A DNA stretch of 64,000 nucleotides from Affinundibacterium nitidum (lineage in GTDB: Bacteria; Pseudomonadota; Gammaproteobacteria; Burkholderiales; Burkholderiaceae_D): assembly GCF_014284155.1 (NCBI RefSeq), contig NZ_JACOFZ010000001.1:1382545-1446544 (forward strand). Reading direction: 5' to 3'. Position 1 is the first letter of the stretch; each line of letters starts with the position of its first letter. The position numbers and the translations under genes were made by a program. Positions 1-64,000 of this stretch are shown piece after piece. A model generated the notes under the pieces. The model made no database searches and was not told where the DNA came from. It saw nothing but the letters and a program-made list of their open reading frames with translations.

Positions 1-509
1 CCACACAAAACTGCTGCCAAGTAGGAAAGTGGTGTTAAATCACCGCTAGCGCCAACCGATCCCTCTGAAGGAATTAACGGCAATAAATCTGCTTGAAGCA
101 AGCCGGTGATTTGCTCTAACAGCTCGATGCTCACACCGGAAAAACCTTTAGACAAAGAAGCTAAACGCGCAGCAAGGACAGCCCGAGTTTGTTCAGGGTT
201 CAAGTATTGTCCTAGGCCACAACCATGATAGGTGTACAAATGATGCGGTAACTCGGCAACCAAGTTTGCAGGGATATTAACCGTGCAAGAATCGCCATAC
301 CCTGTCGTCACACCGTAAATGGTGCCATCTTCTCGCAAAAGTCGATCCAAGAACTCCGCACCCCGTGTAATCGCTGCGCGAAAAGTAGGGTCATCAGACA
401 ATTGAGCACGCGCCTCGCCATGAGCGATCGACACAATATCTTCAATACTTAATCGCGAGCGATCAAATTGCACTTGTTTTTGGGAGGGAGTAAGGTCAGC
501 GGGATGCAT
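1..509 (-). CDS. Aromatic amino acid ammonia-lyase (HAL/PAL family), C-terminus off the window
   Basis: Reading leftward from ATG 509-507 gives 169 codons that stay open to the window edge. The protein has the family's YGVTTGYG segment (about residues 65-72) and GSVGASGDL (150-158). In this family the Ala-Ser-Gly (154-156) cyclises to the MIO electrophile that removes ammonia from histidine, phenylalanine or tyrosine. Its start overlaps the stop of the upstream acyltransferase by 14 bases, so it is the next cistron of the pigment operon rather than a hut gene. An ammonia-lyase in an aryl-polyene cluster plausibly makes the cinnamate or 4-hydroxycinnamate starter. Substrate specificity cannot be read from this N-terminal half. 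Family sure, role inferred. Confidence 0.88.
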   Translation of the reverse strand, partial: MHPADLTPSQKQVQFDRSRLSIEDIVSIAHGEARAQLSDDPTFRAAITRGAEFLDRLLREDGTIYGVTTGYGDSCTVNIPANLVAELPHHLYTYHGCGLGQYLNPEQTRAVLAARLASLSKGFSGVSIELLEQITGLLQADLLPLIPSEGSVGASGDLTPLSYLAAVLC

Positions 510-1473
510 CAGAAATATCCAATTGAGAAGTAGTCACTCGAGTATCGGTCGAGTACCAGAAATCATAAAAGTTGAACCACTGTAGTGGTGCACGCGTGCA
601 AAAATAACTCAATCGCTGTGCGTATTGAGAGGCCAAAACATGAAAGGCTCGCTCACGTTCAGAACGTTTCGGGTTCACCGATTCGCAAAGCAATTCAAAA
701 CGCACTTGTGGCACACCTTGAATCGGCAAAGAAAAAAGCAAAAATACTGGGCACTGTAATAGGCTGCCCAAGACATAGGGCCCGATCGGAAATGCAGCAG
801 GTTTACCGAGAAAATCGACGATCGTGACACGAGGATTGGGAGACACAGGAACTCTATCCCCAGCGATGACAACAAAGCCGCCTTGGGCAACACGTTCAGC
901 AAGCATAATTGCTGTCGCTGGAGTCATCTCGGTCACTTGTAATAAATCAAGCTGGCTGTCGGGATTCAGTTTGCCCATCATGCGATTGAAACTCTGCGCG
1001 TGCTTGGTATGGACCAATATCGTTAATTTAATTTCTGGGTAACGACGAGACAACACACGGCACATATCGATATTGCCAATATGCGAACAAATAAGTAAAG
1101 CACCTTTTTTCAATTCAATTTGTCGGTGCAAGGCTTCCTGCCCGTAGTACTCCACATCTTCAACCTTAAACAAACCACCCCATAACAACATCTTGTTGAG
1201 GATGGTTTCAGCAAAGGCGGCAAAGTGACGCATCACGCCAAACAGATTCGTTGACAAAGTGAGCTTAGCGTGGCGGTTCATTTGTCGCAGATAATTTTGC
1301 GATGCTTCTCGCCCTTTTTTTTGCGTGAGCACATACCAAAATAAAACCGGATAAAGCACTATGCGGAAAGGCCAGGGGCCAAACCACCGATAGATCCAAA
1401 ACAATAGGCGCATGCCAGCCACGAAGCTGACTTCGTTAAAATTGGCCCAATGTTTAGTGGTGGTCTCTTGCAT
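496..1473 (-). CDS. LpxL/HtrB-family lysophospholipid acyltransferase in pigment operon
   Basis: A 325-residue protein with an N-terminal hydrophobic segment (about 20-50) and the family's HX4D acyltransferase motif, H131-IGNI-D136, followed by an AGDRVP-type block near residue 205. The family transfers acyl chains to lipid A or glycolipids at the inner membrane. Here it sits between a GT2 glycosyltransferase and an ammonia-lyase in an aryl-polyene-type operon, where such enzymes are thought to help build the lipid anchor of the pigment. It starts at ATG 1473, about 33 bases after the GT2 stop, and its 3' end overlaps the lyase start by 14 bases, which suggests translational coupling. The acyl donor and acceptor are unknown. 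Confidence 0.85.
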   Translation of the reverse strand: MQETTTKHWANFNEVSFVAGMRLLFWIYRWFGPWPFRIVLYPVLFWYVLTQKKGREASQNYLRQMNRHAKLTLSTNLFGVMRHFAAFAETILNKMLLWGGLFKVEDVEYYGQEALHRQIELKKGALLICSHIGNIDMCRVLSRRYPEIKLTILVHTKHAQSFNRMMGKLNPDSQLDLLQVTEMTPATAIMLAERVAQGGFVVIAGDRVPVSPNPRVTIVDFLGKPAAFPIGPYVLGSLLQCPVFLLFSLPIQGVPQVRFELLCESVNPKRSERERAFHVLASQYAQRLSYFCTRAPLQWFNFYDFWYSTDTRVTTSQLDISDASR

Positions 1474-1506
1474 GATATAGGTGTCAGGTTCAGATTCGAA
1501 GCTGGT

Positions 1507-2268
1507 TTAGCTCCGTTTAAATCGCCGTGCAAGCAAGCGAGGCAAACGTAACAACATGCCGAAAAAGAGTCGCGTATGCATCGCGGTGATCAACACATTA
1601 TCGCGCCATACACGAAAATGCGATACACCGTCAGCAGGATAGGCAACCCGAGTCCCCTCATTCAACACTTCCAAGCCATCCCAGTACAAACGCACCACAA
1701 TGTCCGTATCGAAGTTCATACGTCGACCGACCTGATGACGTGACATCAAAGCAATCACAGGCGCTACAGGATAGACTCTAAATCCGCACATAGAATCACG
1801 AATCGAGAATGACAGTGTGTTAATCCAAACCCAGACATGCGTCAAATAACGAGCGTAGAGTCTAAGTTTTGGAACAGATTCATCGTAAATCGGATAACCT
1901 GCAATCACCGCATTAGGGTGAGATTTTGCTTGGGCGAAGAAACGTGCGATATCAGCGACGCAATGTTGGCCGTCAGCGTCCACTTGAAGCAAATGCGTAA
2001 ATCCATTCTTTGCAGCATGAGCAAAGCCTGTTAATACCGCTGCGCCTTTCCCTTGATTGATTTCATGTTTCAAGAGTACGACACGAGTTGGATACTTCTG
2101 TTGTAGAGCATGCAGCACATCTGCACATGCAGCACTACTGCCATCGTCAACCAAAATACATGGCGAGTCAAAGCGGAGCACTGCCTCAACGACATCGCCA
2201 ATTGCATGTTCGTGGTTATATACGGGAATCACGACGCACGGCGTAAACTCGGATTTCAATTCAGACAT
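1507..2268 (-). CDS. Family 2 glycosyltransferase
   Basis: A 253-residue GT-A-fold enzyme with no long membrane segment. It shows VVIPVYNHE at the start (12-20), the nucleotide-sugar DDG (41-43) and the metal-binding DADGQH (97-102), all typical of GT2 enzymes that move sugar from a nucleotide donor to a lipid or polyprenol acceptor. It lies 24 bases downstream of the methyltransferase in the pigment operon. Glycosyltransferase-acyltransferase pairs are a regular part of aryl-polyene clusters and are thought to attach the polyene to an outer-membrane glycolipid. Donor and acceptor cannot be told. Confidence 0.87.
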   Translation of the reverse strand: MSELKSEFTPCVVIPVYNHEHAIGDVVEAVLRFDSPCILVDDGSSAACADVLHALQQKYPTRVVLLKHEINQGKGAAVLTGFAHAAKNGFTHLLQVDADGQHCVADIARFFAQAKSHPNAVIAGYPIYDESVPKLRLYARYLTHVWVWINTLSFSIRDSMCGFRVYPVAPVIALMSRHQVGRRMNFDTDIVVRLYWDGLEVLNEGTRVAYPADGVSHFRVWRDNVLITAMHTRLFFGMLLRLPRLLARRFKRS

Positions 2269-2292
2269 ATCTACTTACCAGAATGCGAACGA

Positions 2293-3369
2293 TTAATCGA
2301 CTTTGACGAAACGCAGCAGTGAATGGCAATAGCCAATACCATCACGCACCGTCTGCAGCTTAAGACCCGCAGCTTCGGCTAAGCGGATGTAATCTGTACT
2401 TTCATAAATCTTGCTATTACCACTTGCCATCGCTGTAAAATACGGCGAAGTATTGATCAAGCAATAGGAAGCAATATCATATTGTTGCCTGTCCCAGAAC
2501 GTATCCATAATCAGCAACTGACCATTTTTGACCAAGGCTTGCGCCGCACGTTGCAAGATACTCGCAATTGCATCTTCTGAAAAACAGCTCAGAAACTGAC
2601 TCATCCAGATGAGATCCATGTTGTCTGGCAAAGTGAGTGACTTATCGAGCAGGTTAGTTGGGTGAAAATGCGCACGCTCAAGCAAACCTTGTTCACCCAG
2701 ATTTTGTCTTGCCACGTTCAACTGTATCGGCAAATCGACGAGATGCAACTCGACCTCAGGCTGATAGCTCAATGCCGCATAACTAAACTTACCAGTATTG
2801 GCACCGATGTCCATTACCCGCCGCGGAGCTGTTGCAAAGACATCCGGCATAATACTAGGGAATGATGTATCGGAATAAAAATGGTCAAAATCAAACCAAC
2901 TTGTCTTGGCTGGCTCTGGCAAATTCGAGAGACCTTCATAAATCGTGGACCATGCACCTAGATGTTTCAAACCGATCGGTTTTTCCTCATCCAAAGATTG
3001 TTCCAATTCAAACAAGCCTTGGTAGCACACATCATGAGTAAAATTAATATTGATCTGCGTGATGCTATCAGTTAGTACACAATAGCCCGCTTTATCCAGC
3101 ACATAATGGCCCTCGCGCAAATACACCACGCCCGCCGACAAGCAAGTCTCTAGCACTAATTTCAGGGCGTAGCTGGTCCACTTGCCACTTGCGGCCATGG
3201 TCTCTACTGTTAGCCCCTCATTCCCAGCGTCCGCCAAGGTTTGCAACATTCCACGTTTCCATGCATAACGTACGCATTGAAAAACGATAGGTCCAAAGGC
3301 TATTTTTTGCGCTTCAAAACGTGCTGCAAATGCACCTTGCTTCTCGGGTGAAAATTTCTTGTTTAGCAT
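2293..3369 (-). CDS. SAM-dependent methyltransferase, O-methyltransferase type
   Basis: A 358-residue protein with a winged-helix-like N-terminal region (about 30-100) and a Rossmann methyltransferase domain. The SAM-binding motif is VMDIGANTGKFS (185-196), and an acidic residue ends the next strand (LHLVDLP). This two-domain layout is that of plant- and polyketide-type O-methyltransferases. In an aryl-polyene operon it could methylate the aryl hydroxyl or ring, as in methoxylated xanthomonadin- or flexirubin-like pigments; this is inference. It begins at ATG 3369, 24 bases after the ligase stop, with no strong Shine-Dalgarno. Confidence 0.83.
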   Translation of the reverse strand: MLNKKFSPEKQGAFAARFEAQKIAFGPIVFQCVRYAWKRGMLQTLADAGNEGLTVETMAASGKWTSYALKLVLETCLSAGVVYLREGHYVLDKAGYCVLTDSITQININFTHDVCYQGLFELEQSLDEEKPIGLKHLGAWSTIYEGLSNLPEPAKTSWFDFDHFYSDTSFPSIMPDVFATAPRRVMDIGANTGKFSYAALSYQPEVELHLVDLPIQLNVARQNLGEQGLLERAHFHPTNLLDKSLTLPDNMDLIWMSQFLSCFSEDAIASILQRAAQALVKNGQLLIMDTFWDRQQYDIASYCLINTSPYFTAMASGNSKIYESTDYIRLAEAAGLKLQTVRDGIGYCHSLLRFVKVD

Positions 3370-3393
3370 GGAAGATTGGTTAATTCGGTTAAT

Positions 3394-5184
3394 TTAGATT
3401 GAGTCTGCTGGGCCAAAAAGCACTCGCCCCGTGGCATGTTGCCCAAGGTCAGAAAAGTAGCGAAATTGCAGAGATTGTTTCTGTACCTGATGTTGCAATT
3501 CCAAGTGGACTGGGGTGTCGGCGCTGATAATTTGCTGAAACTTTAGCCCTTGCATCCCGATAAACTTGATAGGCAAATTGAAATATTGGCGCGCAAAATA
3601 AATCGCCCAATCGACTTGCACAACCCCTGGCAGAACTGGCGCGATTGGGAAGTGCCCTTTGAAATACAATAATTCACTGGGCACAATGATTTCCATTAAC
3701 AAACGTTCAGTGTCCTGTTCCAACACGCGCCAATGAGGTTTTGTGATGATTTTTTCGGCGACTTCTTGCTCGCCAATTGGCTCCATCATTGAGAGTAATT
3801 GGGCTTGCGTCGTTTTGCCTTGAGAATTGATTGGCATTGCGTCTAAATAGCGCCAACGTCGAGGCAATGCGATCGCTTCGACATACTGGCTGAGTACAGC
3901 ACGAAGGGCCTGATTCAGGGCAAACTTGTTACGCGTTTGAAGGTAAGCGCGCCCTTCTTTTGTCAGCACCACGAAGGCATAGATATGCTGACGCGCTTGA
4001 GGCGGTGGCTCAGCACCGGCATCACCCGCACTCAACAACAGGTGGGCTTCTTGCACCAAACCGCTTTCGCGTAGTGCATTTTCCATCAAGTTGAGAGAAA
4101 TACGTTTTTCCTCAATTTTGACGACACGGTCTCGTCGCCCACATAATTGGAAATGCTGGGCGTCGACGACATCAACTTGATCGGCAAGTTGAAACCATTC
4201 TTCGTCAGGCAAATGGGGAGAGCGAACTTGCAATAAGCGCTCTTCAGGATCAATACGCCAACTCACATTTGGGAACACTTGCCACGCTTGAGTATTGGTA
4301 TCAAGGCGTTGGCGCCAGGCGATGCCTCCTGTTTCGGAGCTTCCATAAACTTCAATCGGGGTATGTAGCCATTGTGTCTGTACATTCGCTAGTGCATCTG
4401 GCAACAACGGTCCGCCGGAGGAAAACACAACACATAAATGTTCCCGCACACCAGACCAATCGAGATGGGAAGGTAATCGTTTCAAGTGTGCTGGACTAGC
4501 AATCAAGGCACATCTACGCTGCGTCAAATGTTGCTGCATTTGTTCAGGAAAATTAAGTGCCTCAGCAATAATCGCGCGGCCGCTCGCAAAGGGCCACAGC
4601 ACCTTAAACAGGAGTCCGTAAATGTGATGATGCGATACCGTCGAGAAGATATCTGCAGACCCGAGTTTCGCTCCGAAAAGCAACTCTAAGGTCTCAATCT
4701 CAGCGGCGAGTTGCGACCATTTCTTAGGTATCGCCTGAGCCTCTCCGGTACTACCCGAGGTGTACACCACTAAAGCAGGAAAGTCTGCATCGAGCTGTGG
4801 CAAACCCGCTTCGCTAGCTTTATCGTCAATGACTCTGTGTGCGTTTACTAGAGGCAAAGATGTTGCAAAATTGGCTGGAAAATCACCTACAAAAATCGAC
4901 AACTTTCGTGCCAGATTTCGACAATTATTTTCGAGTACATCAGCGGTCAAAAATACTGTTTTCTTCGCATGCCAAGCGCCGAACAAGGCTGCTGCAAATT
5001 CGATACTATCATTCAGATAGAGTGCGATTTCATTCGGCGAAAACTGAGCCATTACCAGTCGCCAATGAGCGACCTTTTGAGCGAATTGGATTTGTGTGAC
5101 CGCGTCTTTACCCTGCCACCCAACCAAATCCGTTGGTGCAGTCGAAGTTCGTTGCGAAATAATTTTTCGATGAATATCAAACAT
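3394..5184 (-). CDS. Acyl-CoA/ACP ligase fused to a hotdog dehydratase (ApeH-ApeI-like)
   Basis: A 596-residue two-domain protein. Residues 1 to about 460 are an AMP-binding adenylating enzyme with the P-loop-like YTSGSTGE (about 141-148), a YGSSETGG block and a GRRDR hinge. Residues about 480-596 form a FabZ/ApeI-type hotdog domain with the signature FKGHFPIAPVLPGVVQVDW. In aryl-polyene pathways the ligase activates the aryl starter for loading on ACP and the dehydratase acts in each elongation cycle. Here the two activities share one polypeptide. ATG 5184 is chosen over an upstream TTG at 5190. The gene follows the COG4648 membrane protein by 32 bases. Confidence 0.86.
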   Translation of the reverse strand: MFDIHRKIISQRTSTAPTDLVGWQGKDAVTQIQFAQKVAHWRLVMAQFSPNEIALYLNDSIEFAAALFGAWHAKKTVFLTADVLENNCRNLARKLSIFVGDFPANFATSLPLVNAHRVIDDKASEAGLPQLDADFPALVVYTSGSTGEAQAIPKKWSQLAAEIETLELLFGAKLGSADIFSTVSHHHIYGLLFKVLWPFASGRAIIAEALNFPEQMQQHLTQRRCALIASPAHLKRLPSHLDWSGVREHLCVVFSSGGPLLPDALANVQTQWLHTPIEVYGSSETGGIAWRQRLDTNTQAWQVFPNVSWRIDPEERLLQVRSPHLPDEEWFQLADQVDVVDAQHFQLCGRRDRVVKIEEKRISLNLMENALRESGLVQEAHLLLSAGDAGAEPPPQARQHIYAFVVLTKEGRAYLQTRNKFALNQALRAVLSQYVEAIALPRRWRYLDAMPINSQGKTTQAQLLSMMEPIGEQEVAEKIITKPHWRVLEQDTERLLMEIIVPSELLYFKGHFPIAPVLPGVVQVDWAIYFARQYFNLPIKFIGMQGLKFQQIISADTPVHLELQHQVQKQSLQFRYFSDLGQHATGRVLFGPADSI

Positions 5185-5216
5185 GGTCAAACAAAATACA
5201 CTTTCAATACACTTAC

Positions 5217-5828
5217 TCAGTCGTTGTCGTTTTGATGTCGACGCTTAAAACGGATACGAACAAGGTATTCAACTGCAAATAGGCCACCCATCAATGCGTA
5301 CGAAATAACGCCCGTGTAGAGTGTCCATATTTCCTGTGAGGCCCAAACAGCTGTCGCAAAAGCGATACTGCCATTGAGCACAAAAAACACACACCAAACT
5401 TTGGTAACGTTTCGGGTGTACCGCACCGCTGAAGGCGGCAATTCAGGCTCTGTCAAACGTGCAAAACGCTCAATCATGGACTGAGGGGTTGATAAGCTAT
5501 AGGTAAAGGTAATCAAGAAAGCGAGATTGACCAAAACGGGATATAGCTTGAGGGGCAGCAAAGCATTCATCCAAACCGCCACCAAGACCATCATCAACGC
5601 ACAGAGCGCAGACCAGCGAGCCAACTTGCTGACCTTGAGCGCTGGGACACGAGTTGCCACAAGCACTAACAGCAAACCGGCCAACCAGCGCGGCTCTATT
5701 TTTCCTTTACCAAACCATATCGCCAAGGGATAAAGCAAAGTGACGATAACCGTAAGAGCGGTTAGTGCTTTGGTGCGAATTTGAGCGTTAATAGAATTAC
5801 TCCGGCTTGAGGCCAGTGAGTGCCTCAA
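5217..5828 (-). CDS. COG4648-type membrane protein of the pigment cluster
   Basis: About 200 residues with five to six hydrophobic segments, a Pro-rich cytoplasmic loop (PELPPSAVRYTRNVTKVWC) and a basic C-terminus. The pattern matches the COG4648 inner-membrane proteins found in aryl-polyene clusters, whose function is not established. The start is unsure: no ATG precedes the first membrane segment, and the TTG at 5828 would overlap the upstream ACP gene by 32 bases. A GGAG sits just before the ACP stop (about 5802-5805), so translation may begin shortly after it at a non-standard codon. Confidence 0.72.
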   Translation of the reverse strand: MRHSLASSRSNSINAQIRTKALTALTVIVTLLYPLAIWFGKGKIEPRWLAGLLLVLVATRVPALKVSKLARWSALCALMMVLVAVWMNALLPLKLYPVLVNLAFLITFTYSLSTPQSMIERFARLTEPELPPSAVRYTRNVTKVWCVFFVLNGSIAFATAVWASQEIWTLYTGVISYALMGGLFAVEYLVRIRFKRRHQNDND

Positions 5829-6060
5829 TAACGTCGCCGATCGTACGAATTTGCTTAAAGACTTCAGGCTGTAGACGCAAACCCGTCATTTGCTTTAGGC
5901 GTACCGCAAGATCGACAGCATCGATACTATCAATGTCTAAATCAGCGTATAAATTGGATTCCAAGGTCAGAGTGGACTTTTCCAACTCGAACATTTCACT
6001 TAGCAAATCGACGACCCATACAAACAACTCGTCTTTACTCATTTCACTAACAACCACCAT
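5797..6060 (-). CDS. Acyl carrier protein (second of two)
   Basis: An 87-residue acidic protein with the phosphopantetheine site DIDSIDAVDL; the modified serine is residue 45. It would carry the growing polyene as a thioester. Start ATG 6060 is preceded by AAGGGAA seven bases upstream, so it is preferred to the internal Met at 6042. It lies 12 bases after the other ACP gene. Two tandem ACPs (ApeE/ApeF-like) are a hallmark of aryl-polyene clusters. Confidence 0.9.
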   Translation of the reverse strand: MVVVSEMSKDELFVWVVDLLSEMFELEKSTLTLESNLYADLDIDSIDAVDLAVRLKQMTGLRLQPEVFKQIRTIGDVIEALTGLKPE

Positions 6061-6072
6061 GGCGCAATTCCC

Positions 6073-6327
6073 TTACTTCTTTCTTTGTGTTTCGATCAAT
6101 TTCACTAGGGCATTTACCGAAGAGAAATGTTGGCGAGTATCCTCGGCATCGGCCGAGAGCGTAATTCCATAACGCTTTTGCAGAGCAACGCCCAATTCCA
6201 ACGCATCGATAGAATCAAGTCCCAAACCTTCGACAAATAGCGGTGATGCATTGTCGATGTCGGCTGGGGTAATATCTTCTAACTGCAAGACATCGATAAT
6301 CAACTCTTTAACTTCTTGTTCAAGCAT
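6073..6327 (-). CDS. Acyl carrier protein (first of two)
   Basis: An 84-residue carrier protein with GLGLDSIDALELG; serine 39 is the phosphopantetheine attachment point. The sequence differs clearly from the neighbouring ACP, so the two probably hold different intermediates, such as starter and extender or polyene chain. Its ATG overlaps the stop of the upstream acyltransferase by 8 bases (ATGCTTGA), which indicates coupled translation. Confidence 0.9.
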   Translation of the reverse strand: MLEQEVKELIIDVLQLEDITPADIDNASPLFVEGLGLDSIDALELGVALQKRYGITLSADAEDTRQHFSSVNALVKLIETQRKK

Positions 6328-7132
6328 GATGTGCTGTTTCCCGTATAAAATATTGTTGTAAAAACTTAGTTAACTGCCTCGCTGCAATCACATCCGTATC
6401 GCCACCTGCAGTGAAATTTTGAATTGAAATGTCTTCTCTAATTTCGATGCTAAACTGCACTTGCCGCTCTGGAATTTTCCACCACGGCTCACCTTTACTG
6501 AGAGTCTTAGGTTCACAATGTATAACCACTGGAGTGACATCTCTTTCACCTCGTACTGCGATATTGGCGGCTCCACGCTTCAACTCAATATCTCCACTCA
6601 CAGGGGTTCTTGTTCCCTCAGGAAAAACGATAAGGTTGTTACCCGCTTCAAGTGTCAAAATACACGCATCGAGCAAATCGGAGCCATTCTCATTATTGAT
6701 ATAGCCGGCAGATCTAACAGGGCCTCTGGTGAACACATTTTTCCACAAGCCCGCTTTTACAATGCAGTCAGCACGTTCAACGAACGCCATCAAAAAAACC
6801 GTATCGATCAAGCTAGGATGATTGGCCAAAATAAGTAAACCGCCGCGCTGTAATCGTTCAGCGCCCTCAATGCGGTATCTGAGAACCCCCAAACCACTCA
6901 TCAAACCGATGAAGCCTCGAAAGCTAATTCGAATCACTTCACGAGACCAACGAATTCGTCGCTTAGGCTGCCACACAAAAATATTTAAACAAGGGAATAC
7001 CAACAACCAAAGCAAAACGCCGCCCACACCAAATGCTGTAAAGCTCACAGCTGTGCCAAATAAGCGCCAGTAACGCCCCATTACCGAGGCCAATCTCACT
7101 GATGATTGCATCTGATTGTTCTCAGACCGCAT
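6320..7132 (-). CDS. PlsC-type 1-acyl-glycerol-3-phosphate acyltransferase homologue
   Basis: A 270-residue membrane-bound acyltransferase with a hydrophobic anchor near residues 25-55, the catalytic H105-PSLI-D110 (NHPSLIDT) and a later FPEGTRTP substrate-binding block. It is the second gene of the pigment operon; homologous lysophospholipid acyltransferases occur in most aryl-polyene clusters and may join the polyene to a lipid. ATG 7132 overlaps the upstream stop by 11 bases (ATGCGGTCTGA). An internal Met at 7111 and an upstream Met at 7165 are the alternatives. Confidence 0.86.
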   Translation of the reverse strand: MRSENNQMQSSVRLASVMGRYWRLFGTAVSFTAFGVGGVLLWLLVFPCLNIFVWQPKRRIRWSREVIRISFRGFIGLMSGLGVLRYRIEGAERLQRGGLLILANHPSLIDTVFLMAFVERADCIVKAGLWKNVFTRGPVRSAGYINNENGSDLLDACILTLEAGNNLIVFPEGTRTPVSGDIELKRGAANIAVRGERDVTPVVIHCEPKTLSKGEPWWKIPERQVQFSIEIREDISIQNFTAGGDTDVIAARQLTKFLQQYFIRETAHHA

Positions 7133-7889
7133 CGCTATTACGCGACCACGTCCATTGCAAGCCATTAGCAGACCGTTCTAGGCTCGCACTTTTGGCCAAA
7201 TGGAAATGTAAAATATCCAGACCGGGAGGACTTACTCCCGAAACATCACATGGAGTATCCGCAGAAATCGAAGCCCCCTTTTTCCATTGTAGGGTCACCG
7301 AATCTTCTCTCGCAGGGACGATCAACCAAGCCCAAGCATAAGCTTGCTCCAAACAATCTTGAAATCGTTCGAAAACGGGAGGTAAAGCTTGCTCGTAATT
7401 AACTAGGAGCACCGCTTGTGCTCCATCCTCTAACAAAGAACAAGCCTCAATCACAGCGTGTTCCACCGTGCTTGCACCAGCAGCGATCGCGATATGATTG
7501 CTACGATCTTTACGTGCAATCGAAAACAAACCAGCCGTCGCATTATGAACAGCAGAACTAAACCCGATCGGTGAAATACCGCCTTCGGTATTGAGTTCTT
7601 GAATCAATTCGACCGAGTGATCAACCTCACCATGACGGGAGCAAAAAATGGTTGGAATATCTTGGCGTTCGCCGAGACAGCGATAGGCAACTTCCAAAGC
7701 CATTCGTCCTAAGAAACGGGCTCTCCGGCGCAACATGGCAGGCATGTCTTGCACACCAGGTGGAGTGTTATTCGTCGGACTAATCAGCGTACGCTCAGCA
7801 GCCCACTCATCCCACAGAGAATCTGTTTCCAGCCCCGGCGCCCACTGAGCGTGCTGTGCTATCGAAAATTGGACGCCATGACTGATCAT
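7122..7889 (-). CDS. Beta-ketoacyl synthase-like chain-length factor (Ketoacyl-synt_2 type)
   Basis: A 255-residue protein resembling the short N-terminal half of a ketosynthase. Where a true KS carries its catalytic Cys, this has SAVHNATAG (112-120), as do the KS-like partners that form a heterodimer with the active KS in aryl-polyene synthesis. It should therefore shape chain length rather than catalyse condensation. It is the first gene of the leftward operon, with ATG at 7889 and a non-coding divergent region to its right. The active KS, ketoreductase and export genes are not in the window and should lie left of base 1. Confidence 0.82.
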   Translation of the reverse strand: MISHGVQFSIAQHAQWAPGLETDSLWDEWAAERTLISPTNNTPPGVQDMPAMLRRRARFLGRMALEVAYRCLGERQDIPTIFCSRHGEVDHSVELIQELNTEGGISPIGFSSAVHNATAGLFSIARKDRSNHIAIAAGASTVEHAVIEACSLLEDGAQAVLLVNYEQALPPVFERFQDCLEQAYAWAWLIVPAREDSVTLQWKKGASISADTPCDVSGVSPPGLDILHFHLAKSASLERSANGLQWTWSRNSDAV

Positions 7890-8107
7890 ATGTGTAACTA
7901 CATTTACTGCAGCGTGAATTCAGAAATCTGAAAAATTTTTCCCGATTTTCTGCCCACCCTGCTACATTTGCGAAACCGCGAATGGTATCACGATCGAATT
8001 TACAACTCAAACCCATTCACTAGGTATTGATCTCGGACTTAATCACGAGAAATAGTTTGTAGCCAATGACAGCATTTTTACATGCAAAAGAGTCAAAAAA
8101 CATTCCT
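7890..8107. promoter_or_regulatory. Divergent promoter region, pigment operon / OsmC gene
   Basis: This 218-base AT-rich interval separates the first gene of the leftward pigment operon from the rightward osmC-like gene. It must hold the operon promoter, but no clear sigma-70 pair or operator could be fixed by eye. A longer OsmC reading frame from ATG 8066 would use its last 42 bases. Confidence 0.4.
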
Positions 8108-8515
8108 ATGAGCATTAATCTAACCTCGACGATCGGCGCACTTACCGCTCAAACAATACACTCCGGCAAACACCAGATCGTCAGCGACATCACAACAGCC
8201 GAAGGCGGTGAAGATTTAGGGCCGAGCCCACATGATTTGTATGATGCGGCGCTCGCTTCCTGCAAAGCACTCACTTTGATGTGGTACGCAAACAAAAAAG
8301 GCATCAAAATTAGCAATATCGACACCCGCATTGAACGTGACGACAGTCAGGAACGTCACGGCGTCTACAAGCTCAATGCGCGTTTAGTTTTAAGCGGCGA
8401 CTTTAGTGACGAAGAATTTCAACAGCTCAGCGCCGTCGCTGAAAAATGCCCGGTCCATAAATTAATGACCAGTGTTACGACTGAAATCACTACCCAAGTT
8501 GAGCGTGCGTTATGA
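8108..8515 (+). CDS. OsmC family peroxiredoxin-like protein
   Basis: A 135-residue OsmC/Ohr-fold protein. The family reduces organic hydroperoxides with two cysteines, and both are visible here: one in the ASCKALTLMWYANKKG helix and one in KCPVHKLMT. The layout fits the YhfA-like OsmC subgroup. The start at 8108 (MSINLTST) gives the usual family length; an in-frame ATG at 8066 would add 14 residues. Its stop overlaps the pirin start by four bases (ATGA), so the two are probably co-translated. Confidence 0.87.
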   Translation: MSINLTSTIGALTAQTIHSGKHQIVSDITTAEGGEDLGPSPHDLYDAALASCKALTLMWYANKKGIKISNIDTRIERDDSQERHGVYKLNARLVLSGDFSDEEFQQLSAVAEKCPVHKLMTSVTTEITTQVERAL

Positions 8516-9408
8516 CTGAAAATACCTCTGCATTTCCCATAACGGATTTACTTAAAGCACACGCTAAAGATCTCGGCGGTGGTTTTGTCGTCCGCCGTTT
8601 GCTACCAGCAGTGCAGCGGCAAGCCGTTGGGCCGTTTATCTTTTTCGACCACTTCGGCCCAGTGACCGTCACGCCAGCAGATAATCATGATGTACGCCCT
8701 CATCCCCATATCGGCTTGGCGACCATCACCTATTTGTTTGACGGGGTCATCATGCACCGCGACAATCTGGGCTATGCACAACGCATAGAGCCTGGCGCGA
8801 TCAATCTCATGATTGCCGGCAATGGTATTGTGCATTCCGAACGCAAACCCGAAGAACAGAAAAATCAAACCTATGTCAACCATGGTTTGCAGTTGTGGAT
8901 CGCCGTACCGGAAGAAATGGAAGCCATTAATTCTTCATTTAGCCATACGCCGGCAGCAGCAATCCCTGAACTAAACATCGGCGCAGCCCAAGTTCGAGTG
9001 CTAGTCGGCAGTGCATTTGGTGCGACATCGCCGGTACCAACACTCTCACCGACCTTGTATCTTGACGTGCAATTGCCAGCAAACTCGAGTTGGCAACTAC
9101 CAATGTTGGCGGATGAACAGGCGATCTATCCAATTAGCGGTCACACTGAAGTCGATGATAAGACAATTGAAGATGGCAATATGCTGGTCATGCATCAACT
9201 ACGAGCGATTCGAAGCGGTGAAGATGGAGCGCGCTTTGTGGTTATTGGCGGCAAGAATTTGGGCAAACGCTTGATGTGGTGGAATTTTGTCGCGAGTAGT
9301 AAAGAAGCGATCGATGCCGCCGCGGTCATTTGGGAAAGCGCGCCAACCGAAGGGTCACTCAAACAAGTGCCTGGTGAGGTCGAACGCATTCCATTACCAC
9401 AACGCTAG
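8512..9408 (+). CDS. Pirin family bicupin protein
   Basis: A 298-residue protein with the pirin N-terminal cupin signature: FFDHFGP, then the metal-binding RPHPHIGLATITYLFDG and the HSER and HGLQLWIAVP blocks. A second C-terminal cupin follows. Pirins bind iron or another metal; some act as quercetin dioxygenases or redox-sensing cofactors, but the substrate of most bacterial members is unknown. Translational overlap with the OsmC gene suggests a joint role in oxidative stress. Confidence 0.9.
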   Translation: MTENTSAFPITDLLKAHAKDLGGGFVVRRLLPAVQRQAVGPFIFFDHFGPVTVTPADNHDVRPHPHIGLATITYLFDGVIMHRDNLGYAQRIEPGAINLMIAGNGIVHSERKPEEQKNQTYVNHGLQLWIAVPEEMEAINSSFSHTPAAAIPELNIGAAQVRVLVGSAFGATSPVPTLSPTLYLDVQLPANSSWQLPMLADEQAIYPISGHTEVDDKTIEDGNMLVMHQLRAIRSGEDGARFVVIGGKNLGKRLMWWNFVASSKEAIDAAAVIWESAPTEGSLKQVPGEVERIPLPQR

Positions 9409-9419
9409 GGCCTTCGCTC

Positions 9420-10343
9420 TTAAAAAATTGAACGTGCTGTCATTGTCGTAAACAATTCCAGCGCCATTACCCCCGCCAAAGAATTGCCGGCGGGGTCAAG
9501 TCCTGGTGACCATACGCAAACTGCGAGCTCACCAGGGACGACCGCTAAAATACCACCGCCGACACCAGACTTCGCTGGCAGTCCCACACGGAAAGCAAAG
9601 TCACCGGCTACGTCATAAGTGCCGCAGGTCAGCATCACGGCATTCAATCGTTTTGCTGAACTAGAATCGAGGATCTTTTGTCCGCTCCACGGAATCGTGC
9701 CGTGGTTCGCCAAAAAGCTCCCAGCTTTCGCCAATTCAAGACAGGTCATGGTGATGGAACATTGACGGCAATAGCTGTCGATGACCGTACTCACGGGGTT
9801 TTGAAGATTGCCGAAGTCTTTCATTAAATGCGCAATCGCATTATTGCGATGAGCATGTTTTTGTTCAGAGATGGCAACTTCTCGGTCAAAGTCAATTTTC
9901 AACTCGTCGGCCAACATACGCATAAACTGCAATACGGCGATGTCTGCTTGCACGAAGCGTTGCGCCAAGATATCGTTAATCACCAAAGCACCAGCATTGA
10001 TGAAAGGATTGCGTGGCACACCCCGCTCATACTCCAACTGCGTCAAGGAATTAAACGGATTGCCCGAAGGCTCTCGCCCTACCCGCTTCCAAATCGCATT
10101 GCCTTCGCGCTCGAACGCCAAAGCCAAAGCAAATAACTTGGTCACGCTTTGTGTGGAAAATTTTTGATGCGCATCACCTACCGTATAACTACTTCCGTCA
10201 AGACAATAGACGGCCATTCCAAAATGCTGCGGCGATACCTTAGACAATTCAGGAATATACGTCGCCACTTTTCCTTGTGATAGCAGGGGACGCACTTGTT
10301 CTTGTATGGTCTCGAGGATTTGTTGGTAGTCGATACTCATCAT
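9420..10343 (-). CDS. glsA: Glutaminase
   Basis: A 307-residue serine-dependent glutaminase that hydrolyses glutamine to glutamate and ammonia. The beta-lactamase-like fold shows the catalytic Ser-x-x-Lys in FSTQSVTKLF, NPFINAGA, and the late GVGGGILAVVPG block. The start is one of two adjacent ATGs at 10343/10340, preceded by AGAGAAG; this gives the usual length of just over 300 residues. A longer open frame to 10472 would run through the terminator of the upstream gene and is rejected. Confidence 0.94.
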   Translation of the reverse strand: MMSIDYQQILETIQEQVRPLLSQGKVATYIPELSKVSPQHFGMAVYCLDGSSYTVGDAHQKFSTQSVTKLFALALAFEREGNAIWKRVGREPSGNPFNSLTQLEYERGVPRNPFINAGALVINDILAQRFVQADIAVLQFMRMLADELKIDFDREVAISEQKHAHRNNAIAHLMKDFGNLQNPVSTVIDSYCRQCSITMTCLELAKAGSFLANHGTIPWSGQKILDSSSAKRLNAVMLTCGTYDVAGDFAFRVGLPAKSGVGGGILAVVPGELAVCVWSPGLDPAGNSLAGVMALELFTTMTARSIF

Positions 10344-10420
10344 GCACTTCTCTATTTGAATTAGAACGTAAGGCGCTGTACTTTTCCCACGATCAACAGA
10401 TCTATCAGACCCAACAATAT

Positions 10421-10459
10421 AAAAAAGCACGCGAACCCTTGGTGAGTAGGCGTGCTTTC
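10421..10459 (-). terminator. Rho-independent terminator of fbp
   Basis: On the minus strand the perfect 9-bp stem AAAGCACGC / GCGTGCTTT (10450-10458 and 10424-10432) encloses a 17-base loop and is followed by a short T-run. It lies about 30 bases past the fbp stop and before glsA, so the two genes have separate transcripts. Confidence 0.8.
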
Positions 10460-10487
10460 TATCATCAGGCATGAACCTGGGCCATCA

Positions 10488-11492
10488 CTATGCCTCGGTG
10501 TGATAACGTGTAATCAATTCCACTTCATTTTTCGAGCCCAAAAATACAGGCACACGTTGATGCAAGGCCGTCGGTTGGATATCGAGCATACGTTGTTTGC
10601 CATCGGTTGATGCGCCGCCTGCTTGCTCGACGATAAAGGACATAGGATTGGCTTCATACATCAAGCGCAATTTACCTGCCTTGTCCGGTTCACGCTTATC
10701 AGCTGGGTACATGAAAATACCGCCGCGATGCAAAATACGATGTACGTCAGCGACCATGGATGCAATCCAACGCATATTGTAGTTTTTGTTCAGTGGGCCT
10801 GTTTTACCAGCCAACATTTCGTCGACATAGCGCGTGACTGGCGGATACCAATGACGTACGTTAGACATATTAATGGCGAACTCTTGGGTATCGACTGGGA
10901 TTTGAATATTGCGTTCGGTCAGTACCCATGAACCCATTTCACGATCTAAGGTAAAACAATTGACGCCATTTCCTGTCGTTAAAATCAACATGGTTTGCGG
11001 GCCATAAATCGCATAGCCCGCCGCGACTTGTTGACTACCTTTTTGCATGAAGTCTTGTTCTGTCGGTGTTTGTACGCCTTCTGGCGCTTTCAATACAGAG
11101 AAAATAGTACCGATCGAGACATTCACATCGATATTGCTAGAACCATCGAGTGGATCGAACAAAAGCAAGTATTCGCCTTGCGGGTAACGGTTAGGAATTG
11201 GATGGATCGTTTCCATTTCTTCCGATGCCATCGCCGCCAAATGACCGCCCCATTCATTGGCTTCGAGCAGAATTTCATTCGACAAAATATCGAGCTTCTT
11301 CTGTACTTCGCCTTGTACGTTTTCTGTATGAGCGGTACCCAAAACTTCGCCCAAAGCACCCTTACCAACCGCGTGGCTAATGGTTTTACAAGCACGCGCC
11401 ACCACTTCAATCAATAAGCGCAATTCCGCTGGAATGCTATTATTGAGCCTTTGTTCTTCGACTAAAAATCGAGTCAGACTAATTCGTTTCAT
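10488..11492 (-). CDS. fbp: Fructose-1,6-bisphosphatase, class I
   Basis: A 334-residue enzyme that removes the 1-phosphate of fructose-1,6-bisphosphate in gluconeogenesis. The metal and substrate site [17 protein letters not shown] is intact, and [10 protein letters not shown] and GGASTDG follow near the C-terminus. The length is normal for class I. It is a single gene with its own terminator, downstream of pepN on the same strand. Confidence 0.97.
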
Positions 11493-11546
11493 ATGTTTCC
11501 TTCATTAAAATAAATCTAGTTGGCAGCATGGTGTACATGCCGCGCT

Positions 11547-14234
11547 TTACGATGCGGCGAGCGCTTTACTCACGACTTCCAATACATCTTTGGATAAATT
11601 CTTGGTGGCTGCGACTTTTTCTAAAGCTAGTTTCATCAGGGCTTGATTGGTGACCGGATACTTTGTCCAACGATCTAAACTACGAGACAAACGTGCCGCC
11701 ACTTGCGGGTTGAGTTTGTTCAAGGCGATGACACTATCCGCCCACAAGGCGTAACCACTGCCGTCCACAGCATGGAAGCGTGCAGGATTCGCATTGCAGA
11801 ATACAAACAACAAACTGCGTGCACGATTCGGATTACTCAAACTAAAAGCGGGATGCTTCATCAATGACTTCATCTGCACCACGTCTGTAGTTGGCGCTGA
11901 GGCCTGCAGTGTGAACCATTTATCGATGACCAAAGCTTCATTCTTGAACTCAGTGTAGAAGTGCTTCAAGACTTGCTCACGCGTTTTTTGATGAGCTTTG
12001 TCCGTCGCGGTCGAGCAATGCAACATGGCGGTCAGCGCAGCCATGCGATCTGTCATGTTTTCCGCTTCTTGATACTGCGTATGCGCTAAGGCATAGGTCG
12101 CCGCATCCGGCCACTCCACCAAATAGGCGAGCGCACAATTCTTCAGCGCTCGTTTGCCCGCGGAGGCCGCGTCTGCTTTGTATTTACCTGGCGTGAGATT
12201 ATTTTGATAGGCTTCGAGCAAATCTGCTTTCAGTGCTTGTGCCAATGTCGCGCGCACAAACTGACGAGCTTGGTGAATACTGATCGGGTCAGCTATCGTC
12301 ATTTCTTCGGCGATCATGGTTTCCGATGGCAAGGTCAGCACCAACTCACGGAATGCGGGATCTAAGTTTTTATCGTTGAGCGTTTTGCGCAAGGCTTCGA
12401 TGAATATCGCATCGAGTTCTAAGACATGACCCTGCTGAACAGCCTCGACCAACTTCAACAAGCGACGCATTGCCAAACGTTGGCCCGCTTCCCAGCGACA
12501 GAAGGCATCGCTGTCGTGCGCTAAGAGGTGCGCTAATTGTTGATCGCTGTATTCAAACTCCAAAACGACAGGCGCAGAGAAGTTACGTAGCAAAGACGGC
12601 GTTGGTTCTTGCTCGATACCGGTAAAAGTGAAAGTGTGCTCTGCATCGGTGAGTTCCAACACCATAGACTTAGGTGCGTCTTTTACTTTTGCGCCCGCTA
12701 ACTGCAAGGCAAACTCGCTGCCATCGGCTTTCAATAAACCTAGTGCAAACGGAATATGGAATGGCTGTTTGTTTTCCTGGCCCGCTGTACTCGGGCAAGA
12801 CTGTTGTACATTTAAAGTATAAGTCTTTGCTTTCGCATCATAATGCGCCTTGACCGCGACACGTGGAGTACCAGCTTGGCTATACCAACGCTCAAACTGC
12901 GTAAGGTCACGTCCATTAGCGTCCGCCATCGCAGCGCGAAAATCATCACAAGTCACCGCTTGTCCATCATGACGTTGAAAATACAAGTCCATACCTTTGC
13001 GGAAGCCTTCGTGGCCCAGCAAGGTGTAGTACATACGGACGACTTCGGAACCTTTTTCGTAGACGGTGACCGTATAAAAATTATTGATTTCAACGAAGGA
13101 ATCAGGACGTACTGGGTGCGACATCGGCCCCGCATCTTCGGGGAATTGGAACTGCCGTAGAACGCGTACATCTTCGATACGTTTCACGGCACGGCCCGTC
13201 TCATTACCGACCAAATCGCCGGAAAATTCTTGGTCACGGAAAACTGTCAAACCTTCCTTCAAGGACAATTGGAACCAGTCGCGACAGGTGACGCGATTAC
13301 CGGTCCAATTATGGAAGTATTCATGTCCCACGACAGACTCAATACCGGCGTAATCGATATCGGTTGCCGTACGTGAATTGGCTAACACATATTTCGTATT
13401 GAAAATATTGAGGCCCTTATTCTCCATGGCGCCCATATTGAAATCGCTGGTGGCGACGATCATAAAGCGATCGAGATCAAGCTCGAGGCCAAAGCGTTCT
13501 TCATCCCAACGAATGCTGTTCTTGAGCGAATCCATCGCGTGCTGAGTTTTATCGAGATTACCCTCTTCGACCCACACTTGCAGCAAAACCTTACGACCGG
13601 ATTTCAGTTTGTAATTTTCTTCTTGGCAAACTAACTTACCTGCAACGAGAGCGAACAGATACGATGGCTTCTTGAATGGGTCTTCCCACTTGGCGTAATG
13701 ACGGCCGTCACCCAAATCACCTTGTTCAATCAGATTGCCGTTGGACAGTAAAACTGGATACTGCTTTTTGTCGCCGCGCAGCATCACAGTGTAGGTCGCC
13801 ATCACGTCAGGACGATCGGGGAAGTAAGTAATTTTGCGGAAGCCTTCTGCTTCGCACTGGGTGAAGAAATTACCATTCGACACGTACAAACCCGACATCG
13901 TCGTGTTCTTATCAGCAGCGATACTCGTTTCAATCTCGAGCGTGATGTCGTCCGGCACATTGCTGATGACTAAACGTTCTTTGGTCAGCGTATAGGCTGA
14001 TTTCTTCAAGTTAACACCGTTGATTCGCAATTGATGCAACTTGAGATCTTCGCCAAATAAGACCAAATCTTTTTCACTACTATCGTGGTTGCGACGCATC
14101 TTGATGCGTGTTGCCACATGGGTGCGTTTGGGGTCGAGATCAAATCCCATTTCAACCGTGTCCACCCAAAATCCTGGGGCAACATAATCTTTACGATAAA
14201 TAGTAGTGCTTACATCTTGATTGGTATTTCGCAT
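11547..14234 (-). CDS. pepN: Aminopeptidase N (M1 family)
   Basis: An 895-residue zinc aminopeptidase. The exopeptidase motif GAMENKGLN and the zinc site HEYFHNWTGNRVTCRDWFQLSLKEG (HExxH, then E 19 residues on) are intact, followed by the Ig-like and C-terminal helical domains expected of the E. coli PepN type. It is a cytoplasmic general aminopeptidase in late protein degradation. ATG 14234 is preferred; a GTG three codons upstream (14243) is possible. The 54-base gap to fbp allows readthrough. Confidence 0.96.
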   Translation of the reverse strand: MRNTNQDVSTTIYRKDYVAPGFWVDTVEMGFDLDPKRTHVATRIKMRRNHDSSEKDLVLFGEDLKLHQLRINGVNLKKSAYTLTKERLVISNVPDDITLEIETSIAADKNTTMSGLYVSNGNFFTQCEAEGFRKITYFPDRPDVMATYTVMLRGDKKQYPVLLSNGNLIEQGDLGDGRHYAKWEDPFKKPSYLFALVAGKLVCQEENYKLKSGRKVLLQVWVEEGNLDKTQHAMDSLKNSIRWDEERFGLELDLDRFMIVATSDFNMGAMENKGLNIFNTKYVLANSRTATDIDYAGIESVVGHEYFHNWTGNRVTCRDWFQLSLKEGLTVFRDQEFSGDLVGNETGRAVKRIEDVRVLRQFQFPEDAGPMSHPVRPDSFVEINNFYTVTVYEKGSEVVRMYYTLLGHEGFRKGMDLYFQRHDGQAVTCDDFRAAMADANGRDLTQFERWYSQAGTPRVAVKAHYDAKAKTYTLNVQQSCPSTAGQENKQPFHIPFALGLLKADGSEFALQLAGAKVKDAPKSMVLELTDAEHTFTFTGIEQEPTPSLLRNFSAPVVLEFEYSDQQLAHLLAHDSDAFCRWEAGQRLAMRRLLKLVEAVQQGHVLELDAIFIEALRKTLNDKNLDPAFRELVLTLPSETMIAEEMTIADPISIHQARQFVRATLAQALKADLLEAYQNNLTPGKYKADAASAGKRALKNCALAYLVEWPDAATYALAHTQYQEAENMTDRMAALTAMLHCSTATDKAHQKTREQVLKHFYTEFKNEALVIDKWFTLQASAPTTDVVQMKSLMKHPAFSLSNPNRARSLLFVFCNANPARFHAVDGSGYALWADSVIALNKLNPQVAARLSRSLDRWTKYPVTNQALMKLALEKVAATKNLSKDVLEVVSKALAAS

Positions 14235-14555
14235 GCGGTTCACTTCAGAAAAGAAATCTACGTTCTAAGCCCTATTGGCCCAAACCAAGCTCTCGAACAT
14301 TGGGTAGACGGGAAAAGCGCTATTTTACCAAGTGCGGCAAGGGATTAGACTGAATTCCTCGCACAAGCTACAGCACTAAAACTACATTAGCATTTTAACA
14401 TGCGCTTTAACGCACAAAACATGTTCGTCCTTAAGTGGTATCTTGCTTGGGAGAGCGTTACAAACTTTCACAGACTTTTCGTGATCTTTGTGACATGATA
14501 CAGTCGCTCTTTGAAGTATTTCGCTCAAGTTTGTTAGCAACACCGGAGAAACACC
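14235..14555. promoter_or_regulatory. Divergent intergenic region pepN / lipoprotein
   Basis: This 321-base stretch separates divergent genes. It is AT-rich near 14360-14420 and holds no ORF with a good ribosome site. The right part (about 14480-14510, TTTGTGACATGATACAGT) could hold the lipoprotein promoter, but the elements are not clear enough to place. ACCGGAG precedes the lipoprotein ATG. Confidence 0.4.
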
Positions 14556-15260
14556 ATGAAACCCTTAATCAACGTCGGTCTGATGTCTGGCTTAGTTCTG
14601 GCAATGAGTCTGCTGACTGGGTGCGCAAGCACTTACTCAAGCCATGTCACTACAGTCAATCAGTTACCCACTAATTTTGCTGAAAAAACTTATCAAATTG
14701 ATCTCGCCAAAGAACAAGCGGAAACACCTGAATTTATTCATGCTGCCGAAGATGTAAGAGTGCGCCTAGCTGAGCTGGGTTTCAATGAAGTCAAACAAGA
14801 CGCCGCTCCGTCACTCAAAATTGCACTCGGCCTCAATACTCGTCCTAGCGACACAGAAATCATCTCTCCATATGGCAGCATGCGTTTTGTCATGACCCCT
14901 TATGGCACGATCATTCCAGTAAGCGGATTCATGACAACACGTTTGTATTCGCCCTACCTGCGTATGCCCTATCGTCGCTTTTATTCGCGTTGGTATGATC
15001 CATTCTATTCGCCGTTTTATTTTGGTCGGCATGTAGATCCATTTTATTCACCTTATGCAGTACGCCAGTACTACACACATGAACTCAACTTAGCGATTGT
15101 TGAAGCGAGCAGCAATAAACCCATCTATCAGGTGAGCGCACGGGCGGAGAAGTCGGACCCAGAAATCGACCAACAAATTCCTTTTTTAGTTGAGAGTGCA
15201 TTGCGCAATTTCCCAGCAAAGACCGGAAAAGAATGGGTGGTATTGAAACTAGAAAAATAG
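14556..15260 (+). CDS. DUF4136-type outer-membrane lipoprotein
   Basis: A 234-residue exported lipoprotein. The signal peptide ends in the lipobox LLTGC (Cys23), and the next residues, ASTYSS, lack the Asp+2 inner-membrane retention signal, so outer-membrane placement is expected. The body resembles DUF4136 proteins. A Tyr/Phe/Arg-rich middle section (about 125-172), with repeated FYSP and YSPY units, is unusual and may be flexible and surface-exposed. Function unknown. It stands alone, with a terminator about 30 bases downstream. Confidence 0.8.
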   Translation: MKPLINVGLMSGLVLAMSLLTGCASTYSSHVTTVNQLPTNFAEKTYQIDLAKEQAETPEFIHAAEDVRVRLAELGFNEVKQDAAPSLKIALGLNTRPSDTEIISPYGSMRFVMTPYGTIIPVSGFMTTRLYSPYLRMPYRRFYSRWYDPFYSPFYFGRHVDPFYSPYAVRQYYTHELNLAIVEASSNKPIYQVSARAEKSDPEIDQQIPFLVESALRNFPAKTGKEWVVLKLEK

Positions 15261-15288
15261 CCTTGATGCCAAACGAATGCATCTAAAG

Positions 15289-15327
15289 AAAACGGCTCCT
15301 GTATCACTACAGCAGCCGTTTTTCTTT
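15289..15327. terminator. Bidirectional terminator between convergent genes
   Basis: The inverted repeat AAAACGGCT (15289-15297) / AGCCGTTTTT (15314-15323) with a 16-base loop is flanked by A/T runs. It lies between the convergent lipoprotein and DUF1631 genes and can serve both, better for the plus strand. Confidence 0.75.
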
Positions 15328-15351
15328 ATGTAAATATGTAAAGGTGAAAGA

Positions 15352-17574
15352 CTAGCTTGCTAATTCACGAAGTGCAAAAGTCATTGCACGATCAACCAAC
15401 GAGTTTGCGACCACCGTCGTCACATCTCCATTGCGGCAACGACGCACCAACTCTTCTCCAGAAATCGAGAATGCGCCAGCACCTTGGCGATTAGTGAAAA
15501 TAAAACTCGTACGTTTAGGGCTGATCCAAGCCAATTTATACCGTGAAACTTGGTCTAATTCATCTGTGAAGTCTAACCACATGCCGATATCTAGCTCATC
15601 GACGTGCTTACTGGCTTCATCATCGAGATGGGCTTGTTTATCGTGCACAAAGCGATCTAAACGACGATTACTCGCACGTTGTGCAATATTCACAGCGATT
15701 TCTAATTGACGGCGTGGCGATAATTCCAGCGGCGCCCTCGCCATCGCAGCATGACGTTCCGCTAGCTTAGAAAAGAATAAAACGCGTTCAGGTTCATCCC
15801 AACGAATCGCATTCAACCATGCATTTAACAAGGTCAGCATGGCTGGCAGTTTCGCAATTAATTCTTTACGCTCATCGGCGCTGTTTTTCGGCTTCAAACT
15901 CCAGATCAAATCATCCATAGTCTTCAGCGCATTTTCTAAGGCGTGTGGTTTCTCATCTTTCACACTATGTGCGATGGTCAGGATTCGTATCCATTGCTCT
16001 TGCAAGAAACTTTCTAAGAAACCTGCGACCTCACCTGTTTCGACACGAATTGCCACATCATGCTCGGCAAATTCACGAGAAATCCGCATTTTTTCTTCGG
16101 TCAGCGCGGTTTGCACGGGCTGGCTAATCGCTTCCTGTGCACGTTGCTCTTCCTCTTTCAGGAAATTTTCAAGGTCAGTCACCACATTCGAAAACAAATC
16201 GATTTGTTGATCAAATTCGGATTGCACCCGCTCGATCACATCACCAATTTTCTCCAATAACGGATCTCTTTCAGCGTCCAATACTAGACCCGAACTGCCG
16301 AGAATATCCATCAAAGTTCGCGCAGGATGCGAGTCGCGCAAGAAAAAATCGATATCACTTAAAGCCACACGCAAAATTGGTATTTGCAATTGTGCGATTA
16401 AGCGTTTGATGTCGTCTCGCAAAGTTTGATCAGCCAGAATGTAATCAAAGATACGTGCCAACAATTCGATCGAATTTCTCTCAATTACGCTTAAACGTAA
16501 AGCAGATGCGGTTTTCAACAATTTACGTAAATTCGACTTATACGGAAATTCCTCAAGTTCTTCCTTCGAGAAATTTTTCTGCATCTCGACCAAGTCTTCG
16601 AAGAATTGGCGATCAACCGTTTCTTTATCGAGTTCATCTAATTGATTTTGTGCTTCAATCGTGCTGTCTAAAGCTGCGCGCTCTTCGTTCAAATCCATCA
16701 TCGAAACTGGCGCATCTTCCAAGGAAATCGGCGCCAACTCGACATCACCAGAAAATACCTTTTTCAACTTCGCTTGCATTAAAGGATTTTGCGCGATCGG
16801 CGTCGCCGCTGGCAAAAAGGAATGCAAACCATGTGTACCTTCCATGGCATCGTCACCATCTGGACGTATCCCTTTCGACATCAGCTCTTGATTAATCTCT
16901 TCTAAAATCGGTGTCAGTTGGATGAAGATCTGTGGCTGTAGCAAACGCAAAACGACAAGATGAGAATCAGGGTTGGGATCAAGCTCTTGCCAAGCCTTGT
17001 ACACAGAATTGATGAACAGTTCTGGTCGGAATGGGTTCTGTGACACGTCGATAGGCATGCGGTTTAAGATCCGCCCAATCAAGGTGTTTAACATCACCAA
17101 AGGCTCTGCACTCGTCACTTCCAGTGTTTGACTAGCATGGCGAAGCAGGATTTTTTCTTCCATCTGCTCATAGGTTTGCGCCGTATTATCTAAGTACAGA
17201 TCTTCTTTTTTGGCACGCTTACGAGTATTAAAAATACTCACTTCTTTACTTAGAACTGCCGTGATATGCCCCGCAACCAATCGATAAAACGCGGTGTTAT
17301 TGCGCTTCAACAGCAAATGCGCGTCAAGACTCGTTTTTGCGTCCTCGGGGCGTACAGCCTGATCAGATAGGCGAAATAGCTCATCCGCCAAACGATTCGC
17401 GAATGCCTCTAATTGCGACGAAGCTAAATTCGCCGCCAAAGGAACTAAGTTCTGTAATAACAATAAACGCGAAGCATTCGACGAAGCAGCCTTACGTCCG
17501 GCATCACTAGTGGCATGCCCGGAAGACTTCTTCGCGGTGATAGTCTCAGGAGATGGGTGTGGGATTGTATCCAT
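15352..17574 (-). CDS. DUF1631 family protein
   Basis: A 740-residue cytoplasmic protein with no signal peptide, largely helical and acidic, matching in length and character the DUF1631 proteins found across beta- and gammaproteobacteria. Their function is not established; proximity to cyclic-di-GMP or PilZ-type proteins has been suggested in other genomes. Near the C-terminus a small domain (WLDFTDELDQVSRYKLAWIS) resembles a PilZ-like barrel strand pattern, which is inference. ATG 17574 is chosen over a TTG at 17586. The small membrane-protein gene lies 21 bases upstream. Confidence 0.8.
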   Translation of the reverse strand: MDTIPHPSPETITAKKSSGHATSDAGRKAASSNASRLLLLQNLVPLAANLASSQLEAFANRLADELFRLSDQAVRPEDAKTSLDAHLLLKRNNTAFYRLVAGHITAVLSKEVSIFNTRKRAKKEDLYLDNTAQTYEQMEEKILLRHASQTLEVTSAEPLVMLNTLIGRILNRMPIDVSQNPFRPELFINSVYKAWQELDPNPDSHLVVLRLLQPQIFIQLTPILEEINQELMSKGIRPDGDDAMEGTHGLHSFLPAATPIAQNPLMQAKLKKVFSGDVELAPISLEDAPVSMMDLNEERAALDSTIEAQNQLDELDKETVDRQFFEDLVEMQKNFSKEELEEFPYKSNLRKLLKTASALRLSVIERNSIELLARIFDYILADQTLRDDIKRLIAQLQIPILRVALSDIDFFLRDSHPARTLMDILGSSGLVLDAERDPLLEKIGDVIERVQSEFDQQIDLFSNVVTDLENFLKEEEQRAQEAISQPVQTALTEEKMRISREFAEHDVAIRVETGEVAGFLESFLQEQWIRILTIAHSVKDEKPHALENALKTMDDLIWSLKPKNSADERKELIAKLPAMLTLLNAWLNAIRWDEPERVLFFSKLAERHAAMARAPLELSPRRQLEIAVNIAQRASNRRLDRFVHDKQAHLDDEASKHVDELDIGMWLDFTDELDQVSRYKLAWISPKRTSFIFTNRQGAGAFSISGEELVRRCRNGDVTTVVANSLVDRAMTFALRELAS

Positions 17575-17595
17575 GTTTTGTGCCAATGTGATGCG

Positions 17596-17742
17596 TTACG
17601 GTGTGTAATAAGCTTCGGTCGCAAAGGTAATCACAACGATCAAAGCAACCGCTGAAATTAACACCAACAACAACCGACCGAACCGAGGGCTATCATCTCG
17701 TGGCTTGGTGGGCACCGCATCATCAATCTTGTTCTCCGCCAT
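17596..17742 (-). CDS. Small single-pass membrane protein
   Basis: A 48-residue protein from ATG 17742, which has GAGAAAG six bases upstream; a frame open to 17802 lacks such a site. A charged N-terminus is followed by one membrane segment (RLLLVLISAVALIVVITFA, roughly residues 23-41). It probably shares a transcript with the DUF1631 gene 21 bases downstream. No family recognised. Confidence 0.6.
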   Translation of the reverse strand: MAENKIDDAVPTKPRDDSPRFGRLLLVLISAVALIVVITFATEAYYTP

Positions 17743-18041
17743 ATGAAACTTTCTCGTATCCTCAGGATATCTCGTTGTGTTTAGGTAAATTATTCTCGAC
17801 ACACTCTCACGGGCTCTTCGCGAAAGACGCTCTAGTAACGAATAAAAAACTTAGTATAAGTGCTTTTCGCAGAGATAGGCAGCAATCCTAGCCCAGCGGC
17901 ACAACAATTGCCCGTAGATTGCTCGATTAGCCAACAAAAATTATCTAAAAGTTATCCAAGCATTGCAATTTTTCTGTGCTAAAACAAGGAAAGAGACAAC
18001 ACCACTTCGAAAAAAAATGGGAATTGTCTTCGGTACTCGTT

Positions 18042-18947
18042 TTACTTTCTCCCCAACAGATACATACCAGCGATCACTAAGCCTGCCCCCATCATTTGCC
18101 AACTACTGACTTGTTCTTGCAAGAAAATGGTCCCCAGCGCCAGGGTCGATACCGGACCGATCATCCCAGCCTGAGAAGCCACGGCAGCACCAACGCGTTT
18201 GACTGCAAACATCGTCAAAAAGACCGGAAACACAGTACAGAATATCGCGTTAATTACAGACAAACCCAGTACTGGCAAGGGTTGTTGAAAGGTCTCGATT
18301 GGGCGCAAAATAAGAAATTGCCCTATGCAGGCCACGCTTGAAATACACATGGCGTAAGACACTAAACGCAATGAACCCAAACGAGCCACCATTTCGCCCG
18401 ATTGAATCAAGTAAGTCGCATAAGCAATCGCCGAGCCTAATACCAGCCCCGCGCCCAATACCACTTGTTTGCCGTTGAAACTGAGGTCATGCATAAATAC
18501 CAGCACAATGCCAAGATAAGCGACAAGCAGAGAAATCCATTGCGCCTTGCGAATGGGGCGTTTGAACCACACGGCGTGAATAAACAACACAAAGGATGGC
18601 GTCAAGAACAGAATCAAACGTTCCAACCCAGCAGAAATGTATTGCAGCCCGAGGAAATCAAGAAAACTCGATAAGTAATAACCCACCAATCCTAGGAACA
18701 AAATCCGCCAGCGGTCACTAGAAGATAGCGCTAGATTTTTACGAGACTGCCACCAAGCAATTGCCGCAAAAATAGGCAAGGAAAACATCATCCGAAACGC
18801 AATCAAGGTCACCGCATCAACGGGGTAGCGATAGATGAGTTTGGCGACAATCGCTTTCGTCGAAAACAAGATCGCCCCCGCGATTGCTAGTCCGAGACCG
18901 ATCCAATGATGGCGATGAGGTGACTGCTCTGATACAGTAGAGTCCAC
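18042..18947 (-). CDS. DMT superfamily (EamA) transporter
   Basis: A 301-residue inner-membrane protein with about ten hydrophobic helices in two EamA halves, the usual layout of drug/metabolite exporters. The preferred start is GTG 18947, with GGAAG just upstream and the first helix beginning soon after (HHWIGLGLAIAGAIL). The open frame reaches 19067, but that would add a non-membrane tail and cover the palindromic operator at 19031-19051. Substrate unknown. Confidence 0.82.
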   Translation of the reverse strand: MDSTVSEQSPHRHHWIGLGLAIAGAILFSTKAIVAKLIYRYPVDAVTLIAFRMMFSLPIFAAIAWWQSRKNLALSSSDRWRILFLGLVGYYLSSFLDFLGLQYISAGLERLILFLTPSFVLFIHAVWFKRPIRKAQWISLLVAYLGIVLVFMHDLSFNGKQVVLGAGLVLGSAIAYATYLIQSGEMVARLGSLRLVSYAMCISSVACIGQFLILRPIETFQQPLPVLGLSVINAIFCTVFPVFLTMFAVKRVGAAVASQAGMIGPVSTLALGTIFLQEQVSSWQMMGAGLVIAGMYLLGRK

Positions 18948-19030
18948 GTGTACTTCCGATGCTAAGTGGTGAAGAGATGAGGGCTGAAGCGACCCCACTT
19001 TATAGCATTTTTCGCACATCCTCGCAGAAA

Positions 19031-19051
19031 TTGGTCTGAAGTTCAGACCAA
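19031..19051. promoter_or_regulatory. Perfect 21-bp palindrome, likely operator for DMT / GNAT pair
   Basis: TTGGTCTGAA and TTCAGACCAA are perfect inverted arms around one central G, lying between the divergent transporter (start 18947) and GNAT (start 19115). The TGGTCTGA/TCAGACCA half-sites resemble operators of GntR/FadR-type repressors. No matching regulator gene is adjacent, so the binding protein is unknown. Confidence 0.6.
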
Positions 19052-19114
19052 ATCTTGTGATCGGCACTGAAAAAATCTATGCTCAGGTTTCCGCTCATTC
19101 AATCTTAACTTCTT

Positions 19115-19633
19115 ATGACATCAGCACCCGCATTTCAGATTCGTCACGCTCAGTTAGAAGATGCGCCGGGCATTCGACAACTCTATCAAGCAGTCGCGCG
19201 CATTGAAGGCGGAATCGCCCGTGTAGAAAATGAAATTAATGAAGAATATGTTCAACATAACCTCAGCTCGGGCTTGAGCAAGGGTGTCTGCCTGGTTGCT
19301 GTGCAAGGCCAGGACATCATCGCTGAAGTGCACGCTTACCCACCTTTTCCACGAGTATTCGCCCATGTGTTATCGGACCTCACCATCGCGGTGCACCCAG
19401 ATTTTCAAGGGGTCGGTGTTGGTCGTGCGATCTTCACCCAACTTTTGACAACCGTACGTGAGCAACAGCCGCATATCTTCCGTGTCGAGCTCATCGCCCG
19501 CGAGTCAAACCAGAAAGCAATTCGCTTCTATCAGAGTCTCGGGTTTGAAATTGAAGGCGCAATGAAAGGAAGAATTCGACGCCCCGACGGCAATTTCGAG
19601 GCAGATATTCCTATGGCATGGCTACGCACATAA
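19115..19633 (+). CDS. GNAT family N-acetyltransferase
   Basis: A 172-residue protein with the acetyl-CoA-binding motif A, VHPDFQGVGVGRAIFTQLL, and motif B around NQKAIRFYQSLGFEIEG. It is most like amino-acid or ribosomal-protein-type acetyltransferases, but the acceptor cannot be told. It is divergent from the DMT exporter across a shared palindrome, so acetylation and export may act on one compound. Confidence 0.87.
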   Translation: MTSAPAFQIRHAQLEDAPGIRQLYQAVARIEGGIARVENEINEEYVQHNLSSGLSKGVCLVAVQGQDIIAEVHAYPPFPRVFAHVLSDLTIAVHPDFQGVGVGRAIFTQLLTTVREQQPHIFRVELIARESNQKAIRFYQSLGFEIEGAMKGRIRRPDGNFEADIPMAWLRT

Positions 19634-19684
19634 ACACATTCACAGCACTTCCAAGAATGGCGCAGAAGGCATAAAAATCGAACC

Positions 19685-20518
19685 TTATTTCTTAACTGGT
19701 GCGGGCGCAAACAAAGTGCGAAACGCTCTCAAGGCGGCAGGATGATAAATTGTTGCATGCGTCTCGGAGGGATATTTTTCATATGTCCACTTTAAGCCTT
19801 CAGGTTTGGCTTGTTCGAGCACATCGGCGAAATGCTGAATTACCTTCTCCATGCCTTTTTGGCCGCTGCTCGCGAAATATAAATTCTTTACGAGCTTAGG
19901 ATTGGCTTTCAATTTAGCGGCAAAGTCCGCCGTCAGTTTCTCATCATTCCACCACAAACTAGGGTCAAGTGCGATATAGGTTTGAAATGCATCGGGCGAT
20001 TGAACTAGCGTTTCTAAGGTGAACAAACCCGCCAGAGATTCACCAATTAATACGCGTTCCGGGGTAGTACGATAGCGTTGTTCAATTTGGGGGAGCATTT
20101 CATTGACGAGGAATTGCCGAAATTGTGCTGCCCCCCCTGCGTTTGGCAAATCACGCTTGTCGAGCGCATTATCACTTGGGCTTGTCAGATCACGACGACG
20201 AACGGTGTTTTCAATGCCGACCAAAATAAAGGGACGCATGGTTCCGTTAGCAATCGAAATCTGTATCAAACCCGAGATATGCAAGAAATCCTCTGCCATC
20301 CCACCGTCTAACATCACCATGAGCGGAAAAGAGGACGACTTATCAATGGTATAGACTTCGGGAAGATACACATTAATTCGCCGCGTCTCCCCCAGATTTT
20401 TTGACGCCAGCTCTATGCTCTCTCCCATCACCAACGGTTTCACCAGCAATTGTGCTCGCGCCTCTCCCAAGAAGCAGAGCACCATGCAGAGTGGCAGAAA
20501 AAAACGTATTAAGACCAT
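19685..20518 (-). CDS. Secreted esterase, Fes/IroE-like alpha/beta-hydrolase
   Basis: A 277-residue protein with a cleavable signal peptide ending near GEARAQ (about residue 22). The putative esterase (PF00756) fold shows the nucleophile elbow GESLAG and a late catalytic His in SETHATIYHPA. Relatives include IroE, which opens siderophore lactones, and other carboxylesterases. No siderophore genes are nearby, so the substrate is unknown. It ends 32 bases before the next gene on its strand, so it may be transcribed with the HerA-like gene. Confidence 0.84.
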   Translation of the reverse strand: MVLIRFFLPLCMVLCFLGEARAQLLVKPLVMGESIELASKNLGETRRINVYLPEVYTIDKSSSFPLMVMLDGGMAEDFLHISGLIQISIANGTMRPFILVGIENTVRRRDLTSPSDNALDKRDLPNAGGAAQFRQFLVNEMLPQIEQRYRTTPERVLIGESLAGLFTLETLVQSPDAFQTYIALDPSLWWNDEKLTADFAAKLKANPKLVKNLYFASSGQKGMEKVIQHFADVLEQAKPEGLKWTYEKYPSETHATIYHPAALRAFRTLFAPAPVKK

Positions 20519-20550
20519 ATTAATTTCATCCTAAATGGGAGCCAAACGAC

Positions 20551-22179
20551 CTAGCGTTTTTTCATAATGGAGCCCAACACACCGCGAATTATTTCACGAC
20601 CAACTTGAGAACCAATTGTACGAACCGCTGATTTGACTAGCGTCTCTGCGACATTATCTCGACGGCGAATACCCGATCCACCAAATAAATTGCCAAACAT
20701 GCCGCCCAGAGCATCGCCGATACCGCCACCAGATTGTGCAGGTTGTTGTTGCTGATTTTGCTGCGGATTTTGTGTCTGATTTTGCGAAGCAGGTTGACGC
20801 GAATTTGCGCTTGGCTGAGAGCTATTTCCCCAAGCTTGACCATCGTCAGCTGGCACAGGATGTGAACTCGCTGACGATGCAACGCGCCCTTTGAGTTTTT
20901 CGTAGGCCGATTCACGATCAACGGCTTTTTCGTAGACACCTGCCACGATCGAGGCCTTCATGATCTCAGCACGTTCTTGAGCATCAATGGCACCAATCTG
21001 CGAAGTCGGCGGCACGATGAACGCCCGCTGCACGATGTTGGGACGACCTTTTTCGTCAAGGAAGGAAATCAAAGCTTCGCCAACACCCAATTCACCGATC
21101 ACTGCAGCGGTGTCTAACTCAGGATTAGGGCGGAAAGTTTCTGCCGCTGCTTGCACCGCTTTTTGGTCACGCGGCGTATAAGCACGCAGCGCATGTTGCA
21201 CGCGATTGCCGAGTTGTCCCAAAACCGTATCTGGAATATCCAATGGGTTTTGTGTCACGAAATACACGCCCACACCTTTGGAGCGAATCAAGCGTACAAC
21301 CTGCTCAATTTTTTGCAACAAAACCTTCGGCGCCTCATCAAACAGCAAGTGGGCTTCGTCAAAGAAGAACACCATCTTTGGTTGTTCAACGTCGCCCACT
21401 TCAGGTAGGTTTTCATACAACTCAGATAGCATCCACAACAAAAAGGTCGAATACAAGCGTGGCGATTGCAATAAATGGTCGGCTGCCAAAATATTGACGA
21501 AACCACGGCCATCGGTATCGGTTTGCATCATGTCATCGAGGTTAAGCATAGGTTCGCCAAAGAATTCATCAGCGCCCTGCTCTGCAACGGCAAGCAACGC
21601 ACGCTGAATCGCGCCAATGCTGGCTGCAGAAATATTGCCGTACTCGGTTTGAAACTCAGAAGCGTTGTCGCCCAAATGTTGCAACATGGCACGTAAATCT
21701 TTGATATCGAGCAGCAACAGTCCATTATCGTCAGCGATCTTAAATGCCAATTGCAAGACGCCTTCTTGGGTTTCATTCAAGTTCAACATGCGGCCCAATA
21801 ACACGGGGCCCAAATCGGAAATGGTGGCACGTACTGGATGCCCCTGCTTGCCGAACACGTCCCAGAAAGTGACCGGGCAGGCACGCCACTTCACTTGATC
21901 AATGCCGAGCTGCTCACAACGTTGTTGTAATTTGCTCGTCATTTGCCCCGCTTTTGCCATACCTGAAAGATCACCTTTAACGTCAGCCATGAACACGGGC
22001 ACGCCAATATCGGAGAAAGATTGGGCCAAGACTTGTAAAGTCACCGACTTACCAGTGCCCGTCGCTCCCGTAATGCAGCCGTGTCGATTTGCCCAATCGG
22101 ACAAAAGGTGCCAATCCAAAATTTGTTGGTTGCCTTGTTTATTGTTGAGGCTCTTTGCAACTAATAGCGGTTTTGACAT
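20551..22179 (-). CDS. HerA-like ATPase (DUF853 / helicase HerA-like domain)
   Basis: A 542-residue P-loop ATPase with Walker [13 protein letters not shown], Walker B with acidic catalytic residue [11 protein letters not shown], and a later FVTQNP sensor. A low-complexity Gln/Asn/Pro linker (about 430-480) precedes a Gly-rich C-terminal tail with [10 protein letters not shown]. The family is widespread and conserved in Proteobacteria; a DNA-translocating or repair role is inferred from HerA. ATG 22179 is chosen because it begins [20 protein letters not shown]; the upstream 20 codons to 22239 look non-coding. Confidence 0.85.
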
Positions 22180-22339
22180 CGTGCGCACCCAAAAAGAAAG
22201 AAGAATTAGTCGAAGATTCATCGTCATAGACGCAAACAAAGTTCACAAAACCAACGTTATTCAGCGTCATTTGCTGACCTTAAGCACCTTTTCCACTTGA
22301 TTCAGGGAGAAGTTGGGGCGGTTTTGGACTGTTGCTCTA

Positions 22340-22348
22340 TGGTAGAAT
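22340..22348 (+). promoter_or_regulatory. Possible extended -10 promoter of yebC
   Basis: TGGTAGAAT fits the extended -10 pattern TGnTAnnnT about 110 bases before the yebC ATG. No good -35 is visible at the right spacing, as is usual for extended -10 promoters. Confidence 0.4.
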
Positions 22349-22459
22349 AGCGGTCTTCATTATAAAACTAATCCTTTGCAAAGTTTCCATCGCGACATGA
22401 AATAGTGGTCAGCGGCAGCAGAAAAATCCGCAAGGATGCCTATTTGAGAGAGAAAGATC

Positions 22460-23185
22460 ATGGCAGGACATAGTAAATGGGCCAATATCAAACACAAAAA
22501 AGCAGCCACTGATGCAAAACGCGGCAAAATCTGGACACGCTTGATCAAAGAGATCACGGTCGCAGCGCGCATGGGCGGTGAAGACATTGCCTCCAATCCA
22601 CGTTTGCGCTTAGCCGTGGATAAAGCGGCTGACGCGAATATGCCAAAAGAAAACGTCACCCGCGCTATTCAACGTGGTGCTGGCACATTAGAAGGCGCGA
22701 ACTATGAAGAAGTTCGCTATGAAGGTTATGGTATCGGTGGCGCCGCCATTATTGTTGACTGTATGACAGACAACCGCGTGCGCACTGTGGCGGAAGTTCG
22801 CCATGCTTTCAATAAGCACGGCGGGAATATGGGAACAGAAGGTTCCGTGGCATTTTTGTTCACCCACTGTGGTCAAATGTTTTTCGCACCGGGCACCAAT
22901 GAAGATGCGTTGATGGAAGTAGCGTTGGAAGCGGGTGCAGATGACGTCATCACAGACGATGAAGGCGGCATTGAAGTGACTTGCCCACCGCATGATTTGT
23001 CAGCGATTAAAGATGCGTTAGAAAAAGCGGGCTTCAAACCAGAAGTTGCGGAAGTGGTGATGAAACCACAAACTGAAACCGAGTTCACTGGTGAAGACGC
23101 GATCAAGATGCAAAAGATTATTGATGCATTAGAAAATTTGGATGATGTGCAAGAGGTTTTCACTAACGCCATCATTTTAGAATGA
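22460..23185 (+). CDS. yebC: YebC/PmpR family protein
   Basis: A 241-residue protein starting [22 protein letters not shown], the near-invariant start of the family, and matching it to the end. Members were first described as DNA-binding regulators and more recently shown to help ribosomes through polyproline stretches; which applies here cannot be read from the sequence. GAGAGAAAG lies just upstream of the ATG. It precedes purD by 184 bases holding a palindromic element. Confidence 0.96.
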
Positions 23186-23216
23186 GCATAAATCCAATTC
23201 TACGGCGCATCGCTTC

Positions 23217-23260
23217 GCCGCGCGTCCTCGCAATACTCTAGTATTGCTGCGGGGCGCGGC
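23217..23260. repeat. GC-rich palindromic element between yebC and purD
   Basis: Nested arms GCCGCG (23217-23222) / CGCGGC (23255-23260) enclose the perfect stem GCAATAC / GTATTGC (23230-23236 and 23241-23247) with a TCTA loop. There is no T-run, so it is less likely a classical terminator than a REP-like dispersed palindrome, though it could stabilise the yebC transcript end. Confidence 0.55.
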
Positions 23261-23369
23261 TCTCGCTGCATTCGTATAATCGAATTTCTGCATCATTCTA
23301 GATTTCGTGGTGCGATAAGATTCAAATTTGTAGCAAATATCAGTTCAACTCATATATTCAGAGTAAAAA

Positions 23370-24644
23370 ATGAAAATTCTCGTGGTCGGCTCCGGTGGTC
23401 GTGAACATGCATTGGCATGGAAATTAGCGCAATCAGAACGTGTACAAATGGTGTTTGTAGCACCAGGTAATGGCGGCACGGAATTGGATAAGAATCTGAA
23501 GAATATCAATATTACCGATCCGCATGCCCTGGCTGATTTCGCGGCACAGGAAAGCATCGGTATTACCGTGGTCGGCCCTGAAGTGCCTTTGGCGGCCGGT
23601 ATTGTGAATATTTTCCGTGATCGTGGCTTGAAGATCTTTGGACCAACGAAAGAAGCGGCGCAACTCGAAAGCTCAAAAGATTTCGCTAAAGCTTTCATGC
23701 ATCGCCACCATATTCCGACAGCGGAATATCAAACTTTTTCTGATCTCCAAGCCGCGCACGATTACCTCAATCAAAAAGGCGCGCCTATCGTGATTAAGGC
23801 CGATGGTCTGGCTGCTGGAAAAGGCGTGGTGGTCGCGATGACGGCAGAGGAAGCCCATGCTGCGGTTGACATGATGTTGTCTGACAATAAGCTTGGCGAT
23901 GCTGGTGCGCGCGTAGTTATCGAAGAGTTTTTGGCAGGTGAAGAAGCGAGTTTCATCGTCATGGTCGATGGTAAAAATGTCTTGCCTCTCGCAACAAGCC
24001 AAGATCACAAACGTTTGCTCGACAATGATCAAGGCCCCAATACGGGTGGTATGGGTGCTTACTCCCCAGCACCTATCGTGACACCACAATTGCATGCGCG
24101 TGTGATGCGCGAAATCATTCAACCTACGGTACAAGGCATGGCGAAAGATGGTATCGTCTTCACTGGTTTCTTGTATGCTGGTTTGATGATTGACGACCAA
24201 GGCAATCCAAAGACACTGGAATTTAATTGCCGTATGGGCGACCCAGAAACGCAACCGATTATGTCGCGTTTGAAAACAGATTTAGTCACGGTGATGGAAC
24301 ATGCCGTCAATGGCACGCTTGACACTATCGAACTCGAATGGGATAGACGCACAGCAATGGGCGTTGTGATGGCAGCGGCTGGTTATCCAGATGCTCCAGA
24401 AAAAGGGGCTGAAATTAGTGGCATCCCTGCGGAAAGTGCTGATTGCATTACCTTCCATGCGGGTACCGCTTTAAATGGTGGCAAATTGAACGTCACCGGT
24501 GGTCGCGTATTGTGCGTCGTTGGCTTGGGCGATTCCGTCAAAACAGCGCAGAAACACGCTTATGACGTCGTTGAAAAAATCCAATTCAAAGGCGCGCAAT
24601 ACCGCAAAGATATCGGCTGGCGCGCACTGAACAGAAAACACTAG
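23370..24644 (+). CDS. purD: Phosphoribosylamine-glycine ligase
   Basis: A 424-residue ATP-grasp enzyme that makes glycinamide ribonucleotide in purine synthesis. It starts with [19 protein letters not shown] and has [42 protein letters not shown] and the metal-binding [12 protein letters not shown]. Length and motifs are complete. It is followed by hemF after 47 bases. Confidence 0.97.
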
Positions 24645-24691
24645 TTTTACCGAACTCCTCAAACGCCAATTTATTTTTAGTATTCACATCT

Positions 24692-25591
24692 ATGACTGAC
24701 GCCGCATCTGTAAAAGACTATCTGCTAGGCCTACAAGCTTCTATCGTTGCGGCGATGGAAGAAGTGGATGGCTGCAGCTTTATTACCGATAGCTGGGATC
24801 GTCCCGAAGGTGGTGGTGGTATCTCGCGTGTGATCGAAGAAGGCAATGTATTCGAACGTGGTGGTGTGAATTTCTCGCACGTGATGGGTAATAATTTACC
24901 GCCTTCCGCTGCAGCAAGTCGCCCAGAATTGGCCGGCCGTCGTTGGGAAGCCATGGGTGTTTCGTTGGTACTGCATCCACGTAATCCGTATGCGCCAACA
25001 GTACACATGAACGTCCGTTTCTTCACAACGTATGCGGAAGGCCAAGAGCCAGTATGGTGGTTTGGCGGCGGCATGGATTTAACGCCATATTATGGTTTCG
25101 AAGAAGACGCCAAACACTTCCACCAAACCTGCAAAGATGCGCTGGTAGGCTTTGGTACAGACTTGCATCCGCGTTTCAAAAAATGGTGTGATGAGTATTT
25201 CTATTTAAAGCATCGCAAAGAAGCGCGCGGTGTTGGAGGCATTTTCTTCGACGATTTCAACGAGCAACCATTTGATCAAAGTTTTTCCATGACGAAAAGC
25301 GTCGGCGATGCCTTCGTCAAAGCTTATCGCCCTATCTTAGAGCGTCGTAAAGACCATGCGTATAGCGAACGTGAACGTGATTTCCAAGCCTATCGTCGCG
25401 GTCGTTATGTCGAGTTTAATTTGGTATTTGATCGTGGCACGCACTTCGGTTTGCAGTCTGGTGGCCGTACCGAATCAATCTTGATGTCGATGCCCCCTAT
25501 CGTCAAATGGCGCTATAACTGGACGCCAGAAGCGGATAGCGCCGAAGCGCGTTTATGGACAGACTTTTTAGTACACAAGGAATGGGTATAG
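24692..25591 (+). CDS. hemF: Oxygen-dependent coproporphyrinogen-III oxidase
   Basis: A 299-residue enzyme that oxidatively decarboxylates coproporphyrinogen III to protoporphyrinogen IX in haem synthesis. It has [26 protein letters not shown] and the C-terminal [17 protein letters not shown] block. Its stop lies just inside the start region of nadD, so the pair is translationally linked. The oxygen-dependent form suggests aerobic growth. Confidence 0.97.
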
Positions 25592-26280
25592 AAACCGCCA
25601 AGCCACAAAAAGTACAACACGCTGTACTGGTGTTTGGCGGTAGTTTTGATCCTGTGCATCAAGGCCATATGGCCATGGTGCAGCACATGGTAGAACGCTT
25701 GCAGATAGACGAAGTACGTTTAATCCCCGCGGGCCAACCATGGCAAAAAGCGCGCTTGAAAGCCAGCGCAGAACAAAGAACAAGGATGTTGCAGTTAGCT
25801 TTTGAAGACACATTAACTGTGCCTTTCTGCATCGACCAACAAGAAATCGAACGTGCCGCTGCACAAGTGCCAAGCTACACAATCGAGACCTTGAAAAATT
25901 TGCGATCTCAATTGGGTAATGCGGTCGCTCTCAATTTGCTCATTGGTGCTGACCAATTTCACAATTTCGCAACGTGGAAAGACTGGCAGCAGATTTTTAA
26001 CTTAGCAAACATCGTGGTGGCGGCAAGACCAGGCTACAACTTGCAACCCGACGAATTACCCAGCGAATTTGCCGCGCTTTGGCAGCAAGCAAATGGCACT
26101 ATTGAAGACCTCAAGCAATGCTCTTTTGGCAAAACCTGGCTAGAAACTGATCTGGCTTGGGATATTTCTGCAACACGAATTCGCGACGAATTGCAGCAAC
26201 AAGGGCAAACCAGGGAAACCACCTCGCTTATTCCACGCAAGGTGTTAGACTACCTTCAAAGCGAGCGGATTTACAATTAG
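25582..26280 (+). CDS. nadD: Nicotinate-nucleotide adenylyltransferase
   Basis: A 232-residue nucleotidyltransferase of NAD synthesis. The family motif [13 protein letters not shown] (GxFxPxHxGH) is near the N-terminus and the ISATRIRDE block (SxTxxR) near the C-terminus. ATG 25582 overlaps the hemF stop by 10 bases; an in-frame ATG at 25555 would add nine residues that lie inside hemF. The start is followed by about ten residues of non-family lead-in before the conserved strand. Confidence 0.95.
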
Positions 26281-26382
26281 CGTCAACCTCATAGCAACCA
26301 GAAAACGAATTAACGTAAGATAGTCTTCAAACTCACGATGAAGCTAGCACCAAGAATTCAAAATTTAGATAGATAGGGCATT

Positions 26383-27069
26383 ATGGATATCAAAAAACTG
26401 CAAACTTTAGTCTTCGACGCATTGGAAGACGTGAAAGGTCAAGACATTCAAGTCTTTGACACGACCGAAATCACTAGCTTGTTTGACCGCGTTTGCGTGG
26501 TCTCTGGTACCTCCAATCGTCAAACCAAAGCGCTGGCCGCTTCGGTGCGCGATAAGGTCAAAGAAAACGGCGGCGAGATCGTCGGCATGGAAGGTGAAGG
26601 CACCGGTGAATGGGTACTGGTCGACTTGGGCGACATGGTCGTTCACATCATGCAACCAGCGATTCGCGCTTACTACCGTTTGGAAGAACTATGGGGCGGC
26701 AAAGAAGTCAAAATGGGCGCGGCTAAACGCACTTCCAAAATGACAGCAGGCCCGATGGATGAAGAAAAACCAAAACGCTCCCGCTCCAAAGCAGCACCAG
26801 TCGAAGTCACGCCAGATATGATGGCGATTCAAACGACCTTGGAAGACGAGAAAAAACCAGCACGCAAACCACGCGTCAGCAAAGTCGCGGCAGAATTAGC
26901 TGGCGAAAAACCAGCCCGTAAAACTGCAGCTAAGCCACGTGCGACAGCAGCAACACCGAAGATCCCTTCCGGTGGTCGCGTCAAAGTAGCGGCAACCAAG
27001 ACAGCAACGGCTTCTGCCAAAGAAGCTGCAGTGAAGAAGGCGACTACACGTCGCAAGACAGCGGAATAG
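26383..27069 (+). CDS. rsfS: Ribosomal silencing factor RsfS with a long basic tail
   Basis: Residues 1 to about 112 are the RsfS/Iojap domain (DTTEITSLFDRVCVVSGTSNRQ, then VHIMQPAIRAYYRLEELWG), which binds ribosomal protein uL14 and blocks subunit joining when nutrients are short. Standard RsfS ends here. This protein continues for about 115 residues rich in Lys, Ala, Pro, Arg and Thr (KPARKPRVSK, KPARKTAAK and related), like histone-H1-type tails. The tail is in frame with no sign of a frameshift. It may bind rRNA or DNA; that is inference. A terminator follows. Confidence 0.93.
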   Translation: MDIKKLQTLVFDALEDVKGQDIQVFDTTEITSLFDRVCVVSGTSNRQTKALAASVRDKVKENGGEIVGMEGEGTGEWVLVDLGDMVVHIMQPAIRAYYRLEELWGGKEVKMGAAKRTSKMTAGPMDEEKPKRSRSKAAPVEVTPDMMAIQTTLEDEKKPARKPRVSKVAAELAGEKPARKTAAKPRATAATPKIPSGGRVKVAATKTATASAKEAAVKKATTRRKTAE

Positions 27070-27095
27070 GCTGGTCGGTTGTGGATTTGTGAAAG

Positions 27096-27121
27096 AGGAA
27101 GCCTGTTGGCTTCCTTTTTTT
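27096..27121 (+). terminator. Rho-independent terminator of rsfS
   Basis: The perfect stem GGAAGCC / GGCTTCC (27097-27103 and 27108-27114) with a TGTT loop is followed by seven Ts, 28 bases after the rsfS stop. It separates rsfS from rlmH, which in many relatives are closer. Confidence 0.88.
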
Positions 27122-27404
27122 ATGGGTGTTTGATTTGATAAGAGTTTCGACTTGATTCGCGCCCAAGGTTCACTAGCATTCGCTGGCCGGGTGTGGCCCG
27201 GCGGCCACTCACTTTCTTTGCTTCGCCAAAGAAAGTAAGCAAAGAAAGGAAGTGGCTGTCGGCCCCCCCCCGACCTACAGACAGACGTGCCACTCCCAGC
27301 CAACAAAATATGAGATTCCCACCTAGACAAGAAATAACAAACACTGCAAGCACAAACCACCACAAAGTATAATCACACCCAACACAGTAACCTCCCCCAC
27401 CATC
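27122..27404. other. Intergenic region rsfS-rlmH holding repeat copy A
   Basis: This 283-base gap carries one full copy of the dispersed palindromic repeat (27179 to about 27290), including a run of nine Cs at 27263-27271. The remaining sequence before rlmH is AT-rich and should hold the rlmH promoter, but no clear -35/-10 pair was placed. No gene is seen. Confidence 0.6.
27179..27249 (+). repeat. Dispersed palindromic repeat, copy A
   Basis: These 71 bases match copy C (60092-60162, inverted) with one difference. The core contains CTTTCTTTGCTTCGCCAAAG followed by a second inverted CTTTGC-type unit. The next about 40 bases (GAAGTGGCTGTCGG, nine Cs, then GACCTAC) match, inverted, the start of copy B at 59597. 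Copy A therefore has both end types seen separately in copies B and C. Confidence 0.85.
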
Positions 27405-27875
27405 ATGCAACTCATCATCGCCGCCGTTGGCCACAAAATGCCGTCTTGGATTGAAACTGGTTTTCAGGAATATGCCAAGCGCATGCCGCCTGAGATTCGG
27501 ATTCATTTGAAGGAAATCAAGCCGATTGAACGTTCGGGAAGTAAAACCGCTGAAACCGTGATGGCGCTCGAGAAAGAAAAGATTGAAGCAGTAATTCCTA
27601 AGAATGCTCGGATTATCGCTTTAGACGAACGTGGCAAAGACCTAACATCGGTCGGTTTAGCAAAGCAGCTAACCGATTGGCAACAAGATGGGCGGGATGT
27701 CGTGTTTGTGATTGGTGGTGCCGACGGATTAGATGCAGAATTCAAGGCAAAAGCCGATGGCTTGATCCGTATTTCGAGTTTAACTTTGCCACATGGCATG
27801 GTGCGTGTATTATTAGCAGAACAACTTTATCGCGCTTGGTCAATTACCCAGAATCATCCTTACCACCGGGTCTAA
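27405..27875 (+). CDS. rlmH: 23S rRNA (pseudouridine-1915 N3)-methyltransferase
   Basis: A 156-residue SPOUT-class methyltransferase that modifies pseudouridine 1915 in helix 69 of 23S rRNA. It shows the knot motifs FVIGGADGL and [20 protein letters not shown] and the conserved end NHPYHRV. The gene is complete, but its last 92 bases (27784-27875) occur again at 29393-29484, beyond the next gene, so its present 3' end appears to have been brought in by recombination. ATG 27405 gives the normal family length. Confidence 0.96.
27784..27875 (+). repeat. Direct repeat 1: rlmH 3' end (functional copy)
   Basis: This 92-bp segment matches 29393-29484 at 79 positions by hand count. The first 33 bases are identical and all 13 differences fall after them. 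In codons, 12 differ; 11 are synonymous and one changes Ala to Gly. Homology begins abruptly at CTTTGCC and ends at the TAA stop in both copies. Confidence 0.9.
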
Positions 27876-27943
27876 TTGTAGCCTTCTTATAGCCCTCGCC
27901 ACGCTCGATTTCTTTTCTGTGTCTTCGAACGTGGGGTGATGCC

Positions 27944-29374
27944 ATGCAGCTGTTCCGTTCTGTCTTTTTATCCGCTTGTCTCGGACTCGCCTTATTGTCT
28001 TTTTCCACGTCACCTGCCCGCGCGCAAGAAGCGCAGGTCGACGAAAAGCATGATCTCAGCATGCGCGCCATGATACGCCTCGTGCATGAGAAGCCCGCGC
28101 AATTTAACAAACTTTGGGCAGAACGACGTCGTCTCCAAGAACGTACTCTCTCTCCCAAGCTTGCTCCCAATCTGCGTGATGACGAACGCAAAGCAGGGTT
28201 GCAGAATGTGCAATGGCAATGGGCTGCAGGCTTAATCAACTACCCTTACTTTCATCAACGCGAGACTGGCGGAGTGGTTGCCGCCAATTGGAAGCCCAAG
28301 CGGGATGCGATTAAGTCCATCCAGTTCAATGATGAAGCAGATATAGAACAAAGCAATTTCCAGCTCTTAATTCAAGCATGGCTGCACGACGAAGCGGGCA
28401 GATTAGTCAAACAAGATCCAGAACTGCAGCGTGGCGACAACCGCTGGTTGCGCGCCAACTTTAGTGCACTCGACAAGGCCATTACCAGCAACAAAGCGAA
28501 GGCCCATTTCAAGAGCAGGTTGTTGGCAGAACATATCGATGACAATGGCCCTAAGAATGTCTTGCCGCAGATTTTGAGTGCAGAGAAAAATGGAGTGTCA
28601 TCGGAACAGATCGCGAAGTTCCGCGCCGCCTACGAACAAGAGACGCAAGCGCCAAAAGACCACGTCGCCTACACATACCAAACTGTTGATGGCGTAGATC
28701 TGCAGTTGCACGTCTTCCCCGCCAAAGCTGACACCAAAGATGCCCCAGTGTTCATTTGGTTTCATGGAGGCTCATGGAGTACGGGGCATTGGAGTTATTG
28801 TCCTGTGGTCTGTCGCACCCTGCAAAACCGTGGATTTGTCGTGGTACAAGTGGAATACCGCACCTCACAACGTTTTGACGGCACGCCACTGAATGCCCTC
28901 GCCGATGCCGAGCACGCCATCGACTGGACGATCGCCCACAGCCAAGAGCTTGGGATCAATCCAAAAAAGCTGATGGTCGGCGGCTTCTCGAGTGGCGGGG
29001 CGCTAGCCTCGCAAATGGCCGTACTCAATCATACGAAAGTAAGCGCTGCGGCCTACATGTCTGGTGGTTTTAATCCGTCTAGAGATACGTGGTACAACAG
29101 CGTGGTGGGCCCACTGCGCGATACCAAACAACTATCCCCACTTCTGATGGTCAACCGCAGCAGTCCGCCACAAATCCTATTTCATGCCAAAGATGATGAA
29201 ATGTGCGCTTATCAAGATGCGCAAAGCCTTGCTTCCAAATTGACGGCACTTGAGATACCGAATCGTTTAGTCAGTTTCGAACAAGGTGGGCATTTCTTTG
29301 TTTTTAAAAACCCGGCAGACCGCCAACGTATTTCCAGCGAACTTTTGAGTTTTGTTGAACAGCTCAAATGGTAA
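27944..29374 (+). CDS. Secreted alpha/beta-hydrolase (esterase/lipase), cargo between rlmH repeats
   Basis: A 476-residue protein with a signal peptide ending near ARAQEA (about residue 28). Residues about 30-235 form an unassigned N-terminal region. The C-terminal hydrolase domain (about 240-476) has the oxyanion motif HGGSW, the nucleophile elbow GGFSSGG (Ser in GxSxG), an acid in HAKDDEM and the catalytic His in GGHFF, like BD-FAE or hormone-sensitive-lipase-type esterases. It is the only gene between the two copies of the rlmH 3' end. The native rlmH-maf neighbourhood does not need it, so it looks acquired. Substrate unknown. Confidence 0.85.
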
Positions 29375-29392
29375 CAGCCGTCCGTCGTTTTC

Positions 29393-29484
29393 CTTTGCCA
29401 CATGGCATGGTGCGTGTATTATTAGGGGAACAACTCTATCGCGCTTGGTCGATCACGCAAAACCACCCTTATCATAGGGTTTAA
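29393..29484 (+). pseudogene. rlmH: Direct repeat 2: displaced 3' end of rlmH
   Basis: These 92 bases encode the last 29 codons and stop of RlmH ([13 protein letters not shown] through NHPYHRV) but have no start or upstream part. The fragment lies about 40 bases before maf, where the original rlmH would end in a normal rlmH-maf arrangement. Its reading frame and synonymous-only drift show it was until recently a selected gene end, not a long-decayed duplicate. Confidence 0.9.
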
Positions 29485-29523
29485 GGAACGTGTCCCGCCA
29501 AGCTCAGCATCAGGATTTTGGCC

Positions 29524-30135
29524 ATGGGCTACCAACAGAAAATTTATCTTGCTTCGAAGAGCCCACGCCGGCGTGAACTCTTGCGTCAAGTCGGTATCGA
29601 CTTTGAAGTCTTGCTCTTGCGTGATTCAGCACCGCGCGGCCCCGATGTAACCGAAATCGTGTTGCCGGGCGAACTGCCTGATGTCTATGTGGCGCGTGTC
29701 ACCCAAGAAAAAGCCGTCGCCGCTTGGAACGCCATGTTGGCACGGCATCTACCGCCTCGACCGGTGTTGGCGGCGGATACGACCGTTGTCATCAACCAGA
29801 AAATTCTTGGCAAACCCGCCGACCGCGACGCTGCCATCGCCATGCTGAGCCAATTGGCTGGCAGCACACATCAAGTATTGACCAGCATCGCAGTCAAATA
29901 TCAGCATCAATTACTTCAATGTACTCAACGCTCAGAAGTGACGTTCGCGCCCCTGAGCGACGCACAGATCACTGCCTATTGCGATACTGCCGAGCCCTAC
30001 GATAAAGCAGGCGGCTACGGCATCCAAGGCATGGCAGCGCGATTTATCGAACATATCAGCGGCAGTTATTCAGGCATCATGGGGCTTCCCTTGTTTGAGA
30101 CCTGCGAATTACTGCAAAGCTTCAAGAATTCTTAA
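29524..30135 (+). CDS. maf: Maf family nucleoside triphosphate pyrophosphatase
   Basis: A 203-residue protein with the Maf signature IYLASKSPRRRELLRQVG and the block VLAADTTVVINQKILGKP. Maf proteins hydrolyse non-canonical or modified NTPs; the YhdE subgroup prefers dTTP/UTP. AGGA lies ten bases before ATG 29524, so this start is preferred to a TTG two codons upstream. The gene leads into rng after 18 bases. Confidence 0.93.
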   Translation: MGYQQKIYLASKSPRRRELLRQVGIDFEVLLLRDSAPRGPDVTEIVLPGELPDVYVARVTQEKAVAAWNAMLARHLPPRPVLAADTTVVINQKILGKPADRDAAIAMLSQLAGSTHQVLTSIAVKYQHQLLQCTQRSEVTFAPLSDAQITAYCDTAEPYDKAGGYGIQGMAARFIEHISGSYSGIMGLPLFETCELLQSFKNS

Positions 30136-30153
30136 ATACTCGAATCGACCATC

Positions 30154-31629
30154 ATGAGCGACAATCTCTTAATCAATATCACGCCGCAAGAAACGCGCGT
30201 CGCCCTAATTTTTCAGGGCGCCGTGCAAGAATTGCACATCGAACGTACGCTATCGCGCGGCTTAGTCGGCAATATTTATCTCGGCAAGGTGGTGCGCGTG
30301 CTGCCTGGCATGCAATCAGCCTTCATCGATATCGGCTTAGAACGCGCTGCGTTTTTGCATGTCGCTGATATTTGGGATGCTCGCCCACAAGGGCACGAAG
30401 GCAATCCCAATAACGTGCCACTAACACCGATCGAAAAGCTTTTGTACGACGGACAATCGGTCACGGTACAAGTGGTGAAAGACCCAATCGGCACCAAAGG
30501 TGCGCGCCTGTCGACACAAATTTCAATCGCTGGGCGCATGCTGGTGTACTTGCCACAAGATTCGCACATAGGCATTTCGCAACGTATCGAAAACGAAGAA
30601 GAGCGCGAAGCTTTACGCACGAAAGTGCAAGGCATGATGCTGGAAGGTGAAAAAGGCGGCTTCATCGTCCGCACCATGGCCGAAGACGCTTCGGAAGAAG
30701 ACCTACGTACCGATATTGAATATTTACGCCGCACATGGTCAACGATTACCAAACTCGCCAAAACCAAACCACCCTGCAGCCTTTTGCACCAAGATTTAAA
30801 TCTGGCACAGCGTGTCTTACGTGATTTCGTCAACGAAGAAACCGATACCATCCAAATCGATTCGCGCGAAAATTACAACATGCTGCAGGACTTTGCACGC
30901 ACTTACACTCCGTCGGTGCTGCCGAAACTACAGCACTACACGGGCGAGCGTCCACTGTTTGATTTGTACGGCGTAGAAGAAGAAATCGAACGTGCACTCG
31001 GCCGTCGCGTCAATCTCAAATCGGGCGGTTACCTCATCATCGATCAAACTGAAGCGATGACCACCATCGACGTCAACACCGGCAGCTTTGTCGCTGGTCG
31101 CAATTTTGATGACACGATTTTCAAAACCAATTTGGAAGCGGCAATTGCGATTGCCCGCCAACTGCGTTTACGTAATTTAGGCGGCATCATTATTCTTGAC
31201 TTGATTGACATGGAAAGTCAGGAGCACAAAGATGCTGTGCTCGCCGAACTCAACAAAGCGCTATCACGCGATCGCACCAAGCTCTCTGTTTCGACCTTCT
31301 CTGCCTTGGGTTTAGTTGAGGTCACCCGCAAACGCACACGCGAATCGCTCGCCCACGTACTATGCGAACCCTGCCCTGCATGCAGCGGCAAAGGCCAAGT
31401 CAAAACCGCTCGCACTGTCTGCTACGAAATTTTGCGCGAACTCTTACGCGAAGCGAAGCAATTCAACCCACGCGAATTCCGCATCATGGCTTCACAAGTC
31501 GTGGTGGATATGTTTTTGGAAGAAGAGTCACAACACTTGGCGATGTTGGGTGACTTCATTGGAAAGCCGATTTCACTGCAAGTGGAAAATGTGTTTCATC
31601 AGGAGCAGTACGATATTATTTTGATGTGA
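30154..31629 (+). CDS. rng: Ribonuclease G
   Basis: A 491-residue endoribonuclease of the RNase E/G family that matures the 5' end of 16S rRNA and degrades some mRNAs. An S1-like domain lies near residues 35-130, the DNase-I-like catalytic part contains IDVNTGSFVAGRNF and the metal-binding IILDLIDM, and the zinc-link cysteines are in CEPCPACSGKG. It lacks the long C-terminal scaffold of RNase E. Only 18 bases separate it from maf. Confidence 0.96.
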   Translation: MSDNLLINITPQETRVALIFQGAVQELHIERTLSRGLVGNIYLGKVVRVLPGMQSAFIDIGLERAAFLHVADIWDARPQGHEGNPNNVPLTPIEKLLYDGQSVTVQVVKDPIGTKGARLSTQISIAGRMLVYLPQDSHIGISQRIENEEEREALRTKVQGMMLEGEKGGFIVRTMAEDASEEDLRTDIEYLRRTWSTITKLAKTKPPCSLLHQDLNLAQRVLRDFVNEETDTIQIDSRENYNMLQDFARTYTPSVLPKLQHYTGERPLFDLYGVEEEIERALGRRVNLKSGGYLIIDQTEAMTTIDVNTGSFVAGRNFDDTIFKTNLEAAIAIARQLRLRNLGGIIILDLIDMESQEHKDAVLAELNKALSRDRTKLSVSTFSALGLVEVTRKRTRESLAHVLCEPCPACSGKGQVKTARTVCYEILRELLREAKQFNPREFRIMASQVVVDMFLEEESQHLAMLGDFIGKPISLQVENVFHQEQYDIILM

Positions 31630-31657
31630 TTCACTAGACTTGTGAAACGAGTGAATC
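31628..31657 (+). terminator. Hairpin after rng
   Basis: GATTCACT (31628-31635) and AGTGAATC (31650-31657) form an 8-bp stem that starts within the rng stop codon. There is no T-run, so it may protect the 3' end or act with Rho rather than be a classical terminator. Confidence 0.45.
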
Positions 31658-31678
31658 ATATATCGCAGGCGCACACAA

Positions 31679-32068
31679 ATGACTAACCAAGATTGGAAGA
31701 AGTTTCTACAAACCTCACGTGAAGTTTTGGGGAAAGGTTCATGTCACCCTTATTCGAGCGAATCTTGGTGTGCATTTACAACATTTAGCAGCCTGATCCA
31801 TGGCGTACATTACTTTACTCTAGGGCTACCTGATATTGAGGACTGTCTTGAAAGCCGCACTATAGACGGTGGAGTGTGGGCGCAATCAATTGAGTATGAT
31901 GACCTAGCACACATCATCATTCCAGAAACGTTCTATTGGGAGCGGACGGTGCAGGGATTTGAAAGCGGATATAAGACGCAGAACATCAAACTCCTCTCTG
32001 AAGAACTACTCAGACAAGGAATCGAACATCGTTTGACCGATCTCGTTCTCGAAATCAAAGTCTATTGA
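31679..32068 (+). CDS. Hypothetical protein, orphan
   Basis: A 129-residue soluble acidic protein with many aromatic residues (Trp, Tyr, Phe) and no signal peptide. No family recognised. It has a weak ribosome site. It starts a patch of orphan and decaying ORFs between rng and the O-GlcNAc-transferase-like gene. Small proteins of this look are often immunity or accessory proteins of lost mobile units; nothing in the sequence proves that. Confidence 0.55.
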   Translation: MTNQDWKKFLQTSREVLGKGSCHPYSSESWCAFTTFSSLIHGVHYFTLGLPDIEDCLESRTIDGGVWAQSIEYDDLAHIIIPETFYWERTVQGFESGYKTQNIKLLSEELLRQGIEHRLTDLVLEIKVY

Positions 32069-32081
32069 ACCGCATTCCTCG

Positions 32082-32495
32082 ATGAATCACAAACGATACG
32101 AAATATGGCTGCTGACTCATCCAAGAGGTGGCCTAAATCCTCGGATATGGAGAGAAAATAGAGAATCTTGTGATGCTCAGACCCCCTTTCAGCATGCGAT
32201 TGGAATCCGCTATAAGCGACAAGGTGCTTTTCTATACCCGCAAACCAGGATCGAATTTCTCACATTTGGTAGAGGTGGTGTACCGAAAAAGACATCAGAA
32301 CTTTTCACAGATATTTTCCATAAAGGCAGACACTCAAGAAATCTTACTCGATACCGCCATGGAACTAGTCAAATGCTAGGAGGAGCAACAGGATATGCGA
32401 TATTTTGCTCTCGAAAGCTGAAGAAGCGATCAGTAAGCAAGGTTGGTGCTGTTTATTCCGGTTCAATTTGGGTACACAAAAAGTATGATTTTTGA
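32082..32495 (+). CDS. Hypothetical basic protein, doubtful
   Basis: A 137-residue frame rich in Arg, Lys, Gly and His, 13 bases after the preceding ORF. No domain recognised and no clear Shine-Dalgarno. A second frame (32170-32379, 69 codons) is open in the same stretch, so the true coding frame is unsure and the gene may be frameshifted. Confidence 0.3.
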   Translation: MNHKRYEIWLLTHPRGGLNPRIWRENRESCDAQTPFQHAIGIRYKRQGAFLYPQTRIEFLTFGRGGVPKKTSELFTDIFHKGRHSRNLTRYRHGTSQMLGGATGYAIFCSRKLKKRSVSKVGAVYSGSIWVHKKYDF

Positions 32496-32547
32496 GTCAA
32501 GAAATGAAACGATCAAATTCAGAAAGTCATTGATGAAAGCAAAATAA

Positions 32548-33006
32548 GTTGAACGCATCGTTCATAAAAAACTTGAAAAGCTAAAGCTTGTTTTTACCCG
32601 CAACTTTTCTGATTGGAGTGTTCCCTATTTTGAAATATTCTCGCCTTGTACTGAAGTAGGGTATCTTCGGATCGCGTTTACCTTCAAAGAGACAATTTTA
32701 TATAGCAAAATTTCGACGAGTCATATCACTGATTTTGAACTTAGGCGTTCAAGTAAGAGGCGTAAGTACAGCAATTTAGAGAGTAAGAAGTCTGTGGCAA
32801 AAACCACGGCAAAACGGGTTAGAAAAATCGTTAATGGCTTAATTTATATGTCCCAAAATTTTGATGAAAATGAGAACTGCCTGAGTAGTGGAAGCGGACC
32901 TATTGAACACTCGTACTCGAGAAATCCTCAGAAAACAGAAGAGATGTCACGTATTCATGGCGTTCCTATCACTACGAAAGAGTGGAATTGGTTTTGCAAG
33001 CTGTAG
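32548..33006 (+). pseudogene. Start-less open frame, probable pseudogene
   Basis: 153 codons stay open to the TAG at 33006 with protein-like content: a basic N-terminal half (VERIVHKKLEKLKLVFTRNF), a Lys/Arg-rich middle and a C-terminal end with EWNWFCKL. No ATG opens it. Just upstream in the same frame, ATG AAA GCA AAA at 32533 is followed directly by a TAA at 32545, so one nonsense change may have silenced the gene. The GTG at 32794 could start a 70-residue remnant. Family unknown. Confidence 0.4.
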
Positions 33007-33196
33007 GTGCGAATAGCAAAGCGTAATCGTACGAATAGAGATTACAAAGCCGCTTCGACGCCACAAGAAATTAGGGCGGAGAATAATTCCAACTCCTCGA
33101 CCTAAGACTTCAAATACATTACGATTCAAAATTTCCTTTCGGACGATTACGCAGCGCCAATCGCACCTAGGCGGACGCCATAAACATAACAATGAA

Positions 33197-33473
33197 ATGG
33201 TATCACTTCCCAATTGCACCGCCACCGCGAACGAATGGCAAAGCTTCAAACCCTCACGACTAAAGCCACTACAAGAATTTCTAAACGCCCGCACCAGCAG
33301 CAATGCTTCGGCAGTACTGCGTAGCGACGACGTTTGGGCGACGCGTTTACAGAATTATTTGGCGTCAGAGCATGTATGGAGCTTCTTTGCGATGGTCGAT
33401 GGTAAAACCTGTGGTTTCTTTTAATGCAAAGTTCTGAATAACAAGGACGCTATTGTTGTACGATGGTGACTAT
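33197..33473 (+). pseudogene. Truncated GNAT acetyltransferase pseudogene
   Basis: From ATG 33197 the 75-residue product aligns from its first residue with the intact GNAT at 37423: MVSLPNCTATANEWQSFK against MTSLTIRAITAHDWKVYK, and LRSDDVWATRLQNYLAS against VRSDEVWATRIQNALAS. The frame stops at TAA 33422-33424 exactly where the intact copy has a Trp codon before CKLLDDAEATV. After the stop, the same frame reads CKVLNNKDAIVV, so the homology continues and a nonsense mutation broke the gene. The 3' half with the acetyl-CoA motif is gone. Confidence 0.8.
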
Positions 33474-33801
33474 ACGGGAGCAACAAGACTGCCTCAAAGA
33501 CACCCCAAAAAATTGAATCTAGCGGTAAATGATCAACTAACATACGAACGTCGCTTTTGTGAGGATCGTTTTTTACCTTAATTCTAAAGTAATCGGAACC
33601 ATATCTGACTCGTGTAAATCACAGGCTCCCCCTTTCATTTGTCAGTGGCACCAAGTTCTCCCGCAACACGAGCTGCTCAATCAACCACAATAGCGTTAAA
33701 ATGACCCGATATTAACGATGCCAATGTCACTTGTATAATGCCCTCTGCAGCCGCAGTTACCATTAGCAAAAGAGATCAGCAATTTACCAAAGCCGACCAC
33801 C
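33474..33801. other. Intergenic region upstream of the O-GlcNAc-transferase-like gene
   Basis: This 328-base stretch follows the GNAT remnant and holds no gene that can be supported. Its right end contains a sigma-70-like promoter (33712-33739) for the TPR glycosyltransferase. Confidence 0.5.
33712..33739 (+). promoter_or_regulatory. Sigma-70-like promoter of the TPR glycosyltransferase gene
   Basis: TTAACG (33712-33717) and a consensus TATAAT (33734-33739) are 16 bases apart, 62 bases before the ATG at 33802. Confidence 0.55.
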
Positions 33802-36240
33802 ATGATTTTTAACTGGTTCAAGAAAAAACAAGACAACCCAGCTGCAGATACGCAAGCAACGCATCCGGACCGTGTGGAAGATCTGATTAAACAAGGCAAT
33901 GTTTGTTTAGATCAAAACCAGTTGGAAGCAGCGGCCGCCAGGTACCAAGAGGCGCTCGCATTAGTGCCAGAACATCGGAATGCTCTACTCAATTTGGGTT
34001 TTGCTTTACAGAGTTTACAACGTCTGGATGAGGCACAAGCAGTCTTGGACAAACGGGCAAAGTTGGCGCCGCCATCGGCTGATGCGCATTACATGCTAGC
34101 GGGCATCGCACTGATGAAGCAGGCCCCGCAGCAAGCCGCACTCGAATGTGAGTCCGCGCTGAAGGTCAATCCAGCATTTGAAGCAGCCGTTCTCATGTTG
34201 GTTGATCTGCTGGCACGACAAGGTAAATTTGCTGAGGCACAATCGCATCTAACAGATTTTTGTTCACATATTAGCACTTCGCCGCAGGCGTATTTTCTAC
34301 TTGCTCAATTACTCATCCAGCAAAAACAATTAGCTTCTGCCCTACAGGCTCTAAAGACCGTGCAGCAATTGCAGCCTGATTTTCCAGAACTGCGATTGAG
34401 AATGGCTCATATCTACGAGCAGCTCGGCCAAGCGGAACAAGCTCTGAAACTCTACCAAGAAATGCTTACGTTAAGCGATGGCAATCAGGAAGTTGCTCTT
34501 GGAAAAATTGCGCAATTTCATCTCGACGCAAAACATCTGGTTGAAGCCCGAACTTATTTTCAGCGCCTCGTTCAACATAATCCTCGCGCCATAGAGGCAC
34601 TCAACAATCTTGGTACGATAGAACGAAGTTTAGGTGCGAATATGAGTGCACAGCGCTACTTCGAGCAAGCTTTGCAAATCAATCCAAGTAATCCAAGTAT
34701 TTTGTGCAATTTAGCTTTATGCATACATGACCTAGGCCGCAGTAATGAAGCGATCGAACAACTAAAACGAGCCGTTGCGTTAGAGCCAACTCAAAGCGCG
34801 CTTCATTTTAATCTCGCGAATATTTATTCCGACGATCGCCAGTTTCACCTCGCCAATCAACATTACATTACGGCGCTGGAACTTTCGCCAAATTATGCTG
34901 AAGCGCATTCCAATTATGGCTTTTGCCTTCGTCAACAAGGAAAGTCGAACGAAGCAATTGCCCACTATAAACAGGCTTTTGATTTGCGTCCAGACCTTGT
35001 GGTTGCGCTCAGCAATGCGATCTTCGTATTGAGCTACCACCACGACTTCACCCCAGCCGACTATATCGAGCATGCACGTGCTTACGACAAAGCCATCTGC
35101 CAAAATATTACGCCATTTAAAGAATGGTCATGTGCACCACAAGGCAAACTACGCCTAGGATTTGTATCAGGAGACCTGAGAAATCATCCGGTCTGCTATT
35201 TCCTAGAAAACATTATGAAGTCTCTTGATAACACGCAGTTTGAACTGGTGGCTTACTCCACCGTTCCAGTGTGTGACGAGGGCACTGAGCGATTAAAGAA
35301 AATTTTTCATCTATGGCGCACTATCAGCGACTTGAATGACGACCAGGCCGCACAGCAAATTCATCAAGATGGCGTACATATCTTGTTCGATCTAGCGGGA
35401 TACACTGCACATAATCGCTTACCGCTCTTCGCTCGTAAGCCTGCGCCGGTCCAAGTTACGTGGCTTGGATATTTTGCATCAACTGGCATGTCGAGCATGG
35501 ACTATTTGATTGCCGACCCGCACACGCTGCCACCAGACCAAGAGCAGTATTTTTCGGAAAAAATCTGGCGCTTACCAGAAACTCGTCTGTGTTTTTCAGC
35601 GCCCCAATCGGACGTTGCAGTCGATGCCCTCCCGGCTTTGAGAAACGGCTTTATTCGTTTCGCCAGCTTTAACCAACTCGTGAAAATGAATGATCACGTT
35701 GTTGATCTGTGGTGCGAGGTTTTGCGCGCGGTTCCCAATAGCCGCTTATTGCTCAAATCAGCACCATTCGCGGAACAAGAAGTGCAGGCGGAAACGCTAA
35801 TCCATTTCACAAGCCGCGGCATCCCCCCAGAGCGTATCGAGTTTGAAGGCCCTTCGTCGCGCGATGACTATTTCCGCGCCTACAATCAAGTCGATATTTG
35901 CCTCGATCCGTTCCCTTACACGGGTGGCACTACGACGATGGAAAGCCTATGGATGGGCGTCCCTGTCATCACTTTGTCTGGCGAGCACTTTTTAGCGCGA
36001 CAAGGCCAGGGTCTTTTAATCAATAGTGGTCTCGCATCTTGGGTGGCGAAAGACAAGTCTGAGTACATCGCTCTGGCGAAATTCCATAGCGAGCACTTGG
36101 AAGAACTCGCTGAATTACGCGCGCAGCTCCGTCAGCAAGTACTGAATTCACCCGTTTGTGATTCACCACGCTTTGCTAAATTTTTCAGCGAAGCCTTACA
36201 AAGTATGTGGCAGACTCATCTACAAAAGCACAAGCTATAG
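33802..36240 (+). CDS. TPR-containing O-GlcNAc transferase-like protein (GT41/SPINDLY)
   Basis: An 812-residue cytoplasmic protein. About a dozen TPR units (about 28-430) are followed by a bacterial Glyco_transf_41 domain (about 450-800). Positions equivalent to the OGT catalytic centre are kept: His in GFVSGDLRNHP, the FNQLVKM Lys that binds UDP, and the sugar/phosphate site DPFPYTGGTTTMESLWMGVPV. GT41 enzymes move GlcNAc or another sugar from a nucleotide donor to Ser/Thr of proteins, as for flagellins in some bacteria. No flagellar or other obvious target gene lies alongside. It has its own promoter. Confidence 0.9.
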   Translation: MIFNWFKKKQDNPAADTQATHPDRVEDLIKQGNVCLDQNQLEAAAARYQEALALVPEHRNALLNLGFALQSLQRLDEAQAVLDKRAKLAPPSADAHYMLAGIALMKQAPQQAALECESALKVNPAFEAAVLMLVDLLARQGKFAEAQSHLTDFCSHISTSPQAYFLLAQLLIQQKQLASALQALKTVQQLQPDFPELRLRMAHIYEQLGQAEQALKLYQEMLTLSDGNQEVALGKIAQFHLDAKHLVEARTYFQRLVQHNPRAIEALNNLGTIERSLGANMSAQRYFEQALQINPSNPSILCNLALCIHDLGRSNEAIEQLKRAVALEPTQSALHFNLANIYSDDRQFHLANQHYITALELSPNYAEAHSNYGFCLRQQGKSNEAIAHYKQAFDLRPDLVVALSNAIFVLSYHHDFTPADYIEHARAYDKAICQNITPFKEWSCAPQGKLRLGFVSGDLRNHPVCYFLENIMKSLDNTQFELVAYSTVPVCDEGTERLKKIFHLWRTISDLNDDQAAQQIHQDGVHILFDLAGYTAHNRLPLFARKPAPVQVTWLGYFASTGMSSMDYLIADPHTLPPDQEQYFSEKIWRLPETRLCFSAPQSDVAVDALPALRNGFIRFASFNQLVKMNDHVVDLWCEVLRAVPNSRLLLKSAPFAEQEVQAETLIHFTSRGIPPERIEFEGPSSRDDYFRAYNQVDICLDPFPYTGGTTTMESLWMGVPVITLSGEHFLARQGQGLLINSGLASWVAKDKSEYIALAKFHSEHLEELAELRAQLRQQVLNSPVCDSPRFAKFFSEALQSMWQTHLQKHKL

Positions 36241-36620
36241 TTCTCATTCGATACGACTAAATTCGGCTTCGCGCCTTCAAACGGCGAAGCGAAAGCCTCG
36301 GGTTTTATCTAAAAGACCCACAATTTCTTTATTTTCACATGTAAAAGACATGTAAAAAAATAGATGTACGGTGTCAAGTTTCGTTTTGATTGGCGCCGTT
36401 CGAAACATCGAACAAACTCCCGTCAAGCTGAGCTAGTACCGTGACTTCACCGATTCAAGAACCAAGCCACACCACAACAAAGAAGTCCCAACAATGCCTG
36501 TAAAAATTTTCTGGCATGCTCCTTGCTGTTCCCAATCTTATAAAAAGATTCAGCCTTTTTGTACTTCGCCAACGCGTAAAGGGCTAGTCAAGTTCATATG
36601 AATTCAGGGGAGCTAGTACC
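36241..36620. other. Intergenic region with duplicated GAGCTAGTACC start context
   Basis: This 380-base stretch has an imperfect hairpin just after the preceding gene (GCTTCGCGCC / GGCGAAGC, about 36263-36291). The 11-mer GAGCTAGTACC occurs twice, exactly 180 bases apart (36430 and 36610), each time directly before a start codon. The first leads only into a 20-codon frame (GTG 36441 to TAA 36503); the second leads into the coiled-coil gene. Confidence 0.5.
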
Positions 36621-37373
36621 ATGCCACTTCGTGGATTTAGACAGGTCAAACGATGTACCGTAAAGAATGCGAGTCGGATGTTCATAAGCGCCCTTTCACA
36701 CATCAGCGCTTCGATAACGGCAATGCCATCACCAATGCGAGCTCGCACCCTCGCTAGCATCAACACATTTTTGACGCTGTTTTTCTGTACCGCAGTGCCC
36801 GCTTACGCCGAGATTTATCGTTGCACAAGCCATGAAGGTAAAATGATTTCAGCCGATCGCGTGCCTGCAGAGTGCCGCGGTAAATTAATCCGCGTTTTTT
36901 CTGACTCAGGAAGCTTTAAGTCCGAAATCATGCCTCCATTGAGTGCTGCTGAAAAACAAAAGAAAGCACAGGAAGTGGAATCACAACAGCAACAAAAAAT
37001 GGTCGCTGAGGAGTTTCTGCGCGAAGAGCGTTTCCTGACTGCCCATTTCCGTAGTGAATCAGATATCACACAAGCGCAAAAAAAGGCACTTGAACTCGTT
37101 GAAGCCAAAAAGAAGATGGTTTTGGAGCAGCTCGATCTCCTCGCCAATATTGTCTATGAATTGAGAATAGAGATTAGTAATGCAAAGCAGCTGGACAAAA
37201 ATTCGAAATCATTTCAACAGCTATATCAATCAAGGCTCGACGAGTTGACGCGTTCTATCAAAAAAAGCCAAGATCAATTAGCGACTTACGAAACTGAAAT
37301 CGATAGAATTAACCGTGAATACGACCAAACGCTACAACGTTATCGGGTTGTGGTTGTGAGCAGACGTCGCTAG
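36621..37373 (+). CDS. Exported coiled-coil protein, DUF4124-like N-terminus
   Basis: A 250-residue frame. A probable signal peptide (MRARTLASINTFLTLFFCTAVPAYA) would start at ATG 36735, though the first ATG at 36621 has the better ribosome site (GGGGAG). After cleavage comes a short DUF4124-like domain (EIYRCTSHEGK, then VPAECRGK) and then a long charged coiled coil (about 105-240) rich in Lys, Glu and Gln. A periplasmic structural or scaffolding role is inferred. Function unknown. Confidence 0.7.
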   Translation: MPLRGFRQVKRCTVKNASRMFISALSHISASITAMPSPMRARTLASINTFLTLFFCTAVPAYAEIYRCTSHEGKMISADRVPAECRGKLIRVFSDSGSFKSEIMPPLSAAEKQKKAQEVESQQQQKMVAEEFLREERFLTAHFRSESDITQAQKKALELVEAKKKMVLEQLDLLANIVYELRIEISNAKQLDKNSKSFQQLYQSRLDELTRSIKKSQDQLATYETEIDRINREYDQTLQRYRVVVVSRRR

Positions 37374-37422
37374 TGCTATCGTGTATTAAGTCAAGCACAT
37401 GCACTCATCATAATTCCCGTTA

Positions 37423-37932
37423 ATGACATCACTCACTATCCGCGCTATCACCGCCCATGACTGGAAAGTCTATAAAGCATTGCGCCTGCAATCACTACAA
37501 GATACGCCAGACGCCTTCGGCAGTACCTATGCTGAGGAGCTTGTGCGTAGTGACGAGGTATGGGCGACGCGTATTCAGAATGCTTTAGCGTCGCAGAGAG
37601 CACAGATATTCTTTGCGCTTGTCGACGATCAAGCATGTGGTTTGGTCTGGTGCAAGCTATTAGATGATGCAGAGGCGACTGTCGCCTTGTATCAAATGTG
37701 GGTAGCACCGCAAGCACGTCGGTGTGGTGCTGGGTCCGCTTTGATTGAAGCGACGATCGATTGGGCGTTGAGTAAGGCTGCGCGGCGTTTGCTACTGGAA
37801 GTGACCAGTACCGAAACCGCCGCGATACGGCTATATCAAGAACACGGTTTTATCGCAACTGGCGAACTAATCCCCTTGCGTGAGAATAGCGATTTGCTGA
37901 TGCAGCCTATGGTGCGCCTCATTGCGCCCTGA
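37423..37932 (+). CDS. GNAT family N-acetyltransferase
   Basis: A 169-residue acetyltransferase with the acetyl-CoA-binding stretch LYQMWVAPQARRCGAGSALIEATIDWA and the C-terminal IRLYQEHGFIATGE. Acceptor unknown. It is the intact paralogue of the pseudogene at 33197, on the same strand 4.2 kb away; the two flank the TPR glycosyltransferase and the coiled-coil gene. Confidence 0.88.
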   Translation: MTSLTIRAITAHDWKVYKALRLQSLQDTPDAFGSTYAEELVRSDEVWATRIQNALASQRAQIFFALVDDQACGLVWCKLLDDAEATVALYQMWVAPQARRCGAGSALIEATIDWALSKAARRLLLEVTSTETAAIRLYQEHGFIATGELIPLRENSDLLMQPMVRLIAP

Positions 37933-37958
37933 CCAAATCGCACTGACAAATAATTGCG

Positions 37959-38531
37959 CTAAGTAGCGACGAAGTAACGTCTGGCCTGTTCCACCGATTG
38001 CGAATCATCCATCACATCGCCTGGCCGATTACCATAGCCGATCAAACTACCCTGCCATTCCATTTGCATATACCCTGCGGTGTGACGTAGGCTTTCCACT
38101 AAGCCGTGCGCGTAGCTTTGGTCTTGATCTGCGGTCACGGTGATATTCCAAAACCGACGGCCCTGCATCTGTTCGCGAAATTGCAAGCCTGGTACACGCA
38201 TCCAACCTGACCAGTGATCGAGATAGTGTTTGGCTAATGTCGGTAAGCTATACCAATACAACGGCGTGACGAAGACCAAATCGGTCGCACTTAGGGTGAG
38301 TTCGAGTAAATCTTTGGCTGCGCCTTCGGGTGCTGCATAACTGCCATCGCCTTCGTGTCTGATGTCTGTAAATGCGGGCATTGCATAATCCTGCAGACGT
38401 ATCCAGCTTTGCTTGGTGTCTTTGGGTAAATAAGAAGCGGCGTGTCGGGCGAGTTGTTCGCTATTGCCATTGGCGCGTGTGCTGGCCAATAGAAAAACAA
38501 AATGGCGTGGATTTGAGTTGTCGCTTCGCAT
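37959..38531 (-). CDS. NAD(P)H-dependent flavin oxidoreductase (flavodoxin-like)
   Basis: A 190-residue protein of the FMN-dependent NADPH reductase family. It has FVFLLASTRANGNSEQLARHA at the FMN phosphate loop and VFVTPLYWYSLPTLAKHYLDHW at the isoalloxazine side. Members reduce quinones, azo compounds or iron chelates. ATG 38531 gives the normal family length; the frame open to 38618 is rejected because those 29 codons do not look like protein. Divergent from the LysR gene at 38663, its likely regulator. Confidence 0.84.
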   Translation of the reverse strand: MRSDNSNPRHFVFLLASTRANGNSEQLARHAASYLPKDTKQSWIRLQDYAMPAFTDIRHEGDGSYAAPEGAAKDLLELTLSATDLVFVTPLYWYSLPTLAKHYLDHWSGWMRVPGLQFREQMQGRRFWNITVTADQDQSYAHGLVESLRHTAGYMQMEWQGSLIGYGNRPGDVMDDSQSVEQARRYFVAT

Positions 38532-38662
38532 GATATTTTGAATTATGTAATGAAGATTAGTTTGTCTGAACAAGCTCTGAATAAACAGCAGTCTAGAGAG
38601 TGCCCGCTCGGCTGACAAATGATGATTTTTGCGGTTCAGATTAGTTCTGCTAAACTGAAGTC
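38532..38662. promoter_or_regulatory. Divergent LysR / oxidoreductase control region
   Basis: This 131-base region separates the two divergent genes, the classical layout for LysR autoregulation. The imperfect inverted pair TTCAG / CTGAA about 15 bases apart (about 38634-38658), just upstream of the LysR ATG, is a candidate binding site. Confidence 0.45.
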
Positions 38663-39673
38663 ATGCGTAAAACTCCCCATCTTCGTTCCGCTCCCTTTGC
38701 TGCCTTGCGCGCCTTTGAGGCCGCCGCACGTCTCGGTAGTTTTAAACATGCGGCACTGGAGCTATCCGTCACGCCAGCCGCGATTAGCCACCAGATCAGT
38801 TCATTGGAAGATTATTTGGGCGTTCCACTATTCATACGCTCTAATCGTTTAGTGCAATTAAGCGACGCGGGACGTGACTTATCGCAGCAAGTATCTGCTG
38901 CTTTCACACAACTACAAGACGCCTTGGTGAAAGCCAGTAGCTCAACCTTGGACCACAATGTATTAGTCGTCAGCGCCGCACCTTCGATTGCAGCGAAATG
39001 GCTAGTGCCACGTTTGAGTCGCTTTCATGCGCGGCATCCCGATATCGATTTGCGTTTATCGTCTGAAAACCAAACTCATGACTTGATTAAAGACGCGAGC
39101 ATCGATGTGGTACTGCGCTATGGCAAAGGCGGCTACAACACGGATAACGGTTTGCATGTTGAAAAACTATGGGAAGAAACTTACTTATTTCCAGTTTATG
39201 GGCTTAAGACGTTTGCTGCCAAGCGAACGCCATTACAAAAACCGAGCGACTTACTTTCGCATACACTGCTGCGCCTACCACTGCCGCCAGATCGACAAAC
39301 AGCGGAAGTCGGTGAACGCTGGCAAGCTTGGTTGCAGCAGTTAGCACTTGACGAAGCAATCAGTCAGGCCGATCAAAAAGCACTACAAGAACACGCGAGC
39401 AAAGGGCCGTTTTATAGCCATGAACATCTCGCCATCGATACCGCAAAGTCTGGGCATGGAATATGTCTGGCGCTCGATGTCTTGGTGATTGAAGATCTCT
39501 TTGCCCATCATCTGATTCGCCCGATTAGTTTGAGTAGTCGCGACCCATTTTCGCATTGGATGATCTATCGACAGCAAGATGCGCAAAGTCACAAGCTCAT
39601 GGCCTTCGCCAATTGGATACGTGATGAAGCGGCTAGCTCCTCAAAAGCCTTAGCAAACTGTCGTAGCGCATGA
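38663..39673 (+). CDS. LysR family transcriptional regulator (GcvA-like)
   Basis: A 336-residue protein with an N-terminal winged helix-turn-helix (FEAAARLGSFKHAALELSVTPAAISHQISSLEDYLG) and a C-terminal periplasmic-binding-like sensor domain. The N-terminus resembles GcvA-type members. It is divergent from the flavin oxidoreductase and probably controls it. Its stop overlaps the GrpB start by four bases. Confidence 0.9.
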   Translation: MRKTPHLRSAPFAALRAFEAAARLGSFKHAALELSVTPAAISHQISSLEDYLGVPLFIRSNRLVQLSDAGRDLSQQVSAAFTQLQDALVKASSSTLDHNVLVVSAAPSIAAKWLVPRLSRFHARHPDIDLRLSSENQTHDLIKDASIDVVLRYGKGGYNTDNGLHVEKLWEETYLFPVYGLKTFAAKRTPLQKPSDLLSHTLLRLPLPPDRQTAEVGERWQAWLQQLALDEAISQADQKALQEHASKGPFYSHEHLAIDTAKSGHGICLALDVLVIEDLFAHHLIRPISLSSRDPFSHWMIYRQQDAQSHKLMAFANWIRDEAASSSKALANCRSA

Positions 39674-40227
39674 TGTCTATGCTCAAACACTTCTTGAAGC
39701 CCGAACTGATACTTAGCGCATATCAGGAGACATGGCCGCAAGCCTTCGACTCAGCCAAGCAAGAACTACAGAACTTGTTCATCACTCCTGATTTTCAAAT
39801 TGAGCATATAGGTAGCACTGCCATCCAGGGGCTGAGTGCCAAGCCCGTGATTGACATCTTGCTCGGTGCATCAAGCTTAAGCGATATCGAAACGAACATT
39901 ACCGCGCTTGAAAATAGCGCTTATACCTATGTCGCCAAATATGAAGTCGACATACCGCAGCGCCGCTACTTCGTGAAGGCCGCGCAGACAGAATTGTCGG
40001 GTACTCCCTTTCGACTGCATGTACACGGTGTGGTGATTGGCTCTCAGCTATGGCGAGAGCATCTATTTTTTAGAGATCAACTGCGCACGCAAGCGGCTAT
40101 ACGCGAGGAATACCAAGCCTTGAAACTGCGTTTAGCGACTGAATTTGCCCATGACAAAGCGGCTTATACCGAAGCGAAAGCGCCCTTTATCCTCAGAATT
40201 TTGGGGCAAATGCCAGCATCCAACTAG
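39670..40227 (+). CDS. GrpB family protein
   Basis: A 185-residue protein of the GrpB/UPF0157 family with the nucleotidyltransferase-like signature IEHIGSTAIQGLSAKPVIDILLG. Other members occur fused to dephospho-CoA kinase or stand alone; the reaction is not established. The start overlaps the LysR stop (ATGA), so the two are co-translated. Confidence 0.88.
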   Translation: MMSMLKHFLKPELILSAYQETWPQAFDSAKQELQNLFITPDFQIEHIGSTAIQGLSAKPVIDILLGASSLSDIETNITALENSAYTYVAKYEVDIPQRRYFVKAAQTELSGTPFRLHVHGVVIGSQLWREHLFFRDQLRTQAAIREEYQALKLRLATEFAHDKAAYTEAKAPFILRILGQMPASN

Positions 40228-40285
40228 ATTTATCATCGAAAAAACTAGCCAGATTGACCATTTTCTCAATAAACCAATTTACTAC

Positions 40286-40314
40286 TTGATTCCATATTTC
40301 GATAAATATAGAAT
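40286..40314 (+). promoter_or_regulatory. Sigma-70-like promoter of the ars operon
   Basis: TTGATT (40286-40291) and TAGAAT (40309-40314) are 17 bases apart. The -10 element lies within the ArsR operator palindrome, so repressor binding would block RNA polymerase. Confidence 0.65.
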
Positions 40315-40323
40315 TATCGAAAT
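40296..40323. promoter_or_regulatory. ArsR operator palindrome
   Basis: The perfect 10-bp arms ATTTCGATAA (40296-40305) and TTATCGAAAT (40314-40323) are separated by 8 bases, just upstream of arsR and overlapping the -10. Arsenite binding to ArsR should release it. Confidence 0.75.
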
Positions 40324-40349
40324 TTGAAAATTAAAGGGAACACTTGCCC

Positions 40350-40712
40350 ATGGAAACCAAATCCGCCATCACTGCCCTCGCCGCCCTTGCGCAGGAATCC
40401 CGTCTGGCAATTTTTCGCTTACTGGTTGCCGTCGGGCCTGAAGGCTTAGCCGCGAGCAAAATTGCGGAGCAACTGGAAGTGCCTTCATCGTCTCTATCTT
40501 TCCATCTCAAAGAGTTATCGCATGCTGGTTTGATCGTAGCTCAACAAGATGGTCGCTTCATTATTTACTCCGCCAACTTTGAGGCTATGAACGAGCTCAT
40601 CGCTTTTTTGACGGAAAGCTGCTGCGCTGGCGAACCATGTGCGCCGACACTCAGTAAATCACTCAACAAGTCGCTCAACTGCAAACCTAAAGCTGCCAAG
40701 TCTGCCGCATAA
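40350..40712 (+). CDS. arsR: ArsR family metalloregulator
   Basis: A 120-residue winged-helix repressor with SSLSFHLKELSHAGLIVAQQDGRFIIYSA. The usual ELCVCDL metalloid site in the DNA-binding helix is absent. Instead a C-terminal ESCCAGEPC cluster offers three cysteines, the layout of ArsR types that bind As(III) with C-terminal thiols. ATG 40350 is assumed; a TTG two codons upstream is closer to the AAAGGGA ribosome site. First gene of the ars operon. Confidence 0.9.
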   Translation: METKSAITALAALAQESRLAIFRLLVAVGPEGLAASKIAEQLEVPSSSLSFHLKELSHAGLIVAQQDGRFIIYSANFEAMNELIAFLTESCCAGEPCAPTLSKSLNKSLNCKPKAAKSAA

Positions 40713-40744
40713 ACCGTTCTCTCATTTCACTTTTTCATCATTTT

Positions 40745-41431
40745 ATGTCTACTCACATCACCTTATTTAAACGCTTAGTGGCCGAGTTTCTCGGTACGGC
40801 GTTCTTGCTCGCAGTCGTCGTCGGTTCCGGCATCATGGCGCAGAATCTCTCTGCCGGTAACACAGCAGTCGCGTTGCTTGCGAATACGATTGCAACTGGT
40901 GCGGGTTTAGTTGCTTTGATTTTGATGTTCGGACCCATCTCGGGCGCGCACTTCAATCCTGCTGTCACCTTCATGGATTTTTGGCAGAAGAGTCTGCCTG
41001 CAAAATGGGTCTTGCCATATGTGTTAGCACAAATTCTCGGTGCATTTGCTGGCGTTGCTGCCGCTCATGCGATGTTTGATCTACCGACGTTTTTCGCCTC
41101 TACCCATGTCCGCACTGGTGCATCTCAGTGGTGGAGTGAATTTGTGGCGACCTTTGGTTTGATCGCCGTCATCATCAGTACCTCGCGCTCACGCCCAGCG
41201 ACTACACCTTTCGCGGTGGCAGCTTATATCACAGCGGCCTATTGGTTTACTTCTTCAACATCTTTCGCCAACCCTGCTGTGACATTAGCGCGCGCGGCGA
41301 GCGATACGTTTGCTGGAATTCGTCCCACGGATACAGCGGGTTTCATCGCCGCACAACTGTTGGCTGCGGGCTCAGCAACTTGGCTCTTTAACTGGCTCTA
41401 CCCACAATCGAATGTACAACAAGAGGCTTAA
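40745..41431 (+). CDS. aqpS: MIP family aquaglyceroporin, AqpS-like
   Basis: A 228-residue channel with six membrane helices and two NPA boxes (HFNPAVTF and FANPAVTLAR). In an ars operon such channels pass As(III) out of the cell after ArsC reduces arsenate, as shown for AqpS in Sinorhizobium meliloti. It takes the position of the usual ArsB or Acr3 pump. Confidence 0.88.
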   Translation: MSTHITLFKRLVAEFLGTAFLLAVVVGSGIMAQNLSAGNTAVALLANTIATGAGLVALILMFGPISGAHFNPAVTFMDFWQKSLPAKWVLPYVLAQILGAFAGVAAAHAMFDLPTFFASTHVRTGASQWWSEFVATFGLIAVIISTSRSRPATTPFAVAAYITAAYWFTSSTSFANPAVTLARAASDTFAGIRPTDTAGFIAAQLLAAGSATWLFNWLYPQSNVQQEA

Positions 41432-41437
41432 TTCATC

Positions 41438-41917
41438 ATGAACGTTCTATTTCTCTGCACAGGCAATTCTTGCCGTTCTATCTTAGGCGAAGCCACGTTT
41501 AATCACTTAGCTCCTGCCGGTTGGCGCGCGATGAGTGCCGGTAGCAAACCTACTGGTCAAGTCCATCCACGTTCGCTTGCACTGTTAGCACGCGAAGGTA
41601 TTTCGACAGAAGGCTATTTCAGCAAATCTTGGGATAATTTACCGGCAACACCCGATATTGTGATCACCGTTTGCGCCAGCGCTGCAGGCGAGACTTGCCC
41701 TGCCTATCTTGGCCCTGTCTTGCGCACACATTGGGGAGTGGAAGACCCAGCGCATGCCACCGGTACTGATGAAGAAATCGACGCCGCGTTTATGCAGGCG
41801 TATCGCATTCTCCGTGCGCGAATCGAAGCCTTCTTGGCGCTTGATCTCGCAACATTGCAACAAGATCGTATTGCCCTAAAACAGGAAATGGATAGCATCT
41901 CTGATGTTATGGCATAA
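41438..41917 (+). CDS. arsC: Arsenate reductase, low-molecular-weight phosphatase type
   Basis: A 159-residue protein with the phosphatase P-loop CTGNSCRS at residues 7-14 and an acidic DPA motif (VEDPAHATG). It reduces As(V) to As(III). A further Cys pair (VCASAAGETCP) fits the redox relay of the thioredoxin-linked class. It starts six bases after aqpS. Confidence 0.93.
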   Translation: MNVLFLCTGNSCRSILGEATFNHLAPAGWRAMSAGSKPTGQVHPRSLALLAREGISTEGYFSKSWDNLPATPDIVITVCASAAGETCPAYLGPVLRTHWGVEDPAHATGTDEEIDAAFMQAYRILRARIEAFLALDLATLQQDRIALKQEMDSISDVMA

Positions 41918-41945
41918 AAACAAAGACGACGTAAACCTGAGCTAG

Positions 41946-42047
41946 CGCAATGACGAAGCACTAGAACATGCTTTAATCGCCAGTGGTGGTGTGATCGAAT
42001 CGCTGCATCAACTAACGGTTTATGGCCAATCAAGGAGCCGCTTGTGA
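41946..42047 (+). pseudogene. Possible ArsD remnant
   Basis: Between arsC and arsA a 33-codon frame with no start reads NDEALEHALIASGGVIESL and then HQLTVYGQ before the TGA. It is loosely like the middle of ArsD, the arsenite chaperone that normally lies just before arsA (the FV.NPAV..LL...G...LPLTLVDG region). The match is weak and judged by eye. Confidence 0.25.
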
Positions 42048-43858
42048 TTTTTTTAGACTCATTGCCAGCGTTCGTATTCTTTACCGGCAAAGGCGGCGTC
42101 GGCAAGACCTCCTTGGCCTGCGCAACGGCGATACGACTTGCGGATCAACAAAAGCGAGTTTTATTGGTGAGTACTGACCCTGCTTCCAACGTCGGGCAGG
42201 TTTTTGGCATCCACATTGGCAATCACATTACTGCGGTAACCGCAGTTCCTCATTTGTCCGCCCTCGAAATTGATCCGCAAGCAGCAGCACAACAATATCG
42301 CGACCGCATTGTCGAACCTGCTCGCGGCGTTCTCGACGATACGGTTGTCAATGCCATGGAAGAGCAGCTTTCTGGTGCTTGCACCACAGAGATTGCAGCC
42401 TTTGATGAATTCACTGCTTTGCTGACTGACACCACAATCACTTCGCAATTCGACCATATTATTTTTGATACCGCACCCACCGGTCACACCATACGCATGT
42501 TGCAACTACCTGGCGCATGGTCGAGCTTTCTCGACGAAGGCAAAGGCGACGCTTCTTGCCTTGGCCCATTGGCCGGTCTAGGAAAACAGAAAGAACAGTA
42601 TCATGCTGCCGTCGCTGCCTTGGCCGATCCACTCAAGACACGAATGATCTTAGTCGCCCGTGCGCAAACGACAGCGCTACGCGAAGCCGCCCGCACCCAT
42701 GAAGAATTAAGCGCGATTGGCTTTCGGTCGCAATACTTAGTCATCAACGGTGTGATGCCGGCTGCGGAGACCATGCACGATGAATTGGCCCTCGCCCTGT
42801 ATCATCGTGAGCAATTGGCATTACAGAAAATGTCTGCTGTCCTTAGCACGCTGCCTAAGGATCAACTTCAGCTCTTGGGTTTTGATTTGGTTGGACTACC
42901 GGCACTGCGTGCTTTACTTGGTGCAGTACAAATGCCCGAGGACGGCCAGCAAGAAAACAAAAGTAACACCCATGCGGGCAACGCTCATATCACTGACTTC
43001 GTCGACCATTTACCGCAGGCACCCGAGCTTGAAAGCTTAATCAATGAAATCGAACGTGACGGACATGGGCTAGTCATGACGATGGGCAAAGGCGGCGTCG
43101 GCAAAACCACGATCGCCGCAGCGGTTGCAGTCGAACTGGCACGTCGCGGCCACCCTGTCCATCTCACTACCTCAGACCCCGCGGCACATGTACTGGCGGC
43201 AATCGATGGCGAAATTGAAAATTTAAGTGTTAGCAGAATCGATCCACAAGCAGCAACAGAAGCCTATCGTTCGCAGGTGATGGCTAGCAAAGGCAAACAT
43301 CTAGATACAGAGGCAAGAGCACTGTTAGAAGAAGACTTACGCTCTCCTTGCACCGAAGAAATCGCTGTGTTCCAAGCCTTCTCACGTGTCATTCGTGAAG
43401 CTGGAAAAAAATTTGTGGTAATGGATACGGCACCAACCGGCCACACTTTATTGTTACTCGACGCAACAGGTGCCTACCATCGTGAAATCGCTCGTCAAAT
43501 GGAGAGCACGGGGATGCGCTTCAATACCCCGATGATGCAACTACAAGATCCGCTACAAACTAAAGTGTTGATTGTGACACTAGCCGAAACCACTCCGGTC
43601 TTAGAAGCGGCTGGTCTGCAAGACGATTTACGACGCGCAGGCATCGAGCCTTGGGCGTGGGTGATCAACAATTGCTTAGCTTACGCACATCCCCATTCAC
43701 AACTTTTACAACAGCGCGCCCACCATGAAGTCGTCCAGATTCAATTGGTCGCAGAAAAATATGCGCAGCGTTGGGCAGTGGTTGGCCTGCAAAAAGCCGA
43801 ACCCATTGGTCAAGAGCATCTACAAATGTTGATGAAACTACCGATCTCGACGAATTGA
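42044..43858 (+). CDS. arsA: Arsenite-stimulated ATPase ArsA
   Basis: A 604-residue duplicated ATPase with two P-loops, GKGGVGKTSLAC (N half) and GKGGVGKTTIAA (C half), and a DTAPTGHT switch in each. The three cysteines that bind As(III) in E. coli ArsA appear kept, in SGACTTE, DASCLGP and RSPCTEE. ArsA normally powers the ArsB pump; no ArsB or Acr3 is seen here. The start is GTG 42044, preceded by AAGGAG at 6 bases. Confidence 0.94.
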   Translation: MIFLDSLPAFVFFTGKGGVGKTSLACATAIRLADQQKRVLLVSTDPASNVGQVFGIHIGNHITAVTAVPHLSALEIDPQAAAQQYRDRIVEPARGVLDDTVVNAMEEQLSGACTTEIAAFDEFTALLTDTTITSQFDHIIFDTAPTGHTIRMLQLPGAWSSFLDEGKGDASCLGPLAGLGKQKEQYHAAVAALADPLKTRMILVARAQTTALREAARTHEELSAIGFRSQYLVINGVMPAAETMHDELALALYHREQLALQKMSAVLSTLPKDQLQLLGFDLVGLPALRALLGAVQMPEDGQQENKSNTHAGNAHITDFVDHLPQAPELESLINEIERDGHGLVMTMGKGGVGKTTIAAAVAVELARRGHPVHLTTSDPAAHVLAAIDGEIENLSVSRIDPQAATEAYRSQVMASKGKHLDTEARALLEEDLRSPCTEEIAVFQAFSRVIREAGKKFVVMDTAPTGHTLLLLDATGAYHREIARQMESTGMRFNTPMMQLQDPLQTKVLIVTLAETTPVLEAAGLQDDLRRAGIEPWAWVINNCLAYAHPHSQLLQQRAHHEVVQIQLVAEKYAQRWAVVGLQKAEPIGQEHLQMLMKLPISTN

Positions 43859-43936
43859 ACATGATTCATTCCACTTGCGGACTCAATGCTTTCAGCGTCT
43901 AATAACAGATGAGTCAACTGAAAACGGGGTCGCGAA

Positions 43937-44707
43937 ATGTTCTCCACAGTAAGAGCATCAATGTCGCACAGCATAAGCATAGTGCTATTGACGGCAATAG
44001 CATTGTTCCAGTCCTTTTCTGCCTGCGCTGTTGAGCCACCGGCAAGCTGCGTAGAGATTCAGAATCTTGGTGGTAGCAACGGCGAATATAGAATCACCAA
44101 CAACTGCACCACTGATGTGAGTGTTGCTTACTGTTCAATCACAAAGAAAATTTGGGGAAAACAGTGCGGTCAAACTGAAAGTAAGTTTAACCAGTATTAC
44201 ACGCACATGATGACATTAAAGCCAGGTGAGAAATCAAGTCGATCTGGCAATGGCGAAATGCGCTTTGCAGCTTGTCCTGGGTACATTAATTCTTGGGACA
44301 GTATCAAAGGCAAGTTTCAAAGTAATACGGATGGAAGCTTCGTGTGTTGGCCGGAAACAAGTTTACCCAAAGACAAAGTAGCCGAAAAAACTGAAAGCAC
44401 TAAAACACAAATGGCAATATCGAGCGCAGCATCAAAAGATATCGGCGATGCTTGCGCACATGCCCGAGAGCCTTTGATTGAGGCCGGCATTACACCACCC
44501 CTTTGTAATTGCAAGGCGGCCGGTTCGGAAGGCTTAGCGGCAAAAATATATCGCTGTGAAATCCAATATGCGATTCCAGAAACCTCAGGTGACATGATCA
44601 ACAGCTTGAAAAGCTGGGTACGGAAACAGATACCTAGCTGCGATGCCACCAAAGAAAAAGATTGTGCGAAATCTCGCAGCGTCAGTATTGGTGGCATTCG
44701 CGGCTGA
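43937..44707 (+). CDS. Exported protein of unknown function
   Basis: A 256-residue protein with a signal peptide ending near FSACAVEPP. The mature part has at least ten cysteines, likely as disulphides in the periplasm, and a small beta-rich N-terminal unit (SCVEIQNLGG to AACPGY). No family recognised. It lies convergent with the TPR gene, 14 bases from its end. Confidence 0.65.
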   Translation: MFSTVRASMSHSISIVLLTAIALFQSFSACAVEPPASCVEIQNLGGSNGEYRITNNCTTDVSVAYCSITKKIWGKQCGQTESKFNQYYTHMMTLKPGEKSSRSGNGEMRFAACPGYINSWDSIKGKFQSNTDGSFVCWPETSLPKDKVAEKTESTKTQMAISSAASKDIGDACAHAREPLIEAGITPPLCNCKAAGSEGLAAKIYRCEIQYAIPETSGDMINSLKSWVRKQIPSCDATKEKDCAKSRSVSIGGIRG

Positions 44708-44721
44708 TTGTCACCGCTATA

Positions 44722-46074
44722 TTAATTTGAAGGGCGCGTCGGTTTAACAGGCTCTTGAGGTTGGGTTGATGGATAGCTTGCCTGGCACTGCGCAATCTTC
44801 TCGTTGTATCCGTTGACGCATGCGGTATGAAGCTTCGCTCTATCCTCCGCATTACCACCAATGCCTAAAAAACCACTATCTGGTGCAGGGATGCGCGCCT
44901 CACAGGCGAAATAAGCTTGTCGTGTTGCATTCACGCATGGCGTATATTTGGCAAATAGTGCCATTCGATCTTGATAGACCTCCATCGCTTTAGCATATTC
45001 ACGCATCGACTGCTCATAACGCAACTGCTGGTCACGTTTTCGTTCCAACTCGGCTACATCAGAGGACAAAGCCTTGACGGCGACATCTCCCACCAAATCG
45101 ACTAGCCAGCTTGAAAATTCATTCGTTTTCAGTAATTCAAAAAAAGCCTCGTGCTTCAATACCCCAAGATCTAAACGATTGCGACGAGAGAGGTCTTTCA
45201 ATACTTCCTTCAATTGCGCAATATCACCGTTCTTGACGTAGTAACGCGCTAAAAGCTCATAAGCACCTATGTGATTAGGATCCGCATCTAACGCATCGCG
45301 AATGAATTGCAATTGTCTAGTTCCATCTGCCTGTTTCGCCTGTTGAAACAGTGTATTTGCAATTGAGTCAAGCTGGGGACTAATACTCTTCAGTAATGCG
45401 CCCGACTTATCCAAAATGGCTTGGTCTGATATCTTTTCAAGAACTTCACGTAAAATCTTAGCGCCTGCCACTGGCTGACCGAGTCGCCCGACGTAAAGCT
45501 GCGCCGCATTAAAGCCGTATTCACCATTTTGGAATCCAGCCTCCCAAGCGAGCTTCCAAGCGCTCGCTGCTTTTCCGTTCAAACCTTCGTTTTGCGCGTT
45601 CTCTGCATCACGGGCAGCGACTAAGGATGTTCTTCCCCAAGCGATGGCCTGCTGCAGTTTCTTGACCGATGATTGCGCTTCTTCTGGCGCAAATCTCACC
45701 GCTTCAAACGCCGCATCGTCAGCCTGATCGAAATTGCCCATTCGGAACAATATCAATCCCATGTAATAGTGCGCTTTATAATTGACTGGCGCGGCCACCA
45801 CCGCTTTACGAGCAAAACTCAGCGCCGTAATCAACTCATTCTTTTCGATCTCAGCGATTGCATTGCTGATCAACACATCAGCCGATTGTACGCTTACAGG
45901 CTCCACGGCGGCCTTGGCGTTAGCATTAACTTTTGACTTGGTACTTACACCCTTCGTTTGGCGCTCTTGTGCAGCGCCATTATGAATCTGCGACATGGTC
46001 AAACTGAACACCGTAAAACACAGCACTGCGCGCAATTGCTTCGACTCGAATCGTGATGGCAATAAATTTTTCAT
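44722..46074 (-). CDS. Exported TPR protein
   Basis: A 450-residue protein with a signal peptide (to about GAAQ, residue 35). TPR-like repeats span about 60-300, and a charged coiled coil (about 325-370) is followed by a Cys-containing Pro-rich tail. TPR proteins usually scaffold other proteins; the partner is probably the coiled-coil protein encoded directly upstream, whose stop overlaps this start (TAATG). Confidence 0.7.
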   Translation of the reverse strand: MKNLLPSRFESKQLRAVLCFTVFSLTMSQIHNGAAQERQTKGVSTKSKVNANAKAAVEPVSVQSADVLISNAIAEIEKNELITALSFARKAVVAAPVNYKAHYYMGLILFRMGNFDQADDAAFEAVRFAPEEAQSSVKKLQQAIAWGRTSLVAARDAENAQNEGLNGKAASAWKLAWEAGFQNGEYGFNAAQLYVGRLGQPVAGAKILREVLEKISDQAILDKSGALLKSISPQLDSIANTLFQQAKQADGTRQLQFIRDALDADPNHIGAYELLARYYVKNGDIAQLKEVLKDLSRRNRLDLGVLKHEAFFELLKTNEFSSWLVDLVGDVAVKALSSDVAELERKRDQQLRYEQSMREYAKAMEVYQDRMALFAKYTPCVNATRQAYFACEARIPAPDSGFLGIGGNAEDRAKLHTACVNGYNEKIAQCQASYPSTQPQEPVKPTRPSN

Positions 46075-47243
46075 TAGAATGCTGCTCGCTTGTAGTTTTG
46101 GATGAATTGATCGACTGAGGCGACAATCTCTGGATGTACCTGCCCCGCTACGTCACTACGTGACAACATTCGGCCAAGCCGAAAATGTACACCAAGATTG
46201 AAAGGATCAAGCATAGAACCGCGCCCACGCGTGCTAGGAACGACATTGATCTGCAAATGCAATGCACCTCTTGCCGTAAAATCAGCAATGCGCGTTTGCT
46301 CATCGGCATATATGCGTTCTAGCTTCGTCATCTGACGTTGGTAATCTAACTTTTCTTGCTCCATCGCCTCACGTCGTTTTTGCAAGACCTCCTGCCACAT
46401 ACGTCGATCTGCTTCGAGACTAGCCACTTCTTGATTCTTTTTGCTAGCGAACTCAGCCATCCGAATATCGTCTATGGTTTTCTCGATTTGTTTTAATTCA
46501 GCTTGTAACTTATCTAGTTTGCGCTGCAAATTCTTTTGCATTGCCGAACGCTCTGAGCCTATAGACGTCTCCCATAGCCACACACCAAATTCGATTTGTT
46601 CACGACCATCGCGCATGATGGTGTCGGTGACGACGGCGTCTTTATTATTCTTTGCAAGTGCTGCCGTTAGTTGATCAATTGGCCGTTGTAACTCAGCGTC
46701 TTTGTTCGCAATTTGCTCCGGCGTCGGTGCAATAATTTTCTGGCCTGAATGGGGAAAGGTCTCGCCTTTTGACAATATATCGCGCTTGGTTCGATTGCAT
46801 CCACTACAGAACAAACCATTTCGATAATCTTCCATTTCCGCTGCTTTGAACGCTTCAAGCTCTTGTCGTTTACGCTGCTGTTCAGCAATCTCGGCGCGCA
46901 ACTTCGCCAACTGTTCGATTAAAGCATTGGTGTTGGCGCACAGTCCTGCGAGCGCGGAAACCGACCTTTCCGCCATAGCGCGAGATTCGGATGCCGCCAT
47001 TGCTGCAGCATTACTCACACTCGGGGCATTGGGTTTCCCATCTTTAGTTTTCGGCTTTGCAAAAGGGCTGAGTAAGTCATCGCCAGCTTTTGCCATTCCC
47101 CATGCCCCACTCAGAAAAACAGCCACAGGAGCAAGAAAAATATGTCGGCGCCGATGCGATACCAGGTTGACATTCGCTGGTTCAACAAGTGCCGCAGAAG
47201 GACTTGGGACGGGGGTACAACAACGACAAGTCGGCACTTTCAT
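46074..47243 (-). CDS. Coiled-coil protein with N-terminal hydrophobic segment
   Basis: A 389-residue protein from ATG 47243, which has AAGGAG nine bases upstream; the frame open to 47315 has none. It begins with a Cys-rich stretch (CRCC), then a hydrophobic segment (HIFLAPVAVFLSGAWGMAKA) that could be a signal or anchor, a long coiled coil (about 75-310) broken by a CSGC pair, and a small C-terminal domain. Unknown function. Translationally coupled to the TPR gene downstream. Confidence 0.68.
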   Translation of the reverse strand: MKVPTCRCCTPVPSPSAALVEPANVNLVSHRRRHIFLAPVAVFLSGAWGMAKAGDDLLSPFAKPKTKDGKPNAPSVSNAAAMAASESRAMAERSVSALAGLCANTNALIEQLAKLRAEIAEQQRKRQELEAFKAAEMEDYRNGLFCSGCNRTKRDILSKGETFPHSGQKIIAPTPEQIANKDAELQRPIDQLTAALAKNNKDAVVTDTIMRDGREQIEFGVWLWETSIGSERSAMQKNLQRKLDKLQAELKQIEKTIDDIRMAEFASKKNQEVASLEADRRMWQEVLQKRREAMEQEKLDYQRQMTKLERIYADEQTRIADFTARGALHLQINVVPSTRGRGSMLDPFNLGVHFRLGRMLSRSDVAGQVHPEIVASVDQFIQNYKRAAF

Positions 47244-47417
47244 CTTCCCTAACTCCTTGATTGATTTAGCCTTATCGATCTTAGCATGGTGATATAACGC
47301 GAGCAATCTTGCCAAGCAATCTACGAGGAATGAAGCAACACAATACTATCAGGACCAATGCAATTGAATTCTAATTGCCGTGAGGATAATGAAAAAGCTA
47401 GCTTATCGAAAAACAAA

Positions 47418-48302
47418 TTAGTGAGAAACTTCGGGCACAACGAACTCCTTTACACAAAGCTGCCAGTTCGCTCTATCCAAACAAGGTTTAATTGCAGCGT
47501 CCCATGCATTTTCTGTTTTCAATGCACAAGCTTGTTCGATAGCGTTCAAACAAGCTTGCTGCGCGGCTTTGAAACGTTGATCTAACCAGCGGTTACGGGC
47601 AAACAACTCCCGCCATTTCTCCACTTCAAGTTGCGAGTAAACACGCGGCAAATTTGAAGTTATGCCACGCTGCCAATGGCGGCCTAAATCTGTCGATTCA
47701 AAATACAGAAACTGTTGGTAGTCAAGCGGATTAGTTAATTCTAATTGCAAACGTTGACCATCGGAATTGATGCGCCCACGATGATAGCCAAAATTGTTAA
47801 TTGCGATGCGGTGTTCCGCCACTTCATTCGGGTCATGCAAGCTATTCAGGGCGCCAGGAAATAAATTTTGCGAGAAGGTTTTTCCGCCATCTACACTTAT
47901 CAACAATTGTTCTCCGCCGAGTTTTCCTTCGGCGTCCTTAAAGCGATATACGGTATTTTCCGCGAAATAAAAAATCGCATTGTCGCTCATCACAACATTG
48001 CGGCAATCCGGTCTATCATCATGAAAACCTATCACCTGCTTAGGTCCAATCACGGTATGATCGCCTTCAATGATCGTGAAACCATAGGCATATGCAAAGT
48101 GATCGGAAATACGACCATAATGTGTCTCCTCATATGCGCCGAGCGAAAGACGTTCCAAGCGACCACGATGACCTTCAAAGCGCATCGTCAGATTAGATTT
48201 AAGAGTGCAATCGACGCGGTCACTGGCAGAAACGGAAGTGCCAACACACATACACACTATAAGTGTACAGACGCCCAATAAAAAATTGAAATTTACAAAC
48301 AT
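47418..48302 (-). CDS. Exported Asp-box protein of unknown function
   Basis: A 294-residue protein with a signal peptide ending near SVSAS. Two Asp-box-like beta-hairpins are visible, SVDGGKTF and STDLGRHW, the repeat found in sialidases and other beta-propellers, so a small propeller or propeller fragment is likely. A helical Cys-containing C-terminal region (about 225-290) follows. Catalytic role not evident. Confidence 0.6.
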   Translation of the reverse strand: MFVNFNFLLGVCTLIVCMCVGTSVSASDRVDCTLKSNLTMRFEGHRGRLERLSLGAYEETHYGRISDHFAYAYGFTIIEGDHTVIGPKQVIGFHDDRPDCRNVVMSDNAIFYFAENTVYRFKDAEGKLGGEQLLISVDGGKTFSQNLFPGALNSLHDPNEVAEHRIAINNFGYHRGRINSDGQRLQLELTNPLDYQQFLYFESTDLGRHWQRGITSNLPRVYSQLEVEKWRELFARNRWLDQRFKAAQQACLNAIEQACALKTENAWDAAIKPCLDRANWQLCVKEFVVPEVSH

Positions 48303-48339
48303 TGTCTTTGTTTAACTTTAGTCTCTTGAGTTAATGATC

Positions 48340-50172
48340 TCAATTTAATTTTTCCTCTAGATTTCGGGATAGCTTAACAAGTTCGGTTTGCGCTTTTTGT
48401 ACGCGTACATTCAGATGCTGTGTCATACCAGCCGTCGGCAAAGCACGTATTTTGTCAAAAGCTGCCACATACCAATTCGTCCACACCTCCAAAATGTGTT
48501 TTTCTTTGGCAGCGTCTGCGCCCCCCTTGACTGCTTTCTCACTCAAGGCGAATTCGGTTTGTAATCTGTCCTTAGCATTGACTAGCAGCTCGTCGATGAT
48601 GTGGCCGACCGTTGCTTCATCCGCCGTACTCAAACTGAGCGCAGCGGCTAGTGCACTGATACCAACATTGCGCAACTCAGACTTAGATACTTTGTCTATG
48701 CGATCGAGATCAGTGTGATAAAAAGCGTCGGTGAAATGCCACATCAGAAGACCAGGGATTTTGGCATTGAGGAAAGGCGTATGATCGCTGCCACCTTCGT
48801 AGGGGTTGGCATTGACTTGCCAACCACTCTCCAACGCCTGTTGACGACAGCGGCCCAACAAGAAGTCGGTAAAGTAGTTAGGCATCATGTCGGACTCTTT
48901 TAACACTGAGCCACCCCACTCCGTGTGTTTCTCATTGCCCCGTGTCCATATCGCCGAAGGATCTGGCATTTTTTCAATTAAGAAGCTGCCACCGGTTTTG
49001 CTCACATCTTCACCGACCATATCGAGGCTCAATCCCCATTGTATGCCTGCGGCACGTTTGGGGTTTTCAGCGATGTAACGCGCGGTGGAGTTAATTTCAT
49101 CTCCCCACATAAAAGTGATCGTGCGCTCTGGTGCGATTGCTTTTTGTTGTATCAATTGCGCTGTGACACGTGCCATTTCCGCCAAGGTGCCGACCCCTGT
49201 CGCATTGTCATTGGCACCTGGTTCTTGAACGTGTGCGCTGAAGACAAAGCGTTGATCTGCAAGACTACGACCGCGTGCGTTCGCAATCAAAGTCAGTTCT
49301 TCAGATTCGTATAATTTGGTCTCCACTTTCACTGCTAATTTCACACTCGATTTGGCCAAAGCTTGTTTCAATTTTTCTTTGGCTTGATAGGATAAAACGA
49401 CGGCCCAGATTTGGCGTTTGGCATCGAGGTAAGGGAGCGTTTGAAACTGTATCGAGTTGATGTATTTCTGTGGCTGGGTGTAGGCTGGCATCGCATAGGA
49501 GATGACGCCAATAGCACCGCGTTTCACCGCATTGCCAAACACTGCAGCAGCGGCGTTTTCAACAAAAACAATCTTGCCTTGTACTTCTTTTGCGTCTAAT
49601 TCGGCAGCACTGCCTTTACCAGCGAAGACAACTTCTGCTTCAACGCCCGCCGCTGGCGTGCTCGCAGAATTGACTGCAAGCATATTGCGATTGCTAGCAA
49701 ACTCAAGCAAAGTTGTTTGGTCGCCAACAATACTTAAGCGTCCATCGACTGGCTCCCAAGTGGGGCGCTTCATCTTTTTGGTTTCAATACGATAGGTTAA
49801 AGGGCCATCACTCTCGCCATTCACTTCTTTTTGGTAACCCGCATCTTGCAGAATTTTTTCTACGTGATGAATACTGGCGTTAAACCCCGTGTTACCTGCG
49901 ATACGCCAATATTTCTCGACAAAAGCGACCGTGTTATAGGCATTATCGGCATTGAACTCTTGCCGGAGTTGGCGGTAACTCGGCTCAAAATGAGCTTGAG
50001 CTGGACTTAAGGCTACAGTAGTCGCTATTGCTTGGCTTGCTGTTGGCGTAGCAGTTTGTGCCAATGAAGACGTCGTAGTACTTGCAATAACGAGCATCGC
50101 TAGCAAAGCATGACGCGCTTTCTTGAAATTATCTGCCTTCAAGAAAGGCCCACTATGGTGTAGTTTGAACAT
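48340..50172 (-). CDS. Secreted M28 family zinc peptidase
   Basis: A 610-residue exported peptidase with a signal peptide ending near SSLAQ. It has a PA-domain insertion (about 150-290, VVFAGKGSAAELDAKEVQGKIVFVE) and the dinuclear zinc centre in FSAHVQEPGANDNATG, MWGDEINS and GGSDHTPF. M28 enzymes are aminopeptidases or carboxypeptidases. ATG 50172 has GGGGAAG upstream, so it is preferred to 50199. It lies downstream of the GH31 gene on the same strand, 227 bases away. Confidence 0.87.
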   Translation of the reverse strand: MFKLHHSGPFLKADNFKKARHALLAMLVIASTTTSSLAQTATPTASQAIATTVALSPAQAHFEPSYRQLRQEFNADNAYNTVAFVEKYWRIAGNTGFNASIHHVEKILQDAGYQKEVNGESDGPLTYRIETKKMKRPTWEPVDGRLSIVGDQTTLLEFASNRNMLAVNSASTPAAGVEAEVVFAGKGSAAELDAKEVQGKIVFVENAAAAVFGNAVKRGAIGVISYAMPAYTQPQKYINSIQFQTLPYLDAKRQIWAVVLSYQAKEKLKQALAKSSVKLAVKVETKLYESEELTLIANARGRSLADQRFVFSAHVQEPGANDNATGVGTLAEMARVTAQLIQQKAIAPERTITFMWGDEINSTARYIAENPKRAAGIQWGLSLDMVGEDVSKTGGSFLIEKMPDPSAIWTRGNEKHTEWGGSVLKESDMMPNYFTDFLLGRCRQQALESGWQVNANPYEGGSDHTPFLNAKIPGLLMWHFTDAFYHTDLDRIDKVSKSELRNVGISALAAALSLSTADEATVGHIIDELLVNAKDRLQTEFALSEKAVKGGADAAKEKHILEVWTNWYVAAFDKIRALPTAGMTQHLNVRVQKAQTELVKLSRNLEEKLN

Positions 50173-50398
50173 GCTGTCTTCCCCAAAAATCGACGCCAAA
50201 AGCGTTGGATGTTCGGGGAAGAGTTTAGTTCAATTTCAGGGGTGTCGTCTTAAAATTGTGCTGGCTAAACTGGGAACGCAGACAGCTCACTAAGACGGCG
50301 AGGCCAGCGTCAGTTTTGAGTCTTCCATGATAATGCTGTGTGTTGGGCTGCGGATTTGCCTCCAAGAAGCCATGGTAAGCCCAACACAAGGCGCTTAT

Positions 50399-53300
50399 CT
50401 ATTTGCCGACGCGATCTCCCGCGAAACCGATCACTGTCGCGTTCGCCCAATTGGCGCAAACGGGTGCATTGTTCTTGCTCTTGACGCCCGTCGTTTTCCA
50501 ACTCAGTAAGGAGATTCCACGAATATCGAGCTCTGGTTTGACCACCGCAGGCGCCTCTATGAGACCACTATCGAACAAGAGTTTGCCATCACCGAACACT
50601 TGGAATTGCAAACCACCATTTTGACGGCAGGCATCATCAATACCAACATCAGCACGGAAAGTTTGCCAATTGCCATGCAGACGATAATGCACTTCGCTTG
50701 CATTGACGACGCCTAGACCCTTGCGGAACTTCAAACCATTCATTTGCATCATGCCTTGCTCGTTGCTAGCATGTTTTGCCTTTACCCTGTCCTTCAGCGC
50801 TGCACTGGCGTTTGATTTCCCTAGTAACTCAGCTTGATCTGAGAGCGACACTTGCTGCTGTGCGCGATCTGGGTTCTGTTGTTCGAGCAAGGCAAACTCC
50901 GAGATCGTAATCGGTGGCACAGAAACCGGCGTGAACGCGTTATAAGCGCGCGGCGCGTTCGCTGCATCATTGCTGGTCAACACCATAGGATCTTGCGCAT
51001 TGCCGTCCTCAGCTTGATCGTGTGAACTTAGCACGCGCAATCGGAACAGACGCCCTGCTTTAGCTGCAAACTCCACCCGTTGTTTCGCTTCTTGTTTCTT
51101 CAGTTGCCCCACATAAATTGGCTTACCCCATTCGCCATTGCTATCGGCCATATAGACTTCAAAGTCTTTGACTTGCCCGGCATCCCAATGTTTATCGTTG
51201 CGCGGCGCAATTTCAAAACCTTTAATCAAGCGGCGTTCACCTAATGCCAAGGTAAATTCATGTGGGCCTGTTTTCTGAGATTGATCACGCAAGGTGCGGA
51301 ACCAAGTCCCTGGCTTACCATCGAATGCGTTTTCGAGCGGATGCCCAGGCTCCTCCGCAGGGCGATTCAAGACAATCAAAGAATCTGCTGCTACCACATC
51401 GCCGGTGGCGGGTGCAGCGGGATAATCAGCCGTGCTGGCTAAGCTTAATTCACGAGGAATGAAAAGATCTAAGGCAACTGGCAATCGTACGTCTATCTTC
51501 GCTGTCTTCACATACACTACGCCATACTGATGCGCCGCATCGAAATACCATGCTGATACCGCTTGTTCAAACTCCGCGCGGCTAGCGACTTCTTTTAAAT
51601 CTTGTGCTTGGAGTTGCACGTTTTTTGGTTTGACGCGCGTATGAATTTGAAATTGCTGGACACGCTGCGCTTCCATTCCTTGATAGCTGCCACGCACGCC
51701 ATCTAATTTAATGTGAATATCGCCTGCTTGGTCTTCAGGCGCGAAGACTTGAATCTGCTGGGTACTCTTTTCACCTTGTTGATATTGACGACTTTCACCA
51801 TCATCTTCGTACAAAGTGTAGCTGCTATTGCCATGCGGATAAATGTCCCAGGTTAATACATCCTTGGGTACTTGACCATCGTAGAGCGCGCTAGGATACA
51901 TAGGTAAAATTGCTCCTGCACGTACCATCACCGGTAATTTTTCTAGCGTAACTTGATAGTCGATCAGCTTGCCGTCGGCACCCGCGTTGACGACACGTCC
52001 ATCCCAATAGTCTATCCATTGCCCTTGAGGTAAATACACAGCCTTGCGCCAGCCTTTGCTCGCCGCTTGGCTGCGATACACCGGTGCGATCAACAAATCT
52101 TTCCCGAGGAAGAATTGGTATTTGTAATTCTCATCATTGGCATGCGAGTCATGCGGATGATCCCACATCAAACCACGTACAATTGGCGCGCCACTTTGCT
52201 CGGTATCTTGTGCCAAGGTGTACATATAGGGCATCAAACGCATCTTCAGTTTGAGGTAATCACGATTGATACTGCGATAGGGCTCATCAAACCACCAAGG
52301 ATGTTTGCGTACGTTTTGCGACCAACCCGACATACCCATCAATACTGGCGTAAATGCCTTCCATTGCAAATCGCGCGTATAAGTCTCTGGGCTACCGCCA
52401 AAAATACCATCGACGTCACCCGTTGCATACGCTTGCCCCGACAAACCTGAGCCAATCAAGGTCGGGATATGCCAACGAATATAGTCCCAACTACCGCTTT
52501 GATCGCCGGTCCATGTCACCGCATAGCGTTGCATACCTGCCCAGCCCATGACGGTCCACAAAAAAGGACGGGAGTTGGAGTTTTCTAAAATACCCTGCGC
52601 TGCAGCTTGATTGGCATCGAGTGCAAATTGATAGCCAGCGCCCGTCCAGGCCACATCAAGTTTTTGAGCTCGCGTGCCCGCCGTGCCGACTTCCCACTTA
52701 ATTTTATCGACGCCGTTTTCAGTCCACAAACCTGTGCGGAAACCATATTTTTTCAAGCCGCTCACCACGCCTTGCAAATCGGTGTAACCACAGCCATAGC
52801 CATCATTTGGCAAAATCCAACCACCGGGCATATCGTGCTCACGATACTTAGCGGCTACTGATTGTATAACGTCTGGCGTTTTACCAGTTGGACCATCGCT
52901 CCAGCCTTTGGGGAAAGTGCCGGGCTTTTTGATATTGTCGCCATCGTTATAACAATCGGCATCCCCATATTCGTATGCCCAACGCGGCAACATGCGAGCG
53001 CGACCGGTAAGCGCGGTGTAGCCGTTTAACACTTCTTTGATACTGTCACCGACAAAATAATAAGCATCAAAACGTTTTTCGTTATGAGTGCTAGTGATGA
53101 ATTCGTTGGAACGAAAATCGTAATTACCATTGCTCCAGGTATTGCGTAGAACGCCGTAACCCTTGCTACTCATATAGAACGGCGCGGGACTTGGCCTATC
53201 ATTTTCTTCCCAACCACCGGAATAAGAAACTTCCAGCGATTTGCCCTTGAAAGCATACGCACCGTTTTGCTGACCACCACCGAAGAAGGCTTCATCTGCA

Positions 53301-53797
53301 CTACTCGACAAAGTTTGGAAGCTCGCTTTTTCGCCAATTTCTAATGGCTGCATTTCTTGCCACAAGAGGCTGCGATTATCGGCTTTATACAGGGCTAAAC
53401 GGAAGGGTTTGCGATACACACGCAAAGCCATTGCGGAAGTTTGTATGAGTTGGTAATCCGACTGTTCACTGATCTTGAAATCAACTCGACCGAAATCCTG
53501 TGGGAGAACGATAGGGGCAGCTTTATCACCTGCCCCAACTAACTTGCCATCAAGGCCGACCCAAACGCGAAACATATCTGGACGCAGAATACTAATTTGC
53601 ACGAGATGCCCGCGGTCAGTTTGAATTTGTAACTGTTGTTGGCCACCAATGTTTTCGATCTTCTTGACGTTACCAATACTGCTCGCAATGGCACTGTTTG
53701 GAACGAGGGCGGCGCTAGTCATAACGGCAGACAGGAATATCGACAAGGCTGTGCGCTGAAAGCGAGGGGATAATGATTTGGATGTTGGTTGCAACAT
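50399..53797 (-). CDS. Secreted GH31 glycosidase with DUF5110, F5/8-type and NPCBM modules
   Basis: A 1132-residue exported enzyme. In order: signal peptide (to about SAIASS), N-terminal galactose-mutarotase-like domain, GH31 barrel (about 260-590), DUF5110-like domain (TLYEDDGESRQYQQGE), an F5/8-type (CBM32-like) domain (about 810-940) and a C-terminal NPCBM domain. Candidate catalytic aspartates are in KLDVAWTGAGY (nucleophile) and VTWTGDQSGSW (acid/base). The WTGDQSGSW and RWHIPTLIGSGLSGQ blocks resemble alpha-N-acetylgalactosaminidases of GH31 subfamily 18; that subfamily call is from memory. It probably acts on host or polysaccharide glycans outside the cytoplasm. Confidence 0.88.
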   Translation of the reverse strand: MLQPTSKSLSPRFQRTALSIFLSAVMTSAALVPNSAIASSIGNVKKIENIGGQQQLQIQTDRGHLVQISILRPDMFRVWVGLDGKLVGAGDKAAPIVLPQDFGRVDFKISEQSDYQLIQTSAMALRVYRKPFRLALYKADNRSLLWQEMQPLEIGEKASFQTLSSSADEAFFGGGQQNGAYAFKGKSLEVSYSGGWEENDRPSPAPFYMSSKGYGVLRNTWSNGNYDFRSNEFITSTHNEKRFDAYYFVGDSIKEVLNGYTALTGRARMLPRWAYEYGDADCYNDGDNIKKPGTFPKGWSDGPTGKTPDVIQSVAAKYREHDMPGGWILPNDGYGCGYTDLQGVVSGLKKYGFRTGLWTENGVDKIKWEVGTAGTRAQKLDVAWTGAGYQFALDANQAAAQGILENSNSRPFLWTVMGWAGMQRYAVTWTGDQSGSWDYIRWHIPTLIGSGLSGQAYATGDVDGIFGGSPETYTRDLQWKAFTPVLMGMSGWSQNVRKHPWWFDEPYRSINRDYLKLKMRLMPYMYTLAQDTEQSGAPIVRGLMWDHPHDSHANDENYKYQFFLGKDLLIAPVYRSQAASKGWRKAVYLPQGQWIDYWDGRVVNAGADGKLIDYQVTLEKLPVMVRAGAILPMYPSALYDGQVPKDVLTWDIYPHGNSSYTLYEDDGESRQYQQGEKSTQQIQVFAPEDQAGDIHIKLDGVRGSYQGMEAQRVQQFQIHTRVKPKNVQLQAQDLKEVASRAEFEQAVSAWYFDAAHQYGVVYVKTAKIDVRLPVALDLFIPRELSLASTADYPAAPATGDVVAADSLIVLNRPAEEPGHPLENAFDGKPGTWFRTLRDQSQKTGPHEFTLALGERRLIKGFEIAPRNDKHWDAGQVKDFEVYMADSNGEWGKPIYVGQLKKQEAKQRVEFAAKAGRLFRLRVLSSHDQAEDGNAQDPMVLTSNDAANAPRAYNAFTPVSVPPITISEFALLEQQNPDRAQQQVSLSDQAELLGKSNASAALKDRVKAKHASNEQGMMQMNGLKFRKGLGVVNASEVHYRLHGNWQTFRADVGIDDACRQNGGLQFQVFGDGKLLFDSGLIEAPAVVKPELDIRGISLLSWKTTGVKSKNNAPVCANWANATVIGFAGDRVGK

Positions 53798-53893
53798 AAA
53801 ACACCTTTATTTGATTGGATCAAGCATGTCAGCATGCTACGCATAAAGAGAAAAGCGCAACAGCGAGATTTTTTCGAGGCTCATCAAAAAAAT

Positions 53894-54427
53894 TTAGAGG
53901 GCGATCGCTTTTAAACTTTTTTCTTGACGACCCTGCAAACGCATTAAGCAATTCTGTAAGGCATGCTCACTGTGCTCGGGCTGCCGCGCACCCAAAACCA
54001 CAATCTTGTGCGCGAGATCAGCACAACGAAGCGCTTGACTCACGCAATGTTGAGAATTCCCTACAAAGATGAGTTCATCGAATTTCGTTGGTGCCAAGCT
54101 GCTAGCAGGCACATGATGTGCGTGCAAGGCAAATGCCACGACTGAGGCTTCGAAACGATAACGCTGTCCCTTCAGTTGCACCACATCTTGTGCAAGATGG
54201 GATTGGGTAATGCGATCGCACAAGGCAGCACTACTGCTCCAAGTTTGTTCCTGTGTCTGTGTGTTTTGGCAGGACTGACTCAACTGCACAATCAGGAACG
54301 ATCGATCAATCTTGGTACTTAATTGCAAGGCACCGGTGAGACCACAACGCGCAGTGAACAAGATAAAGTCACGCCGAATTAAAGGAAGCTCAGTACCATG
54401 GTGAAAAATTCGACTTAGTGGCAACAT
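53894..54427 (-). CDS. Hypothetical protein between GH31 and LysR genes
   Basis: A 177-residue frame from ATG 54427, with no membrane segment and several His and Cys residues. No family recognised and no good ribosome site. It is on the same strand as the LysR gene and the GH31 gene and may be a shared transcript member. Only moderately sure it is coding. Confidence 0.45.
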   Translation of the reverse strand: MLPLSRIFHHGTELPLIRRDFILFTARCGLTGALQLSTKIDRSFLIVQLSQSCQNTQTQEQTWSSSAALCDRITQSHLAQDVVQLKGQRYRFEASVVAFALHAHHVPASSLAPTKFDELIFVGNSQHCVSQALRCADLAHKIVVLGARQPEHSEHALQNCLMRLQGRQEKSLKAIAL

Positions 54428-54480
54428 GACCGTCAATCAATACAATCAAAAAGGGAACGAAGGAATTAATGGTATTAAGC

Positions 54481-55365
54481 TCAATGCGAATTAGCTTCAT
54501 TAATCAACCACTGATGAAAAGCTTGGAAGGCTGCGTTCTCTTTCATATCGGCGGCGTAAATTAGGTAGTAGTCCAAACGCAATGGCGTTTGCACATCGAA
54601 AGGTCGAACTAAGCGACCTGCAGCGATGTCGTACTCCACCAACAACGCTTGCCCTAATGCCACGCCTTGTCCATCAATGGCCGCCTGCAAGGCCATTAAA
54701 GCCAGCGTAAATAGAGGACCCTTACGCACTTCCTTATCGGTCACGCCTAAAGTAGAAAACCAAGATTGCCAACTCGGGTAATCAGGGTCATTCATGGCGC
54801 TCACTTCATGCAATAGCGTTTGCTTACTCAAGTCAGCGGGTATGCTTAATGTCTTGGCAATCGCTGGACTACAGACGGGGAAAACCTCGGTCACGATGAA
54901 GGGCTCGATACGAAAATCGGCGAATTGGGTGCGACGAAAATCAATCGAAATATCGCAATCTCGATAACTGCGATCGACTTCAGAAACGATTTCTACGCGA
55001 ACTTGTGGATGACGATTTAAGAATCGGTATAGACGTGGCACCAACCATTTAGAACCAAACGATGGCGGCACACCGACGCGTAATAAGACATTGTTATCGT
55101 TAAGCAGCGCATCTGTCGCTTGCTGGAAAGTTTTAAAACCCTCACGTATGCGTGGCAAGTAACGCTCGCCGGCTTCAGTCAATTTCAAGACGTTATTACT
55201 ACGCTGGAAAAGATCTAAGCCAAGGAAATCTTCGAGCAATTTGATTTGATGGCTAACCGCCGCATTGGTCACATGTAACTCTTCTGCCGCGCGCGTGAAA
55301 TTCAGTCGACGGGCGGCGACTTCAAAAACTTTCAAAGCGTTTAACGGTGGCAGACGTTTAGACAT
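54481..55365 (-). CDS. LysR family transcriptional regulator (GcvA-like)
   Basis: A 294-residue regulator with a helix-turn-helix in LNALKVFEVAARRLNFTRAAEELHVTNAAVSHQIKLLEDFLG and a C-terminal ligand-binding domain. ATG 55365 has TGAGGGT just upstream, better than the Met at 55392. It is divergent from the dgoK operon across about 500 bases and is its likely regulator. It differs from the other LysR at 38663 but is of the same GcvA-like type. Confidence 0.9.
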   Translation of the reverse strand: MSKRLPPLNALKVFEVAARRLNFTRAAEELHVTNAAVSHQIKLLEDFLGLDLFQRSNNVLKLTEAGERYLPRIREGFKTFQQATDALLNDNNVLLRVGVPPSFGSKWLVPRLYRFLNRHPQVRVEIVSEVDRSYRDCDISIDFRRTQFADFRIEPFIVTEVFPVCSPAIAKTLSIPADLSKQTLLHEVSAMNDPDYPSWQSWFSTLGVTDKEVRKGPLFTLALMALQAAIDGQGVALGQALLVEYDIAAGRLVRPFDVQTPLRLDYYLIYAADMKENAAFQAFHQWLINEANSH

Positions 55366-55797
55366 GGGACCCTCATTGAAAAACGATACCATATCAGAAC
55401 TTCATTTAAAAAAACTTAATGAGATCTTGAAATATTATAGGTGTCCAGAATGACTGTTTTTTGCGGCAATCGGTGCTACTATTTTGCTCATTTATTGCCT
55501 AAATAAAACAAATTCGTTTTTTGCCATCGCCTTCGAGAAATGATGCCGCCAAGGAAATAACCCACTAAATCAGCTTTATGGTGGGGATTTTGCTGAGATT
55601 TGCCGCTGGATTTTGTCGGAAATTGGAAAAAATGGATAGTTCAACATCGAGGAAAATTTTGATCGTCAAATATTTCTTAATGACATCTCAAATATTCCTC
55701 GCTTGCGATCACTGATCTGCCCCGTTAAGCTGCGTGACATCTGCTTGGCGAGATATGCGTTCTGCTTTTGTTTTTTAAGCAATGAAGGAGGCATATC
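55366..55797. promoter_or_regulatory. Divergent control region, LysR / dgoK operon
   Basis: This 432-base AT-rich stretch separates LysR from the dgoK operon. It should hold the operon promoter and the LysR sites, but several T-N11-A matches in such AT-rich DNA make any single placement unsafe. No gene other than the short frame at its right edge is seen. Confidence 0.45.
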
Positions 55798-55872
55798 ATG
55801 CTGATAGCGAAGACAGCCGCAAGTCTTGTTTTATTACAGCCAATGCTTTGCAACTACCGTCTTTGCTATTAG
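55798..55872 (+). CDS. Possible 24-residue leader peptide
   Basis: ATG 55798 is preceded by AAGGAGG with a six-base spacer, the strongest ribosome site in the operon. The peptide has 24 residues, a hydrophobic middle (AASLVLLQPML) and a Cys/Tyr-containing end (CNYRLCY), and stops 37 bases before dgoK. It could be a leader that tunes the operon, a small membrane peptide, or chance. Confidence 0.4.
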   Translation: MLIAKTAASLVLLQPMLCNYRLCY

Positions 55873-55909
55873 GCCAAGTACACCCATTTTCATTTAGGTC
55901 TCATTTGAC

Positions 55910-56911
55910 ATGACTCATATCATTACTATTGATACTGGAACTACCAACACGCGCGTTACCTTGTGGCATGACGGCGCTGTGCTTGCTCATCAAGCATGCG
56001 AAGTCGGTGTCCGCGATACCGCGATCACTGGTAACCGTGAAAAGCTACAAAACGGTGTGCGCGAAACCATCGCCAAAACTCTGGCCGCCGCCAGTATCGA
56101 TAGCGAACAAATCGATCTCGTGATTGGCTCCGGCATGATCAGTTCGAACGTCGGGCTATTTGAATTACCTCATGTTCTCGCCCCAGCTGGTTTGCAACAA
56201 CTCGCCCGCGGCATGGTATCGGTCACGATTCCTGAAGTCTTCCCTAAACCTATCTGGTTTGTTCCTGGTGTACGCAATGTAGTCGACAACATCGGCCTAC
56301 ACAATTGCGAAGCCATGGATATGATGCGCGGCGAAGAAGTCGAAGTCATGAGTGTGGTGGACCAACTCGCCATTACAGGTCCAGCCATGATGGTGATGCC
56401 GGGCTCTCACTCTAAATTCGTGTGCATCGATGATAAAAATCGTATCACGGGTTGTGTGACGACATTGGCAGGCGAATTGATGTATGTGATAACCCACAAT
56501 ACCATCCTCGCTCAATCACTCGACTCGCAATTTGCCACTTCCATTAATGAAGAAATGCTATTGGCAGGCGCGCAGTCGGCACAGACCATAGGACTCGGTC
56601 GTACTTGTTTTAATGTACGCACGCTCGATCAATTCACGATTTATGAACGCAATGATCGCGCCAATTTCTTGCTCGGCGCAATATTGGGTGCTGACTTATT
56701 GACCCTCAAGAACAGTACTGCCATCAAAATGCTGCCCGGCACTCCAGTCGTTATCTGTGGCAAACCGATCATGAAAGAGGCCTTAGCGATCTTGATTAAG
56801 AATGATGATTACTTCTCAGGAACAATCACGGTCGTTTCTGATGAAACTCAAGCACATCTCGCAGGCCTAGGTGCGATTTTGGTAGCCAAAGCACGCGGTC
56901 TAATTAAATAG
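55910..56911 (+). CDS. dgoK: 2-dehydro-3-deoxygalactonokinase
   Basis: A 333-residue ASKHA-fold sugar-acid kinase. It has the phosphate-1 loop ITIDTGTTNTRVTLW and a VVMPGSHSKFV block, both typical of DgoK. It phosphorylates 2-keto-3-deoxygalactonate (KDGal), giving the substrate for an aldolase not seen in the window. First full-length gene of the plus-strand catabolic operon. Specificity between galacto and gluco forms cannot be told. Confidence 0.9.
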   Translation: MTHIITIDTGTTNTRVTLWHDGAVLAHQACEVGVRDTAITGNREKLQNGVRETIAKTLAAASIDSEQIDLVIGSGMISSNVGLFELPHVLAPAGLQQLARGMVSVTIPEVFPKPIWFVPGVRNVVDNIGLHNCEAMDMMRGEEVEVMSVVDQLAITGPAMMVMPGSHSKFVCIDDKNRITGCVTTLAGELMYVITHNTILAQSLDSQFATSINEEMLLAGAQSAQTIGLGRTCFNVRTLDQFTIYERNDRANFLLGAILGADLLTLKNSTAIKMLPGTPVVICGKPIMKEALAILIKNDDYFSGTITVVSDETQAHLAGLGAILVAKARGLIK

Positions 56912-57028
56912 ATTTTTTAAGATGGTATCGAGTAAATTTCCGCATAGTTTTTTTAAAACATGCAGCGTATGCTCGTAGCAAAATATCAAAATTACGCAAG
57001 TTTAATTTTAGTGTAGATAGGTAAAACG

Positions 57029-57421
57029 ATGAGCAAAGAAATCACACGTTTTGGGAATATTCCTACAGGCGCGGGCGGTCAACGCTTGCCATTTTCACCC
57101 GCAGTACGTGCGGGAGATTTTGTCTTTTGCTCCGGGCAAGTCGCCATGAAGGAAAACGGTGAAATCGAAACGGGTGGAATCGAATCGCAAACCCGCCGCA
57201 CCATGGAAAATGTGAAGAAAGTTTTAGCATTGGCTGGTTGCGATTTGTCCGATGTCGTCAAAGTCAGCGTTTGGCTCGACGATACACGTGATTTCTGGAC
57301 TTTCAATCGTATTTACAATGAATACTTTGGTGACAATCCACCCGCTCGCTCTTGTGTGCAATCGGCGATGATGGTCGACTGCAAAGTGGAAATCGAAGTG
57401 ACTGCCTACAAACCACTCTAA
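57029..57421 (+). CDS. ridA: RidA family enamine/imine deaminase
   Basis: A 130-residue YjgF/YER057c/UK114-family protein with the active-site Arg in NPPARSCVQ and the C-terminal VEIEVTAYKPL. RidA hydrolyses reactive imines made by PLP-dependent deaminases. Its presence beside a deaminase-type PLP gene (61612) fits this role. Confidence 0.92.
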   Translation: MSKEITRFGNIPTGAGGQRLPFSPAVRAGDFVFCSGQVAMKENGEIETGGIESQTRRTMENVKKVLALAGCDLSDVVKVSVWLDDTRDFWTFNRIYNEYFGDNPPARSCVQSAMMVDCKVEIEVTAYKPL

Positions 57422-57482
57422 GTTTTTCACGCACCAATCTGATCAAAGAAATTCACCGTTAAAAATAAGAAGCGAGATCTGT

Positions 57483-58688
57483 ATGAGCGCAGTTGACCAA
57501 GAAGCTAGTTATCGTTCACTCTACACCTACGCTTGGGATATTGAGGACCAAGGCGTCGGTTCTTTTGTTGACGAAGTATTGGCGATGGGTATTCGCGATG
57601 TCACGATCGCTACCGCATATCATGCAGGTAAATTTATTCGCCCGCATGCGAAACAAGGGCCACGTGTAATCTTCCCTGAAGATGGCGTAACTTACTTCGA
57701 GCCAGACTTAACACGCTATGGTGAAATCCAAGCCAAAGCACATAGCCAAGCAAACACCAAAGCGGTGGTCGGCGATCTAATCAAAGATGGACGTGTGCGC
57801 GTTCACGCATGGACCGTATTGCTACACAATAGCCGTATCGGCGCTGCCTATCCCCACTTCACCGCCAAGAACGCTTTTGGCGATAGTTATGTGTACAGCC
57901 TGTGCCCGATGCAGCCAGCAGTATTCGATTATGCGGTTAATCTGTGCACGGATTTGAGTTCACAATATGCATTCAATAGTTTGGTACTCGAGACTCCAGG
58001 ATGGTTGCCCTATGGCCATGGCTATCATCACGAATTCGCTCAAGTCGCCAGCAATGCGTGGCTCGATAATTTACTCGGCACTTGCTTCTGCGACGCTTGC
58101 CAACAAGCTGCGCGACGCAAAGGTATCGATGTCATCGCATTGCAAGATCGAGTACGCGTAAGCGTCGATAACTATTTACAGCTTTCTGCTTCAGCACAAG
58201 CAGATCAAGCTGCAACGTGGATGCAAAACGACCTACTCAGCGATTCTGATTGGTTAGCTTACGTCGAGATGCGCCAAGATCGTGTCACCGAACTGGTATC
58301 ATCGATTCGCGCAGCGATACCGGCAGCGATGAAGTTGGCAGTCATCCCAACGGTACAACGTCCGACAGCAGCCTGTTGGACTGAAGGCAGCGATCTCAAA
58401 GCATTATCCGAAGTCGCCGACTACTTGGAAATTCCCTTCTATGAAGCGAGCGCTAATCGTGCTATCGCTGATGCATGGGAAAGCTTACGTCAAGTCACTC
58501 ATCCTGAAAAAATTCGCGCCATCTTACGACCAGGTCTGCCAGACCTCAATCAAGGCAATGAAATCGCGACTGCGATTGACGGTATCAATGCACTGGGTAT
58601 TCGAGATTTCGCCTTCTATAACTATGGTCTCTTGCCACAACATAGGCTCGATCATTTGGCGCAAGTCTTACAAAGCAAGAAAGAATAA
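57483..58688 (+). CDS. Unrecognised barrel-like protein
   Basis: A 401-residue cytoplasmic protein with no signal peptide. The repeated beta-alpha pattern (IRDVTIATAYHAGKF, RVRVHAWTVLLHN, FNSLVLETPGWLPYGHGYHHEF, KLAVIPTVQRP, IRDFAFYNYGLL) suggests a TIM barrel of glycosidase or isomerase type. A CFCDAC cluster (about residues 201-206) could bind metal. Its place between RidA and an SDR in the dgoK operon points to sugar or sugar-acid processing. Reaction unknown. Confidence 0.6.
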   Translation: MSAVDQEASYRSLYTYAWDIEDQGVGSFVDEVLAMGIRDVTIATAYHAGKFIRPHAKQGPRVIFPEDGVTYFEPDLTRYGEIQAKAHSQANTKAVVGDLIKDGRVRVHAWTVLLHNSRIGAAYPHFTAKNAFGDSYVYSLCPMQPAVFDYAVNLCTDLSSQYAFNSLVLETPGWLPYGHGYHHEFAQVASNAWLDNLLGTCFCDACQQAARRKGIDVIALQDRVRVSVDNYLQLSASAQADQAATWMQNDLLSDSDWLAYVEMRQDRVTELVSSIRAAIPAAMKLAVIPTVQRPTAACWTEGSDLKALSEVADYLEIPFYEASANRAIADAWESLRQVTHPEKIRAILRPGLPDLNQGNEIATAIDGINALGIRDFAFYNYGLLPQHRLDHLAQVLQSKKE

Positions 58689-58699
58689 GGAGCATCGCA

Positions 58700-59473
58700 A
58701 TGGCAAGAAACATATTGATCACAGGCGCTTGCGGTGGCATTGGCCGCGCACTTTGCCAAGCCTTTGTTGATGCGGGTGATTTTATCTTCGCCCAAGACCG
58801 AGAAGCTAAGCAACTTCAGAGCTTAGTCGCAGAGCTTGGCAGTCATCGTAGCTGCGCAGTCACCGCCGACCTCACGAATTCACAAGCACTACGCGCCGCT
58901 TTATTCGAACAGACGAAAGAGCACGGAGATATCCACGTCTTGGTCGCCAACGCAGGCGCTGCCGAGGCATTGACCTTGCAAACGACGACCGAAGAAAGCT
59001 GGAAAAAAGATATGGACCTCAATCTAAATGGCACCTTCCATTCAGTTGAGGCAGTGAGAACAGCAATGCAAACCGCGGGTAAAGGCAATATCGTCATTAT
59101 CGGCAGCGTGAACGGCATGACTTCGTTTGGTCACCCTGCTTATAGCGTCGCCAAAGCTGGTTTAATCAGTTACACCAAAGCCCTCGCGATGGAGTTCGGT
59201 AAATTCGGCATACGCGCGAATATGGTGTGCCCCGGCACAGTCAAAACCCAAGCGTGGCAAGCCCGCGTCGATAAAAATCCGCAAGTGTTTGAAGATTTGA
59301 AAAAGTGGTACCCCTTACGCGATTTCGCGACACCGCAAGACATCGCCGATGCGGTGATGTTTTTAGCCTCGGACGCAGCGCGCGTGATTACGGGAGTAGT
59401 GTTGCCAGTTGATGGTGGCTTGATGGCGGGGAATCAGGTGTTTGCTCGTGAGTTGACGCAAGAGGAGATTTAG
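58700..59473 (+). CDS. Short-chain dehydrogenase/reductase
   Basis: A 257-residue classical SDR with the cofactor-binding TGACGGIGRA, NAGA, the catalytic Ser (IIGSVNG), and YSVAK (Tyr-x-x-x-Lys). The D-R pattern after strand 2 (FAQDREAK) suggests NAD preference. In this operon it may oxidise a hexose or amino sugar at C1, or reduce a keto acid. Starts 11 bases after the barrel gene. Substrate not determined. Confidence 0.88.
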   Translation: MARNILITGACGGIGRALCQAFVDAGDFIFAQDREAKQLQSLVAELGSHRSCAVTADLTNSQALRAALFEQTKEHGDIHVLVANAGAAEALTLQTTTEESWKKDMDLNLNGTFHSVEAVRTAMQTAGKGNIVIIGSVNGMTSFGHPAYSVAKAGLISYTKALAMEFGKFGIRANMVCPGTVKTQAWQARVDKNPQVFEDLKKWYPLRDFATPQDIADAVMFLASDAARVITGVVLPVDGGLMAGNQVFARELTQEEI

Positions 59474-59600
59474 GAAGAGCTTTGCTCTTGCCAGCTGTTG
59501 GGGGGGGAGCTCGTTGCTTGAATGAGGTTCGTTGTTTCGTCGAGATGTAAATTGAGACGTATTGATTTTTTTGGTTAGAAGTGATTTCGCGGTTTGTAGG

Positions 59601-59662
59601 TCGGGGGTGGCCCGACAGCCACTTCCTTTCTTTGCTTCGCCAAAGAAAGGAAGCAAAGAAAG
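59601..59662 (+). repeat. Dispersed palindromic repeat, copy B
   Basis: These about 62 bases share the CTTTCTTTGCTTCGCCAAAG core with copies A and C. Its left end (GTAGGTCGGGGGTGGCCCGACAG region, from about 59597) matches the inverted right end of copy A. Copy C faces it 430 bases downstream. Confidence 0.8.
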
Positions 59663-59671
59663 GCGACCGCA

Positions 59672-59795
59672 CTAAATCGCCCTTCGGGTGCCCAATGATG
59701 CACAACAAAAAATGGGAAAGTGTTGAAACTCGCCTTCGGCTCAAACAGCAACACTTTCTTTTTCCATTTTCTGTTGCGCACCATTGGCGATTTAG
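59672..59795. repeat. Long imperfect hairpin inside the repeat region
   Basis: Outer arms CTAAATCGCC (59672-59681) and GGCGATTTAG (59786-59795) enclose further complementary blocks: CCAATGATGCACAACA against TGTTGCGCACCATTGG, and GAAAGTGTTG against CAACACTTTC. Folded, it would be a long rod; it may be transcribed from the SDR side. Confidence 0.7.
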
Positions 59796-60003
59796 AAGCG
59801 GAACGGCAAAAACCGCGACTCAACCTGCTGATACACAAGCTACTCTTAAAGCTTTTGCCTGGTTGTAGTGAATCCGTACCTTCTCGACCGATGAGTATGT
59901 GTGTTTTGACTTTCCCGCGCCTGGCACTGCCATATGTGTCGGGCAGAAAATGAATTGAGGAAGCTTTCCCATTTTTTGTCCTGCACAAATGGGAACCCGA
60001 AGG

Positions 60004-60048
60004 GAGATTGATGGTGTTTCGCAAAGCATGCTTTGCGCCATCAATCTC
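60004..60048. repeat. Hairpin GAGATTGATGG / CCATCAATCTC
   Basis: Eleven-bp perfect arms (60004-60014 and 60038-60048) enclose an inner perfect palindrome GCAAAGCATGCTTTGC (60021-60036). There is no T-run beside it, so a terminator role is not clear. Confidence 0.7.
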
Positions 60049-60091
60049 TAAGCTGCCCACAAGCAGCGCAGTGGACGGGACGGTTGCGTCG

Positions 60092-60162
60092 CCTTTCTTT
60101 GCTTACTTTCTTTGGCGAAGCAAAGAAAGTGAGTGGCAGCCGGGCCACACCCGGCCAGCGAA
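60092..60162 (-). repeat. Dispersed palindromic repeat, copy C (inverted)
   Basis: The reverse complement matches copy A (27179-27249) with one mismatch in 71. Together with copy B, facing it, it bounds a roughly 560-base structured block. Confidence 0.85.
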
Positions 60163-60257
60163 CGATGAGAATCAACACCAGTCAGAAAGTTTTATAAAAA
60201 AAGAGACACTCTTCAAAAAAAGAGCCCATTAAAACCCCAAGAACCGGAAGCAAAAAA

Positions 60258-61607
60258 ATGACCCAAGCTAGCTCCCTTCAACAAAATCAAAACCAAGGCC
60301 AAAACGTCATCGTCGCGATGCTCTTCATCGCTCTCCTCTTCTTCATTCTCGGTTTCGTCACCTGGCTCAACGGCTCCTTGATCCCCTTTCTCAAAATCGT
60401 TTGTGAGCTGACAGATTTCCAAGCACTTTGGGTGACCTTCGCTTTCTATATCGCTTACACCGTGATGGCACTGCCATCGGCTGCGGTACTCAGTCGTATC
60501 GGTTACAAGAACGGCATGACAGCAAGCCTTGGGGTGATGGCGATCGGTGCATTAATGTTTATTCCGGCTGCTAAGACCAGTCAATATTCACTTTTCTTAA
60601 TCGCTTTATTCACACTGGCAAGTGGGATGACTTTGATGCAAACGGCGATTAATCCTTATATCGTTTGCATAGGGTCGCGCGATAGTGCAGCGATGCGCAT
60701 TAGCATAATGGGCTTGTTCAACAAAGGTGCCGGTATCATCGTACCAATGGTATTCACGGCGCTCATTCTGTCCGGCATTACGCAAACATCGGGTGCCGCC
60801 TTAGCTGAGATGGATGTGGCGGCACGCACTGCTTTTCGTGCTGATCTGGCAAGTCGATTGGTAACGCCCTATATCGTGATGGCAGTGGGTTTGATTCTTT
60901 TCATGTTCATCATTCATTTTTCCTCACTGACCGAACCTGAGCTTGATGACGAACAATCAAATGCTGCGACGGTAAGTACGACTCGTTTTGGCGTTCTACA
61001 ATTTCCACAGTTAGTGCTTGGCGCGATTACCTTGTTTGCCTATGTTGGCGTTGAAGTCATCGCGGGTGACACCATCGGTCTGTATGGCCATCACCTTGGT
61101 GTGCAAAATTATGCGGCACTCACTTCTTACACCATGGGCTTCATGGTGCTCGGTTATTTACTCGGCGCCTTCACGATTCCCCGTTTTCTCTCGCAAAGAA
61201 ATGCACTCGCTTTGTGCGCAGTGAGTGGCATTCTATTTGCATTCGGCGTAATGTATGCGTCCAACACTGAGCAAAACATGTCACAGATTTTGTTGGCATG
61301 GGCTGGTGTTCCTAGCGTACCGAATACCGTTTTATTTCTCGCCATGTTAGGTTTCTCGAATGCCCTGGTTTGGCCTGCAGTCTGGCCACTCGCCCTAGAA
61401 GGCTTGGGAAGATATACTGCGGCAGGCTCTGCTGTGCTAATCATGGGCATTTCTGGCGGCGCGATCTTGCCCTTAGCCTATGGTCATTTCTCAGATAGTG
61501 CTGGCGCACAACAAGCCTATTGGGTGATGTTGCCATGTTATGCCTTGATCTTGTTCTACGCGCTCAAAGGCCACACCATCCGTCAATGGACATCGACTTC
61601 GAAATAA
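60258..61607 (+). CDS. MFS sugar transporter, FHP/NagP-FucP type
   Basis: A 449-residue membrane protein with about twelve helices and the FucP/NagP features FFILGFVTWLNGSLIPFLKI and TLMQTAINPYIVCIG. Members import fucose, glucose/galactose or N-acetylglucosamine with protons or sodium. Lying in an operon for sugar-acid and amino-sugar-type enzymes, it is a likely importer of the released sugar. It ends four bases before the PLP gene. Confidence 0.86.
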   Translation: MTQASSLQQNQNQGQNVIVAMLFIALLFFILGFVTWLNGSLIPFLKIVCELTDFQALWVTFAFYIAYTVMALPSAAVLSRIGYKNGMTASLGVMAIGALMFIPAAKTSQYSLFLIALFTLASGMTLMQTAINPYIVCIGSRDSAAMRISIMGLFNKGAGIIVPMVFTALILSGITQTSGAALAEMDVAARTAFRADLASRLVTPYIVMAVGLILFMFIIHFSSLTEPELDDEQSNAATVSTTRFGVLQFPQLVLGAITLFAYVGVEVIAGDTIGLYGHHLGVQNYAALTSYTMGFMVLGYLLGAFTIPRFLSQRNALALCAVSGILFAFGVMYASNTEQNMSQILLAWAGVPSVPNTVLFLAMLGFSNALVWPAVWPLALEGLGRYTAAGSAVLIMGISGGAILPLAYGHFSDSAGAQQAYWVMLPCYALILFYALKGHTIRQWTSTSK

Positions 61608-61611
61608 TCTT

Positions 61612-62916
61612 ATGCTTAAGCTCGACTCTCTAGATCAACAATTACTGCTGCCCGGCACTAAGGGCTTGGCCTTGCGCCACGCTTTACCACAACACGCGAT
61701 CGCCGCTCAGCAGTGGAACATGCTCAACGGCGACACCAGTTTTCCAGTCGCCGTATTGAAAGACAGTGCGCTACAACACAACCTACATTGGATGAAGCAT
61801 TTTTGCGAGAGCATGAATGTGGTGTTAGCGCCCCATGGCAAGACCACGATGTGTCCGCAGCTATTCGATATGCAGCTCGAAAATGGCGCATGGGGGATGA
61901 CACTGGCGACGGTGAATCAAACTTTGATTGCTCATCGTTTCGGCGTGCGCCGTGTGCTTCTCGCCAATCAATTGGTCAGCGCCAGCGATACGCAAGCGAT
62001 ATTAGCCTTGATGCACGATGATCCTGAATTTGAGTTTTTTGCGCTCACAGATTCTCTAGACGGCGTCAAACGTCTCGCCACGCAAGTGCGCGACGCGGGG
62101 CTAACTCGTCCGATGAATCTACTGGTAGAACTTGGTTTCCCTGGCGGTCGCACAGGTTGCCGTACGCAAGCAGAGGCAATTGCAGTTGCGCGTGCAATTC
62201 ATGCCAGCCCGTACTTACGCCTTGCCGGCATAGAAGGCTATGAGGGTCTATTAGTGAGCAAACATCGCGAACAAGACTTGGTAGCCGTGCGTGAGTATAT
62301 TGCTAGCCTCATTCACCTATGCAAGATCGCCGATACTGAACAGCTTTTTGAGTCAGAACACATACTTCTCTCCGCCGGCGGGTCCGCCTATTTCGATCTG
62401 GTCGGTCGCGGCTTTGAACAAGAATTGAAACTATCTCGCCCGGTCACTGCTATCTTGCGCAGCGGTTGTTATGTCACGCATGATCATGGTTTCTATCACG
62501 CCTTAGTCAACGAGATGCAAACACGTGAAAGCCATGTCAAAGCAGAAAACTTGAAACCCGCGCTTGAAGTTTGGAGCATGGTGCAATCGCGTCCCGAGCC
62601 AGACTTAGCCATCCTCACCATGGGTAAGCGTGATGCTTCGTATGACATTGATTTGCCTTTCCCCGTATGGCAACATCGTCCAGGCAGCAAGCATGCACCA
62701 CAAACGTTGCCAGCAGGCTGCAAGATCGAAAAAATGAACGACCAACACGCCTATCTCCGCTTACCTGCGGGGTGCGAGTTAAGCCAGACATTACGTGTGG
62801 GGGATATTGTTGGATGCGGCATTTCTCACCCGTGTACGACCTTTGACAAATGGCCTTTGATCTTGGTGGTCGATGATGATTACCAAGTTAAATCGGCAGT
62901 CAATACCTTCTTTTAA
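61612..62916 (+). CDS. PLP-dependent D-serine dehydratase/D-glucosaminate dehydratase-like enzyme
   Basis: A 434-residue fold-III PLP enzyme (alanine-racemase N-terminal domain). The cofactor Lys is in LAPHGKTTMCPQLF, and the C-terminal metal site is in SHPCTTFDKWPLI (His and Cys). The family includes D-threonine aldolase, eukaryotic-type D-serine dehydratase and D-glucosaminate dehydratase, which converts a 2-amino-2-deoxy aldonic acid to a 2-keto-3-deoxy acid. Next to dgoK the last activity is attractive; annotations as 'amino acid deaminase' cannot be excluded. Confidence 0.82.
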   Translation: MLKLDSLDQQLLLPGTKGLALRHALPQHAIAAQQWNMLNGDTSFPVAVLKDSALQHNLHWMKHFCESMNVVLAPHGKTTMCPQLFDMQLENGAWGMTLATVNQTLIAHRFGVRRVLLANQLVSASDTQAILALMHDDPEFEFFALTDSLDGVKRLATQVRDAGLTRPMNLLVELGFPGGRTGCRTQAEAIAVARAIHASPYLRLAGIEGYEGLLVSKHREQDLVAVREYIASLIHLCKIADTEQLFESEHILLSAGGSAYFDLVGRGFEQELKLSRPVTAILRSGCYVTHDHGFYHALVNEMQTRESHVKAENLKPALEVWSMVQSRPEPDLAILTMGKRDASYDIDLPFPVWQHRPGSKHAPQTLPAGCKIEKMNDQHAYLRLPAGCELSQTLRVGDIVGCGISHPCTTFDKWPLILVVDDDYQVKSAVNTFF

Positions 62917-62957
62917 ATCAGCTTCACTGTCCACTAAATACGAAAACCGCCAGAGTC

Positions 62958-64000
62958 ATGATGAGCAACGTCACCTACGATATCGTTATACGCAATGCAG
63001 AAATCCTTGACGGTAGCGGCACCGCAGCCTTTCGCGGTGATATTGGTATCAGTGAACAAAAGATCGTCGCAATAGCCCCCGCCTTGAGTCTACGCGGATA
63101 CGAAATTCTCGATGCAACCGGTCTCGCTGTCGCACCGGGTTTTATAGATGTACATACCCACGACGATAGAGAAGTGCTCGATGCGCCGACAATGTTACCG
63201 AAATTGACACAAGGGGTGACGAGTGTAATCACCGGCAACTGCGGCATTAGTCTGTCACCATGGGCAGCTGATCGCACGCCACCAGCGCCACTGAGCCTAA
63301 TTGGCACGCAACGTGATTATCGCTATAGCAGTGTGCAAGATTATGTGAAAGCGATTAAACAAGTACAACCGGCAGTCAATGTCGGCGTCTTGATCGGTCA
63401 CTCCACTTTACGCGTCAACGCTGTCAGCGATCTTAACCGCGGTGCCAATGCAGAAGAACTCTCGCACATGCAAGACTTGCTCGCTGAAGGCATGCATGCA
63501 GGTGCCTTGGGTTTTAGTTCTGGCTTGTTCTACCAAACTAGTAAAGCGGCTGATAATACCGAAGTGATTGAACTGGCTAAGGTAAGCGCGGCCGCTGGTG
63601 GCGTCTATACCTCGCATATTCGCGATGAATACAATGGCGTGATCGAGGCTTTAGCCGAAGCTTTCGACGCCGGTGCCGAAGCAAAGTTACCTGTTATTTT
63701 ATCGCACCACAAATGTGCCGGCCCCGCAAATTGGGGACGCACTAGCGAGACCCTCGCTTACATTACTGAACGCAAGCGCAGCCAAGCGATTGGGTTAGAT
63801 GCCTACCCTTACACCGCCGGTTCGACCGTGCTCGACCCCGACTATGTTGATGGCGTAATCCGCATCATGATTAGTTTTTCAGAGCCGCATCCAGAAATGC
63901 AAGGGCGTGATTTGGCCGATATTGCGATGGAATGGGGTGTCGATCAAAAAGAAGCGGCGCGCCGTTTGCATCCTGCGGGTGCCGTGTATTTCCAAATGCG
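62958..64000 (+). CDS. D-aminoacylase / N-acyl-D-amino acid or N-acetylhexosaminate deacetylase, 3' end off the window
   Basis: 347 codons from ATG 62958 (or 62961) run to the window edge. The amidohydrolase motifs are GFIDVHTHDD, the metal-binding Cys in GNCGISLSP, GFSSGLFY, YTSHIRDE and LSHHKCAGPANWG, all typical of D-aminoacylases. The family also includes deacetylases acting on N-acetylated amino-sugar acids. Directly after the PLP enzyme, it may provide the deacetylation step. The start has a weak ribosome site. Confidence 0.86.
   Translation, partial: MMSNVTYDIVIRNAEILDGSGTAAFRGDIGISEQKIVAIAPALSLRGYEILDATGLAVAPGFIDVHTHDDREVLDAPTMLPKLTQGVTSVITGNCGISLSPWAADRTPPAPLSLIGTQRDYRYSSVQDYVKAIKQVQPAVNVGVLIGHSTLRVNAVSDLNRGANAEELSHMQDLLAEGMHAGALGFSSGLFYQTSKAADNTEVIELAKVSAAAGGVYTSHIRDEYNGVIEALAEAFDAGAEAKLPVILSHHKCAGPANWGRTSETLAYITERKRSQAIGLDAYPYTAGSTVLDPDYVDGVIRIMISFSEPHPEMQGRDLADIAMEWGVDQKEAARRLHPAGAVYFQM

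Follow-up and report, generated by a model that had tools for sequence, protein, structure and literature searches.

How did a single esterase-like gene come to lie between rlmH and maf, flanked on either side by a copy of the end of rlmH? The window, by which we mean the whole stretch of 64,000 nucleotides that was analyzed, holds the following features at this locus.

27405..27875, plus strand: rlmH, complete, 156 aa (Pfam PF02590)
27784..27875, plus strand: upstream copy of the repeat, the working rlmH 3′ end (repeat search, codon comparison)
27786..27813, plus strand: promoter-like TTGCCA-16-TATTAT inside rlmH, which would read into the esterase-like gene (consensus scan, codon conservation)
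27944..29374, plus strand: insert gene, encoding a 476-aa alpha/beta-hydrolase that is esterase-like and probably secreted (Pfam PF20434, E = 1.5e-24; further hydrolase families also match)
29375..29392, plus strand: right-hand junction of the insert (alignment of 8 displaced copies)
29393..29484, plus strand: downstream copy of the repeat, read as the displaced native rlmH 3′ end, unattached to any gene (repeat search, codon comparison)
29395..29422, plus strand: second promoter-like TTGCCA-16-TATTAT, within the displaced copy, the candidate maf-rng promoter (consensus scan, box conservation)
29518..30135, plus strand: maf (Pfam PF02545); the open reading frame runs from TTG at 29518, and the likely start is ATG at 29524
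30154..31629, plus strand: rng, an RNase E/G family gene, the downstream flank (Pfam PF10150)

According to the original prediction, the last 92 bp of rlmH are repeated just ahead of maf with 79 of 92 bases matching, and this count is exact; the single gene (27944-29374) that it placed between the copies was likewise confirmed. An independent repeat search of the window paired 27778-27875 with 29387-29484 (98 nt, 85%). When the 92 bp were used to query the window's whole genome, the only two matches at E ≤ 0.001 were the two repeat copies themselves (E = 2e-42 and 1e-24), a similarity that far exceeds anything for which chance could account. From codon 128 onward, the copies differ at 13 nucleotides spread across 12 codons, 11 of which have changed synonymously, and the lone non-synonymous difference is in codon 138 (GCA to GGG). 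Identity is complete over the first 33 bases (27784-27816), and these counts, too, are as first described for the window.

The topology of the repeat, taken alone, would also result if the rlmH end had been tandemly duplicated in place and the esterase gene had arisen in, or moved into, the space between the copies, with no foreign DNA involved. We find this hardly credible, given the 13 changes between the window copies, with 11 of 12 changed codons synonymous, and given that displaced copies are on average nearer to the working ends of two other genomes (G002 and G010) than to their own.

The product of the insert gene is a probable secreted esterase, judging from its sequence. Its start resembles a signal peptide (judged by eye), a hydrolase domain occupies approximately residues 253 to 473 with BD-FAE as the best Pfam family, and the closest solved structures by sequence are PDB esterases, which align to residues 244 to 454; the N-terminal half has no Pfam match. 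Twelve NCBIfam models matched the protein at E ≤ 0.001, none of them above its own cutoff, and PADLOC returned zero matches. The gene is present in 7 of the 44 genomes of the genus, always at rlmH-maf. Among 295 genomes of the family, none from another genus carries it at E ≤ 1e-30, and samples of 369 genomes of the class and 398 of the phylum yielded nothing except the window's own gene at E ≤ 1e-40. No relatives were confirmed in viral contigs, and 213 plasmid and 9 phage records gave only matches with less than 60% identity and less than 80% coverage.

Comparison across Undibacterium establishes that insertion at rlmH-maf is real and recurrent. The gap between the two genes was measurable in 41 of the 44 genomes (G018, G020, and G041 were left out). 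In six of these (the window's own genome, G000, together with G017, G031, G008, G024, and G033), the esterase gene is followed by a second rlmH end; in a seventh, G012, it stands without one, and the esterase is 55 to 57% identical. A decayed second rlmH end without the esterase gene is found in two genomes (G042 and G039), and neither element was detected in the other 32, whose gaps measure 3 to 188 bases. The site thus holds an accessory gene between two conserved genes that is present or absent among relatives. For G003 and G011 (gaps of 3 and 63 bases), the repeat search missed even the working end, so a relic there could be overlooked. A single cargo family was found in the 41 gaps of the genus, and few gaps were viewed outside it. 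Empty sites, on which the original prediction had made itself depend, therefore exist (32/41); other cargos between rlmH 3′-end repeats, for which it had also suggested looking, were not found in the measured gaps of the genus, where the esterase is the only one.

The G042 locus (L091) has a gap of 521 bases between rlmH and maf from which the esterase gene is absent and in which a decayed rlmH end carries TTGCCA-16-TATTAT; the corresponding box of its working rlmH is TACTAT. A protein search for second rlmH ends in 295 family genomes (27 of them from the genus; E ≤ 0.01), which decayed relics escape, gave two rlmH matches in G000, G031, G033, G024, and G327 and one each in the relic-bearing G039 and G042. 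The second match in G327 was rejected as an rlmH end, being a 35% stretch inside a 663-codon frame.

Is the displaced end long-dead debris, or was it recently the working end of a gene? The comparisons that bear on this rest on small numbers (54 to 93 bases per end). Over codons 139 to 156, the displaced and working ends of the same locus differ only synonymously in G000 (11 codons), G017 (9), and G033 (6), and those of G024 differ by 8 synonymous codons and 1 other; the copies in G031 and G008 are decayed, with 7 synonymous and 7 non-synonymous codons. When the displaced ends of G000, G024, and G033 are compared with the working end of G002 over codons 128 to 156, 14 distinct codon changes emerge, and 5 of them are non-synonymous, against 77% expected for dead DNA (P = 0.001); codons 128 to 130 of G033 account for three of the five, and codon 138 of G000 accounts for another. 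With the comparison confined to codons 139 to 156, 1 of 9 is non-synonymous (P = 3e-5), a cut that was chosen after the data had been seen, and only this part of the displaced ends, past codon 138, is nearly clean. When displaced ends are compared with one another (codons 128 to 156), the pair G000 and G033 shows 4 synonymous and 4 non-synonymous codon differences, and the pair G024 and G033 shows 5 and 4, respectively.

Over its last 82 bases, the displaced end of G033 matches the working end of G002, its empty sister, base for base, and the 4 differences all fall in the first 11. A right-hand crossover within the repeat would leave this pattern, with a short, decayed stub of donor origin joined to the end native to the recipient. 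Together with the mostly synonymous differences, this identity suggests that displaced ends were functional until recently. Across 54 bases, four displaced ends lie on average 10.0% from the clean ends of G002 and G010 and 17.1% from their own working ends, and the working ends of occupied loci are nearer to one another (9.3%) than to the clean G002 and G010 ends (16.7%). The sorting is imperfect: the working end of G033 is 11% from both that of G002 and its own displaced end, and the working end of G010 is 17% from the displaced end of G000. Conversion of the displaced copy by the working copy of the same locus is disfavored by these distances. The synonymous pattern and the match between G033 and G002 support the earlier proposal of a native downstream copy that functioned until recently and an upstream copy borne by the insert, and in the favored reading the rlmH 3′ end of the window would derive from the insert.

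At the right-hand junction, 7 of the 8 displaced copies share GTTTT(C/G)CTTT, and the remaining one, G039, reads GATTTGCTTT. Because working rlmH reads GTTTAACTTT at the same position, the exact boundary of the insert is uncertain by several bases. A junction common to 7 of 8 copies indicates that the founding junction probably formed once. The non-synonymous GGG at codon 138 is common to the displaced copies of G000, G017, G031, G008, and G042, which belong to different species groups, and this distribution points to a stub that travels.

Phylogenetic comparison reveals a conflict between the esterase gene and the genomic background. In the tree of the rpoB region, G031, G008, and G024 form a group, with G033 next, and in the esterase tree, G000 and G017 join G031 and G008. 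The tree favored by rpoB is rejected by the esterase data (p-AU = 0.004), as are two variants of it (0.003 and 0.013), and neither esterase-like tree is accepted by the rpoB region (p-AU = 2e-37 and 4e-73). When the esterase is divided, its N-terminal part still rejects all three rpoB-like trees (p-AU = 0.016 to 0.045); the C-terminal part alone does not reject them (p-AU = 0.07 to 0.15), and one esterase-like tree is not rejected by rng (p-AU = 0.18). The gyrB matrix was left out, since its loci included poorly alignable flanks. Between the window and its nearest relative, G017, identity is 99 to 100% at the start of rlmH, 68 to 91% from mid-rlmH to mid-esterase, and 94 to 98% thereafter. The intergenic region between rsfS and rlmH is also dissimilar (64 to 79%), so low identity between these two genomes is not restricted to the cassette. 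We read the dip from mid-rlmH to mid-esterase as an exchanged tract with its edges inside genes and at no fixed site. The tree conflict and this tract support the idea that incoming DNA supplied a new rlmH end, and both agree with homologous recombination as a candidate route of incorporation.

These results also bear on the possibility of one ancient insertion that was inherited vertically and then lost in places by deletion or by recombination between the rlmH ends, the young look of the displaced ends being due to chance. Such a history would fit the junction common to 7 of 8 copies, the relics in G042 and G039, the decayed copies in G031 and G008, and the non-synonymous changes in the first codons of the G033 copy and at codon 138. 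It is nevertheless unlikely, as it conflicts with the mostly synonymous changes in the displaced ends of G000, G024, and G033, the 82-base identity of the G033 copy to the working end of G002, the failure of displaced ends to have been converted toward their own working ends, and the disagreement between the esterase and rpoB trees.

The original prediction went further than insertion and compared the locus to a site-specific, SCC-like island. A site-specific island or satellite, either of the SCC/ECC type or of the tyrosine integrase type, with its recombinase acting in trans or lost, would explain recurrence at one position, regeneration of the end of the target gene, and the existence of empty sites. 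The Pfam scan revealed no recombinase family among 23 window ORFs (14.5 to 44.7 kb, mostly ORFs of at least 190 aa), in agreement with the earlier remark that none was visible; the sole name related to insertion sequences, IstB, came from a weak match to the P-loop of an ArsA ATPase. The insert codes only for the alpha/beta-hydrolase and holds no ccr serine recombinase gene, one hallmark of SCC/ECC, and the conserved direct-repeat att sites that are another were not found. The 33-bp block is identical between the upstream and displaced copies in only two of the six occupied loci (G000 and G017) and differs by 1 to 4 bases in the other four, 5 of 8 displaced copies have 2 to 6 bases changed relative to the block in the window, and the window's 33 bases stand unchanged in the working rlmH of an empty genome, G029. 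An SCC-like att core was rejected on these grounds, the identity being inconstant and also present without an insert. With one cargo gene, a repeat that starts 30 codons before the end of rlmH and has no constant core, tract edges within rlmH and the esterase gene, and no esterase relatives found in viral contigs, a site-specific island seems quite improbable. What stands of the original reading is that a new end probably came with the insert, that the native end was probably pushed downstream, and that empty sites exist; site-specific, SCC-like behavior is unsupported.

If the 33-bp identity is not an att core, it may instead reflect a predicted promoter inside rlmH. A consensus scan of 27300-29700 gave two promoter-like sites, one in each copy, and because shuffled sequences average 1.7 matches the scan alone proves nothing. 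In 12 genomes of the clade, the variability of rlmH is close to its lowest at codons 127 to 137 (rank 4 of 146 windows) and at codons 135 to 140 (rank 2 of 151); in 30 other genomes of the genus, the same ranges show no such low variability (ranks 92 and 113). Positions at which a single codon is used are enriched in codons 127 to 140 (5/13 versus 8/112; p = 0.004), a range that was picked afterwards. TATTAT is intact in all 8 displaced copies, including those without remaining coding sense, and in 11 of 12 working copies, the exception being G042, whose displaced copy holds both boxes. In three decayed copies, changes affect 0 of 36 box positions, 7 of 48 spacer positions (p = 0.016), and 63 of 186 downstream positions (p = 2e-6). 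The displaced copy of G033 has lost the −35 box, and when it is added the comparison of box with spacer is no longer significant (p = 0.11) and that of box with downstream remains so (3e-4). This conservation suggests that the displaced end may be retained because it carries a putative maf-rng promoter and that the upstream rlmH end would supply a putative promoter for the esterase gene.

Overall, we consider it probable that the locus holds a one-gene accessory cassette between core genes that has spread in Undibacterium by homologous recombination of chromosomal DNA; ordinary DNA recombination is more likely to be responsible than a dedicated jumping-DNA enzyme. In outline, DNA uptake would bring in donor DNA consisting of an rlmH 3′ end, the esterase gene, and a short dead piece of an rlmH 3′ end. 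A left crossover inside rlmH would give the recipient gene the donor's working end, and a right crossover, either in the dead rlmH piece or beyond it in maf, would strand the native end upstream of maf. We infer a single original joining, the right side of which perhaps arose by homology-facilitated illegitimate recombination, after which homologous transfers and losses would have followed. The stranded end begins just upstream of the promoter-like element inside rlmH, so that maf-rng would retain a promoter, and the incoming end would give the esterase gene one.

A tentative extension of this model, possible although we would sooner doubt it than adopt it, is that the cassette would be a recombinase-free, one-gene mobile unit with its own homing arms and promoter. 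The working rlmH end would be the left arm and the dead stub the right, host homologous recombination would place the unit in any related rlmH, and the promoter in the rlmH end would keep both the cargo and maf-rng transcribed at every landing. The natural series of empty, occupied, and relic sites illustrates how a single gene may cross species without a mobile-element gene, by exchange of the terminal part of a gene for an rRNA methyltransferase. A reason why such a junction is tolerated is suggested as well, in that a predicted promoter hidden in a coding end would be duplicated along with that end.

The surroundings of the locus show rearrangements of their own. The block upstream of rlmH at 20551-27069 in the window (a HerA-like gene, YebC, purD, hemF, nadD, and rsfS) is apparently inverted in G033 (L088 1-4455), judging from the order and strand of the purD, YebC-like, and HerA-like ORFs (the latter two by eye), with HerA adjoining rlmH; purD is on the opposite strand also in G002, G031, G008, and G024. 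The gap between rsfS and rlmH, where one end of the G033 inversion would fall, contains a 39-nt inverted repeat (window 27185-27275). A 33-mer across this inverted repeat (27216-27248) has three copies in the window, the others at 59630-59662 and 60093-60125, with 0 to 1 mismatches, and shuffled sequences contain none. In G010 (L094 2155-3906), other genes stand upstream of rlmH, namely, oxidoreductase-like and TetR-like ORFs (by eye), which makes the region before rlmH another point of rearrangement. Four window ORFs (31679-32068, 32082-32495, 36621-37373, and 43937-44707) had no Pfam match at E 1e-5.

Among the titles and abstract openings listed from a literature collection of limited coverage, none dealt with the rlmH-maf insertion locus, and several known systems resemble it in part. 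In SCC, rlmH is the target gene, and the insert supplies the rlmH end. The locus is like SCC/ECC in both of these respects. From SCC/ECC cassette chromosomes as part of PMC6222049 presents them, it differs in that neither ccr genes nor a constant att-like repeat was observed, the insert has one gene, and the repeat starts 30 codons before the stop. The likeness is one of outcome, and likeness of mechanism is not demonstrated. An insertion with a long target duplication in Helicobacter pylori was reportedly described by Nobusato et al. in 2000. Such an insertion is mentioned in a passage of PMC1643837, and the combination of an inserted gene with a long target duplication is similar here; unlike that mention, which concerns a duplicated target, the rlmH copies seem to come from different lineages and not from a single target that was newly duplicated. 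For T6SS/Rhs loci, portions of PMC5361080 and PMC3240628 describe homology-facilitated illegitimate recombination and the displacement of parts. As in those descriptions, one homologous anchor would deliver a new 3′ part and shift the old part downstream; unlike the variable effector, immunity, and toxin parts at those loci, the displaced piece at rlmH is the conserved end of a housekeeping gene. A single founding event would account for the junction common to 7 of 8 copies, and a homologous anchor on one side with a non-homologous junction on the other is one possible mechanism for it.

Hotspots without recognizable mobile elements and with recombination in flanking core genes form, in the relevant part of PMC5635113, a statistical class over 80 species. 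The rlmH-maf site shares with that class gene turnover between core genes, the absence of mobile-element genes, and a recombination signal in a flanking gene, and differs from it in that a single locus with a defined junction is concerned. In Neisseria, minimal mobile elements were reportedly described by Saunders and Snyder in 2002. The definition quoted in PMC3082526 is of whole-gene cassettes between conserved genes, with incorporation attributed to homologous recombination. Like the Neisseria elements so defined, the locus has a whole-gene cassette between two conserved genes, which may have been incorporated by homologous recombination; unlike them, it has one cassette or is empty, with no alternatives, and so departs from that part of the definition, and it retains a displaced piece of a flanking gene. 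With mobility as a proposal, the best reading of the cassette is that it is minimal-mobile-element-like.
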